Shown in pieces: positions 1 to 43,538 of a stretch of DNA of 43,538 nucleotides. Source of the DNA: an uncultured Lachnospiraceae bacterium. GTDB taxonomy: Bacteria > Bacillota > Clostridia > Lachnospirales > Lachnospiraceae. The stretch lies in the NCBI GenBank assembly GCA_947179245.1, contig CAMXBD010000008.1, forward strand, positions 1-43,538. Reading direction: 5' to 3'. The notes beneath the pieces are model-generated. The model saw only the letters and a program-made list of their open reading frames with translations. It did no database searches and had not been told where the DNA came from. A program made the position numbers and the translations under genes. Positions within the stretch are counted from its first letter, which is position 1. Each line of letters begins with the position of its first letter.

Positions 1-2
1 AG

Positions 3-200
3 GCACATGGTACTAAGATGGGAGAACAGTTTATTAAAATAATTATGGATTATGCAGCGAATGAGAATGTAGATGTTTGCTATGTCACAATATACGAAAA
101 ACATAATTCGCTTATTGAGTTAGTCCAACAGTTTGGATTTGAATTGTATGGTACAAAGGGAGAGGGGAAATTTCAGGAAAATGTGTATTTAAACAGATGA
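3..200 (+). CDS. GNAT-family N-acetyltransferase, C-terminal part (5' end outside window)
   Basis: Only the last 65 or so residues are present and the frame is open to the left edge, so the true start lies upstream. The visible part reads as the end of a GNAT fold: a helix after an acetyl-CoA-binding type stretch (AHGTKMGEQF), a strand (VDVCYVTIY), a helix beginning KHNSLIELVQQFGF and a final strand. In GNAT enzymes this region completes the acetyl-CoA pocket and the 'neighbour-helix-GF' signature. The stop codon overlaps the next start (ATGA), so the two genes are translationally coupled and probably work together. The substrate cannot be told from this fragment. Confidence 0.6.
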   Translation, partial: AHGTKMGEQFIKIIMDYAANENVDVCYVTIYEKHNSLIELVQQFGFELYGTKGEGKFQENVYLNR

Positions 201-799
201 AGAGAATTACTGGTGATATAAATATAGATTTTCCGCTTATTGATATTAGTAATACAAAAAAGTATTTGCTAAGTATTTACCCTAAATATCATTCTATTAT
301 GTTTCCAGATTCTATTTTAACGACTGAGAACAAGAATATTATTACAGATGTTTCTTATACGAATTCTATCCATAAAATATATGTATGTACGATGGAACAA
401 GTGAATGAACTAAAGTATGGAGATATTGTAGTTCTTTACAGAACAGCGGAGAAGGGAAGAAATGCGGAATATTCTGCTGTTGCAACGTCTATTTGTGTTG
501 TAGAAGATGTGAAAATGCAGAATGAGTTTAGTTCTTTTGAAGACTTTTATAAATATGCGAGCAAATATAGTGTATTTGATCAAAAGGACTTACGTTACTG
601 GTACAACAAAGGTGGTTGTAAGGCTATTAAAATGACCTATAATGCGGCGATGAAAAGGAGAATAGTGCGACATGATTTAATTGAAGAAATAGGTCTGGAG
701 CGAAGCCAATATTGGGGATTTTTTGAACTGACAGATGAGCAATTTCAAAAAATAGCCCGAAAAGGAAATGTCAATAAGATATTGAAAAATAAGAACTAA
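197..799 (+). CDS. PUA/ASCH-like domain protein coupled to the acetyltransferase
   Basis: A 200-residue protein whose ATG overlaps the stop of the preceding acetyltransferase gene. The middle part (YGDIVVLYRTAEKGRNAEYS, then a strand ending CVVEDV, residues about 75-105) resembles the beta-barrel core of EVE/ASCH/PUA-like proteins, which bind RNA or modified bases. The C-terminal part (SQYWGFFELTDEQF, about residues 172-185) is typical of the same group. From family knowledge, proteins of this kind are found next to or fused with GNAT domains, in keeping with the coupling here. There is no signal peptide or membrane segment, so it should be cytoplasmic. The substrate is unknown. Confidence 0.55.
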   Translation: MKRITGDINIDFPLIDISNTKKYLLSIYPKYHSIMFPDSILTTENKNIITDVSYTNSIHKIYVCTMEQVNELKYGDIVVLYRTAEKGRNAEYSAVATSICVVEDVKMQNEFSSFEDFYKYASKYSVFDQKDLRYWYNKGGCKAIKMTYNAAMKRRIVRHDLIEEIGLERSQYWGFFELTDEQFQKIARKGNVNKILKNKN

Positions 800-878
800 T
801 GTTCGCAAATGCAATTGCAATGATATATTGGTTGAGGTATAATATGTTATAAAAGGCAATTGAAATGGAGTGGAAAGC

Positions 879-1256
879 ATGTGTGCAATACTATTATCGA
901 TTAATCCCAACCATGTAGAGAATATATTAAATGGAACTAAGAAATATGAATTTAGAAAAAAGGCATGTAAGAGACATGTAGATAAAATATTAATTTATTC
1001 TACAACCCCAATTATGCGGGTAGTGGGGGAAGCAGAGATCGAAGAGATTCTTATTGATAACCCGGAAATGATCTGGAAGAAGACGAAGAAAAGATCAGGA
1101 ATAGATAAAATTTTTTTTGATCAGTATTATGCAGATAGAGATCAGGCCGTTGCGTATAAATTAAAAAACGTCATAAAATATGGAGAGCCAAAGGAATTGA
1201 AAGATTATGGTATAAGTAATGCTCCCCAGTCTTTTCAATACATAGAAGAAGCATAA
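879..1256 (+). CDS. ASCH-domain protein
   Basis: A 125-residue protein with the hallmarks of the ASCH fold (PUA-like beta barrel, implicated in RNA or nucleotide binding): an N-terminal 'LLSINPNHVENILNGTKKYE' motif followed by FRK, then strands ending IYSTTPIMRVVGEAEI. The ATG at 879 is preferred over the in-frame GTG at 870 because GGAG at 867-870 lies eight bases upstream of the ATG and overlaps the GTG. It is 79 bases downstream of the previous PUA-like gene and followed by a terminator. With two PUA-like genes and an acetyltransferase side by side, the cluster looks like a small RNA- or nucleotide-related accessory module, but no function is shown. Confidence 0.7.
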   Translation: MCAILLSINPNHVENILNGTKKYEFRKKACKRHVDKILIYSTTPIMRVVGEAEIEEILIDNPEMIWKKTKKRSGIDKIFFDQYYADRDQAVAYKLKNVIKYGEPKELKDYGISNAPQSFQYIEEA

Positions 1257-1274
1257 AGAAGATAAATAGATAAA

Positions 1275-1302
1275 AAGAATTGCACAACGCAGTTCTTTTT
1301 TA
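1275..1302 (+). terminator. Rho-independent terminator after the ASCH gene
   Basis: An 8-bp stem (AGAATTGC paired with GCAGTTCT, one G-U) with a five-base loop is followed at once by a T-run. It lies 20 bases after the ASCH stop codon. Confidence 0.75.
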
Positions 1303-1432
1303 TTTTGCCTATTGTTGTTTAGAGATTATTTAGAGAAAACCTTGGTATGATGTTATCTGTAAGAGCAAAGACAGATGATCATTTGTGGAGCAGATTAGAA
1401 TAAGTAAGAGAAAGACAGGGTAAAAGAGGATT

Positions 1433-3937
1433 ATGAAAAAAGTTCAATATAAAAAAATCATTGCGGCTGGTATGTCGCTCATAATAACTGCTTCGCTTCT
1501 TGCAGGATGCGGGAACAGTGGTCAGCAGACGGGTGCGGACAATACAGATTCTGCAAGTGATATGGCGGCAGATGGCAGTGGACAGACAGGTGAAGGGTCT
1601 GATAGTACAGCCATGGGACGGTATCTGGAAGAAGTTATGGATCTGTCGGAAACCCTTGGCGGGTATCGGGAGAAGCTTTTTGTGTTTGAAGACGAGGTAA
1701 CGATCACACAGCCTATGGGCAGCATGCAGGTTTCGGAGGATCACGGGAGTACATGGAAAACGGAAGAGGAGGAGTGGCTGGGCGATTTCTTCGACAAAGG
1801 ACGGTATGTTGATGATTATGCTGTCGGTGTGGACGGTACGATCGGCATTGTTTACTCCGAAATGGACTCTCAGGAGGAGACAGCAGGTGAAGAGGCAGAC
1901 AATGATGAGACTGTAGATAGTGACGAAACCGGCGAGGATGCAGAGAGCAGTGATGAGAATAGCGAAGATACGGAAATAGCCGCGCAGGAGGATTCTGGGG
2001 ATGAGAATTTTCAGATGGGAACGGAAGAAGATTTCTGGGGTCATTCACATAAAAATGCACTGATTGTAAGACCTGATGGCACGCAAATACCGATTACTCT
2101 TCCCAAGGAAGAAGAGGGACCGCAGCATATCTGGATAACGGATGCGGGAAAGGTTTTCGTAGGAACAGACAATGAGGTTTTATATGAGATTGCGGAGGAT
2201 GGCAGCGGAAAAGTATATCTGGCTTTGGAGGATACTCCTGTACTGATACAGTTTCAGGGAAACCGTATGATTATGGATGGCTATGGTTTCGATGAACTGC
2301 TCATCTATGATATGGAGGCAGAAGAATATATTGAGGATGCAGTGCTGAATGATTTTGTGGCGGAAAATTATGGCGACAGGAATTTTAACGGCGGAAGCTG
2401 GTATGATCTGTTCTTCTTCGGGGGAGAGGATGATGTTCTTTATCTGGCGGGAGAAAAAGGGGTTCACCGCCATGTAATCGGCGGCAGCGCCATGGAACAG
2501 ATTGTTGATGCGAGTCTTACGACATTCGGCAATCCAAGTTACAAGCTGCTCGGAATGGCTGTGATGGGTAACAATGAGTTTATGGCGCTTTTTACGGGAG
2601 CGAGACTGGTGCGGTATACGTATGATCCGACGGTTCCTACCGTGCCGAATGAGAGGATTAAAGCATACAGCCTCGTAGATAATACGATGCTCAGAAAAGC
2701 GATTGCTATCTATCAGACAGAACATCCTGAGGTCTATGTGGAATACGAGGTCGGCATGGCAGAGGGCGGTTCGGTGACGAGAGAGGACGCTTTGAAGAAG
2801 CTGAATACGGAGATTATGGCAGGTGAAGGACCTGATCTGCTCGTACTGGATAATATTCCGGCGGACTCCTATATTGAAAAAGGGCTGCTCAAAGATCTGG
2901 GACCATTTGTGGACAGCTTAAGCGGAGATGAGAAGTTGTTTGACAATATCGTGGATGCATTCAGGCAGGATGGCAGGATTTATACGATACCTTGTGAGGT
3001 GAATCTCCCTACGATTATGGGAAAAGAAGAGTATGTTGCCAAAATGACAGACTTAGAGGGAATCACTGAAGGAATGGAAGAACTTAGGAGGGACAATCCG
3101 GGAAAAGACCTGTTAATGCTGTGTTCTCCGAAAGCTGTCATGAAAAACTTTGTGACCGCCTCTGCGCCTGCATGGATGACGTCAGACGGCGAGATTAACA
3201 GAGAGGCGGTTGAGGAATTCTTTGCACAGACCAAGCGGATTTATGATGCGCAGATGGATGGTCTGCCGGAAGAAGATATTCAGCGTTATGAGCAGTGGGA
3301 TAAAGAAAATGTAGAGTATGGTATAGAGCGGGTGGAAGATCAGAGTTATTACATGTTTGGAATGGACGAATTTAATTATTTGTTGGGAGACAGACAAATT
3401 CTGGCAGGGATTATAGGCTATGCCTATGCCTATACGGAACTGACATCAATGCAGAAAATTAAAGGTTTTGAGGATAATGTGATCGTACCCATGAACGGAT
3501 TATGCAGCGATGTATTCTGTGTGCAGACATTGGCGGGGATTAATGCATCTTCGAGCAATATGACCCATGCCGAGGGGCTGCTCAAAGTACTGCTGGGGAC
3601 AGAAAATATAACGAGTTACGGATTTCCGGTCAATCAGACGGCATTTGAGAAAGAATTATATCCCGATGACTATGAGTCTCCGGATGAAATTTATTCCACA
3701 CTAGGATATCTGGATGATAACGGAAATTCGTTTACGTGGCAGATCTATTGGTTTGACGAGGACGAGGCGAACGAACTGCGTGAACGTATGAAGACAGTGA
3801 ATACGCCCTATGTGGAAAATGAAGTGATCGAGGAAGCGGTATTTAACGCAGGAGTCCGGTATATGAACGGAGAGATAGAGCTGGATGAAGCGGTGGCGGA
3901 TGTAGAAAAGAGTATGGCAATTTATTTAGCAGAATAG
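1433..3937 (+). CDS. Extracellular solute-binding lipoprotein (family 1) with extra N-terminal beta-rich domain
   Basis: The 834-residue product begins with a lipoprotein signal peptide (lipobox LLAGC, Cys26), so it should be anchored on the outer face of the membrane. Residues about 100-400 are not part of a normal binding protein: an Asp-box-like SEDHGSTWK near residue 101, a very acidic low-complexity stretch (about 145-190), then repeated beta-strand patterns that could form a propeller. From about residue 410 (IKAYSLVDNTMLRKAIAIYQ) it reads as a family 1 sugar-binding protein: helix, strand, then the GPDLLVLDN type motif and YTIPCEVN. Two MalF/MalG-like permeases follow, so this is the receptor of a carbohydrate-type importer. 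Normal binding proteins are about 400-450 residues, so this one is about twice that. The ATG has AGAGG upstream. Ligand unknown. Confidence 0.85.
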   Translation: MKKVQYKKIIAAGMSLIITASLLAGCGNSGQQTGADNTDSASDMAADGSGQTGEGSDSTAMGRYLEEVMDLSETLGGYREKLFVFEDEVTITQPMGSMQVSEDHGSTWKTEEEEWLGDFFDKGRYVDDYAVGVDGTIGIVYSEMDSQEETAGEEADNDETVDSDETGEDAESSDENSEDTEIAAQEDSGDENFQMGTEEDFWGHSHKNALIVRPDGTQIPITLPKEEEGPQHIWITDAGKVFVGTDNEVLYEIAEDGSGKVYLALEDTPVLIQFQGNRMIMDGYGFDELLIYDMEAEEYIEDAVLNDFVAENYGDRNFNGGSWYDLFFFGGEDDVLYLAGEKGVHRHVIGGSAMEQIVDASLTTFGNPSYKLLGMAVMGNNEFMALFTGARLVRYTYDPTVPTVPNERIKAYSLVDNTMLRKAIAIYQTEHPEVYVEYEVGMAEGGSVTREDALKKLNTEIMAGEGPDLLVLDNIPADSYIEKGLLKDLGPFVDSLSGDEKLFDNIVDAFRQDGRIYTIPCEVNLPTIMGKEEYVAKMTDLEGITEGMEELRRDNPGKDLLMLCSPKAVMKNFVTASAPAWMTSDGEINREAVEEFFAQTKRIYDAQMDGLPEEDIQRYEQWDKENVEYGIERVEDQSYYMFGMDEFNYLLGDRQILAGIIGYAYAYTELTSMQKIKGFEDNVIVPMNGLCSDVFCVQTLAGINASSSNMTHAEGLLKVLLGTENITSYGFPVNQTAFEKELYPDDYESPDEIYSTLGYLDDNGNSFTWQIYWFDEDEANELRERMKTVNTPYVENEVIEEAVFNAGVRYMNGEIELDEAVADVEKSMAIYLAE

Positions 3938-3953
3938 GAGAGTAGTAGTATAT

Positions 3954-4838
3954 ATGAAAATGCGAAAGACCGGTGCAAAAGTTCATAAGGATACGTGGGC
4001 GTTCTTCCTGTTTCTGATGCCTAGTCTGCTGGGAGTGCTGGTTTTTGTGCTGGTGCCGTTTCTGGATGTGTTCGTCCGCTCTTTTAAGACGGTGGTGACG
4101 AAACAGTTTGTCGGTTTTCAGAATTATAAGACGATTTTTGCTAATCAGGCATTTCAGCTGGCGGTTAGGAATACTATCCGGTTTACACTTGTCTGCATTC
4201 CGCTTTTAGTAGTGATTGGTCTGATGATTGCATTGCCGGTCAGCAAGTTAAAGAGTGCGGGAACAATCAAGTCTTTGTACTTGTTCCCGCTTGCCATGCC
4301 CACGGCAACGATCGTGATCGTGTGGAAAATGGTCTTTTATAAACAGGGATTTCTAAATCTGGCATTGACACTGATCGGAGAATGGACGGGATTGTGGGGA
4401 GAAGTACATATTGATTATCTGGGAAGCAGCGCATCTTTCTGGGTGTTGGTATTCAGCTATATCTGGAAAAATGCAGGCTACACAATTGTGCTGTGGCTGG
4501 CGGGAATCCTCGGAATCCCCAATGAATTGCTGGAGGCGGCGCGGGTGGACGGCGCCTCCGAATGGCAGTGCTTTTTTAAGATTGTACTTCCGAATCTGAA
4601 AGGGAGTCTTTATACGATTGTGATATTATCTTTTTTGAACTCGTTTAAAATCTATAGGGAAGCGTATCTGGTGGCAGGGGCCTATCCGGAACAGGATATG
4701 TATCTGTTACAGCATTTGTTCAATAACTGGTTTGTCAATCTTGACTTTGATAAGATGGCGGCAGCAGCCGTCTGTGTGGGCGGATTTTTGTTTGTGGTGA
4801 TTATGCTGTTGCAGAGAGCGTGGGATAAGAAGGAATAA
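3954..4838 (+). CDS. ABC sugar-type permease, MalF/UgpA-like
   Basis: A 294-residue inner-membrane permease with six predicted hydrophobic segments (first at about residues 15-40, FLFLMPSLLGVLVFVLVPF). The EAA loop, where the ATPase docks, is seen at about residues 191-210 as ELLEAARVDGASEWQCFFKI. It starts 16 bases after the binding-protein gene and is followed 48 bases later by a second permease, so the two should form the heterodimeric channel. No ATPase gene is present in the operon; in Firmicutes such importers often share a MsiK/MalK-type ATPase encoded elsewhere. Confidence 0.92.
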   Translation: MKMRKTGAKVHKDTWAFFLFLMPSLLGVLVFVLVPFLDVFVRSFKTVVTKQFVGFQNYKTIFANQAFQLAVRNTIRFTLVCIPLLVVIGLMIALPVSKLKSAGTIKSLYLFPLAMPTATIVIVWKMVFYKQGFLNLALTLIGEWTGLWGEVHIDYLGSSASFWVLVFSYIWKNAGYTIVLWLAGILGIPNELLEAARVDGASEWQCFFKIVLPNLKGSLYTIVILSFLNSFKIYREAYLVAGAYPEQDMYLLQHLFNNWFVNLDFDKMAAAAVCVGGFLFVVIMLLQRAWDKKE

Positions 4839-4886
4839 TTGGAATAGAACAATTATGTGTAGATATGAGAAAGGACAGAATAATAA

Positions 4887-5762
4887 ATGAGTTTACATAA
4901 CTTTGCGTCAAGGTGGAAGGATATTAAAAAAGGAATTACGATCTGTCTGATTTTGCTTCCTACACTTCTGGTCTGTCTGCCGATTATTTTGCTGGTGACG
5001 GGATCGGTGATGAGCAGTGGGGAACTGCGCCAGCATTTGTCGCCGGTATTTTCCGATGCATTGGATTATATCAGCTGGAAGATAGTGCCGGATTATCCGA
5101 CTTTTGAGAATTATGGCAGACTGCTTTTTATGACGCCGCAGTTCTTTGTACTGTTCTGGAATTCTATTAAAATGGTGGGGTGTATACTGGCGGGACAGTT
5201 GCTGGTGGGCGTTCCGGCGGCGTGGGCTTTTGCGGTGTATAAGGTAAAGGGGAGCCGGGCTCTTTTTGCGCTCTATATTGTGTTGATGCTTCTGCCCTTT
5301 CAGGTCACGATGCTCTCCAGCTATCTTGTGCTGAACAGGCTGGGGATGCTTGATACGCAGCAGTCGGTCATCCTGCCCGCGGTTTTTTCCACATTTCCGG
5401 TGTTTCTGACTTATGGAGGGTTCCGGTGTATTCCGATTCAGCTTCTTGAGGCGGCGCGGATTGACGGAGCAGGAGAACTTCGGATCTTTTGTAAAATTGG
5501 GCTTCCGTTGGGAAAAAGTGGCTTATTGTCTGCCATGGTGTTAGGGTTTCTGGAATATTGGAATATGATGGAGCAGCCGATGGCTTTTCTGGAAGATAAG
5601 TCACTGTGGCCCTTGTCATTGTACCTGCCTGAAATCACATGGGCGCAGGCGGGGTATGCGTTTACGACGTCAATCATCACGCTGATTCCGGCGGTGTTTG
5701 TATTCGTCTGGGGGCAGGACTATCTGGAGCAGGGGATTATTTTTTCGGGACTCAAAGAATAG
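4887..5762 (+). CDS. ABC sugar-type permease, MalG/UgpE-like
   Basis: A 291-residue partner permease with a first membrane helix at about residues 16-38 and the EAA loop at about residues 185-205 (QLLEAARIDGAGELRIFCKI). The extracellular loop after the first helix, with PTFENYGRLL at about residues 70-80, is typical of the MalG branch. It belongs to the operon with the binding protein at 1433 and the first permease at 3954. The next gene, an adaptor-like pseudogene, follows after about 40 bases. The transported substrate cannot be deduced from the permeases alone. Confidence 0.92.
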   Translation: MSLHNFASRWKDIKKGITICLILLPTLLVCLPIILLVTGSVMSSGELRQHLSPVFSDALDYISWKIVPDYPTFENYGRLLFMTPQFFVLFWNSIKMVGCILAGQLLVGVPAAWAFAVYKVKGSRALFALYIVLMLLPFQVTMLSSYLVLNRLGMLDTQQSVILPAVFSTFPVFLTYGGFRCIPIQLLEAARIDGAGELRIFCKIGLPLGKSGLLSAMVLGFLEYWNMMEQPMAFLEDKSLWPLSLYLPEITWAQAGYAFTTSIITLIPAVFVFVWGQDYLEQGIIFSGLKE

Positions 5763-5803
5763 CAGAATCAGATAAATAGGAATATGAAGTGGAGGCGAGA
5801 ATT

Positions 5804-7117
5804 TTGAACGGTAACAGGAAGAAGAAAATTGTGGCAGGGTTTTGTGTGTTTCTGGGGCTTATGTGGCTTTGTACGGTGATATCCAAGAGCATTTATGCCT
5901 CAAAACTTCCGATTGTATCAACGGAAAAGATTCAGCAGAAATATGTGGAGCATATTGTGGAAGTGGATGGCATTGTGATAGCAGGTGAGAAGAGCCCGGT
6001 TACTGCGCTTAGTGGTCTGCGGGTGGAGGGACTGGCGGTACAGGTAGGCGATCAGGTAGAAGAGGGAGATGTGCTTTTTACGATAGATATGGACGACTTG
6101 ACAGATATCATAGATGAGAAGCAGACAGCAATCTCCAAGCTGCAGACACAGATCAATACCATACTGGAAAATGAGGAGCTGGCAAGACAGAAGAAGGAAT
6201 TGGAAGAACAGCGTGCCAGAGAGGATTATGACGCCTTGGCGAGACGTGAAGACACGCTGGTAGGGAGAGGTGCGGAAGAAGTCAATCAGGCCGAAAAAGA
6301 TTTGGAGAATCAGGAAGGCGGAGATGATGAGGCGCTGAAAGATGCTTTACAGCAGGCGGCATATGCGGAAGCAGATGCTAAGTGGCAGAGAGAGACTGCA
6401 ATGAAGGAAGCTGAAAGAAAAGTGGAGGATATCATTGCGCCGGAGAATGCAGATTCCACGTTGGAGGTCAGTCGTCTGGAGTTGTCTGATTTGCAGGAAT
6501 AACTGTCACGTTTTCAAAGAATCAAGGACGCAGAGGGGCAGATCAGAGCGGACAAAAGCGGAATGATCACAGATATCTATATCAACACAGGCGGAAGGAC
6601 TTCCGATTCGGCAGTTATGCTGCTTGCGGATGATTCTGTACCTTGCCAGTTCAAAACAGTTCTCACACAGGAGCAGAAGAAGTATGTGGGATTGAATGAT
6701 TCGGTGACTTTAAAGCTGGATGGCAGCAGCAGAGAAAAAGAGGCGGTTGTGGATTATCTGTCTGAGAGCAGCAACATGCCCGGAAGTTATGAAGTCTACG
6801 TCAACCTTCCGGAAGGGACAGGAGTTCCGGGGCTGTCGGGCACGATGAGCCATGCAGAGTCGGGAGAAAAACACTCCTGTTGCGTTACACCGGCTGCCGT
6901 GTACAAAGAAGGCACCAGAAGTTATGTCTATGTAGTCAAAGAGCGGGACGGTATTCTGGGTAAGGAATATTATGCGGAGCAGGTCAACGTGAGAGTGTTA
7001 GATGAAAATGAAAATCTGGTTGCGATAGAGGGTGCGCTGGATAGTGACAGCCTGATTATTTCCTCCGCCACCAAGGAAGTGAAGAATGGAGATGTTATCA
7101 GACTGTCAGAAGAGTAG
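5804..7117 (+). pseudogene. HlyD/RND-type membrane-fusion adaptor, interrupted by an in-frame TAA
   Basis: One continuous reading frame encodes about 437 codons but is broken by TAA at 6500-6502. Before the stop: a membrane helix (about residues 7-23), a lipoyl-like half (VEVDGIVIAGEKSPVTALSG) and a long coiled coil. After it the same frame resumes (LSRFQRIKDAEGQIRADKSG) with the second lipoyl half and beta-barrel and membrane-proximal domains, ending at 7117. A single C-to-T change (CAA to TAA) would explain the break. An internal ATG at 6563 could give only a helix-less fragment. The TTG at 5804 is chosen over the GTG at 5789 because GGAGG at 5791-5795 sits eight bases upstream. Adaptors normally pair with MacB-like or efflux transporters, so its place behind a sugar importer is odd. 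Confidence 0.8.
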
Positions 7118-8332
7118 TTAGCTATAGCTGTTTCTGAAGTTTTCAGGGAGCTCTGCCTGAAAGCCAGTCAACTGCCCTGCAGCGATGTTATCCTTGACTT
7201 CTTTTTCCCAATAAAAAGACTGTATGAGATCCACCTCTTCCTCGGTCATTTCATAGAAAACTGTCTCCTCCGCGGTTATCTCTTCGTACACTTTACCGGC
7301 GGATTCCGCAATCTCACTCCAGAAATAGAGCAGAATACCGCAGAGCAGATAGAGCAGGAATAGGGACTTCCTGTGTTTTTTAAGTTTCTTGTATATCTTC
7401 GGAGCTGCGGCGGAAGCGGTTCTGTAAGGCCACAGAGACAATGCGGTGTATGGAGGCTGGGACGCATGAGGAGATCGGTCAGCATACGAAGTCTGGGCTG
7501 TGTACGGGGATTGGACATCGTAAGGAGAACGGTCGGCGTATGAAATCCGGGTCGCATACGGGGATGGGGGAGCGCATTGGGAAGCGCATGGGTATTGCAC
7601 CGTGACAAAGTTGGTTTCGGCTGCCTTTGAGCCAAGTCTGCTTTTCCTGTATTTTATTAATATAAACAGTGCACTGACCAGATCAAGCCCCGGAATCATT
7701 TGCACGCCAAAGTGATATCCGGATGGCTGGCGCATGTTCCCTGTCTGTTGTCTGAGATAGCGGATGTAACTTATGCCGATGCAGCCGTTTGCAACGTCTA
7801 ATATAAGAGGAAAGATGACTGGAATCATCAGGTGAAGCAGCAGAAAAAAAGGCCAAAGAGGGATCAGGAGGAGCAGTGCATAGCCAATGACTTCAGGATC
7901 TATGCAGCGAATCGTTTGCTCAAAGAGCCATGTGTTGAGCGGCAGGAAGGGCACAAACGCCAGTTTGAGCACAATCCAGCCTCTTTTTATCTGACTGGCT
8001 GCCCCGATGCCATATAACGTTTGAATCGATATCAGGTTAAGACCGGACAGAATACAAATTACCATGAACATGCATATATAGCTGAATATCTGGACGCCAT
8101 AGCGAAGAGAGTCAGCAAACAGGAACAGTCGCAGTGCGGCGGTAAGCAGATACAGATACATACACGCGATGCAGGCGAGGGGTATGCGGGATATTTTCCG
8201 TTTTTTTACTTTCAAAAGCGCTTCGAGATCTATGCTAAGATAAGATATGCGGATAAAATCTGAGAGACCTATCCATAAAAAGATCAGCATTGCCAGATAT
8301 AATGGGAACATTGAGCTTTTATATGTATCCAT
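7118..8332 (-). CDS. Multi-pass membrane protein of unknown function with a Tyr/Pro/Ser repeat
   Basis: About 404 residues with some five or six hydrophobic segments in the N-terminal half (first about residues 8-27), a Tyr/Pro/Ser/Ala-rich region (about residues 245-300), one more membrane helix (about 325-345) and an acidic tail. The central part resembles signal peptidase I-associated or DUF5684-like small membrane proteins (GCIGISYIRYL ... MIPGLDLVSALFILIKYRK), but I do not recognise the family with confidence. The ATG at 8332 is chosen over that at 8344 because GGAGG lies five bases upstream of it and overlaps the earlier codon. It converges on the adaptor pseudogene with no spacer: its stop begins at the base after that gene's stop. 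Confidence 0.6.
   Translation of the reverse strand: MDTYKSSMFPLYLAMLIFLWIGLSDFIRISYLSIDLEALLKVKKRKISRIPLACIACMYLYLLTAALRLFLFADSLRYGVQIFSYICMFMVICILSGLNLISIQTLYGIGAASQIKRGWIVLKLAFVPFLPLNTWLFEQTIRCIDPEVIGYALLLLIPLWPFFLLLHLMIPVIFPLILDVANGCIGISYIRYLRQQTGNMRQPSGYHFGVQMIPGLDLVSALFILIKYRKSRLGSKAAETNFVTVQYPCASQCAPPSPYATRISYADRSPYDVQSPYTAQTSYADRSPHASQPPYTALSLWPYRTASAAAPKIYKKLKKHRKSLFLLYLLCGILLYFWSEIAESAGKVYEEITAEETVFYEMTEEEVDLIQSFYWEKEVKDNIAAGQLTGFQAELPENFRNSYS
7443..7568 (-). repeat. Two degenerate 63-bp (21-residue) tandem repeats inside the membrane protein gene
   Basis: The encoded units share a pattern SPY...SYADRSPY/H...Q. The DNA copies are similar but not identical, with a 63-base offset, so this is an older coding repeat. 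Confidence 0.6.
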
Positions 8333-8495
8333 GATTACCTCCATGATTGCTTATTGATGAAGCAGTGCAATACGTCAGATTAACGAATAAACGATTAATT
8401 GTTGTTGTCATGAAATACATAAAATTTAAGCACAACTACAGTGTATAGTTTATCATATTGCAAAATAAAAGTCTAGTAATTTTTTTGTTTCCTTA

Positions 8496-8580
8496 TACAA
8501 TAATAGAAGAGAATCGACATGTATCTGTCCGGATGGAAGCCAATATCTTCGTCGCCGCGCTTTCGCTCCAGACAGATACA
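8496..8580 (+). promoter_or_regulatory. Putative promoter -10 box and large leader stem-loop before the helicase gene
   Basis: A -10-like TACAAT (8496-8501) is followed by a perfect 10-bp inverted repeat: TGTATCTGTC (8520-8529) and GACAGATACA (8571-8580), enclosing 41 bases. The structure would sit at the 5' end of the helicase mRNA, about 20 bases before the ribosome binding site AAAGGAGGT. No known riboswitch consensus is recognised. The -35 element is not clear. Confidence 0.45.
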
Positions 8581-8611
8581 TTGAACAGCAGGGAGACAAA
8601 GGAGGTCGCAC

Positions 8612-11600
8612 ATGGGCACGCAGAGTAAGCAGAAGAACAGAGATGTATCGAGACAGGCGGAGGAGAAGTATCTTGAACAGACGCTCGATGTCGTAAGGGA
8701 TAATCTTACAAATTATGGACGGGAAGTGTCGCGGATGCAGGATGATATCGATGAGATGCTGGCGCATTATCATGATAATGACACGGAAGTACTCACTATT
8801 CTGAATAATACCGTGACCATGCACGAGCATATGAAGCGGGCGCTTCTGCGGAATGAAAAGGCACTGAATAAGCCGTACTTCGGAAGAATCGTTTTTCATG
8901 ACGAGGCGCTTGACAAAGAGGAGTCCATCTATATCGGCAAGGGCGGGATATCCAAAGATACTACCCATTGGGTGGTGGTGGACTGGCGGGCGCCAGTGGC
9001 TAATGCATATTATGAGAATGGTCTTGGCAGGTGCAGTTACGAAGCGCCGGGCGGTGTACAGATGTGGATCGATCTGGAACTAAAGCGTACCTATGAGATT
9101 GATGAAGGGAAACTCCTCGACTATTTTGACAGCGAGGTGATTGCCAATGACGATCTGCTGACGAAGTATCTTGCCAAAAATAAACAGGCGGTTTTGAGTG
9201 AGATTGTTGCAACCATTCAGAAAGAGCAAAACGAGATTATCCGGAAATCGCCCTACCATAATATTATCGTACAGGGTGTTGCAGGTTCGGGCAAGACTAC
9301 TGTGGCGATGCACCGGATATCCTATATCCTGTATAACTATGAAGAACGCTTCAAGCCGGATGATTTCTATATTGTGGGGAGTAACCGCATACTGCTTAAC
9401 TATATCACGGGTGTCCTGCCCGATCTGGATGTGTACGGGATCCGGCAGATGACAATGGAGCAGCTTTTTGTCAGACTTTTGTACGAGGATTGGGATGATA
9501 AAAAGTATCGTATCAAGGGCACGGATACGAGCAGGAGCGAGAGTGTCAAAGGCGGGTCTGAGTGGTTCAAAGATCTGGAAGCTTATTGTCAGAAACTGGA
9601 ATATGACACGATATCCTGCAAGTCTGTCTACCTTAATCCGAAGCAGTTTGTGGAGGGGATAAGAGATGGTAAAATCGGTGTATTTGATGAGACGGGCGGA
9701 CGGGTTACGGATACAAGAGCCTTAGTCTGTCTGCTTGAGGGTGATTCGGTGGAGCGATATATCCGACAGAACCCTGCGGTGTCCGTTCAGAGTAAGATCA
9801 ACATGCTGAATAGTCGTCTGAGGGGTAAGATCAAAGAAGAATTTCTCGGAAAAGGCGTTAAGTATACCGAGGCTGAACGCAAAGCGATTCTCAAGGCTTA
9901 CCGCGGACATTACGGCGGTAAGGTGTGGAAACAATCTATTTTTGAGCTGTATCAGGATTTTCTGCTGAGACAGAATGAAAAGGGATATGGTGTCAATATA
10001 CCGGACGATGAGTTCGATGTCTATGATCTGGCGGCGCTTGCCTATCTTTACAAGAGGATTAAGGAGACGGAGGTAATCAGCGAAGCGCATCATATCGTAA
10101 TAGACGAGGCGCAGGATTTCGGAATGATGGCCTATCTTGTTCTGAAATTCTGTATTTACCGGTGCACTTACACTATCATGGGTGATGTTTCCCAGAATAT
10201 TCATTTCGGCTATGGGCTGAATGACTGGGAAGAATTAAAAAGCTTGTTTCTGCCAGATCCCATGGACAGCTTCGGCATTCTTAAGAAAAGCTACCGCAAT
10301 ACAGTGGAAATATCAGATTTTGCTACGAACATTCTGCATCACGGTCAGTTTTCCATCTATCCGGTGGAACCAATCATAAGGCATGGCACTCCGGTACAGG
10401 TGCGCCAGCTTGCGGACAGGCGGACCATGATCCGCACAGCTGCGGATATGTGCAGAGGATGGATGCAAAAAGACGGAATGGGCATCCAAGGAGAACAAAG
10501 CGGTTATGGAGAAACGGCTCACATAAACAGCGGTGGATTAGATACGATAGCTGTTGTCTGCAGAGATCAGACAGAAGCCGCCGCAGTGGCTAAGGAACTG
10601 TCTCAGTATATAGATGTGGTTGAAAGTGATCCGGAGAAGACGGAGTTTGGAAGCGGAATCATGGTGCTGCCGGTGGAATATACCAAAGGTCTGGAATTTG
10701 ACGCAGTACTGATCTTGAATCCCTCACGGGAAAAATATCCGGTGGACGATGGCCACGCCAAACTGCTCTATGTGGCAGCGACACGTGCGCTCCATGAACT
10801 GTGCGTACTCCATACAGGAAATCTTACAGGGCTGATTGCGGATCCGATACCGCATCCGCAACCGAAGCCTGTACAGAAGCCGGCCGAAAATCCAGCATTT
10901 ACAGAGACAAAACCGGACAGAATGGTTAAGAAAAATGTGTCTATTGTCCGCAACCAGCTGGCGGATGAAACGGGTAAGAGCAATAAGCCGGCAGCTAAAG
11001 GCAGGAAGGTGTCTGCTAAAGGCAAAGAAATAATCGCAAATACCCCTGACATGACAATGCAGAAGAAATCGCCTGCTCCTGAAATACCTGCAATATCTAA
11101 AGAACGAAAGAGTATACCAGATGCCCGCGGCAGCATCAAATTCGGCGATATGCCGCCAACGGAAAAACTCCGCCCTCTGGGGCATGGTAAAATTGATTTG
11201 TCGGTAAAGTGGACTTCTAAGCAACAGGACGGGCTTTATATGCATAGCCGTTACGGCGTTTTGCGCTTAAGTCCTATCGGCAGTGCAATCGTGAGAGTGA
11301 CTTTTGCAAAAGGCGGGCAGATTATTGACGGGGTAAACGAGCAGATTGCAGTGCATTCTACAGATAAAAGATGGATGTACAAAGAATCCGGCGCTGCGGT
11401 AGACCTTATGACAGACGAACTGCTGATTCAGGTGGATAAATCTACGGGAGCAATCCGCTACATGACGCGGGACAAGAAATTGCTTGTGGCTGAACGGACT
11501 AAAGAATGCCGGCAACTGGAAAGTAATCCGGATGGAAGATACAAAACATGGCTCTATCTCGACTGGCAGAAGAATGAGACTGTATATGGCATGGGTGCGG

Positions 11601-11863
11601 GAGATGCGGCTGGAATGAATCTGCGAAAAACCGCACGGTATATTTCGCACGGGAACGGTACCGGGGAACTGCCGTTTATTTTGTCAGAGCAGGGTTACGG
11701 AATCGTTCTGGCGGCAGACAGCCCTGTGATGAGCTGTGACATTCCGGCGTACGGTTCTTATCTTTACGCCGAGAGTGAGAAGCAGATGGATTTCTATTTT
11801 ATAACCGGAAAGCGTCAGAATACGATCATGAATGCATATGCATATCTTTGCGGGAAGCTGTGA
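8612..11863 (+). CDS. HelD-like UvrD-family helicase fused to a GH31 N-terminal-like beta domain
   Basis: The 1083-residue protein has two parts. Residues 1-about 760 are a complete HelD-type SF1 ATPase: an N-terminal coiled coil, GVAGSGKTT (Walker A, about 223), IDEAQDFG (Walker B, about 497), MGDVSQNIHFGYG, LKKSYRNTVEIS, EYTKGLEFDAVLI and VAATRALHEL. HelD binds RNA polymerase and helps release stalled complexes. A Lys/Pro-rich linker (about 760-865) follows. Residues about 870-1083 resemble the galactose-mutarotase-like N-terminal domain of GH31 glycosidases: RYGVLRLSPIGSAIVRVTF, TDELLIQVDKSTGAIRYM, ETVYGMG, ELPFILSEQGYGIVL, MDFYFITGKRQNTIMNAY. The catalytic barrel that should follow is absent. 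HelD is normally about 700-780 residues. The ATG has AAAGGAGGT upstream. Confidence 0.88.
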   Translation: MGTQSKQKNRDVSRQAEEKYLEQTLDVVRDNLTNYGREVSRMQDDIDEMLAHYHDNDTEVLTILNNTVTMHEHMKRALLRNEKALNKPYFGRIVFHDEALDKEESIYIGKGGISKDTTHWVVVDWRAPVANAYYENGLGRCSYEAPGGVQMWIDLELKRTYEIDEGKLLDYFDSEVIANDDLLTKYLAKNKQAVLSEIVATIQKEQNEIIRKSPYHNIIVQGVAGSGKTTVAMHRISYILYNYEERFKPDDFYIVGSNRILLNYITGVLPDLDVYGIRQMTMEQLFVRLLYEDWDDKKYRIKGTDTSRSESVKGGSEWFKDLEAYCQKLEYDTISCKSVYLNPKQFVEGIRDGKIGVFDETGGRVTDTRALVCLLEGDSVERYIRQNPAVSVQSKINMLNSRLRGKIKEEFLGKGVKYTEAERKAILKAYRGHYGGKVWKQSIFELYQDFLLRQNEKGYGVNIPDDEFDVYDLAALAYLYKRIKETEVISEAHHIVIDEAQDFGMMAYLVLKFCIYRCTYTIMGDVSQNIHFGYGLNDWEELKSLFLPDPMDSFGILKKSYRNTVEISDFATNILHHGQFSIYPVEPIIRHGTPVQVRQLADRRTMIRTAADMCRGWMQKDGMGIQGEQSGYGETAHINSGGLDTIAVVCRDQTEAAAVAKELSQYIDVVESDPEKTEFGSGIMVLPVEYTKGLEFDAVLILNPSREKYPVDDGHAKLLYVAATRALHELCVLHTGNLTGLIADPIPHPQPKPVQKPAENPAFTETKPDRMVKKNVSIVRNQLADETGKSNKPAAKGRKVSAKGKEIIANTPDMTMQKKSPAPEIPAISKERKSIPDARGSIKFGDMPPTEKLRPLGHGKIDLSVKWTSKQQDGLYMHSRYGVLRLSPIGSAIVRVTFAKGGQIIDGVNEQIAVHSTDKRWMYKESGAAVDLMTDELLIQVDKSTGAIRYMTRDKKLLVAERTKECRQLESNPDGRYKTWLYLDWQKNETVYGMGAGDAAGMNLRKTARYISHGNGTGELPFILSEQGYGIVLAADSPVMSCDIPAYGSYLYAESEKQMDFYFITGKRQNTIMNAYAYLCGKL

Positions 11864-11871
11864 GGCTTCCC
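11852..11871 (+). terminator. Hairpin overlapping the helicase stop codon, possible terminator
   Basis: GGGAAGC and GCTTCCC form a 7-bp stem with a six-base loop that contains the TGA stop. There is no clean T-run after it, so it may be a weak terminator or only an mRNA-end structure. Confidence 0.4.
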
Positions 11872-11914
11872 GTAGAGGGTAAAATCAATTTTGCTATAAG
11901 TATATAAGCATTTC

Positions 11915-12187
11915 TTATCGGAAGCTGATCGATAATTCCTTGCCTAATCCTTTTGCCAATAGTTGCAATGTGGCAACCGTAGGACTGCATGTTCCATTTT
12001 CAATACGACTGATATTTGACTGGCGAATACCGGAACGCTCTGCAAGTTCTTTTTGTGTCATATTCAATGATACTCTGGCTTCAATTAACGCTTTGGCTAC
12101 CTCAAATTCCGTTCTGGTTGCCTCATGTTCTTCACGAAACGCAGGGTCAGTCATTTGTTTTTCTAAATATTTGTGTAAATCACTCAT
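11915..12187 (-). CDS. HigA/XRE-family antitoxin
   Basis: A 90-residue protein. Residues about 36-87 are a Cro/cI helix-turn-helix (MTQKELAERSGIRQSNISRI then ENGTCSPTVATLQLLAKGLG). It lies 13 bases after the toxin gene on the same strand. That order, toxin then antitoxin, is characteristic of HigBA systems. The ATG at 12187 is preferred over the one at 12220 because AAGGAG lies nine bases upstream of it and the shorter frame avoids overlapping the toxin gene. By family knowledge it neutralises the toxin by direct binding and represses the operon. Confidence 0.85.
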   Translation of the reverse strand: MSDLHKYLEKQMTDPAFREEHEATRTEFEVAKALIEARVSLNMTQKELAERSGIRQSNISRIENGTCSPTVATLQLLAKGLGKELSISFR

Positions 12188-12200
12188 TTTGTTTTGCTCC

Positions 12201-12545
12201 TTATTGCATTCGATGCTCATAGTCTGTTTTATATTTAAGGGCTAATTTTATTTGAGATTTTGGTGTCTTTTGCGTTTTCTTAATAAAGCCGTTTGTTACA
12301 ATAATTTTATTGTCTGCATAGAAAAAATAGAAAAATCTTGAAACGTCATTGGAAAATTTTATCCGTAATTCAAATAATCCATTTCCTATTGGCTTTGAAT
12401 ATGGTTCTCGTAAAGTATTGCCAAATTCCTCTAAAATTAATAAACTGTCTAAAGCTTTGTTTCGCATTTTAATATTTAAACTATCTAAAAAATCTTCAAT
12501 GGGTGCACGACCGTTAGATAGTCGATAAAAATCAATATGAAACAC
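12201..12545 (-). CDS. HigB/RelE-like toxin (phage Gp49-like family)
   Basis: A 114-residue RelE-superfamily protein. Typical pieces are FYRLSNGRAPIEDFLDSL at the N-terminus, GNGLFELRIKFSNDVSRFFY in the core, and IVTNGFIKKTQKTPKSQI near the end; the last corresponds to the C-terminal Phe/Lys motif of Gp49-like toxins. Such toxins cut mRNA on the ribosome. GTG at 12545 is chosen as start because AAGGAG lies five bases upstream, which removes about 20 residues from the longest frame. The antitoxin gene follows directly. Its AT-rich composition differs from the flanking helicase and methyltransferase genes, suggesting recent acquisition. Confidence 0.82.
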   Translation of the reverse strand: MFHIDFYRLSNGRAPIEDFLDSLNIKMRNKALDSLLILEEFGNTLREPYSKPIGNGLFELRIKFSNDVSRFFYFFYADNKIIVTNGFIKKTQKTPKSQIKLALKYKTDYEHRMQ

Positions 12546-12562
12546 AGGTTCTCCTTTCTTAT

Positions 12563-12592
12563 AAGATATTCCCTTTTTTGATATATTGTCAA
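12563..12592 (-). promoter_or_regulatory. Putative promoter of the toxin-antitoxin operon
   Basis: On the minus strand TTGACA (12592-12587) is followed after 18 bases by TATCTT (12568-12563). A start a few bases on would leave only a very short leader before the AAGGAG of the toxin gene. It was found by eye. Confidence 0.45.
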
Positions 12593-12964
12593 GCGCTGAT
12601 TTGACCAATATGTTTTTGTGCAGCTATATTTTTTATAAATAATTATAGATGGCAAATCATGGTGAAACACCGGAACTTCCTATATAGAAGCCTGCCACAG
12701 AAAATACTGTGACATTAGAATCTGATAGCAGTCTTAAAAGCGAATAATACAAGACAGATCAGAAAGAAATTTTTGATATACCAGTACTATACTGCATCTG
12801 TAAAAAGATTGCAAATCAATTTTTTGTAATCTTTCCAATCATGCAACTAAAATCCCCCGATACGTGATTGGAAAAAGAGCGTTTCCAGATTACAATATAC
12901 TTATCAAATGCTTGCAAGCTTTTCTAATGTTTGGCTTGTACAGGGCAGGAAGGGAGAAAAGACA
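12593..12964. other. Intergenic region between the toxin-antitoxin pair and the methyltransferase gene
   Basis: AT-rich spacer with no convincing gene. It holds two small inverted repeats: CACAG/CTGTG near 12699-12714 and a 9-bp stem AGATTGCAA/TTGTAATCT at 12806-12832, neither followed by a T-run. The promoter of the plus-strand methyltransferase gene must lie here but no clear -35/-10 pair was found. Confidence 0.5.
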
Positions 12965-14089
12965 ATGTCAACGATCCATTTAAGAATATATGATCTCAGA
13001 AAAGCTAACCAGATGAGTCAGAAGGAGCTGGCGGACGAGGTCGGAGTTTCTGTACAGACCGTCAGTAAGTGGGAGAATAATGTGTGTATGCCGGATATCA
13101 CGATGCTGCCGGAGATTGCAAGATTTTTCCGGGTGACAGTGGATGAACTTCTGGGATTGTCGCCGCTTGCGGGTGAAGAGTACATACCGGTCAGGAGCGC
13201 GGAGAAAGACTATTGGGAATCCAGACTGGATTATCTGAAAGCAAGCAGGCGGATAATGTGGAATGACGATTACTTTAAGTTTCTGGTAGAACAGGTATGG
13301 AAGATTGACAAGCCGGTGGATGTACTGGACTGCGGCTGCGGGTTCGGATATATGGGCATCATGCTGCTTCCGCTTTTGCCGGAAGGGAGCACCTATACGG
13401 GAATTGATTTCAGCGAGAACATGCTGCGGGAGGGAGAAAAACTTTTTGCAGAAGAAGGGTATCAGGCAGAATTCATCTATGGTAATTTTTTTAAATATAC
13501 TTTTCAGAAACATTATGATATCACGTTAAGCCAGTGTGTCATGCGGCATGTAAACGAACCAAGAGAGTTTTTACAGAAAATGATTGCGCAGACGAAGCCC
13601 GGCGGTCTGGTCGCAGCGATCGATGTAAACCGGGAATTGGAAAGCGACGGACTTTATATAGACGGACTGGAGTATGCTGAACTCTGTTCCAGAGCTGGAT
13701 TCCGTAAGATGTGGGCGAAGGAGAAGGAATGTCAGGGCAGGGACTACGCTATCGGCATGAGAATGCCGTTTATGATGCGAGGGGAAGGGCTTGTGCAGGT
13801 GGATGTCCGTATGAATGACAGAGTCACGTTTGTCTGTCCGGAACGGGAAGACTATACAGAGAAAGTAGATTGCTTTATGGAAGAAAAAAACTGGCGGAAC
13901 AGTATTTCACCGGAGGAAGAGGAAGAAATCATACGCGGTTTTGTCAATCATGGGATGGACAGAAAGGAAGCGGAAAGTTACTGCCGCAAACAGAGGAAGA
14001 TACAGACTTTTATGATGGCAAATCAAGACAATTTGAAATATCTTCATTATTTGGGACTGATAATAAGTTATGGATGGAAAAAAACATAA
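12965..14089 (+). CDS. HTH (XRE) - SAM-dependent methyltransferase fusion
   Basis: A 374-residue protein. Residues about 1-65 form a helix-turn-helix of the XRE type (MSQKELADEVGVSVQTVSKW). From about residue 115 it is a class I methyltransferase: motif I VLDCGCGFGYMG (about 120-131), GIDFSENML as the acidic loop that holds the ribose of SAM, then the motif IV region SQCVMRHV and MIAQTKPGGLVAAIDV. The last 100 residues are not recognised. The ATG at 12965 is chosen over upstream in-frame codons because GGGAG lies nearby. The next gene encodes an MTA/SAH deaminase, the enzyme type that removes the by-product of methyl transfer, which may be meaningful. The substrate is unknown; a DNA-binding regulator that also methylates is possible. 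Confidence 0.8.
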   Translation: MSTIHLRIYDLRKANQMSQKELADEVGVSVQTVSKWENNVCMPDITMLPEIARFFRVTVDELLGLSPLAGEEYIPVRSAEKDYWESRLDYLKASRRIMWNDDYFKFLVEQVWKIDKPVDVLDCGCGFGYMGIMLLPLLPEGSTYTGIDFSENMLREGEKLFAEEGYQAEFIYGNFFKYTFQKHYDITLSQCVMRHVNEPREFLQKMIAQTKPGGLVAAIDVNRELESDGLYIDGLEYAELCSRAGFRKMWAKEKECQGRDYAIGMRMPFMMRGEGLVQVDVRMNDRVTFVCPEREDYTEKVDCFMEEKNWRNSISPEEEEEIIRGFVNHGMDRKEAESYCRKQRKIQTFMMANQDNLKYLHYLGLIISYGWKKT

Positions 14090-14173
14090 GGGTAAAAACA
14101 TAAGACAGATTTTGGATGAAAAGTCAGGAAGAATGATTTATAATTAGGATATCAAGAACGGAGGAATAAGAAA

Positions 14174-15475
14174 ATGGGAATTGTAATCAAAAATGCACTG
14201 GCAATTCTGCCAAAGGGTGCGGAAGATGTGGTACAGGAAACCAGCATCTACATTGAACAGGACAGAATTACGGGAATCGGAGAGGAGCCCGACGGGTTCA
14301 GCGAGGATAAGGTGATTGATGGAACGGACAAACTGGTGATTCCGGGTCTGATTAACTGTCATACACACTCTTACATGTCTTTTATGCGAAATGTAGCGGA
14401 TGATCTGTCGTTTATGGACTGGCTGTTCGGGACAATCGATCCCATCGAGCAGCAGATGACAGATGAGGACACATACTGGGGAGCCAATCTGGCAATTATT
14501 GAGATGATGAAGAGCGGCACGACCTGTTTTAATGACATGCAGATGAACATACATCAGACTACCAGAGCGGTCAAAGAGACCGGTATGCGTGCCGTGATCA
14601 GCCGCGGGCTGGTAGGCAGCGGTAATGACGAGGCGGGACAGATGAGACTGCGTCAGGCATACGAGGAGAGAGATGCCGCAGCAGACTGTGACAGATTGTC
14701 TTTTGTGCTCGGACCCCACGCACCATATACCTGTGACGAAGAGTTCTTAAAGATTGTTGCGGGAGAGGCAAAGAAGAACGGGATGGGCGTTCACATCCAT
14801 CTGTCGGAGAGTGAGAGTGAGATTGCACAGATTAAAGAGAAATATGGATGCAGTCCGATTGCGCTTGCTGACCGCTGCGGACTGTTCGATGTGCCCGCCA
14901 TTGCAGCACATTGTGTACAGATTGACGAGGCGGATATGGATATACTGAAGGCGAAGAATGTCAGTGTAGTTACCAATCCGGCAAGTAATATGAAGCTGGG
15001 TAATGGTTTTGCACCGATAGCCGGAATGCTGTCAAAAGGCATCAACGTGTGCCTCGGTACAGACGGAGCAGCCAGCAACAACTGTCTGAACATGTTCCAT
15101 GAACTCAGTCTTCTTACGCTGATTCATAAAGGAACGGGCAGAACGCCTCAGTGCGTCAGCGCTAAAGAAGGATTTCGTATCGCAACGCTCAATGGTGCAA
15201 AAGCGCTTGGAATGGAGAATGAGATCGGAAGTATCGAGGTTGGTAAAAAAGCGGATCTGGCGATTCTCGATCTGAATACGCCGTCACTGACACCCAGAAA
15301 TAATCTGATTGCAGGGCTGTCCTATTCCGCTAACGGTTCTGAGGTGGATACGGTCATCATCAATGGTCAGATTACCATGGAGAACAGGAAAATACTGACC
15401 ATTGACGAACAGCTTGTATACCGTAAGATTCAGGACATCATCGAGAGAATGGGGCTGGACAAGAAAGTGTACTAA
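14174..15475 (+). CDS. mtaD: 5-methylthioadenosine/S-adenosylhomocysteine deaminase
   Basis: A 433-residue amidohydrolase of the MtaD/SAH-deaminase group, expected to deaminate methylthioadenosine or S-adenosylhomocysteine to the inosine form in the cytoplasm. The metal ligands are visible: NCHTHSYM (His63 and His65), HIHLSESESE, AAHCVQ and GTDGAASNNCLNMF (catalytic Asp). The PHAPYTC motif is typical of this branch. The length is standard. GGAGG lies upstream of the ATG at 14174. It follows a methyltransferase gene by about 85 bases and converges on cutC with a 4-base overlap. Related chlorohydrolase or guanine-deaminase activities cannot be excluded from sequence alone. Confidence 0.88.
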   Translation: MGIVIKNALAILPKGAEDVVQETSIYIEQDRITGIGEEPDGFSEDKVIDGTDKLVIPGLINCHTHSYMSFMRNVADDLSFMDWLFGTIDPIEQQMTDEDTYWGANLAIIEMMKSGTTCFNDMQMNIHQTTRAVKETGMRAVISRGLVGSGNDEAGQMRLRQAYEERDAAADCDRLSFVLGPHAPYTCDEEFLKIVAGEAKKNGMGVHIHLSESESEIAQIKEKYGCSPIALADRCGLFDVPAIAAHCVQIDEADMDILKAKNVSVVTNPASNMKLGNGFAPIAGMLSKGINVCLGTDGAASNNCLNMFHELSLLTLIHKGTGRTPQCVSAKEGFRIATLNGAKALGMENEIGSIEVGKKADLAILDLNTPSLTPRNNLIAGLSYSANGSEVDTVIINGQITMENRKILTIDEQLVYRKIQDIIERMGLDKKVY

Positions 15476-16227
15476 AGCGTATGAAGGAGGCTTTTTGCTT
15501 CCTTAACGATAAGGCTGTCCGTCCTGTAAATACTGTACTCGTTCATGATTGGCAGTCCCATAGGGACATCTTCTTTGCGGTAGCACATGCCGCTGTCTAT
15601 GATTTTTTTTGCCGAAAGATGATAGTGGGTGATTTCAGTATTTGCAAGAAAGTGGCGGATTACATCAGGGGTGACACCTGAACCAGCCATAATATGAGGA
15701 CCGCCTGTCTGGTTTTGCAGCGCGCATAATTTATTTAGAAGCGGCATACCGGTCAGGCAGTCTTTTTCCTGTCCGGATGTCAGAATGGTATCGATTCCAA
15801 GCTCTGTCGCCTGCCTGTATGCCAGCAGAGGGTCAGCGCATACATCAAATGCGCGGTGAAGAGTTATCTTCATTTTTTCGGCGGTCTTTATCAGTTCTGC
15901 CATCTGCTCTATATTCAGATTGCCGTCCTGCGTAAGACAACCGATTACAATGCCGTCGGTTCCTGCTTCTCTATATATTTCCACTTCTCTTTTGATGATC
16001 TCAAACTCATAATCACTATAAAGAAAATCCCCGAAGCGCGGACGCAGAAGTACACGGATCGGCAAATCGCAGGATTTCCTGACTTCCTTAAACAGCGCCG
16101 TACTTGGGGAGATACCGCCAATAATCAGCGCAGCGCACAATTCTAACCGGTCAGCGCCGCCCTCGGCTGCCGCCAAGGCGGACTCCACACTATCCACACA
16201 GCATTCCAACAGATATCTATTTTGCAT
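15472..16227 (-). CDS. cutC: CutC family protein
   Basis: A 251-residue TIM-barrel protein matching CutC along its length: LLECCVDSVESALAAAEGGA, DRLELCAAL, GGISPS, VRVLLRPR-type IRVLLRPRFGDFLYS, EIYREAGTDGIVIGCL, TLHRAFDV, ILTSGQ and IMAGSGV. CutC was named for copper tolerance in Escherichia coli, but its biochemical role is unsettled and a direct copper role is doubtful. The gene has its own upstream promoter-like sequence and an ATG with GGAG. Its 3' end overlaps the end of mtaD by four bases on the opposite strand. Confidence 0.93.
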   Translation of the reverse strand: MQNRYLLECCVDSVESALAAAEGGADRLELCAALIIGGISPSTALFKEVRKSCDLPIRVLLRPRFGDFLYSDYEFEIIKREVEIYREAGTDGIVIGCLTQDGNLNIEQMAELIKTAEKMKITLHRAFDVCADPLLAYRQATELGIDTILTSGQEKDCLTGMPLLNKLCALQNQTGGPHIMAGSGVTPDVIRHFLANTEITHYHLSAKKIIDSGMCYRKEDVPMGLPIMNEYSIYRTDSLIVKEAKSLLHTL

Positions 16228-16391
16228 ATATTGGGTCTCCGTTTCTTTAAGAATAATATTTGTGATTTGAAGGTTAGTAAACTCGCTTGTTTTTCTTTTG
16301 CACAGATGTGGCTCCCATTGGAGACATTTCTGTTATTATAGCATAGCGCAGATGCGGGTGTTAAGTGTTATTTGATTTAGCAGAATAAGTA
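16228..16391 (-). promoter_or_regulatory. cutC upstream region with a likely promoter
   Basis: On the minus strand TTAACA (16364-16359) and TATAAT (16340-16335) are separated by 18 bases and face cutC, giving a leader of about 100 bases. The leader contains a short TCTCC-AAT-GGGAG inverted repeat near 16305-16328. No gene is seen in this stretch. Confidence 0.5.
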
Positions 16392-16446
16392 TTGACAAAT
16401 TGGTCTATAAAGAGTAGACTAAATGCATGGTCTATTGCAAGTAGAC
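16392..16446 (+). promoter_or_regulatory. Promoter with two BlaI-type operators
   Basis: TTGACA (16392-16397) and TAGACT (16415-16420) are 17 bases apart. Two perfect inverted repeats GTCTA-N7-TAGAC lie at 16403-16419, overlapping the -10 box, and 16430-16446, just downstream, 27 bases centre to centre. BlaI/MecI repressors bind paired dyads in this arrangement, so autoregulation of the blaI-M56 operon is the natural reading. Confidence 0.8.
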
Positions 16447-16540
16447 TAGATGCGCATACCGATATGGTATTCTCAGGCAGCGTGGTACAAGACCGGTTAC
16501 AAAGCATCAGGCATATACATACGGAAGGAGCCTTATATTT

Positions 16541-16918
16541 ATGAAAAACAGCAGACAAGAATATAAACTTGCCAAGACAGAGGCAAGGTTTGCCGATCTG
16601 ATCTGGCAGAAGGAGCCGATTTCTTCACCGGAACTTGTCAAATTATGTGAAAAAGAATTTAACTGGAAGAAATCTACCACATATACAGTCTTGAAAAAAT
16701 TGTGCGACAGAGGGATTTTTCAGAATGAAAAAGCGGAAGTGACGTCGCTTATTTCCAAAGAAGAGTTTTACAGCTATAAGAGCAGGCAATTTGTAGAAGA
16801 TTCCTTCGGGGGATCAATACCAAGATTTCTGACTGCTTTTATGGGCGGAAAGAAGTTGACAGAGGAACAGGCGGAAGAAATTAAGAAACTGATCGACGAT
16901 TTCACTAAGAAATCATGA
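16541..16918 (+). CDS. BlaI/MecI-family transcriptional repressor
   Basis: A 125-residue winged-helix protein typical of BlaI/MecI/CopY. Seen are the N-terminal KTEARFADLIWQKEPISSPE, the recognition region KKSTTYTVLKKLCDRGI, and the C-terminal dimerisation part beginning FVEDSFGGSIPRFLTAF. AAGGAG precedes the ATG. It is followed after one base by a gene for an M56 membrane peptidase. In the BlaR/BlaI scheme the sensor triggers cleavage or release of the repressor. The two GTCTA-N7-TAGAC dyads in the promoter are the likely binding sites. No beta-lactamase gene is nearby, so the regulon may be only this operon or genes elsewhere. Confidence 0.93.
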   Translation: MKNSRQEYKLAKTEARFADLIWQKEPISSPELVKLCEKEFNWKKSTTYTVLKKLCDRGIFQNEKAEVTSLISKEEFYSYKSRQFVEDSFGGSIPRFLTAFMGGKKLTEEQAEEIKKLIDDFTKKS

Positions 16919-16919
16919 G

Positions 16920-18713
16920 ATGAAGAGGAAGATGACAGAAATGAATATGACTACAATTTTTACATCAATTTTGAATATGAGTCTTACGGCGGGCTACTGT
17001 ATTGTGGCGGTGATCCTGCTTCGCTTTTTGCTGAAACGACAGCCGAAAATTTTATCCTATTTATTGTGGAGTGTGGTGCTGTTTCGTCTGCTGTGTCCCG
17101 TTTCTTTGTCAAGTGAGTTCAGTCTGCTGCGGATGGATCTGCCACGGATGGACATGAATGTGGCAGCAGGGGCAGACCTGACAGGGCAGCATACGGTGGG
17201 GAATGCTTTTACAACAGATATGCATAATGATTTAGAGCAGAACATGGACGATCGGGATAAGGAGGCGCTACCGGCAGCAGAGGGAGAGAGGGGAATAGAA
17301 TCCCGTACACAAACCTTACTTACGGTTGGCGCATGGGTCTGGTTTGCGGGCGTTCTTTTGATGGCGGCTTACGGAATTGCGTCGGCATACCGCTTGAAGC
17401 ATTTTCTGCAAAAAGCGGTATGTGTGGAGGATAACGTCTATGAGGTGGAAGGAATATCTTCGCCTTTTGTGTTCGGTATTATACATTCACGCATTTATCT
17501 GCCGACCGGCTTACCGGAGACGGAACGCGGGTATGTTCTTGAGCATGAGCGTGTGCATGTTGCCAGAAAAGACTATCTGGTAAAGATTCTGGCGTGGTTT
17601 GCAAGGTGTATTCACTGGTTTAATCCGCTCGTGTGGATTTTCTTTGTACTGATGGAAAGTGACATGGAAATGTCTTGTGATGAGGCTGTTTTGCGCAGGC
17701 TTGGAATGGAGACGAAGCAGGACTACTCCCGTGCCCTGCTGGCATTATCCTGTGAGAAAAAAGAGATAAGAAATTGTCCGCCGGCTTTTGGGGAAGGTAA
17801 AGTGAAAGAACGCGTCCGCAATGTTTTGAACTACCGCAAAAGAACATTTGTGACCATGGCGGTTATCGCCGTTGTTCTGCTTGCCATCGTGATAGGGCTT
17901 GCCCTGAATCCAGCGGGGAGAAAGCTTGGTGATAAGGAGGCAGAGGAATTACTTCGCCTTGGGGCAAAAGACCAGTTTGTCACAGACTATGCGGATGCGT
18001 GGTGCAATCGGGAAGGGGATGCTTTGGTAAGACTTTATATAGACGAGAATACTGCGTTTGAACATATACCTATGTTGGAAAAAACAGAGCGCGGGTATAC
18101 ATTTGGTCTCTCAAGCCCGTGGCCTGACGAGTTCTGGCGGACGATACCAACGGGAGAGGGAACGGATGAAGGAAAATCGGAAATACGGTACTATGCATGG
18201 ACATCCGACCCGCATGTGAGCGTCTGGAAAGAAGAGATTACTTTTACAATGACAGATGAAGGGTATCGGGTAACGGACAGCTCGCTTACTTATTTCGATA
18301 GTATCGCGTCCGAGGATGAATATATGGATGCCTATTGGGGAGATGGAGGATATCACTTCACCGACTATGAAGAAAGAGGGTTTGTGGAGGCGATCAACTA
18401 TCAGACGGAGTATGACTTGGAAAATGGTGAAAGTGACCGTAATGCCGTCTACAGAAGTCCGGAAACAGCAGCGGAGTATATTATGAATCTGGCTGGAGGC
18501 GCAGGCACAGCACAAAGGACTTCTAATGGAACAGCAACCGTAGAGTATATTTTTGCAGACGGAAGCAGTGTTGTGATTCCGATGAAAGATGCTAATTTTA
18601 ACGGGCAGACTGGCAACAGCAGTGACGATTCGTCAGAAAGTGATTCCCAAACCGCTGTAAACTCTGAGGTGTGGATTCTTGATCTGCCGGTGTGGAATGC
18701 GGGAGCGCCGTAG
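16920..18713 (+). CDS. M56 (BlaR1-like) membrane metallopeptidase/sensor
   Basis: A 597-residue protein with N-terminal membrane helices (about residues 18-60 and 130-150), a zinc peptidase motif HERVH (about 209-213) with the following CIHWFNPLVWI and DMEMSCDEAVLRRLG segments typical of M56, and another membrane helix at about 309-330. The extracellular C-terminal part (about 335-597) is not a penicillin-binding domain; no SxxK/KTG set is visible. The inducing signal is therefore unlikely to be read as in true BlaR1. A polar low-complexity linker with NSSDDSSESDSQ lies near the end. It is co-transcribed with blaI and ends before a terminator at 18761. A start a few codons later is also possible. 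Confidence 0.88.
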   Translation: MKRKMTEMNMTTIFTSILNMSLTAGYCIVAVILLRFLLKRQPKILSYLLWSVVLFRLLCPVSLSSEFSLLRMDLPRMDMNVAAGADLTGQHTVGNAFTTDMHNDLEQNMDDRDKEALPAAEGERGIESRTQTLLTVGAWVWFAGVLLMAAYGIASAYRLKHFLQKAVCVEDNVYEVEGISSPFVFGIIHSRIYLPTGLPETERGYVLEHERVHVARKDYLVKILAWFARCIHWFNPLVWIFFVLMESDMEMSCDEAVLRRLGMETKQDYSRALLALSCEKKEIRNCPPAFGEGKVKERVRNVLNYRKRTFVTMAVIAVVLLAIVIGLALNPAGRKLGDKEAEELLRLGAKDQFVTDYADAWCNREGDALVRLYIDENTAFEHIPMLEKTERGYTFGLSSPWPDEFWRTIPTGEGTDEGKSEIRYYAWTSDPHVSVWKEEITFTMTDEGYRVTDSSLTYFDSIASEDEYMDAYWGDGGYHFTDYEERGFVEAINYQTEYDLENGESDRNAVYRSPETAAEYIMNLAGGAGTAQRTSNGTATVEYIFADGSSVVIPMKDANFNGQTGNSSDDSSESDSQTAVNSEVWILDLPVWNAGAP

Positions 18714-18760
18714 AAGTCTTGCGGATAGCAGGAGATACAGAGGTATTACGGAATAGAAAG

Positions 18761-18805
18761 AAAAAGGAGAGGCTTTGTAATGATATGATTCCTCTCCTTT
18801 TTATT
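18761..18805 (+). terminator. Rho-independent terminator after the M56 gene
   Basis: GGAGAGG and CCTCTCC pair across an 18-base loop, flanked by an A-run and followed by TTTTTATT. Confidence 0.75.
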
Positions 18806-18861
18806 ATTTGCGATAAACCGTATTTAATGCCCAGAACATCGCGTAAAGCAGGAAAAATTTC

Positions 18862-18889
18862 TTGTAAAAACTGTTAGGAATGATATAAT
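18862..18889 (+). promoter_or_regulatory. Promoter of the polysaccharide locus
   Basis: TTGTAA (18862-18867) and a perfect TATAAT (18884-18889) are 16 bases apart, about 115 bases before the first gene of the locus. No other strong promoter was noticed within the conserved part. Confidence 0.65.
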
Positions 18890-18896
18890 GAACTCC

Positions 18897-18974
18897 ATAG
18901 GTGCTAATATAGCGAATGAATTTCGGACATGGTGAAACTTTTGGCATTAGTCATTCGTATTATAGGTGCAAATA
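18897..18974 (+). repeat. Leader with direct repeat ATAGGTGC(W)AATA and a hairpin
   Basis: ATAGGTGC followed by T or A and AATA occurs at 18897 and again at 18962. Between the copies CGAATGA and TCATTCG can pair as a 7-bp stem. The set lies in the predicted 5' leader of the polysaccharide operon. Function unknown. Confidence 0.5.
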
Positions 18975-19004
18975 CATTTTTGATAGAATCCGTATTGGAG
19001 ATAT

Positions 19005-19748
19005 ATGGAAACATACATTGATATTCACTGCCACATTCTGCCGGGGGTAGATGATGGTTCGGACAGCTTGGAGACAAGCATGGAAATGTTACATATGGCA
19101 GACGAAGACGGAATCTCACAGATCATCCTCACGCCTCATGATAAGCCTTGGCACAGAAAGATGGACTATACCCGGATAAATGCTTTGGTTGATCAGCTTC
19201 AGGAACGTCTGTGTCAGGAAGGAATGGATATAAGGCTGTACATGGGCAGCGAGCTGTATTACCGCAACGGTCTGACAGAGGAGCTTGATCAGGGGGATGC
19301 AGTAACTTTGGCTAATTCCCAATATGTACTTGTTGAATTTGATCCTTTAGCCGATTATGATTACATAAGAAGTGGTGTCTACGCATTGCTCATGGGAGGG
19401 TATTATCCCATTGTGGCGCATGTAGAGCGATATAAGAATGTATGTTGTAAGATGAGCAGAGTCATTGAGTTGATTGATATGGGCAGCTTTATGCAGGTGA
19501 ATGCAGGAAGTATCACAGGTCAATACGGGATCAGCGCGAAACAGCTTACGAAGAAAATGTTGAAACAGGACCTAATCCACTTTGTCGCTACAGACGCCCA
19601 TGATTTGAATAGAAGACAGCCATGTCTTTCACAATGTGCACAATACATTGGGAAAAAATATGGAGAAAGCAGCAGGAGACGATTGTTTTACGATCATCCG
19701 ATGTGCGTGCTGCATGATGAATACATAAGGAATCGGAAAGAAGACTGA
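19005..19748 (+). CDS. cpsB: CpsB/YwqE-type tyrosine-protein phosphatase (PHP fold)
   Basis: A 247-residue PHP-domain phosphatase. Metal-binding motifs are DIHCHILPGVDDG (residues about 6-18), TPHDKP, GSELYY, AHVERY and TDAHD. In capsule operons CpsB removes phosphate from the tyrosine cluster of CpsD and so tunes polymer length and export. It is the first gene after the predicted promoter and is followed two bases later by the CpsC-like gene. GGAG lies just upstream of the ATG. Length and motif order match the family. Confidence 0.92.
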   Translation: METYIDIHCHILPGVDDGSDSLETSMEMLHMADEDGISQIILTPHDKPWHRKMDYTRINALVDQLQERLCQEGMDIRLYMGSELYYRNGLTEELDQGDAVTLANSQYVLVEFDPLADYDYIRSGVYALLMGGYYPIVAHVERYKNVCCKMSRVIELIDMGSFMQVNAGSITGQYGISAKQLTKKMLKQDLIHFVATDAHDLNRRQPCLSQCAQYIGKKYGESSRRRLFYDHPMCVLHDEYIRNRKED

Positions 19749-19749
19749 T

Positions 19750-20475
19750 ATGGAAAATCATAGAGAAAGCGATGTCATTGAAGTAGACTTGCTGGAAATT
19801 ATTAATATTTTGTTTAGAAGATTTTGGATTATTTTGGGAGCGGGGTTGTTAGCAGCAGTGATCGGTTTTGTGATCAGCAAGTTTGTGCTGACGCCTACCT
19901 TTGAATCCACTACTAAGATTTACATACTGAATAAGTCAGAAAACACGACGGTTACATACAGTGATGTACAGATGGGAACACAGCTCACCAAGGATTATGC
20001 AGAACTGATTAATAGCCGATATGTATTAGAGACAGTTATTCAGCAGCTGTCCCTGCCGGAGACGGAGTATAAGGATCTGTTAAAGAAAGTCAGTGTGAAT
20101 ACACCTACAGATACACGAATCGTATCCATTACCGTGACAGACATCGACCCGCAGCAGGCGCAAAATATTGCCAACTGTATCAGAGAAGTGGCGGGGGAAC
20201 ATATCCAGAATGTGATGGATATTGATGCGGTCAATGTGGTAGAAGAAGCCAATCTGCCTACAAGGAAGGCAGGACCAAGCGGATTGAAATGGACGGCGGT
20301 CGGCGGTATGCTGGGAGTATTTCTGGTATGTGCGGTTATCCTGATACACTATCTATTGGATGATACGATCAAAACGTCGGAAGATGTAGAGAAATATCTT
20401 GGGTTGAGCACATTAGCGCTGATACCGGTTGCGCCGGGCGAAAATGATGGCAAGCAGAAGAGTAAGAGGAAGTAA
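19750..20475 (+). CDS. CpsC/Wzz-type chain-length determinant, kinase activator
   Basis: A 241-residue membrane protein with helices at about residues 22-42 and 177-197 and an extracellular loop between them, the usual Wzz layout. The N-terminal EVDLLEIINILFRRFWII is typical of the CpsC/CapA/YveK branch. From the family, its short cytoplasmic tail activates the separate tyrosine kinase encoded next, and the pair controls polysaccharide chain length. The kinase gene starts two bases after its stop. Confidence 0.92.
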   Translation: MENHRESDVIEVDLLEIINILFRRFWIILGAGLLAAVIGFVISKFVLTPTFESTTKIYILNKSENTTVTYSDVQMGTQLTKDYAELINSRYVLETVIQQLSLPETEYKDLLKKVSVNTPTDTRIVSITVTDIDPQQAQNIANCIREVAGEHIQNVMDIDAVNVVEEANLPTRKAGPSGLKWTAVGGMLGVFLVCAVILIHYLLDDTIKTSEDVEKYLGLSTLALIPVAPGENDGKQKSKRK

Positions 20476-20477
20476 AT

Positions 20478-21488
20478 ATGCAGGATGTCAAATTGCATTT
20501 GGATCAACGTGCAGATTTTCATACAAAAGAAGCTTTTAAGACGCTGCGAAGCAATGTGGAGTTCTGCGGCAGTGATGTGAAGGTCGTTGCTGTGACGAGC
20601 TGTACGCCGCACGAGGGCAAGACGAGTGTTGCTATGGAGCTGGCGCGGTCTTTTGCCGAGGCAGGTAACAGAACACTGTTGATTGACGCGGATATGAGAA
20701 AATCCGTGCTGGTGGGCAGGTATAAGACCGGTGTAGTTAAGTATGGGTTGAGCCATTGTCTGATTGGAAAATATAAATATACAGAAGCTATGTGCCAGAC
20801 GGATATTCCACGTCTCTATATGTTCTTTTCCGGACCGGTGCCGCCGAATCCGAGCGAGCTTCTCGGAAGTGAGAGATTCGCCGACATGCTGAATGTGATG
20901 CGGACGGCTTTTGATTATATCATTATAGATACACCGCCGCTTGGCAGTGTCATTGATGCCGCTGTGGTGGCAAAGAGATGTGACGGCACGGTATTGGTAG
21001 TGGAGAATAACGCAGTCAGCTACCGTTTTGTCCAGAGAGTAAAAGAACAGTTGGATAAATCCGGGAGCCGTATTCTGGGAGTCGTTTTAAATAAAGTTGA
21101 CCTCAGCGGCAAGGGCTATTATGGACATTACGGCAGATATTATGGTAAATACTATGGTAAATATTACGGTAAGTATGGTTACGATACCGAGCCGGCTCCT
21201 GAGCAAAAGCGTGAAAGACAGATAGAACCGGCGAAAACAGGAAGAACTGAGCGGCAGGAGAGCTCAGAACGATTGGATCGCTTGGAGAGAGCGGAGCGTC
21301 TGGACCGATTGGAGCGTTCAGAGCGGTTGGAACGCTCAGACCGATTAGAACGTTCAGAGCGGCTGGAACGGTTAGAGCGGCCAGAGCGATTGGAACGTTC
21401 AGAACGGTTAGAACGGTTGGAACGCTCAGAAAGACCGGAGCGACTGACAGAAACGGAAAAAAAAACGGTAAGAAGAAGTATTTTGTAG
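20478..21488 (+). CDS. cpsD: CpsD-type tyrosine autokinase with long charged C-terminal repeat
   Basis: A 336-residue frame. Residues 1-about 210 are the BY-kinase: Walker A in CTPHEGKTS (about 44-52), Walker A' LLIDADMRKS (about 66-75) and Walker B YIIIDTPP (about 147-154). Next comes the tyrosine cluster with repeated YYGK/YGKY (about 214-236), the autophosphorylation site. In typical CpsD the protein ends here. This one continues with a Arg/Leu/Glu-rich repeat (about 250-322, units like RLERSE) and ends at TAG 21486 after a nine-A run at 21457-21465. A -1 shift on that run joins it to the LCP frame, giving one protein of about 677 residues. The TAG product alone would carry a meaningless tail TVRRSIL. 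Confidence 0.9.
   Translation: MQDVKLHLDQRADFHTKEAFKTLRSNVEFCGSDVKVVAVTSCTPHEGKTSVAMELARSFAEAGNRTLLIDADMRKSVLVGRYKTGVVKYGLSHCLIGKYKYTEAMCQTDIPRLYMFFSGPVPPNPSELLGSERFADMLNVMRTAFDYIIIDTPPLGSVIDAAVVAKRCDGTVLVVENNAVSYRFVQRVKEQLDKSGSRILGVVLNKVDLSGKGYYGHYGRYYGKYYGKYYGKYGYDTEPAPEQKRERQIEPAKTGRTERQESSERLDRLERAERLDRLERSERLERSDRLERSERLERLERPERLERSERLERLERSERPERLTETEKKTVRRSIL
21270..21447 (+). repeat. Tandem repeat encoding RLERSE-like units
   Basis: About ten degenerate 15-18 bp units (TTGGAACGCTCAGAGCGG type) encode alternating RLERSE, RLERLE and RLERPE. It is rich in Arg and Glu in a pattern expected for a long charged helix. The copies differ by single bases. Confidence 0.85.
21457..21465 (+). other. 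A9 slippery run, putative frameshift or slippage site between cpsD and LCP frames
   Basis: Nine consecutive A bases follow ACGG. Reading GAA AAA AAA then shifting one base back gives AAC GGT AAG AAG AAG TAT TTT, which runs straight into the Lys-rich and membrane segment of the LCP protein. GGAG at 21437-21440 lies 16 bases upstream. It could act in translation (-1 frameshift), transcription (polymerase slippage), or as a phase-variable A9/A10 tract. Confidence 0.65.
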
Positions 21489-21505
21489 CCGTATGTACTA
21501 TTCTC

Positions 21506-22510
21506 GTGATTTTCGGGCTGTTATTGGCCGGTTCCGTGATTGTCAGAGCAATAGGAAAGCATCGGTTATATAATAAACCTGTTACCACACAGCCTGAATT
21601 GCAGACCGCTGTGGGAGAAGAAATCCTGACGGAAGCAGAGAGTGAGAAATGGCAGGAAGGATGGGTCAAATATCAAGGAACCATCTACGAATACAATGAA
21701 GAAATCCTGACTTTTCTGATTATGGGCATTGATAAGCAGGATGATGTCGAAGAGGTGGCAGAAGGCACCGATGGCGGGCAGGCAGATGGATTATTTCTGT
21801 TAGTAATCAATCCGAAAGACAAGAGCATCAAAGTGGTAGGTATCAACAGAAATACCATGGCAGATGTTGACATATATGATAACAAGGGAGAATATACATC
21901 CACGGTTAAAGCGCAGCTTGCCATACAGCATGGATTTGGCAATGGTATGGAAGAAAGCTGTGAATATCAGAAAAAAGCGGTGGAGAACTTGTTCTACCAG
22001 CTTCCCATACATGGATATGCTGCAGTCAATATGAGCGCTGTTGCCACAATCAATGATGCAGTGGGCGGTGTTGATGTGACGGTTCCCGGTGATCTGGCAG
22101 GATTCAATGAGGATTTCGTGGAAGGACGCAGTCTGCACCTGATGGGAGAGAATGCTTTCTGGTATGTAAAGTACAGAAATACTGACGTATTTGGTTCGGC
22201 GGATATGAGGCTGGACAGACAGAAACAGTATTTGAATGGCTTTATTGATGCGGCGAAGCAGTCGGTACATAAGGATGCTTCTGTAGTCATAGACTTGTAT
22301 CAGGCGGTGAAGCCGCAGATGGTCACAGATGTTTCTCTGGATGAGGTGGCATACCTTGCGCCGATTCTGGCAGATTATAGATATGATATGGATGATTTCT
22401 ATACTTTGCAGGGAGAAACTGTGATGGGAGAGCAGTACGAAGAATTTTACCCGGATGAAGATGCTATGTTTGAGATGATATTGGATATATTTTATGAAAA
22501 AGTTCAGTAG
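21506..22510 (+). CDS. LytR-CpsA-Psr (LCP) family ligase, N-terminus supplied by the cpsD frame
   Basis: The frame encodes an LCP catalytic domain: FLIMGIDKQD, DGLFLLVINPKDKSIKVVGI followed by NRNTM (conserved Arg), DAVGGVDVTV, WYVKYRN and SADMRLDRQKQYL (Arg pair). LCP proteins move polysaccharide from its lipid carrier to peptidoglycan outside the cell. The first canonical start in this frame is GTG 21506, which lies inside the membrane helix (YFVAVCTILVIFGLLLAG). No ATG, GTG or TTG occurs between the last in-frame stop (TGA 21248) and 21505. The helix and the preceding KKNGKKK are encoded from about 21458, so the natural N-terminus most likely comes from cpsD through the A9 run. Starting at 21506 would lose half of the helix. 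Confidence 0.85.
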   Translation: MIFGLLLAGSVIVRAIGKHRLYNKPVTTQPELQTAVGEEILTEAESEKWQEGWVKYQGTIYEYNEEILTFLIMGIDKQDDVEEVAEGTDGGQADGLFLLVINPKDKSIKVVGINRNTMADVDIYDNKGEYTSTVKAQLAIQHGFGNGMEESCEYQKKAVENLFYQLPIHGYAAVNMSAVATINDAVGGVDVTVPGDLAGFNEDFVEGRSLHLMGENAFWYVKYRNTDVFGSADMRLDRQKQYLNGFIDAAKQSVHKDASVVIDLYQAVKPQMVTDVSLDEVAYLAPILADYRYDMDDFYTLQGETVMGEQYEEFYPDEDAMFEMILDIFYEKVQ

Positions 22511-23333
22511 ATGGAAAAAACATATTATAAGAGATGCTGTGTCCCTTGCATCGGTAGCATGTATCCTGACAGGGTGCGGAAAGAGTGGCGGGGGAGCACA
22601 GGATGATGTGCAGGCAGAAATTTCCGATGAGACCGCCGAATCGGTACAGACAGCAGAAACTGCCGATGAGAATGCCGAACCGGTACAGACAACAGGAATT
22701 GCCGGTGAGAGTGCCGCGGATGCGCTGATAGACTTTGCGGCGTTGCAGGAAGAGAATCCGGAGATCTTCGCATGGCTTTATATACCGGAAACGAATATAG
22801 ACTGTCCGGTGCTGCAGAGCGTCCGGGGAGATGATTTTTATGAGAGTCATGATGCTTTCGGGCAGGAAAATGACGACGGGGCTGTCTATATCGAACTCGC
22901 AAATCTGGCGAGCATGTGTGATTTCAACACGGTGATGCATGGCAGGACAGGTGCAGATGAGAGCGGACCTTTCGCTGGGTTGTATCAGTTTGCTGATCCG
23001 GACTTTTTTGAGAAACATGAGAGTTTATATTTATATCTGGATGGCAATGTCCTGACATATGAGATATTTGCCGCTTATGAAAGAGAAAATACGAGCCTGC
23101 TTCGCAGCTATGATTTTACTTATCTGGAGGGCTGTGAAGAGTTTTTGAATGATTTGTACAGCATCAGGGATATGACGATGAATCTGCGTGAGGGCTGGGA
23201 AGGCGTCACACCATATCACTTCCTGATTACTCTGACTACGCAGAGAGAAGATGACGCTGACAGACAGTTTGTTGTTCTTGCGATTCTGACACAGGATGCT
23301 GCAGGGACCATTGATCGAATCGTTGCTGAATAG
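22494..23333 (+). CDS. Sortase B-like lipoprotein lacking the catalytic cysteine
   Basis: A 279-residue protein with a lipoprotein signal (ILTGC, Cys near residue 25) and an Asp/Glu/Thr/Gln-rich linker (to about residue 75). Residues about 80-279 have the class B sortase layout: WLYIPETNIDCPVLQ, then FYESHDAFGQENDDGAVYI, TVMHGRTGADESGPFAGLYQ with the catalytic His (about 149), and ITLTTQREDDADRQFVVLAI, where the Arg (about 257) is kept. The expected cysteine (L-S/T-T-C) is Gln here (about residue 250). It overlaps the end of the LCP gene by 17 bases. Enzymatic transpeptidation is unlikely; a binding or scaffold role in the polysaccharide locus is possible. Confidence 0.75.
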   Translation: MKKFSRWKKHIIRDAVSLASVACILTGCGKSGGGAQDDVQAEISDETAESVQTAETADENAEPVQTTGIAGESAADALIDFAALQEENPEIFAWLYIPETNIDCPVLQSVRGDDFYESHDAFGQENDDGAVYIELANLASMCDFNTVMHGRTGADESGPFAGLYQFADPDFFEKHESLYLYLDGNVLTYEIFAAYERENTSLLRSYDFTYLEGCEEFLNDLYSIRDMTMNLREGWEGVTPYHFLITLTTQREDDADRQFVVLAILTQDAAGTIDRIVAE

Positions 23334-23384
23334 AGTTTTCTATTTAAGGATACCCGTATATCGGGAAAAAAGGAGGAATTTAAA

Positions 23385-23978
23385 ATGAAAAAAATATTAG
23401 CACTGACACTTGCAGGGGCGATGGTAGTGTCCATGCCGGTTATGGCGGCGCAAAGCCCGTCGGCAGATTCATACAGTACAGGGACATCCTCGTCTGCATC
23501 AACAGTATCTGCCGTCACAGCATCTTCTGTTCCGAACAGCGTAGCAAAGGCTGCAGCAGATGAGAATAAGACTGTGGGAGAATACATGAACAATGCTGTG
23601 ACAGAAGTTCCGGGACTTGATTCAGTCGTGCCTCTCGGACAGGGCGGGCATGTTATTATCAACGGCGTACCCAGCAACCAGACATTCTCTGTCTTAAAAC
23701 CGAGCGCGGACAATGTGAAGCTGGCAAAAACACAAGCGACTGCTTTAGGCGGAACTGTGTTAAATGTGGCAAAGATCAATGCATCTGTTACCGGTTTCAA
23801 TACGGCGACGGTAAACTTCTATCTTAAGGGCATCAAAACAGGACAGAATATCAAAGTTTATCAGCTGGTGGACGGACAGTGGGTGGAGCTTACTGTCATA
23901 GAGATCAGAGAAGACCATATTGTAGTTGATATGACATCTCTTGGAACATTGGCATTCATTGAGGTGCCTACAGTTTAA
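23385..23978 (+). CDS. Small secreted protein of unknown function in the polysaccharide operon
   Basis: A 197-residue protein with a clear Sec signal peptide (KKILALTLAGAMVVSMPVMA, cleavage about residue 22), a Ser/Thr/Ala-rich stretch (about 25-50), and a compact C-terminal region (about 85-197) of alternating strands such as FYLKGIKTGQNIKVYQLV and GQWVELTVIEIREDHIVVDM. No cell-wall sorting signal or lipobox is seen, so it should be released or held by another partner. A strong AGGAGG precedes the ATG. I do not recognise the family. It lies between the sortase-like gene and the priming transferase. Confidence 0.75.
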   Translation: MKKILALTLAGAMVVSMPVMAAQSPSADSYSTGTSSSASTVSAVTASSVPNSVAKAAADENKTVGEYMNNAVTEVPGLDSVVPLGQGGHVIINGVPSNQTFSVLKPSADNVKLAKTQATALGGTVLNVAKINASVTGFNTATVNFYLKGIKTGQNIKVYQLVDGQWVELTVIEIREDHIVVDMTSLGTLAFIEVPTV

Positions 23979-23997
23979 GTACCTGCGAAATGATATT

Positions 23998-24022
23998 GTA
24001 CTGCCGCTATATGCGGCAGTAC
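23998..24022 (+). terminator. Perfect 10-bp hairpin between secreted protein and sugar transferase genes
   Basis: GTACTGCCGC and GCGGCAGTAC enclose TATAT. No T-run follows, so it may be an mRNA-stabilising or processing structure or partial terminator that lowers expression of the genes downstream. Confidence 0.55.
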
Positions 24023-24049
24023 ATTTAGGTAAACGGGTTTGGAGTGAAA

Positions 24050-24763
24050 ATGAGCGAAAATATTATGCTGGATATCAATACCACCGAAAAACCAATGTCT
24101 CGGATTAACAAACTGAATATTGGCAGAGACCATATGCAGGAAGTATACCAGAGAAAAAGTTCTGTTTACCTGAGAATTAAGAGGGGAATGGACGTTTTGC
24201 TGTCTGCAGCTGCACTGGTATGCCTCTCGCCGGTATTTGCGGCGACTGCGATAGCGATTAAGATTGAGGACTGCGGCCCGGTATTTTTTAGCCAGATGAG
24301 GGCTGGAAAGGATATGAAACCTTTCAAAATATATAAATTCCGCAGCATGAATATTGATGCGGATGCGAAACTGTCCGAGATGTTGAAAGACAACGAGCAG
24401 ACGGGTCATGCATTCAAAATCAAAGACGACCCACGGATTACAAAAGTAGGTAAGTTTATCAGAAGGTTTTCTATTGATGAACTGCCTCAGTTGATTAATA
24501 TTATCAAAGGGGACATGAGTATCGTTGGTCCCAGACCAATCTTACCATTTCAGATGGAAGAGTGTAATGAGTATGAACGGCAGAGGCTTGTGGTGCAGCC
24601 GGGGCTGACCTGCTACTGGCAGATTGGCGGAAGAGCTAACATTAAGTGGGCAGACTGGGTAGAACTGGATTTACAATACATAGAGGACATGAGCCTGTGG
24701 ACAGATATCAAGATCATTGTTAAGACGATTCCTGCGGTTTTTGATAGGGAGGGAGCGTACTAG
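24050..24763 (+). CDS. Undecaprenyl-phosphate sugar phosphotransferase (priming enzyme, CpsE/WbaP C-terminal type)
   Basis: A 237-residue bacterial sugar transferase that starts the lipid-linked repeat unit by placing a sugar-phosphate on undecaprenyl phosphate. It has one hydrophobic hairpin (about residues 47-70) and the family motifs: VFFSQMRAGKDMKPFKIYKF ending RSM, KIKDDPRITKVGKFIRR, SIDELPQLINIIKGDMSIVG and PRP. The short form lacks the N-terminal four-helix region of WbaP. The ATG at 24050 with GGAG five bases upstream is preferred over GTG at 24044, which overlaps that GGAG. The sugar is not predictable. Confidence 0.93.
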   Translation: MSENIMLDINTTEKPMSRINKLNIGRDHMQEVYQRKSSVYLRIKRGMDVLLSAAALVCLSPVFAATAIAIKIEDCGPVFFSQMRAGKDMKPFKIYKFRSMNIDADAKLSEMLKDNEQTGHAFKIKDDPRITKVGKFIRRFSIDELPQLINIIKGDMSIVGPRPILPFQMEECNEYERQRLVVQPGLTCYWQIGGRANIKWADWVELDLQYIEDMSLWTDIKIIVKTIPAVFDREGAY

Positions 24764-24766
24764 AAA

Positions 24767-25585
24767 TTGGAAAATGTTACAAAGTTTTTACAATGTGTAG
24801 AACTGGATATGGTGAAGGAATTTGTACGTATATGTACCAAACATGACTTAACCTATTTTATGGCTGGTGGAACATTTTTAGGTGCCATACGTCATAAAGG
24901 ATTTATTCCATGGGATGACGATGTTGATATTGGGATGTATAGACGTGATTACGATAAATTTCTAAAAATTGCAGAGACAGAGTTATCTTATCCATACAAA
25001 ATCCAGACTTATCAAAATACAGATTCCCATCATTATTATTTTTCACATATTGTTGATACACGTTATAAAGTCAGGCGGTTGGGAAGCCTTGATAAACGTG
25101 AAGAATATGTATGGATTGATATTTTTCCATATGACGGATTGCCGAATGGTATTAAAGGAAATTTATTCTATTTACGCTTATTGTTTTGCCGTTTTTGTTA
25201 TCATATGGCTAATTTTGATAAAATAAATATTGCAAGAACAGATAGGGCAGTATGGCAAAAAATAGTTTTAAAATTCCTTTTTTTAATACATAGACTATTT
25301 AGATTTGATAAACATAAATGGATAAACAGGATAGATGTATTACTTAAATCGAATGATTTGCACAGTTGTGATAGAGTTATGAGTTTTATGGGAGTGAAGC
25401 TTTACAAAGAAGTTTTACCTAGAAGTGTTTATGATGATTTAATTGATTATTCATTTGAGGATGTGAATCTTAAAGGACCTAGAGATAGTGATACTGTTTT
25501 AAGGCAAATGTATGGTGAATATATGGAATTGCCGCCAGAAAATAAAAGAAAATCACATCCATTGGAAATTTTGAGTGATACATAA
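24767..25585 (+). CDS. LicD-family phosphotransferase
   Basis: A 272-residue LicD protein. The diagnostic motif is FMAGGTFLGAIRHKGFIPWD followed by DDVDIGMYR (about residues 31-60), which holds the catalytic aspartates. LicD enzymes transfer phosphocholine or another CDP-activated group to surface glycans, and the adjacent cytidylyltransferase could supply the donor. It begins with TTG three bases after the previous stop, with GAGGGAG 10-17 bases upstream. Base composition becomes visibly AT-rich from this gene onward, marking the start of the variable block of the locus. Confidence 0.9.
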   Translation: MENVTKFLQCVELDMVKEFVRICTKHDLTYFMAGGTFLGAIRHKGFIPWDDDVDIGMYRRDYDKFLKIAETELSYPYKIQTYQNTDSHHYYFSHIVDTRYKVRRLGSLDKREEYVWIDIFPYDGLPNGIKGNLFYLRLLFCRFCYHMANFDKINIARTDRAVWQKIVLKFLFLIHRLFRFDKHKWINRIDVLLKSNDLHSCDRVMSFMGVKLYKEVLPRSVYDDLIDYSFEDVNLKGPRDSDTVLRQMYGEYMELPPENKRKSHPLEILSDT

Positions 25586-25618
25586 ATATATCATTTAGAA
25601 TGTGATATAGGAGATAGT

Positions 25619-26332
25619 ATGAATATAGCATTGTTGACAGCGGCAGGAGTAGGGAGTAGAATGCGTCAGGATATTCCGAAGCAATTTCTGCATATTAGAA
25701 ATAAACCTGTTATTTTATATACATTGGCGGCTTTTCAGAAGTCTGCTCTAATAGATGAAATTATAGTAGTTTCTTTAACAAATTGGCAAGATATGTTGTG
25801 GGCATATGCTAAACAATTTAATATTACAAAGTTGAAGTATATAGTAAGCGGAGGGAAAACTGGTCAAGAATCAATTTTTTGTGGACTAAAAGAGTTGGCC
25901 AAGGTGCATTCCGATAATGATGTCGTAATGGTTCATGATGGTAATAGACCCATGGTTTCCCAAGAAGTTATAGCAGATAGTTTTGCTGTTTTTAAAAAAT
26001 ATGGCAGTGCAGTAGCGGCTATTCCATGTATAGAAGCCATTTTTCAAAGTGACGATGGTATTTCTTCGGATGTGGCAATACCAAGGGAAAAACTGTGGAG
26101 AACTCAGACGCCTCACACATATACGTTAGGAAAATTATTGGATGCTCACCGGATAGCAAATGAGAAAAATATCCATAATACAACAGCCTCATGTGTACTA
26201 ATGCAAATGTTGGGTGAGAAAATATATTTTTCAAAGGGTTCAGAAAAAAATCTGAAGATAACAACTATGGAAGACATTGAGATATTTGAAGCCTATCTGG
26301 GAGAGTATGAAAAACATCCATGGAATGTTTGA
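25619..26332 (+). CDS. IspD/TarI-like cytidylyltransferase
   Basis: A 237-residue nucleotidyltransferase of the IspD superfamily. N-terminal LLTAAGVGSRMRQDIPKQFL (CTP-binding loop), VHDGNRPMVS (in IspD usually HDGARP), and TQTPHTYTLGKLLDA are seen. Because a bona fide ispD gene occurs at 39305 and this one sits next to licD within an AT-rich polysaccharide block, it more likely makes a CDP-polyol or similar donor, in the manner of TarI, than an isoprenoid intermediate. No partner reductase (TarJ-like) is present. It follows licD by 33 bases. Confidence 0.85.
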   Translation: MNIALLTAAGVGSRMRQDIPKQFLHIRNKPVILYTLAAFQKSALIDEIIVVSLTNWQDMLWAYAKQFNITKLKYIVSGGKTGQESIFCGLKELAKVHSDNDVVMVHDGNRPMVSQEVIADSFAVFKKYGSAVAAIPCIEAIFQSDDGISSDVAIPREKLWRTQTPHTYTLGKLLDAHRIANEKNIHNTTASCVLMQMLGEKIYFSKGSEKNLKITTMEDIEIFEAYLGEYEKHPWNV

Positions 26333-26468
26333 AATAGTGCTCAAGAGTCAATTGGAACAATTATTATAAATATTTCCGAAACTTATCATTTATTATCTTT
26401 AGCATATAAGAATAATTCAGAGTTTCTATTGTTTTTTCGGCGGAAATATATGGTGAAAATGGAGAAGT

Positions 26469-27515
26469 ATGCAAACTAAAACGAAAAAAGTTGTAATTGA
26501 TGGAAGCTGCATCAAATCAACAAAATTTAATGGTGCTCAACGGTATGCATTGGAAATATTGCGCGAATTAGACAAGCTAGTACCTAGGGGCAAATATGAA
26601 TTACTAATCCGACGCGAATATAAAGACTTACTTTGTTTATGCAATATAAAAAAAGTTGAGATAGAAGCAAAGAATAAATTGATTTGGGGAGTAAAAGTTC
26701 TTTTCTATTTGGTTAAAAATAACGCATTATATATACATTTTACAAATGGATTTACTTTATGGAGAAAATCTATCATTACTTTACATGATATATATGCTTT
26801 TTATGGAATGTATAATAATACTTGGTTATATAACATAAAAGCAAAATGTAAAGTAATAATTGATGCTATTGTAGCGATGCACATTGTCACCGTATCAGAG
26901 TTCAGTAAACAGACAATGCTTGATAAGTTGCCGTTGAAACCGGAAAAAATCAGTGTGATATATAATGGATGGCAGCATCTAGAGAATATAGAATCGGATG
27001 AGCAGATTTTAGAACGAGAAAATTTGCATGCACAGTCTTATTATTTTTTTCTAGGGCGTTTAGTGAACAATAAGAATATCAAATGGATTTATAATGTAGC
27101 TGATAGAAATCCGAATGATTATTTTGTGATCGCAGGCGCGCTTTATAATGAAAAATTTGATTTTTATATGGGTAAAAATCAAAATATAGTATATACGGGC
27201 TTTATAAATGATGGGGAGATGAAAGCCTTGTATCAGAAGTGCAAGGCATTTTTATTTCCTTCGCTTATGGAGGGATTTGGTATTCCACCCATGGAAGCAT
27301 TATATAATGGTGCGCCAATTATTATCTCAAATACCTCTTCCCTTCCAGAGATATATGAAGATAGTGCCCATTATATCGACCCGATGAAGTATGATTATTG
27401 TTTGGATGATTTATTAAATGAACCGGTTGCTTCTCCAGAAAAAATTTTAAGTAAGTATAGTTGGGAAAAGTCTGCTAAACAATGGTATGAATTAATCGAA
27501 GGATATACGAACTGA
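26469..27515 (+). CDS. Glycosyltransferase family 4 (GT-B)
   Basis: A 348-residue retaining glycosyltransferase. The N-terminal half includes VVIDGSCIKSTKFNGAQRYA and the middle ITLHDIYAFYG and TVSEFSKQTML. The C-terminal half carries FFLGRLVNNKN and the donor-binding FPSLMEGFGIPPMEALYNGA with the E-x7-E spacing. It is cytoplasmic or peripheral. A 136-base AT-rich gap separates it from the cytidylyltransferase gene. The donor and acceptor are unknown. The next glycosyltransferase starts one base after its stop. Confidence 0.9.
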   Translation: MQTKTKKVVIDGSCIKSTKFNGAQRYALEILRELDKLVPRGKYELLIRREYKDLLCLCNIKKVEIEAKNKLIWGVKVLFYLVKNNALYIHFTNGFTLWRKSIITLHDIYAFYGMYNNTWLYNIKAKCKVIIDAIVAMHIVTVSEFSKQTMLDKLPLKPEKISVIYNGWQHLENIESDEQILERENLHAQSYYFFLGRLVNNKNIKWIYNVADRNPNDYFVIAGALYNEKFDFYMGKNQNIVYTGFINDGEMKALYQKCKAFLFPSLMEGFGIPPMEALYNGAPIIISNTSSLPEIYEDSAHYIDPMKYDYCLDDLLNEPVASPEKILSKYSWEKSAKQWYELIEGYTN

Positions 27516-27516
27516 G

Positions 27517-28602
27517 ATGGTTGAAAGAATAGAAGCGGGAACAATGAATGAAGTAGTTAAAATCAGTATAATTGTACCAATATACAGAATTAAGGAGAGC
27601 TATCTTAAGAAATGTGTTAATAGTTTGCAAAAGCAGACGCTTAATGATATAGAAATTCTTCTTATTGATGACGGCTCACCTGATCAGTGCGGTATTCTTT
27701 GTGATGAGTATGCTAGGGTAGACCGTAGAATTAGAGTATTTCATCAACAGAATAAAGGTGTAGCTATTGCGCGTAATATTGGGATGTTGAATGCTATTGG
27801 GAAGTATTTAATGTTTGTAGATCCCGATGATTGGATGGAATTAGATTGTTGTGAGCGTTTATTTATGGAAATAGAAAACAGGGATGTAGAGGTTGTTCTA
27901 TTTCAACGGTGTGGAGAAAATGAATATACTGGAATGACAGAATATTTTGAAAAGATAAATTCTTGTTATTTGGATAAGCGTGATTTAAGAGCAATTCAAC
28001 TCAGCATATTAAGGCATAATCCTAATAAATATAATCTGATAGCTGGCGCTCCATGGGGTAAGCTTATTAAGCGCGAGTACATTCTTAATCATGAAATTAA
28101 ATTTCCCGAAAAAGTTCGAAAAGAGCAAGATGATATATTTAGCCTTTATCTTTTTGAGCATCTTTATAGTGCCTATTTTTTGGACTATATAGGATATCAT
28201 TATAGAATTAATAGTGAATCAATAAATCATAGATATAATCCTGACATGCCGGAAATAAGGAAAGAGGTGGTTAAAGAAGCTGAAAAATTTATACACCAAT
28301 ACCATATTAATGAAGCAGAATATGAATCTGCATTGGGAGTGCATTGTGTTAAAATGCTTTACACAGTAGAATTGACATATTTTTTTCATAAGGAAAGTCT
28401 TTTAAAAAGGGATGAGATTATTAATATATGTATGGCTTATTTAGAGGATGAATTAGTAAAAAAATACAGAAGGATGTGTAACTGGAATGATTTTGAAACT
28501 TTTAATTGGAAGCTTAGATATTTGATTGAAAGACCAAATAGAATATGTTTGATGATATATTATTATTTGTTGAAATTATATAGAAAAGTAGAGAGTATTT
28601 AG
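27517..28602 (+). CDS. Glycosyltransferase family 2
   Basis: A 361-residue GT-A enzyme. ISIIVPIYRIKESYLKKCVN, LLIDDGSPD, NKGVAIARNIGM and FVDPDDWMEL (DxD region) are clear. The conserved EQDDIFSLYLFEHL lies at about residues 205-218. The C-terminal 100 residues are helical and basic. A later ATG at 27544 is an alternative start, as the residues between the two ATGs are not conserved in such enzymes. Predicted to add one sugar in the repeat unit. Confidence 0.9.
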   Translation: MVERIEAGTMNEVVKISIIVPIYRIKESYLKKCVNSLQKQTLNDIEILLIDDGSPDQCGILCDEYARVDRRIRVFHQQNKGVAIARNIGMLNAIGKYLMFVDPDDWMELDCCERLFMEIENRDVEVVLFQRCGENEYTGMTEYFEKINSCYLDKRDLRAIQLSILRHNPNKYNLIAGAPWGKLIKREYILNHEIKFPEKVRKEQDDIFSLYLFEHLYSAYFLDYIGYHYRINSESINHRYNPDMPEIRKEVVKEAEKFIHQYHINEAEYESALGVHCVKMLYTVELTYFFHKESLLKRDEIINICMAYLEDELVKKYRRMCNWNDFETFNWKLRYLIERPNRICLMIYYYLLKLYRKVESI

Positions 28603-28629
28603 TTATATCTTTACGTTGGGAAAAAGAGA

Positions 28630-29559
28630 ATGAGGGTTATGAACACAAAGCAAGATGTACACATTTGTTTTTTAGTATTGCATTATTTAGATATCGAACT
28701 GACAGCTAAAACAATAGAATCTATAAGGGGATTAAATAACTTTGGTAATTCAAAAATTGTAGTGGTAGATAATGCATCTCCGAATGGCAGTGGAGAGCTT
28801 TTAGAGCAAAAATATAAAGAAAGGAAAGATGTACATATTATATTATCTGAATCGAATAATGGATTTTCAGCTGGAAATAATATTGGATTTCTATATATAA
28901 AACATAATTTTATTTCAGACTTTGTCATTACAGTTAATAATGATGTTTTATTTCCGCAAAAAGATTTTATTGATAAGTTGGATGCCTTGTATAAGTTAGA
29001 ACCTTTTTGGATTGCAGGACCGGATATATATGAGCCACATAGAGATTACCATTCCAGTCCTATGTATGAGCATTCACTCAGTGCACAGGAGGCAGAAAAA
29101 GTAATAAAAAACATGGAAAGGGAAAGGCAGAAGCTTGTAAAAAAATTTTCATTATATGGGATTAAGCTATATGTAAGAGATTGTTTAAGAGAAAATTATA
29201 AAATCAGGTTATTTATTAGATTAAATAGATTGGTTCGAGGTCAAAAAAGAAAATATAGAGAAAGAAGTGAAGGGATAGTGTTACAGGGAGCTTGCCTGAT
29301 TTTTGACAAAAGATATTGTGACAAAAACAGCGAGCTATTTTTACCTTTAACATTTATGTATGGGGAAGAAATATTATTAACACTGCAATGTGTAAAAAAC
29401 AATTGGGAAATAAGATATTTTCCGGAATTGATTGTATGGCATTTTTCCAGAGGAAGTTCACAATGTATGAAAATGAGTTATAGAGAGTATTGTAAAAAAG
29501 TAATACTTGAATTGGATAGACGGCAAGAAGCGTATAGAATATATACAGAACAGTTATAG
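28630..29559 (+). CDS. Glycosyltransferase family 2 (rhamnosyltransferase-like)
   Basis: A 309-residue GT2 protein of the WbbL/RfbN-like type: LVLHYLDIELTAKTIESI, IVVVDNASPNGSGELL, SNNGFSAGNNIGF, VNNDVLFP and, later, GACLIFDKR with FMYGEEILLTLQ. Enzymes with this pattern often transfer rhamnose, but no rhamnose-synthesis genes are seen in the window. It may start at the second ATG (28639). AT-rich composition matches its neighbours. Confidence 0.87.
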   Translation: MRVMNTKQDVHICFLVLHYLDIELTAKTIESIRGLNNFGNSKIVVVDNASPNGSGELLEQKYKERKDVHIILSESNNGFSAGNNIGFLYIKHNFISDFVITVNNDVLFPQKDFIDKLDALYKLEPFWIAGPDIYEPHRDYHSSPMYEHSLSAQEAEKVIKNMERERQKLVKKFSLYGIKLYVRDCLRENYKIRLFIRLNRLVRGQKRKYRERSEGIVLQGACLIFDKRYCDKNSELFLPLTFMYGEEILLTLQCVKNNWEIRYFPELIVWHFSRGSSQCMKMSYREYCKKVILELDRRQEAYRIYTEQL

Positions 29560-29601
29560 AGATTGTGCAAGTAGATTTATAGTGTGAGAGTGGAAGTTCA
29601 G

Positions 29602-30834
29602 ATGAAATTAAAGTATTCAAATGTTTTTTTCTATTTAATGATGTTAATTATTATATGTGAGTGCAACGGATTTCGATTGTTGAAATTGGATGATAATATA
29701 TATAAATCAGTATATTTAGTAACTATAATCGGAATGTTGTTTATATGTTTGATTCATACTGATATTTTAAAGATTTGCAGGTCGTCGGGAGGATTTATAT
29801 ATTACTATTGTGTTGTACTGTTTCTTTTTTTAATATTTGAATATATGTATACAATACGTTTATATGGAAGTTTGCAGACCGCTTATGAGTATGCAAATTA
29901 CAATAAGTGTTATGCATTTGTTTTTTTAGTAATACCCTTATTTTATATTTTAATAATCAAGGATAGTTTCGAAGATTTGATGAGTAACATAATGCTGCTT
30001 GCAACAATCACTTTGTCATTGATGTTATTGCACGCGCTGTTTTATCAATGGTATCAAATTGAATTTTTAAATATCAGTGTATATGCGAAAAAATTGATGC
30101 GAAATGATCGCTTCCGAATGTGGGATTTGTTCAGTTTAGAGGGATTAGCAATTATTTATGGAATGTATCGCGTTCTATTTGTGAACCGAAAGAAAATGCG
30201 ATACGTTATTCAAACTGTTATCTGTGTTGCGGCGTTAGTGTATGTTGAGCAAACAAGAATGATGCTGATAGCATTGACGGTAAGTATTTTGGTAATGGTT
30301 GTTATGAAACCATGTAAAACAGCAAATGGAATTTTAGCGAAAGGTGTGTTAATAGCAACAGCGGGGATAGTAAGCACGACATTAGTGGTTCCGAAATTGA
30401 TTGCCAGTCTCAACAGAGGAGATTCAGTTTCGATTTCCAATCGTTTGATAGAGATTCAATTTGTGTATAATGTATTGCATAATCAAGGTATATTAGGCTT
30501 GGGATTAATAAGTCAAAGGTTGCAAAGCAATTTGTATTATCATGGTATTTATTCACATGTATCTTTGGATGATATTGGATTGATTGGTTATATGGCGCAG
30601 GTTGGGATTTGGAGTGTAGCTTTATTTATAGTTCCGATGGTGAGAATGTTATGGATTTTATTAAATGTGCATAAAAATGAATTTACAATTTTTTTGTGGT
30701 CATTATACATTTATTTGGCTATTACATCCAGCACACTATTTGTTTTAAATAGCCAGCGCATTTTAATGTGGCCGTTTTGTTTGGCACTATTTGAGTTTTG
30801 TTATAAAAAATATAATAGAAAAATGGATGTTTGA
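29602..30834 (+). CDS. Wzy-like polysaccharide polymerase (membrane)
   Basis: About 410 residues with about 10 predicted membrane helices and a larger loop near residues 260-330 (SVSISNRLIEIQF, GILGLGLISQRL), as expected for O-antigen ligase/polymerase-like proteins. Sequence conservation in this group is low, so the call rests on topology and position between glycosyltransferases and the flippase. ATG 29602 with GGAAG upstream is preferred over GTG 29584. It would link lipid-borne units into polymer on the outer face. Confidence 0.75.
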   Translation: MKLKYSNVFFYLMMLIIICECNGFRLLKLDDNIYKSVYLVTIIGMLFICLIHTDILKICRSSGGFIYYYCVVLFLFLIFEYMYTIRLYGSLQTAYEYANYNKCYAFVFLVIPLFYILIIKDSFEDLMSNIMLLATITLSLMLLHALFYQWYQIEFLNISVYAKKLMRNDRFRMWDLFSLEGLAIIYGMYRVLFVNRKKMRYVIQTVICVAALVYVEQTRMMLIALTVSILVMVVMKPCKTANGILAKGVLIATAGIVSTTLVVPKLIASLNRGDSVSISNRLIEIQFVYNVLHNQGILGLGLISQRLQSNLYYHGIYSHVSLDDIGLIGYMAQVGIWSVALFIVPMVRMLWILLNVHKNEFTIFLWSLYIYLAITSSTLFVLNSQRILMWPFCLALFEFCYKKYNRKMDV

Positions 30835-30888
30835 CAATATATATGCAAGGGAAGGGCTGTGTAATATACAGCATGAAAAGAAATATAG

Positions 30889-32253
30889 ATGAAACTTAGT
30901 AAGGGAATAATTCAAGTAATCATTGCTAATCTTATAAATCTTATAATATCTATTGGCAATGGTTTTCTGCTACCCAAATTTTTGTCAGTAGAATCCTATG
31001 CTGCTTTAAAAACATTTCTTTTATACACCTCATACATTGGCATCCTGCATCTGGGTTATGTTGATGGTATTTATATTAAATATGGTGGTAAGACGATAGA
31101 CTCAATAGAGATAGCAGAATTTATTAAAGAGAAAAGAGTACTATTGTTATTTCAGCTCGGAATTACATTGCCAATTGCACTGATAGCTTTCTTTATAGGT
31201 GATTCGGGTCTGTTATTTGCGGCAATCAGCATTTTACCAATAAATATGGTGTTTTTTTTCAAATTCATATATCAGGCAACAGGCGAATTTAAAGAATACA
31301 GGCATATTACAAATTTAAGTTCGATATTGATCTTTGCATTAAACCTAATTTCTCTCTTTATAATTAAGACAGATTTCTCCTTATGGTATATAAGAATACA
31401 AGTAATTATCTCTTTCATTGTATGGATCTATTATGAGAGCAGAAATAAGAGTACAAGTATAGGCTATAAGATTTCATTAAAAGAAATGCGGATTCGCCTG
31501 AATGAGAATATTCATTTGGGCATCATCATTATGCTGGGTAATTTTATGGGTATATGGATTACCAGCATAGACAGATGGTTCGTAAAAATTTTTTATAGTG
31601 TGGCAGAGTTTGCATATTATTCATTTGCGGTTACCATGTTACGATTAATCAATGTTGTTATAACAGCCTTTTCGGTAACCTTGTATAATTTCTTTTGTAA
31701 GAATCCGGAGGATGAAGAGATTGCCTTACTGCGAAGGATAGTGTTAATAGCAGGCGCGGCAATTATTGCAATTATTTTTCCGGTAGAATTTGTTGTTCGG
31801 ACATATTTAGAGAAATACGTATACGCGGTTTCTGTTATAAAAATTCTTTTTATGACGCAATTTGTTTTGATTGAAGTAAATGCAGTATACTTAAATTTAT
31901 ATAAAGCACTCAATCTTCAGAAAAAGTATTTGATACGGATGATTATCATTACGATAATAGCCTTTTTCTTAAATGGAATGATCGGATATTTATGGAATAA
32001 TATTATTGCATATGCTGTGGCAACGCTTTTAACAGCATTTATATGGCTCGTATTATGTCAGATTGATTTGCCTAAGTATAAAATGGCATATACGGAATGG
32101 CTCTATATTTTGTTGACGGTATCAGTATATTTACTCAGTGGTTATTTTAGTATATGGATTGGTTTGTTCATTTATGCAGGGTGGTTGATCATAGGGACTT
32201 TTCTATTTTATTGGAAAGATGTTAAACAGTTATTGAGAGAGTATTTATTCTAA
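30889..32253 (+). CDS. Wzx-like oligosaccharide flippase (MOP/MATE superfamily)
   Basis: A 454-residue protein with about 12-14 predicted helices. The N-terminal IIQVIIANLINLIISIGNGF and LPKFLSVESYAALKTFLLYT match the start of Wzx/RfbX-like proteins, as do the central MGIWITSIDRWFVKIFYS and its periodic helices to the end. It should move the undecaprenyl-linked unit across the membrane. It is the last gene of the locus. A terminator follows 45 bases later. Confidence 0.85.
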   Translation: MKLSKGIIQVIIANLINLIISIGNGFLLPKFLSVESYAALKTFLLYTSYIGILHLGYVDGIYIKYGGKTIDSIEIAEFIKEKRVLLLFQLGITLPIALIAFFIGDSGLLFAAISILPINMVFFFKFIYQATGEFKEYRHITNLSSILIFALNLISLFIIKTDFSLWYIRIQVIISFIVWIYYESRNKSTSIGYKISLKEMRIRLNENIHLGIIIMLGNFMGIWITSIDRWFVKIFYSVAEFAYYSFAVTMLRLINVVITAFSVTLYNFFCKNPEDEEIALLRRIVLIAGAAIIAIIFPVEFVVRTYLEKYVYAVSVIKILFMTQFVLIEVNAVYLNLYKALNLQKKYLIRMIIITIIAFFLNGMIGYLWNNIIAYAVATLLTAFIWLVLCQIDLPKYKMAYTEWLYILLTVSVYLLSGYFSIWIGLFIYAGWLIIGTFLFYWKDVKQLLREYLF

Positions 32254-32296
32254 GTAAATAGTTTTGCTCCACAAAACTTTTTCCGTTTTGTAGCTT

Positions 32297-32338
32297 TTCC
32301 CCTCCCTGAATTGTATTATCAGTGAGGGGATTTTTTTG
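32297..32338 (+). terminator. Terminator at the end of the polysaccharide locus
   Basis: TCCCCTC-CCTGA can pair with TCAGTGAGGGGA (one bulge) and is followed by seven T. Confidence 0.8.
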
Positions 32339-32363
32339 CGATATCACTGCCTTTGGAGGAAGT

Positions 32364-33098
32364 ATGGAACGGGAACTACTGCGCGCAGACAAATTACAAT
32401 TGAATATGGTTGAGAAATACTCACAGATGGTCTAGCGTTTAGTCTTCTCTATGATGAAAAACAGATATGATGCGGACGACATTCATCAGGATGTGTTTGT
32501 CAGATTTTTGAAAAAGCAGCCGCGCTTTGACGATGAAGAACACGAGAAGGCATGGTTTATCAGAGTGACAGTCAACTGCTGTACGAATTATCATAAGACA
32601 GCATGGCGGCGTAAAACTGTCAGTTTGTCGGAGTACGAACGGCGGGAAGAGTCAGAATGTGCAGATCAGGGAATTATCATGCGTGTGGAAGGAATCTGGT
32701 TGGAGGAGAACCATGCGGAAATAGTTGTCTCGTTCGGTAATCAAGAGGAGTATCATCATATTAAGGGGAAGGTTGATATGTATGACAGCTATAGGCTTGT
32801 GAGCCATGAAGGAGCCGGAAGGATAGGCGGCTGTTTTTTCCTTACTTATGATGAGTTGGAAGAAAGAGCGTATTTCAGGATAGACATGCCGGCGGCGGAA
32901 TGTGCGGCAGATGATTTCACTCTGACAGGTATTGCCTATCAAGACGGTGTACTGCGCGTGCAGATGTGCATGGGAGATAATACTCATGCGGACAGACATG
33001 TACAGCTTTTACGGACGGACGCAGTAGGAAATGAGAGAGATAATAAAGTCGGAACGAAGACTATAAACTCGTTTCCAGTGGTCGGGATGGAGACCTAA
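32364..33098 (+). pseudogene. ECF sigma factor remnant fused to the end of an anti-sigma-like protein
   Basis: A start with an ideal GGAGGA (codons 1-23, KLQLNMVEKYSQMV) is followed by an in-frame TAG at 32433, where ECF sigma factors have Tyr (VYRL). After it the frame continues as sigma region 2: NRYDADDIHQDVFVRFLKKQ, EEHEKAWFIRVTVNCC and HKTAWRRKT. The region 4 helix-turn-helix that should follow is absent. Instead, after about SLSEYERREESECADQG, the frame holds a beta-rich stretch (RVEGIWLEENHAEIVVSFGN, then ERAYFRIDMPAAE) resembling the outer domain of DUF4179-type anti-sigma factors, whose membrane helix and N-terminus are also missing. The simplest account is an in-frame deletion across a sigma/anti-sigma operon plus a nonsense change. 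It is probably non-functional. Confidence 0.75.
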
Positions 33099-33135
33099 AA
33101 CCCATTCCCATTACAGAATAAACTGCTAAAAATCA

Positions 33136-33164
33136 AGAGAGGATGACTGCGGTCATCCTCTTTT
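33136..33164 (+). terminator. Terminator after the sigma remnant
   Basis: GAGGATGAC and GTCATCCTC form a 9-bp perfect stem with a four-base loop, followed by TTTT. Confidence 0.75.
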
Positions 33165-33198
33165 GATAGAATAAGATATTTTTAACAAAGGAGTATGA

Positions 33199-33624
33199 AT
33201 GGCAGAGAACAGTCTTAAAGGACGGGTCTGCTTAGAAATGATGAAAGCAGCGAAAAACTATAAGAAAGTATACTTAGATTATGAGTATTTAATTTGTTCA
33301 GATGCATTTATGAAACGAAAATATTACATAGTGGATGCCCAAAAAGACAATTTTCAACATTTAACAGGAGTGCATTCACTGATAAGTCCCAAAATGTTTT
33401 TTGACAAGTGCTATCAGCAAACACTTACAGAAGAGGATTTTGATTTTGTCAAAAAGGGACAAGACGAAAAATCAGTGAAAGGTACTGTGCGTAGGAAAAT
33501 TAAAGTATTACCGGATATGATGAATCTTTTTAGAAACGGATTGTTGGCAGAAGAAAGCTTTGTGAAAAATAAAATATATAGTAGATTTAATCTTGAGAAA
33601 GAGATCAGGAACAGAGAGTTTTGA
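33199..33624 (+). CDS. PBECR4-domain-like protein, possibly truncated
   Basis: A 141-residue protein with features of the phage PBECR4 nuclease-like family: an N-terminal helix LKGRVCLEMMKAAKNYKKVY, strand YEYLIC, the characteristic NFQHLTGVHS (about residues 51-60), FFDKCYQQTLTEEDFDF and later VLPDMMNLFR. Members are normally longer than this. After about 33566 the next frame is open to TAA at 33698 and reads VDLILRKRSGTES then DEFVIGDANVLSKYNSQIEG, so a one-base frameshift in the AT-rich stretch near 33565-33580 may have cut the C-terminus. AAGGAG lies before the ATG. It is likely a phage- or mobile-element-derived gene. Nuclease activity is a family guess. Confidence 0.55.
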   Translation: MAENSLKGRVCLEMMKAAKNYKKVYLDYEYLICSDAFMKRKYYIVDAQKDNFQHLTGVHSLISPKMFFDKCYQQTLTEEDFDFVKKGQDEKSVKGTVRRKIKVLPDMMNLFRNGLLAEESFVKNKIYSRFNLEKEIRNREF

Positions 33625-33726
33625 TGAGTTTGTAATAGGGGATGCAAACGTTTTAAGCAAATACAACAGTCAAATCGAGGGTAGTGCACTAAATCTTTAA
33701 GAGGCGTATGGAACATTCTTTTCCTC

Positions 33727-33796
33727 TTGCACTTCCCCCGAATTTTAGTATAATAAGAGATAAGTAAAGAAAGCACCTACATAGTAGGTGCTTTTT
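33727..33796 (+). promoter_or_regulatory. Promoter immediately followed by a terminator hairpin
   Basis: TTGCAC (33727-33732) and TATAAT (33749-33754) are 16 bases apart. About 10 bases after the predicted start, AAGCACCTAC and TAGGTGCTT (33771-33793) form a strong hairpin followed by T5. The hairpin lies 34 bases before the YcxB-like start codon, so it may be an attenuator. It may instead simply end upstream transcription. Confidence 0.55.
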
Positions 33797-33830
33797 CGCG
33801 GAAGACCGAATTACAGTACGGAGGATATAT

Positions 33831-34310
33831 ATGGAAATCGAATTTGATGTAAAAATAACTCCTAATATTTTATATGATTATATGATGCACCACACATACA
33901 GCAGTTTGGCGGGAATTATGGGCTCCATCGTGGGGGCGTTGATGCTGGTGCTTTTTGCATCTAATAGGCAGCCGATTTGTCTGATTATCGGGGTGGTCAT
34001 ATTACTGTATCTGCCGTGGACGCTTTTCTTAAAATCCAGACAGCAGGCGCTCAATACGCCGGCATTCAAGAAGCCGCTGCACTATCGTCTGTCTGATGAA
34101 GGCATCGAGGTGTCTCAGGATGATACCGTGGAACAGATGGGATGGGATGGCATGGTTAAGGCAATCTCTACTTTGAACAGTGTTGTGGTGTATACGACGC
34201 GTACCAGCGCCTGTATTTTTCCAAAGAAGGATTTGGGCGAGGGTAAGTACAAGGTGATTGAGATTATTTCTACCCATATGCCGCCGAATAAGGTTAAGAT
34301 CAGAGGTTAG
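33831..34310 (+). CDS. YcxB-like membrane protein
   Basis: A 159-residue protein with an N-terminal strand segment (EIEFDVKITPNILYDYMM), two membrane helices (about residues 25-45 and 46-66), and a C-terminal beta-rich YcxB-type domain (HYRLSDEGIEVSQDDTVEQM followed by GWDGMVKAI and SACIFPKKDLGE). YcxB-like proteins are found widely in Firmicutes; their role is not known. GGAGG lies before the ATG. It precedes tsaE by four bases and so may be in the same operon, but the function need not be related. Confidence 0.8.
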   Translation: MEIEFDVKITPNILYDYMMHHTYSSLAGIMGSIVGALMLVLFASNRQPICLIIGVVILLYLPWTLFLKSRQQALNTPAFKKPLHYRLSDEGIEVSQDDTVEQMGWDGMVKAISTLNSVVVYTTRTSACIFPKKDLGEGKYKVIEIISTHMPPNKVKIRG

Positions 34311-34314
34311 GAAA

Positions 34315-34749
34315 ATGAAAATCATAGAGACATATAGCGCGGAAGAGACTTTTGCGCTTGGCAGACAGATTGGGCAGCAGGCACAGGCAGGGGAAGTCTA
34401 CACGCTGACCGGCGATCTGGGTGTGGGCAAGACCGTCTTGACGCAGGGCGTGGCAGCCGGGCTTGACATAGAAGAACCGATAAACAGTCCAACTTTTACG
34501 ATTGTACAGATATATGAGGAGGGCAGGGTGCCTTTCTATCACTTTGACGTATATCGAATCGGCGACGTGGAAGAGATGGAGGAGATTGGTTACGAAGATT
34601 ATTTTTATGGCGAAGGCATCTGTCTGATCGAGTGGGCGAATCTGATCGAAGAGATTCTTCCGCCCATATACCGGCAGATCACGATCGAGAAAGATTTGGA
34701 AAAGGGATTCGATTATCGTCGGATTACAATAGAAGAACAGCGGAAATGA
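34315..34749 (+). CDS. tsaE: tRNA t6A-modification ATPase TsaE
   Basis: A 144-residue P-loop ATPase, full length for TsaE. Walker A is GDLGVGKT (about residues 33-40); INSPTFTIVQIYEEG, FYHFDVYRI and LIEWANLIEEILP follow in the usual order. TsaE works with TsaB and TsaD to place threonylcarbamoyl on A37 of tRNAs that read ANN codons. The next gene encodes TsaB, and tsaD is about 3.5 kb downstream. ATG 34315 is chosen from the TsaE alignment start (MKIIETYSAEET) and nearby AGAGG. Confidence 0.95.
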   Translation: MKIIETYSAEETFALGRQIGQQAQAGEVYTLTGDLGVGKTVLTQGVAAGLDIEEPINSPTFTIVQIYEEGRVPFYHFDVYRIGDVEEMEEIGYEDYFYGEGICLIEWANLIEEILPPIYRQITIEKDLEKGFDYRRITIEEQRK

Positions 34750-34775
34750 AGTAAAGATTAAGGCAGGATATTGCA

Positions 34776-35969
34776 ATGAAAATACTGGCATTGGACAGTT
34801 CAGGGCTGGTGGCATCGGTTGCGCTGGCGGAAGATGATAATTTAATTGCAGAGTATACCATACAATATAAAAAGACGCATTCGCAGACTTTGCTGCCCAT
34901 GCTGGAAGAGATCAGGGATATGGTGGAACTGGACTTATCCACGGTGGACGCTATTGCGGTGGCGGCGGGACCGGGCTCATTTACCGGGCTCAGGATTGGA
35001 TCGGCTACGGCGAAGGGGCTTGCTTTTGCTATGGCTAAACCGATTGTTCCGGTGCCCACGCTGGAGGGGCTTGCCTATCAGATGTACGGGACGGATGCGG
35101 TAGTATGCCCGATTATGGATGCCAGAAGAAGTCAGGTCTATACCGGTATCTATGAATTTATTCCATCGGGCTGTGGGCTGGGAGCCGCGTCTGCGTCAGA
35201 GGGTTTACCTGCGGCAGGGGACAAATATGACATGCGCGTCATAAGGAAGCAATGCGCAGTCTTTTTCGACGAGATTGCGGAGGAATTAAACCGGCTTGGA
35301 AGAAAAGTAGTTTTTGTGGGAGACGGCATACCGGTATTTAAAGCACGGATGAAAGAGGTATTACATGTGCCCTTCTCGCTTGCACCTGCGCACAGAAACA
35401 GGCAGTCGGCTGCTTGTATCGCCGCGCTCGGAAGTGTATACTATGCACAGGGTAAGGCTGTGAGCGGTGATAAATTCGTGCCCGATTATTTGAGATTATC
35501 CCAAGCGGAGCGGGAGAGGGCGCAGGAATTACAGAAGATTACATATCGGAGAATGACATCTGAGGATGTTCCGTTTATCAGTAAACTGGAAGAGGAAACC
35601 TTTTCTATGCCGTGGTCGGCAAAAGATTTTCTGGAAATGATCAATAAGGAAGATGCCAGATATTATGTGGCTGAGCGTGACGGACAGCTTTTAGGGGGCT
35701 GTGGAGTCTTGATGGCAGCAGGAGAGGGTAATATCACTAATGTGGTGATCGCGCCGGAGGCGAGAAACCAAGGCGTAGGGACCGGAATGCTGCGGCATCT
35801 GCTGAAAGAAGGCGAGCGGGAGGGGCTGAAAGCGTTCACTCTGGAAGTCAGGGTAAGCAACGCGGCGGCGATCCATGTGTATGAAAAACTTGGATTTGTC
35901 TCGGAGGGAATCCGTCCGGGATTCTATGAAAAGCCGGTTGAGGATGCCATGATCTATTGGAAGAGATAG
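34776..35969 (+). CDS. tsaB: TsaB-RimI fusion
   Basis: A 397-residue protein of two domains. Residues 1-about 245 are TsaB (ILALDSSGLVASVAL, VAAGPGSFTGLRIGSATAKG, CPIMDARRSQVYTGIYEF), the partner of TsaD in t6A synthesis. Residues about 256-397 are the RimI acetyltransferase (YRRMTSEDVPFISKLEEETF, NVVIAPEARNQGVGTGML with the acetyl-CoA loop, VRVSNAAAIHVYEKLGF), which modifies the N-terminus of ribosomal protein S18 in E. coli. In many bacteria the two are adjacent genes, so the fusion is believable. It begins 26 bases after tsaE. Confidence 0.95.
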   Translation: MKILALDSSGLVASVALAEDDNLIAEYTIQYKKTHSQTLLPMLEEIRDMVELDLSTVDAIAVAAGPGSFTGLRIGSATAKGLAFAMAKPIVPVPTLEGLAYQMYGTDAVVCPIMDARRSQVYTGIYEFIPSGCGLGAASASEGLPAAGDKYDMRVIRKQCAVFFDEIAEELNRLGRKVVFVGDGIPVFKARMKEVLHVPFSLAPAHRNRQSAACIAALGSVYYAQGKAVSGDKFVPDYLRLSQAERERAQELQKITYRRMTSEDVPFISKLEEETFSMPWSAKDFLEMINKEDARYYVAERDGQLLGGCGVLMAAGEGNITNVVIAPEARNQGVGTGMLRHLLKEGEREGLKAFTLEVRVSNAAAIHVYEKLGFVSEGIRPGFYEKPVEDAMIYWKR

Positions 35970-36059
35970 GCAGTGCATGGAACAATTACCACTGTTGTTA
36001 CACATTTTGTTTGATAAAATGAGAGATGGCAGAATAAGTAACATTACGGGAGGATTGTT

Positions 36060-36308
36060 ATGCGCATTTATTCAGAACAAAAAGAAACAGAATTAGTTCA
36101 GGTAGTTTGCAATTGCTGTGGCAAAAATTTATTGGTTGAGAATGGATTTCTCAAAGAAGAATGCATTCATGTGGAACATGATTTTGGCTTTTTCGGAACA
36201 AAAGACGGATTAAGCCATAAGTTTGATCTTTGCGAGGAATGTTATCGGAAATTAACCGAAGGATTCCAGATTCCCGCGCAGGAGTGGGAGCGAAAAGAGC
36301 TTCTTTAG
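36060..36308 (+). CDS. Small zinc-ribbon-like protein
   Basis: An 82-residue protein with two Cys pairs, CNCCGKNLL (about 17-25) and CEECYRKL (about 58-65), expected to bind one zinc. The C-terminal WERKELL is basic-acidic. It lies between tsaB-rimI and rnz and has GGAGG before the ATG. I know of no assigned function. Short zinc-ribbon proteins like this occur in many Clostridia. Confidence 0.75.
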   Translation: MRIYSEQKETELVQVVCNCCGKNLLVENGFLKEECIHVEHDFGFFGTKDGLSHKFDLCEECYRKLTEGFQIPAQEWERKELL

Positions 36309-36336
36309 AATTCCAAGCTGCCCGGACAGAATGGGA

Positions 36337-37143
36337 GCACATATGTTAGATATCTGTTTATTGGGAACAGGAGGCATGATGCCGCTGCCTCACAGGTGGC
36401 TTACATCGTTGATGGCGCGGTATAATGGGACGAGCATACTGATTGACTGCGGGGAGGGAACACAGATCGCAATGAAGGAAAAGGGCTGGAGCCCGAAGCC
36501 TATCGACATCATCTGTTTTACCCACTATCATGCGGATCATATCAGCGGTTTGCCCGGTATGCTTTTGACTATGGGCAATGCGGAGCGGACAGAGCCGCTT
36601 TTGCTCATCGGTCCCAAAGGACTTACAAAAGTAGTGAACGCCCTGCGCGTGATTGCGCCGGAGCTTCCTTTTGAGATCAGATGCATGGAACTGACAGAGC
36701 CGGAACAGTCGGTTGCTTTCGACGGTTTTCGGATCGAGGCACATATGTTAGATATCTGTTTATTGGGAACAGGAGGCATGATGCCGCTGCCTCACAGGTG
36801 GCTTACATCGTTGATGGCGCGGTATAATGGGACGAGCATACTGATTGACTGCGGGGAGGGAACACAGATCGCAATGAAGGAAAAGGGCTGGAGCCCGAAG
36901 CCTATCGACATCATCTGTTTTACCCACTATCATGCGGATCATATCAGCGGTTTGCCCGGTATGCTTTTGACTATGGGCAATGCGGAGCGGACAGAGCCGC
37001 TTTTGCTCATCGGTCCCAAAGGACTTACAAAAGTAGTGAACGCCCTGCGCGTGATTGCGCCGGAGCTTCCTTTTGAGATCAGATGCATGGAACTGACAGA
37101 GCCGGAACAGTCGGTTGCTTTCGACGGTTTTCGGATCGAGGCA
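36337..37143 (+). repeat. Exact 402-bp tandem duplication within rnz
   Basis: Bases 36337-36741 and 36739-37143 read identically, with a period of 402 (134 codons) and a GCA shared at the junctions, so the reading frame is kept. The identity over about 405 bases shows that it is recent or an assembly artefact. Confidence 0.9.
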
Positions 37144-37653
37144 TATAGGGTTAATCACAATGTTGTCTGCTACGGATATAATATTGTAGTGGAGCGCATC
37201 GGTAAATTTGACGTAGCTAAAGCAGAAAAACTTAATATTCCGAGAAATTACTGGAATCGTCTGCAAAAAGGTGAGATAATAGAGACAGAAAATGGTAAAT
37301 TCACCCCGGATATGGTACTGGGTGAGCCGCGAAAAGGAATCAAGGTGACTTATTGTACGGATACCAGACCAACGGAAAGTATCGTGCGAAATGCTGTGGA
37401 TGCGGACCTTTTTATCTGTGAAGGCATGTACGGAGAGCCGGAGAAACTGCAGAAAGCCAGAGAATACAAACATATGACTTTCTATGAGGCGGCTGAAATT
37501 GCGAAGAGGGCCGGGGTGAAGGAGATGTGGCTGACACATTACAGCCCGTCATTGATCCGCCCGGAGGAATATATGGGGGCTGTGCGTAAGATATTCCCGG
37601 ATTCCATAGCGGCTAAAGATGGCAGAAGTGTAGACCTTCTGTTTACAGATTGA
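36343..37653 (+). CDS. rnz: Ribonuclease Z / MBL-fold hydrolase with duplicated N-terminal half
   Basis: The 436-residue reading frame contains an exact repeat of the first 134 residues. Removing one copy leaves about 302 residues, the usual length of RNase Z. Each copy has LDICLLGTGGMMPLPHRW and the metal motif THYHADHISGLPG (HxHxDH); the unique C-terminal part has YCTDTRPTES, DLFICEGMY and MTFYEAAEIAKRAGVKEMWL. RNase Z trims the 3' end of tRNA precursors that lack encoded CCA, which fits the CCA-less tRNA genes near 43.3 kb. GGGAG lies five bases before ATG 36343. The second copy keeps its own ATG (36745) with GAGG five bases upstream, so a normal protein could still be made. Whether the long form is active is unknown. 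Confidence 0.88.
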   Translation: MLDICLLGTGGMMPLPHRWLTSLMARYNGTSILIDCGEGTQIAMKEKGWSPKPIDIICFTHYHADHISGLPGMLLTMGNAERTEPLLLIGPKGLTKVVNALRVIAPELPFEIRCMELTEPEQSVAFDGFRIEAHMLDICLLGTGGMMPLPHRWLTSLMARYNGTSILIDCGEGTQIAMKEKGWSPKPIDIICFTHYHADHISGLPGMLLTMGNAERTEPLLLIGPKGLTKVVNALRVIAPELPFEIRCMELTEPEQSVAFDGFRIEAYRVNHNVVCYGYNIVVERIGKFDVAKAEKLNIPRNYWNRLQKGEIIETENGKFTPDMVLGEPRKGIKVTYCTDTRPTESIVRNAVDADLFICEGMYGEPEKLQKAREYKHMTFYEAAEIAKRAGVKEMWLTHYSPSLIRPEEYMGAVRKIFPDSIAAKDGRSVDLLFTD

Positions 37654-37664
37654 GAAAGGGGCAG

Positions 37665-38243
37665 ATGAATATGAAGAGTTCCGGTAAAATAGGTCTTATT
37701 GTGTTTGGTGTGATTCTTGTTGCAGTTGTTGCAGGATACGCTCTGCATTTGAATCACAAATCAAAGGTAGATGCGGAGAGGGCAGTGGAGTCAACGGCAG
37801 TGCAGAAAGTCCTGCAGAAAGACTTGGAGAGAAGCTATCCGCCTACGCCCAAGGAAGTAGTGAAGTATTATGCGGATATCACCAAATGTTTCTACAATGA
37901 AGAATACACAGAGGAAGAACTGGAACAGATGGCGGTAAAGATTCAAGGATTATACGACGCTGAACTGATTGCGAACAAGACACAGGAAGATTATCTGACA
38001 GATTTACGCAGCGAGATTGTCGATATGAAGAACAATGATTGGACGATATCGGGTTATGTGCTTTCTTCCAGTGTTGATGTGGAGGAATTTACGGAGAATG
38101 GTTATTCCTGCGCCAGATTATACTGCACATTTAGTGTAAAACAGTCAACCAACGGCACGGTTCGTACCATGGAACAGTTCGTATTGCGCAAAGATGATGA
38201 CGGACACTGGAAAATACTCGGATGGGAATTAGTGGAGGATTAA
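37665..38243 (+). CDS. Membrane-anchored protein of unknown function (DUF6715-like)
   Basis: About 192 residues with one N-terminal membrane helix (about residues 8-27) and an extracellular region. The later part has a repeated [20 protein letters not shown] type helix and a beta segment ([20 protein letters not shown], then [20 protein letters not shown]) that reminds one of a NTF2/SnoaL-like fold. The name is a recall-based guess. It lies between rnz and tsaD with two bases separating it from tsaD. The ATG at 37665 or that at 37671 may be used; AAAGGGG lies 3 or 9 bases upstream, respectively. Confidence 0.65.
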
Positions 38244-38244
38244 G

Positions 38245-39291
38245 TTGGAGAGAGTGTGCGACAAAGAAGATATTGTAATACTTGCTATAGAGAGTTCCTG
38301 TGATGAGACTGCGGCGGCGGTTGTCCGAAACGGCAGAGAGGTTCTCTCTAATATCATATCTTCGCAGATAGATCTACATACTTTATACGGCGGTGTGGTT
38401 CCTGAGATTGCATCCCGCAAACATACTGAAAGAATCAATCAAGTGATTGGGGAAGCCTTGCAGGCGGCGGATATGACACTGCAGGAAATGGATGCCATTG
38501 CGGTAACTTACGGTCCCGGATTGGTGGGAGCGTTACTGGTGGGAGTATCTGCGGCCAAGGCGATCAGCTTTGCATCGGGGATTCCGCTGATCGGTGTTCA
38601 TCATATTGAGGGACACATCAGCGCTAATTATATAGAAAATCAGGAATTGGAGCCGCCGTTTGTCTGTCTGGTCGTGTCAGGCGGACATTCTCATTTGGTG
38701 CGGGTCGTGGATTACGGTGAGTATGAGATTTTAGGAAGGACAAGGGACGATGCCGCAGGAGAAGCTTTTGACAAAGTGGCGAGAGCGATCGGCTTAGGAT
38801 ATCCCGGAGGACCTAAGATTGATAAAGTAGCGAAAGAAGGCAATCCGGATGCCATCAAGTTTCCGCGTGCCAAAGTGGCGGATGCGGTTTATGATTTCAG
38901 CTTCAGCGGACTTAAGTCGGCGGTGCTAAATTATCTTAATTCCTGTGAGATGAAAGGAATTAAGATCTGTCAGGCGGATGTGGCAGCTTCCTTTCAGAAG
39001 GCGGTAGTGGATGTGCTGGTGGAACATTCCATGCAGGCAGTAGAGGAGTGCGGTATCAATAAGTTTGCGATTGCCGGTGGTGTGGCGTCCAATTCTGCGC
39101 TTAGGAAGGCACTGGAAGAAGAGTGCGCGCACAGGGGTATCACATTTTATCACCCCTCGCCCATCATGTGCACCGATAACGCGGCGATGATTGGGGCGGC
39201 GGCATACTATGAGTACCGCAAAGGAGTGCGGCATGGATATGATTTGAATGCAGTTCCGAATCTCAAATTAGGAGACAAAAAAGCAATGTAG
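38245..39291 (+). CDS. tsaD: tRNA threonylcarbamoyltransferase TsaD
   Basis: A 348-residue Kae1/Gcp protein. Family motifs are [14 protein letters not shown] (about 13-26), [12 protein letters not shown] (metal His), [14 protein letters not shown] (metal His pair), [41 protein letters not shown] and CTDNAAMIG. It adds threonylcarbamoyl to A37 of tRNA together with TsaB and TsaE, both encoded upstream in the window. It starts with TTG two bases after the previous stop. The usual length of the family is about 340. Confidence 0.96.
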
Positions 39292-39304
39292 GAGACGGAA
39301 GGCT

Positions 39305-40060
39305 ATGCAGAAAAAAAGATGTACCGCTATTGTGCTGGCGGCGGGAAGCGGCAGCCGCATGAAAAGCAATGTGGCAAAACAATATATGCTCTTGCGGGGC
39401 AAACCTCTTATATGGTATGCACTGCATGCGATTGAAGAATCTTCTGTTATTGATGACTGCATTCTTGTCACCGGAGCAGAAGATATTTCTTATGTGCAAG
39501 ATGAGATTGTTGCACGTTTTGGATTTCATAAGGTGGAAACGGTGGTTGCCGGCGGCAGGGAGAGGTATGATTCAGTGTATAGCGCGCTCCGGGTGATTGC
39601 TGATGGAAAGATGGCGGTGCCGAATGAGGATGGATATATATTTATTCATGACGGTGCACGCCCTTTTCTCACGGAAGAAATATTACAGCGAAGCTATGAA
39701 GAAGTGATGAATACGGGAGCTTGTGTAGTGGGGATGCCTGTGAAGGATACGATCAAGATAGCAGATCAGGCAGGTTATGCCGAACAGACTCCGGATAGAA
39801 GCTGCGTCTGGCAGATTCAAACACCACAGGTATTTGAGGCTTCGCTTATCATAGAGGCTTACACAGATCTTATGAGGCATAAGGATGAATTGACGGGTAA
39901 AGGGATTAAGATTACGGATGATGCCATGGTGGTGGAGAATTTTACCGGACATAAGGTTAAACTGGTGAAAGGGTCTTATGAGAATATCAAGATCACCACA
40001 CCGGAAGATCTGATGATTGCCGAGGCATTTATGGGCTGTGGCAAAGACCTTTTGAAGTGA
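39305..40060 (+). CDS. ispD: 2-C-methyl-D-erythritol 4-phosphate cytidylyltransferase IspD
   Basis: A 251-residue enzyme of the MEP isoprenoid pathway. IVLAAGSGSRMKSNVAKQYM (CTP site), VVAGGRERYDSVYSAL, FIHDGARPFL, TPQVFEASLIIEAY and TPEDLMIAEAF match IspD closely. It is 13 bases downstream of tsaD and shares the operon. Isoprenoids include undecaprenyl phosphate, the carrier used by the polysaccharide locus, although no direct link is needed. The paralogue at 25619 is more diverged. Confidence 0.92.
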   Translation: MQKKRCTAIVLAAGSGSRMKSNVAKQYMLLRGKPLIWYALHAIEESSVIDDCILVTGAEDISYVQDEIVARFGFHKVETVVAGGRERYDSVYSALRVIADGKMAVPNEDGYIFIHDGARPFLTEEILQRSYEEVMNTGACVVGMPVKDTIKIADQAGYAEQTPDRSCVWQIQTPQVFEASLIIEAYTDLMRHKDELTGKGIKITDDAMVVENFTGHKVKLVKGSYENIKITTPEDLMIAEAFMGCGKDLLK

Positions 40061-40104
40061 CATGCTTTAAGTGAAATTAAAATTTTATATTTTGTATTTA
40101 GGTT

Positions 40105-40192
40105 CTGCAACTTTTGTGCTTTTCGACGGGTATTTATTATGGATGGCTTATGAGTTTACTTGTCGGTAAGTAAGGCTGCAGAATTTTTTTGT
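40105..40192 (+). terminator. Long stem-loop with T-run after ispD
   Basis: TTCTGCA (40105-40111) and TGCAGAA (40179-40185) can pair across about 67 bases, with an inner 6-bp hairpin TTACTT/AAGTAA just before the second arm. Seven T follow. A terminator of the upstream operon or a leader of the lipoprotein gene are both possible. Confidence 0.45.
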
Positions 40193-40214
40193 ATAGGAAA
40201 ATGAGGAAAAGGAG

Positions 40215-42041
40215 ATGGAGATGAGAAGGACAGGAAAAGGAAGAAAGCTTGCTATATGGGTTATTGTTTTGGCGATGGCTGGCATATTGACCGGATGTGG
40301 GGGAAAGACCACATACGAAGGCGGCAATATTCGTGTGTCATATGATGCGGACAAGTGGGAACTTACCTATTGTGACACGGAGGAGTATCCTATATTTGAA
40401 TTGACTGCGGAGGAAAGTGAAGTTGTATTCATCGCATTGGAGAATGACGGAAGCATTATAGATAGTTTTCATGATTCCATGACCGGAATGTATGGGATGG
40501 AATTGGATGTTGAAGCTGTGGAGACCGTAGATCAATGGGATGAGAAGTCAGTCAGGTATTATACAGACTTCCTTTCAGAGCAGGACGGAGATGACCAGTG
40601 TTACATTATCAGCTATGGAAAAGTACAGGATGACTGGCTTCTGATTGCACATGCGCAGTTTCCGGCGGATGATTCAGGGGAGCAGAATGAGACGGAAAAG
40701 CAGGAGGTTCTGCAGATCCTTGATTCTTTGGGGTGTTCTTCAGAGGCGGAGATAACAGGTGATGTGGAGGAGGACGAAGTACTCCAATATCTGGCAGAGC
40801 TTGTTATCAGCTTGAAAAGGTACGAAGCAGATTTAGCTGTGCAGGATACAGATCAAGAGACACAGGGAGAAACACCGGCAGCCGGAGAGGAAGATATCGG
40901 AACATCAAATAATGATAACGGCAGAAAAATCACCGATGAAGAGGCGGCTGACCTGAAGTATATGGAGAAAGTTAAGATCGAAGACTATTTTGGCGATATG
41001 TCAGAATACGAAATATATGCTCCAATCGGCAGTGAGAATGATGATGGATTTCTAGGCTACTATGATCATGGTCTTTCATTTTCGGCAGCGGTATATAACG
41101 ACGGTTCCAATGCCTTTTTATATCAAGGGCTGGATATTTCGGTGGCATTACAGAAAGAGGATTGGGAGAACGACCCCAGATTCTCCGACATACAGATTGG
41201 TGAGATGATGGCAAACGGCGACGACAGATATGTGTTTGCCTCGGCATGGGGCGAAGATTATAACGGCTCATCTTACGAGCAGAATGTGGTTTTCTATATG
41301 AATGTACAGGGCAATGGCGTCGGTATCCAATGGAATCTGGAGATTACAGAATTAAGTATAGATTCAGAGACATACGCGATTGTCGATGAGATTGCAAAAT
41401 GTTACGGAGTCAATCTTGACAGTCTGGCAGTAAGCGGAGAGTGGGCCAAAGAAGATGCGCAGTGGGAGATGGAAAGACAGGATGTGTATGAACCGCAGGA
41501 AGGGCAGCCGGAGCTTGCCGGAATAGATGGATATCAATATTTAGGCACAACGACATTGTCTTTAAATGACGGGAAAATCAACTGTCCGGTCATGCTGCCT
41601 ATGGGATGGAATACCAATGTAAAGGAAGAGAGCGCATCATCCGGTATGCATGGTGTCAGGGTGTACGTCCATGGTTATCAGACGATTTCTAAGAACTATA
41701 TGGCTGAGGTAGAAGACGATGCTGACAGGGATTACCGTTATGCCAGTGAACCGGATGAGGGCAATCAGAATGTCAGAAGAAGCGAAGTTATGGCAATGTC
41801 AGGTTTTGATCAGGCAGTTTATTATATTGTTGAGTACGATGAACCGGATTATAACGGTGAAGGCTATCATAAGCGTGCCGAAGCAGAGTGTTATATCAGG
41901 CTGGAAGAAAAATATCTTCTCAACTGTTCTATCACGCTTGACAGTGGGGAGTATGACAATGCTACCAATATTTTATTGAAGGAACTGGAAACGGCTTACG
42001 GAGTAGATTTATCGAGGTATTATTATGAAAAAGAAGATTAA
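40215..42041 (+). CDS. Large lipoprotein of unknown function
   Basis: A 608-residue protein with a lipoprotein signal peptide (ILTGC, Cys about residue 28), so it should be on the outer face of the membrane. Residues about 30-190 form a beta-rich domain (NIRVSYDADKWELTYCDTEE). A Gln/Thr/Asp/Glu linker (about 210-240) follows, and later segments (about 255-395 and 430-608) each look like compact beta domains. I do not recognise the families. The last 17 bases overlap the next lipoprotein gene, so the two should be made together. The start has AAAAGGAGATGGAG upstream; a start at the second ATG is possible. Confidence 0.75.
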   Translation: MEMRRTGKGRKLAIWVIVLAMAGILTGCGGKTTYEGGNIRVSYDADKWELTYCDTEEYPIFELTAEESEVVFIALENDGSIIDSFHDSMTGMYGMELDVEAVETVDQWDEKSVRYYTDFLSEQDGDDQCYIISYGKVQDDWLLIAHAQFPADDSGEQNETEKQEVLQILDSLGCSSEAEITGDVEEDEVLQYLAELVISLKRYEADLAVQDTDQETQGETPAAGEEDIGTSNNDNGRKITDEEAADLKYMEKVKIEDYFGDMSEYEIYAPIGSENDDGFLGYYDHGLSFSAAVYNDGSNAFLYQGLDISVALQKEDWENDPRFSDIQIGEMMANGDDRYVFASAWGEDYNGSSYEQNVVFYMNVQGNGVGIQWNLEITELSIDSETYAIVDEIAKCYGVNLDSLAVSGEWAKEDAQWEMERQDVYEPQEGQPELAGIDGYQYLGTTTLSLNDGKINCPVMLPMGWNTNVKEESASSGMHGVRVYVHGYQTISKNYMAEVEDDADRDYRYASEPDEGNQNVRRSEVMAMSGFDQAVYYIVEYDEPDYNGEGYHKRAEAECYIRLEEKYLLNCSITLDSGEYDNATNILLKELETAYGVDLSRYYYEKED

Positions 42042-43035
42042 AAGAATGATTTGGTTACTGTTTGTTGGCATGCTGGCTGTTGGTATGCTGACCGGATGCG
42101 GTAGTACAGGAAATGAAGACGGGCTTGATGAAAATGTTGCGGAAGAGACGACAGAAGCTTTGGAAGAGACAGCAGAAGAGGATGAACAGACGGAAAATGA
42201 AAGTAATAGCAGCAAAGATCTGGGTGATAGAGAGCGGAAAAGTCAGGATGAATTACCAAAGGCGGAAGAGGACATGGAGGCTGGCGTGTCTGACAAACCG
42301 ATTACAATGGCTGATCTGTTAAATGAAAGCGGCATCATACAAAGCAGGGAAGACGTTTCGCTTCTGCCGGAGTCAGTATTGTGGTTTAACGCAACCTATG
42401 CAACGCTGACTTACAGTAACGGGTGTGACTGGCGTATAGTAGGAGGAATGGAACCTACAGAAGAAAATGCAGACCTGACCAAAGCGCTATTATTTTCGGG
42501 CTGGAGTGTATTGACCAGAGAGGATGCGCTTGATACGGCAGAGCGTTTGATAGAGGAAGGCCATAGAGGCAAATGTCAGAATTGTATGGATGAACTGGAA
42601 GAGTGGGGATTTTTAGAACTGAGCGAAGAAGAATTTATGGAAAAAATTATGGAGATGGATCCGGAAGAGAATCTGGGACGCTATGTAATTACCTATTATA
42701 TGCATTTGAATGGGATAGAACCGGAATATATTGCCGCTTTTGATCTGTGCAGGGTAAATGAGCTATATGGTTATTATTATGTCTGCGGATTTATGGATTA
42801 CGAAGAAGCGATGGATGCTTCTTTGGATAATTCACTTGCTTTGCAAAAGATGTATGGTTCGTGGGAAGAAATGATGGATGCGTATCTGCTGGGCTATCAG
42901 TTTTGGCGGGGCGACCTCATGATCAGTGATGACTCTCCGACAAGAGAACGATATCATTATTATGAGATGCTGAGTGGTTTGCAGGATAATCCTTATGACA
43001 TCGACTGGAATACAGAATTAAAGAAGAGCTGGTAA
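42025..43035 (+). CDS. Lipoprotein with DUF1266-like domain
   Basis: A 336-residue protein with a lipobox MLTGC (Cys near residue 25), a Glu/Thr/Asp-rich linker (about 30-95), then a helical domain from about 135 to 325 (GGMEPTEENADLTKALLFSG, WSVLTREDAL, FDLCRVNELYGYYYVCGFMD, YLLGYQFWRGD) resembling DUF1266. In other bacteria DUF1266 proteins are usually cytoplasmic or inner-membrane associated, so an outer-face lipoprotein is notable. It overlaps the preceding lipoprotein gene by 17 bases. Function unknown. Confidence 0.75.
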   Translation: MKKKIKRMIWLLFVGMLAVGMLTGCGSTGNEDGLDENVAEETTEALEETAEEDEQTENESNSSKDLGDRERKSQDELPKAEEDMEAGVSDKPITMADLLNESGIIQSREDVSLLPESVLWFNATYATLTYSNGCDWRIVGGMEPTEENADLTKALLFSGWSVLTREDALDTAERLIEEGHRGKCQNCMDELEEWGFLELSEEEFMEKIMEMDPEENLGRYVITYYMHLNGIEPEYIAAFDLCRVNELYGYYYVCGFMDYEEAMDASLDNSLALQKMYGSWEEMMDAYLLGYQFWRGDLMISDDSPTRERYHYYEMLSGLQDNPYDIDWNTELKKSW

Positions 43036-43141
43036 CATTTTAGATAGCGGGATTCGCAATGTAAAAAGCCCCGTGAAACGGGCGCTAAAGGAGATAGAAA
43101 AAATTATTGCAAAAAAAATTATCACATAAATAAAAAAAGGG

Positions 43142-43170
43142 TTGACACCGAAATTCATTTTTGCTAGAAT
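43142..43170 (+). promoter_or_regulatory. Promoter of the tRNA-Ser genes
   Basis: TTGACA (43142-43147) and TAGAAT (43165-43170) are 17 bases apart, ending 40 bases before the first tRNA. It is the strongest promoter-like match in the window. Confidence 0.8.
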
Positions 43171-43210
43171 AATTTTTGCGCTGACCGAGAGGTAAGCGCG
43201 TTGCGAACCC

Positions 43211-43296
43211 GGAGAGGTATCGAAGTGGTCATAACGAGGCGGTCTTGAAAACCGTTTGTCCGCAAGGGCGCGTGGGTTCGAATCCCACCCTCTCCG
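43211..43296 (+). tRNA. tRNA-Ser (UGA)
   Basis: GGAGAGG and CCTCTCC form the acceptor stem, GGTTCGAATCCC makes the T arm, and the loop CTTGAAA gives the anticodon TGA. A long variable arm (TTTGTCCGCAAGGGCG region) is typical for serine. The discriminator is G and CCA is not encoded. Confidence 0.95.
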
Positions 43297-43353
43297 CTGG
43301 AGATACCTCTCCAACCGAGCTTTATATAGAATGTATTATGGTAAGCTACATTT

Positions 43354-43443
43354 GGAGAAGTACCCAAGATGGCTGAAGGGACACCCCTGGAAAGGGTGCA
43401 GGTCGTTAATAGCGGCGCGAGGGTTCAAATCCCTCCTTCTCCG
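43354..43443 (+). tRNA. tRNA-Ser (GGA)
   Basis: GGAGAAG pairs with CTTCTCC, the loop CTGGAAA lies between CACCC and GGGTG and gives the anticodon GGA, the variable arm is long, and GGTTCAAATCC forms the T arm. The discriminator is G and CCA is not encoded. It lies 57 bases after the first tRNA, probably on the same transcript. Confidence 0.95.
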
Positions 43444-43538
43444 TTAGCTGCATTGCAGCTGTCAGCATCGGCATAGATGCAGTAGAACCTTGACAAATAA
43501 ACAGTAATGCAACCCTGAAAATTCAAGAGAATATTTCA

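Follow-up and report, generated by a model that had tools for sequence, protein, structure and literature searches.

A conserved A run at the end of cpsD as a candidate programmed recoding site linking a capsule kinase to an LCP domain in Lachnospiraceae

Programmed transcriptional slippage is known from dnaX of Thermus thermophilus, mxiE of Shigella and IS1447 of Clostridium thermocellum. Ribosomal -1 frameshifting on A_AAA_AAR is known from E. coli dnaX and the IS3 family, and some known -1 frameshifting cases have no stimulators. To our knowledge, conserved programmed frame changes in ordinary bacterial cellular genes are few, and most concern DNA replication, translation termination or mobile elements. 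Wzc-type co-polymerase kinases combine the kinase with a membrane component of the capsule machinery in a single chain. T. thermophilus dnaX carries an A9 run (PMC1088944) and IS1447 is a case of A9 slippage in a clostridium (PMC6211511).

The cpsD locus described here comes from an uncultured member of the Lachnospiraceae, a family typical of animal guts. Like the slippage genes, it has an A9-type run within a gene and a second product encoded in another frame. Unlike them, its target is not a mobile element, a polymerase subunit or a regulator; the shift would extend a capsule kinase by an entire transmembrane enzyme, and we infer the slippage from sequence. It shares a 0-frame A_AAA_AAA with the A_AAA_AAR frameshifting sites, but a conserved stem-loop or Shine-Dalgarno stimulator and A_AAA_AAG are absent from the 13 loci analyzed in detail. 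The kinase resembles the CpsD/CapB BY-kinases, which have a separate CpsC/CapA, in its match to TIGR01007, its C-terminal tyrosine cluster and its adjoining cpsB and cpsC genes. It differs from them in a C-terminal linker, helix and LCP domain, joined by putative recoding or, in a sister clade, by fusion. The LCP domain shares PF03816, the conserved Asp/Arg residues and one preceding helix with the LCP transferases (TagU/TagV, Cps2A/Wzg, LcpC). Unlike in those proteins, no ATG, GTG or TTG lies upstream of the helix, and the anchor and N terminus would come from the kinase gene. The partner in Wzc is a Wzz-type activator at the N terminus, whereas here it is a wall ligase at the C terminus.

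No report of a CpsD–LCP fusion or frameshift was found in a literature search covering titles and the starts of abstracts. Text searches for capsule and kinase content gave no hit in PMC3711429 or in 300,000 characters of PMC5009743, the word "fused" was not found in PMC12220298, and nothing on a CpsD–LCP joint was found in PMC13121745, which deals with the capsule genes of a different gut species. A text search of the LCP family paper PMC2632651 for a kinase or a frameshift likewise gave no hit.

Reading frames around the A run

The window is the whole stretch of DNA analyzed, 43,538 nucleotides in length, and all features below lie on its forward strand. The cpsB gene (19005–19748) encodes a PHP-type tyrosine phosphatase (CpsB/CapC; PF19567, E 4.4e-94) and cpsC (19750–20475) a Wzz-type membrane activator (PF02706, E 4.8e-20; TIGR01006, E 8.4e-56). 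They are followed by cpsD (20478–21488), which encodes a BY-type tyrosine kinase of 336 aa in the 0 frame (TIGR01007, E 2.2e-71; PDB relatives CapB and Wzc). BY-kinase features are present in the form of a kinase domain and a C-terminal tyrosine cluster (21114–21182, translated as GYYGHYGRYYGKYYGKYYGKYGY), and the protein presumably carries the Walker motifs of CpsD. A charged linker (ERLERSERLERL...; 21294–21431), identified with Tandem Repeats Finder, is built of 9/18-base repeats. By direct reading, the A9 run occupies 21457–21465 and contains the heptamer A_AAA_AAA (21458–21464). The 0 frame across the run is GAA AAA AAA ACG GTA AGA AGA AGT ATT TTG TAG, and the TAG stop (21486–21488) falls 7 codons past the heptamer.

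The LCP frame lies at -1 relative to cpsD. It opens after TGA 21248–21250 and extends from 21251 to 22510, of which the part from the A run onward would be used. The -1 peptide from the run is KKNGKKKYFVAVCTILVIFGLLLAG, a charged stretch (KKNGKKKYFV in translation, 21458–21487) that leads into a 19-residue window of strong hydrophobicity (21488–21544). This best window, with a mean Kyte-Doolittle value of 2.74, corresponds to a single membrane helix. The +1 frame reaches a maximum of 0.07, and the 0 frame after the run has no stop-free 19-residue stretch. The LCP catalytic domain (21782–22258) matches PF03816 (E 1.4e-19) and TIGR00350 in profile searches and is related by sequence to proteins with TagV/TagU structures.

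The first ATG, GTG or TTG of the LCP frame is GTG 21506–21508, which the position of the hydrophobic -1 window places inside the helix; we do not take it for the true start. When ATG, GTG, TTG, CTG, ATT, ATA and ATC were looked for, only ATT occurred in this frame before GTG 21506. The original prediction placed this GTG in the membrane helix, described the frame as free of ATG, GTG and TTG between TGA 21248 and GTG 21506, and put KKNGKKK and the full helix directly after the A9 run in the -1 frame; hydropathy, the codon scan and translation bear out these three points, respectively. It also gave a joined product of 677 residues, and codon arithmetic yields the same length (329 codons through the second AAA plus 348 beyond).

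The run is the sole A9/T9 match within the window. Window shuffles contain a mean of 1.65 such runs, so a single A9 in the window is unremarkable by itself. Long runs are rare in this genome, which suggests avoidance: in 3.4 Mb there are 9 runs of at least nine A/T, compared with approximately 129 expected from window shuffles scaled up, a figure derived from the window and not from the genome. Other A9/T9 runs lie inside coding frames in this genome, and a lone coding A9 would therefore prove nothing. Evidence beyond chance is supplied by the comparison with relatives and not by the window in isolation.

Conservation of the run and the -1 join

The slippage-type set contains 15 loci from one Lachnospiraceae genus and its near kin. 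There are 14 distinct sequences, and 13 were analyzed in detail. The L116 sequence contains N's. Among the 14 distinct loci, the run is A9 in 11, A8 in two (L039 and L042) and A10 in one. The LCP frame is at -1 relative to cpsD in all 14, whatever the run length (8, 9 or 10), and the join is kept although the flanks of the run have diverged. The predicted -1 join of cpsD to the LCP frame is conserved. Because the loci are related, they are not 14 independent events. In the 13 loci analyzed in detail, the 0-frame stop of cpsD falls 5–8 codons past the heptamer.

Relatives do not retain two control runs of this genome. At the site of an A9 that codes for KKK in a YlmC-like gene, 20/20 readable relatives have 3–6 A. 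The A9 of a gene for a 422-aa protein (C49, L141), coding on the sense strand, is 3–5 A in all 15 relatives in which the site aligns, and the peptide at the site changes as well. Upstream Lys codons in the same 13 cpsD genes are AAA 152 times and AAG 126 times. On these comparisons, the cpsD run is kept among relatives (13/13 loci) beyond the expectation from codon use.

The original prediction offered an A9/A10 phase switch or a sequencing error in the run as alternatives, and both are largely excluded. As a phase-variable tract, A9 would be an OFF state and replication slippage to A10 would produce a fused ON gene. Homopolymers mutate fast, and poly-G tracts of 11 and 9 lie close to the end of a different CpsD type of the genus (L067 and L068). 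However, the -1 offset accompanies every run length (8, 9 and 10) in the 14 distinct loci, and none is in frame; in this comparison between relatives, in-frame and out-of-frame run lengths were not found together. No slippage-type fusion is present among the best 120 of 4429 proteins matching the fused query, and CpsD proteins with a short 0-frame tail are found (P0122–P0126, P0128 and P0220). A phase switch is very improbable. Least probable of all is that the gene is decaying or that the run reflects a mistake in sequencing or assembly. Homopolymers are error-prone and the source genome is a draft (87.6% complete, 233 contigs), but the same offset is found in 15 loci of different genomes or records. 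Most of the named records are metagenome assemblies; one is the named strain 1xD8-48 (L087), which carries the same A9. The LCP frames are also intact. Six LCP Asp/Arg residues (D66, D84, R105, R214, R225 and R228, alignment numbering), which we take to have active-site roles, are invariant in 45/45 LCPs, with L063 and L064 left out. The retention of run and offset in relatives, the in-frame fusions described below and the control A9 runs that are not kept together make a strong case against both sequencing error and phase variation.

A separate LCP protein could arise from a start within its own frame, either a GTG or TTG in the helix or a non-standard codon, or from reinitiation past the cpsD stop. 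GTG 21506 in the window, a GTG at run+13 in L087 (where the helix window begins) and a GTG at run+22 in L035 (one codon into it) are candidates for such a start. Eight more distant loci have separate LCP genes with a full helix and a start upstream of it, which is ATG in five (L014, L078, L105, L111 and L119), GTG in one (L117) and only TTG in two (L108 and L115). The original prediction named an independent LCP start with a full helix in relatives as evidence that would count against it. That arrangement occurs in these eight loci, and none of them has an A run of at least 7 between the tyrosine cluster and the LCP. In the slippage-type loci, by contrast, the helix is present but no ATG, GTG or TTG lies upstream of it (0/13). 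The first such codon of the LCP frame is within or beyond the helix in 12/13 loci, the exception being L087, and in L010 it comes 123 bases past the run. After the run, pN/pS is lowest in the -1 frame in each of three clades (0.59, 0.37 and 0.13), compared with 0.85–2.44 in the other two frames. The 26 codons past the run are under purifying selection in the -1 frame, which also argues against a separate protein. An LCP made on its own is about as improbable as a phase switch, or slightly more so.

Candidate mechanism of the frame change

The A tract near the cpsD stop very probably serves as a programmed recoding site that yields both free CpsD and a CpsD–TM–LCP fusion, most likely through polymerase slippage. 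Under normal decoding, CpsD would end shortly past the heptamer and be a tyrosine kinase of the cytoplasm that includes the tyrosine cluster. Some expression events would instead involve a move to the -1 frame at the A run, and the chain would then pass through a Lys/Arg-rich stretch and a single membrane helix to an LCP domain outside the cell, a glycopolymer-to-wall transferase. RNA polymerase most likely slips, adding one A in part of the transcripts. CpsD would then exist in the cell both free and tethered to the LCP, and the membrane anchor of the LCP would be supplied solely by the recoded product. The occurrence and frequency of recoding are inferences, and so is the identity of the machine that slips.

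A homopolymer of approximately 7–9 or more A/T is expected at the frame joint of a slippage site, and 8–10 A are found there in all 14 distinct loci. Alternatively, the ribosome could make the join by programmed -1 frameshifting on A_AAA_AAA, with the transcripts unchanged. Such a slip may contribute, and either mechanism would produce an identical protein, with EKK followed by NGKKK at the joint in the window. In favor of the ribosome, all 13 loci have the 0-frame heptamer, and the A8 runs are short for classical polymerase slippage. In E. coli, A_AAA_AAA is among the motifs that shift at more than 0.10% without stimulators (PMC4066793). Against it, the three best E. coli heptamers without stimulators reach about 0.3% (PMC4066793), and slippage on an A9 of C. 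thermocellum, about 16% in each direction (PMC6211511), favors transcription. The presence of the heptamer is uninformative, since every run of nine A contains it. The A_AAA_AAG form occurs in 0/13 loci, a pure A tract being used instead. Neither downstream structure nor an upstream Shine-Dalgarno match is conserved. A downstream fold, sought in 10 and then 13 loci, has z < -2 in 1/13 only (L006, z -3.08). The best upstream anti-Shine-Dalgarno match is never in the top 5% of windows of its gene in the 13 loci, with a lowest fraction of 0.07 (L008). Ribosomal frameshifting as the source of the join is possible but rather unlikely. Because no stimulator is conserved, transcriptional slippage is favored over it, as a reading that is unproven.

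Two parts of the original prediction change in this light. The kinase and the LCP were predicted to be one protein. Their join in the -1 frame is supported, but they are not simply one protein, since CpsD alone should also be made. Frameshifting at the A run likewise stands as a join, with RNA polymerase slippage as the more likely, though unproven, mechanism in place of the ribosome.

In-frame fusions and their meaning for the genus

The original prediction proposed searching related genomes for a conserved A run or a continuous gene, and both are found. In 14 other genomes of the genus, in a sister clade, CpsD and LCP are encoded by one in-frame gene (13 complete, 636–643 aa). A protein search also returns in-frame CpsD–LCP proteins (P0001–P0011). 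A second CpsD–LCP fusion occupies a different place in the trees; it is found in L063/L064 and in proteins that include P0013 and P0015. The order of branches in the trees has moderate support only. In the LCP tree, the slippage type falls into two groups, and the separate-gene loci L078 and L014 lie nearby. We weighed whether an A7 in the fused locus L044 might be left over from the run; the number of bases gives no simple fit, and no claim is made. The AlphaFold model of a natural fusion (L009), built with 18 sequences, is of low confidence (mean pLDDT 61.6, pTM 0.40) and plays no part in the argument.

A wider survey covered 397 genomes of the family, 30 of which have a CpsD at E ≤ 1e-75. 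In 29 loci (L148–L176), approximately 2.1 kb from the CpsD start was examined; three further search places without a locus were left out, as were weaker CpsD relatives. An LCP joined to CpsD occurs in none of these 29 loci outside the genus. An LCP lies further downstream in four (L148, L151, L152 and L153). In L153, the nearest case, the LCP starts at an ATG of its own.

The genus contains slippage-type genes alongside fused and separate ones. Because the three states coexist, an origin of the fusion through a slippery tract is testable. It is about an even chance that the slippage site sets the ratio of free kinase to ligase-tied kinase and that the homopolymer was a bridge from separate genes to the fusion fixed by the sister clade. 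With a ratio set by slippage, polymer control and attachment would share one molecule at a fixed or regulated dose. A gene caller blind to recoding would be expected to split the gene and to start the LCP inside its anchor.

In Staphylococcus, CapA1 enhances LcpC in vitro (PMC6441080), and in pneumococcus, Wzd interacts with Wzg and is needed for Wzg placement (PMC9216600). These organisms link the two functions by protein contacts; here the link would be covalent, and the coupling of kinase and ligase would therefore be directly testable. Tethering of the LCP may link the kinase state, or contact with CpsC, to polymer attachment at the wall. If the proposal is true, recoding in this genus builds a chimera of a capsule-polymerization regulator and a capsule-to-wall attachment enzyme.

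The proposed frame joint in the window

The window, contig C8 of a 3.4-Mb draft genome (87.6% complete, in 233 contigs), carries an operon for capsule or exopolysaccharide. This operon contains cpsB (19005-19748), cpsC (19750-20475) and cpsD (20478-21488), followed by an LCP frame that is open from 21251 to 22510 at -1 relative to cpsD, a sortase-like gene and, further on, a sugar transferase. A sortase-B-like lipoprotein (22494-23333) overlaps the LCP stop and matches TIGR03064 with an E value of 2.7e-23, below the curated cut-off. Its catalytic Cys seems absent, because it carries the motif TLTTQRE where sortases carry TLSTC.

An A9 run (21457-21465) lies at the end of cpsD. The 0 frame across the run is GAA AAA AAA ACG GTA AGA AGA AGT ATT TTG TAG. 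The -1 reading from the run, KKNGKKKYFVAVCTILVIFGLLLAG, contains a charged stretch and then a helix with a mean hydropathy of 2.74 across 19 residues. The first ATG, GTG or TTG of the LCP frame is GTG 21506, which is within the helix. The original prediction was that a -1 shift on the A9 run joins CpsD to the LCP. Its coordinates (A9, LCP frame and GTG, all reread) and product length are correct, and its mid-helix placement of the GTG is borne out by frame reading and hydropathy.

In an RNase Z-like ORF elsewhere in the window (36331-37653; name from reading), the first 130-140 residues are present twice in tandem, which is either a genuine duplication or an error of assembly. From reading alone, a 1083-aa ORF (8612-11863) resembles first a UvrD/HelD-type helicase and then the N-terminal part of a glycosidase.

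Relatives and conservation of the A run

In the survey of 77 genomes of the genus, CpsD residues 1-217 match at E ≤ 1e-40 in 35 genomes and at 37 places, sorted here by the frame of the LCP downstream. At 11 places a run of 8 or 9 A precedes an LCP in the -1 frame (the slippage type). CpsD and LCP form one continuous frame at 14 places, 13 with 636-643 aa and one (L066) cut at a contig end; a continuous gene of the kind sought under the original prediction is thus present in relatives. A different continuous fusion occurs at two places (L063 and L064; 718 and 725 aa from the alignment start), and the LCP is a separate gene at seven. The remaining three (L065, L067 and L068) showed no LCP within the stretch examined. 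The scan of named genomes covers 54 loci, including one distant Nostoc match, and adds four slippage-type loci (L087, L088, L089 and L116). The nearest named relatives are Lachnospiraceae records, mostly metagenome assemblies, and the strain Bacterium 1xD8-48. In total there are 15 slippage-type loci with 14 distinct sequences, L004 and L005 being identical across the compared stretch. Thirteen loci were used in the detailed tests, without L088, whose junction is identical to that of L087.

In all 14 distinct slippage-type loci the LCP is at -1 and the run, whose conservation the original prediction had made a point to check, has 8-10 A: A9 in 11, A8 in two (L039 and L042) and A10 in one (L116). 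The run occurs in two codon phases, GAA AAA AAA ACG and GCA AAA AAA AAC. Since both length and phase have changed, the retained -1 offset is hard to obtain by error or by a random ON/OFF tract. The heptamer A_AAA_AAA is in the 0 frame in 13/13 loci, with a stop 5-8 codons later. Upstream in the same 13 genes, Lys is encoded by AAA 152 times and by AAG 126 times, so the unbroken tract is not simply codon habit.

The source genome contains nine runs of at least nine A or T (11 pattern hits), against about 129 runs of nine expected, a rough figure scaled from window shuffles (1.65 per 43.5 kb). A published study places at nine the run length where selection against runs shows in a large share of genomes (PMC1088944). 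Two other coding genes of the source genome with A9 on the sense strand served as controls. In the YlmC-like gene, where A9 encodes KKK, the homologous run has 3-6 A in all 20 other readable loci and the peptide is unchanged (30 loci; 21 readable by pattern including its own, nine dropped). In a 422-aa gene (L141) the run has 3-5 A in all 15 other loci covering the site (30 loci including its own; four uncovered, 10 without a hit). This is the weaker control, because its peptide has changed as well. The cpsD run is therefore retained where comparable runs elsewhere in the genome are not.

Other homopolymers were seen. The same genome has T9 in a SpoIIGA-like sporulation protease gene (L137, G000:C7:14002-14010; name from sequence reading). 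In a different genus, A9 lies about 100 bases past the cpsD stop (L156, +821). Within the surveyed genus, another CpsD type has poly-G tracts near its end, G11 in L067 (+812) and G9 in L068 (+823), both counted from where the cpsD alignment starts. After these, another frame encodes alike tails (FDHLYQTVRKE and FDQLYHIVRKE, respectively), which suggests that the C terminus of this CpsD varies by slippage or by phase variation.

Constraint and starts in the LCP frame

Across the 26 codons past the heptamer, the -1 frame has a pN/pS of 0.59 in clade a (15 pairs), 0.37 in clade b (one pair) and 0.13 in clade c (one pair). The corresponding values are 1.06, 0.87 and 2.44 in the 0 frame and 0.85, 1.56 and 2.20 in the +1 frame. 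The comparison covers ten of the 13 loci, without L089, L116 and L010. Clade a was compared ungapped with L035 apparently shifted by one codon, which works against the frame contrast, not for it. Six Asp and Arg residues that we take to be active-site residues are invariant in 45/45 aligned LCPs (L063 and L064 left out); a separate alignment pairs the LCP with TagV.

No ATG, GTG or TTG is present upstream of the helix in any of the 13 slippage-type loci. In L087 the helix window opens with a GTG, and in L035 a GTG lies one codon into it; L010 has no such codon until 123 bases beyond the run. Eight more distant loci with a separate LCP have an upstream start: ATG in five (L014, L078, L105, L111 and L119), GTG in one (L117) and only TTG in two (L108 and L115). 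The five ATG starts precede a charged stretch and full helix. Relatives with their own LCP start and full helix, which the original prediction named as evidence against itself, thus occur, but only in loci without such a run joining cpsD to the LCP. In L014 and L111 the LCP is directly behind or overlaps the cpsD end; the other three ATG loci have room for an additional gene, read in L078 and L105 as an exported repeat-like protein. L071, likewise a separate-gene relative, also has a predicted exported, repeat-like protein between cpsD and the LCP; the joined forms have no room for one.

Proposed mechanism, origin and meaning of the joint

In the proposed mechanism, RNA polymerase would slip on the run and add one A, and the kinase would read on into the LCP. 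Ribosomal slippage of -1 on the run predicts an identical protein. No conserved downstream structure was found (z below -2 in 1/13 loci), no Shine-Dalgarno match stands out in the 13 loci, and the conserved element at the joint is the A tract itself. For these reasons we favour polymerase slippage, judging the ribosomal route about half as probable. One study reports about 16% slippage in each direction on A9 in Clostridium thermocellum, where mutagenesis indicates that seven A's are enough (PMC6211511). For ribosomes, another gives about 0.3% shifting in E. coli for the three best heptamers (form V_VV.A_AA.G) without stimulators (PMC4066793).

The natural fusion L009 was used as a protein database query; 4429 proteins passed, with only candidates sharing most words scored. 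The best 120 of these include P0001-P0011, full-length fusions like those of the main clade. P0013-P0024 (691-748 aa) have both domains and are of the second fusion type by length and identity, with the sequences of P0013 and P0015 read. No in-frame form of the slippage type is among these 120, where it would be expected to rank above P0013. With CpsD as query, at least seven proteins (P0122-P0126, P0128 and P0220) have a short terminal tail resembling the 0-frame tail after KK, a call made by eye for P0126 and P0220. P0123 matches L089, and P0176 also fits the pattern. Among the papers listed in searches of open-licence PubMed Central literature, none is on a CpsD-LCP fusion or on a frameshift joining the two.

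Trees of 47 rows were built for CpsD and for the LCP. That of CpsD unites the main fused clade with the slippage type at support 80/71 and nests the fused clade (100/99) inside this group. That of the LCP places the fused clade with one slippage clade and L014 (92/85), and the other slippage clade with L078 (98/87). The simplest reading of these trees would be that separate genes were first linked by a slippage joint and later fused permanently; two gains, or recombination, may instead have produced the pattern. The L063/L064 fusion is placed elsewhere in both, so the trees imply at least two origins of a CpsD-LCP fusion.

In the sister clade, the fused gene is the CpsD found there, which points to a functional fused form and to free CpsD being perhaps dispensable. 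In other Firmicutes, two reports describe a CpsC-type activator working together with an LCP ligase (PMC6441080, PMC9216600). A chain of kinase, transmembrane helix and LCP would bring the ligase into the kinase and co-polymerase complex. Since CpsD ending in the 0 frame is predicted as well, the frequency of recoding would determine how much kinase is free relative to how much is tethered.
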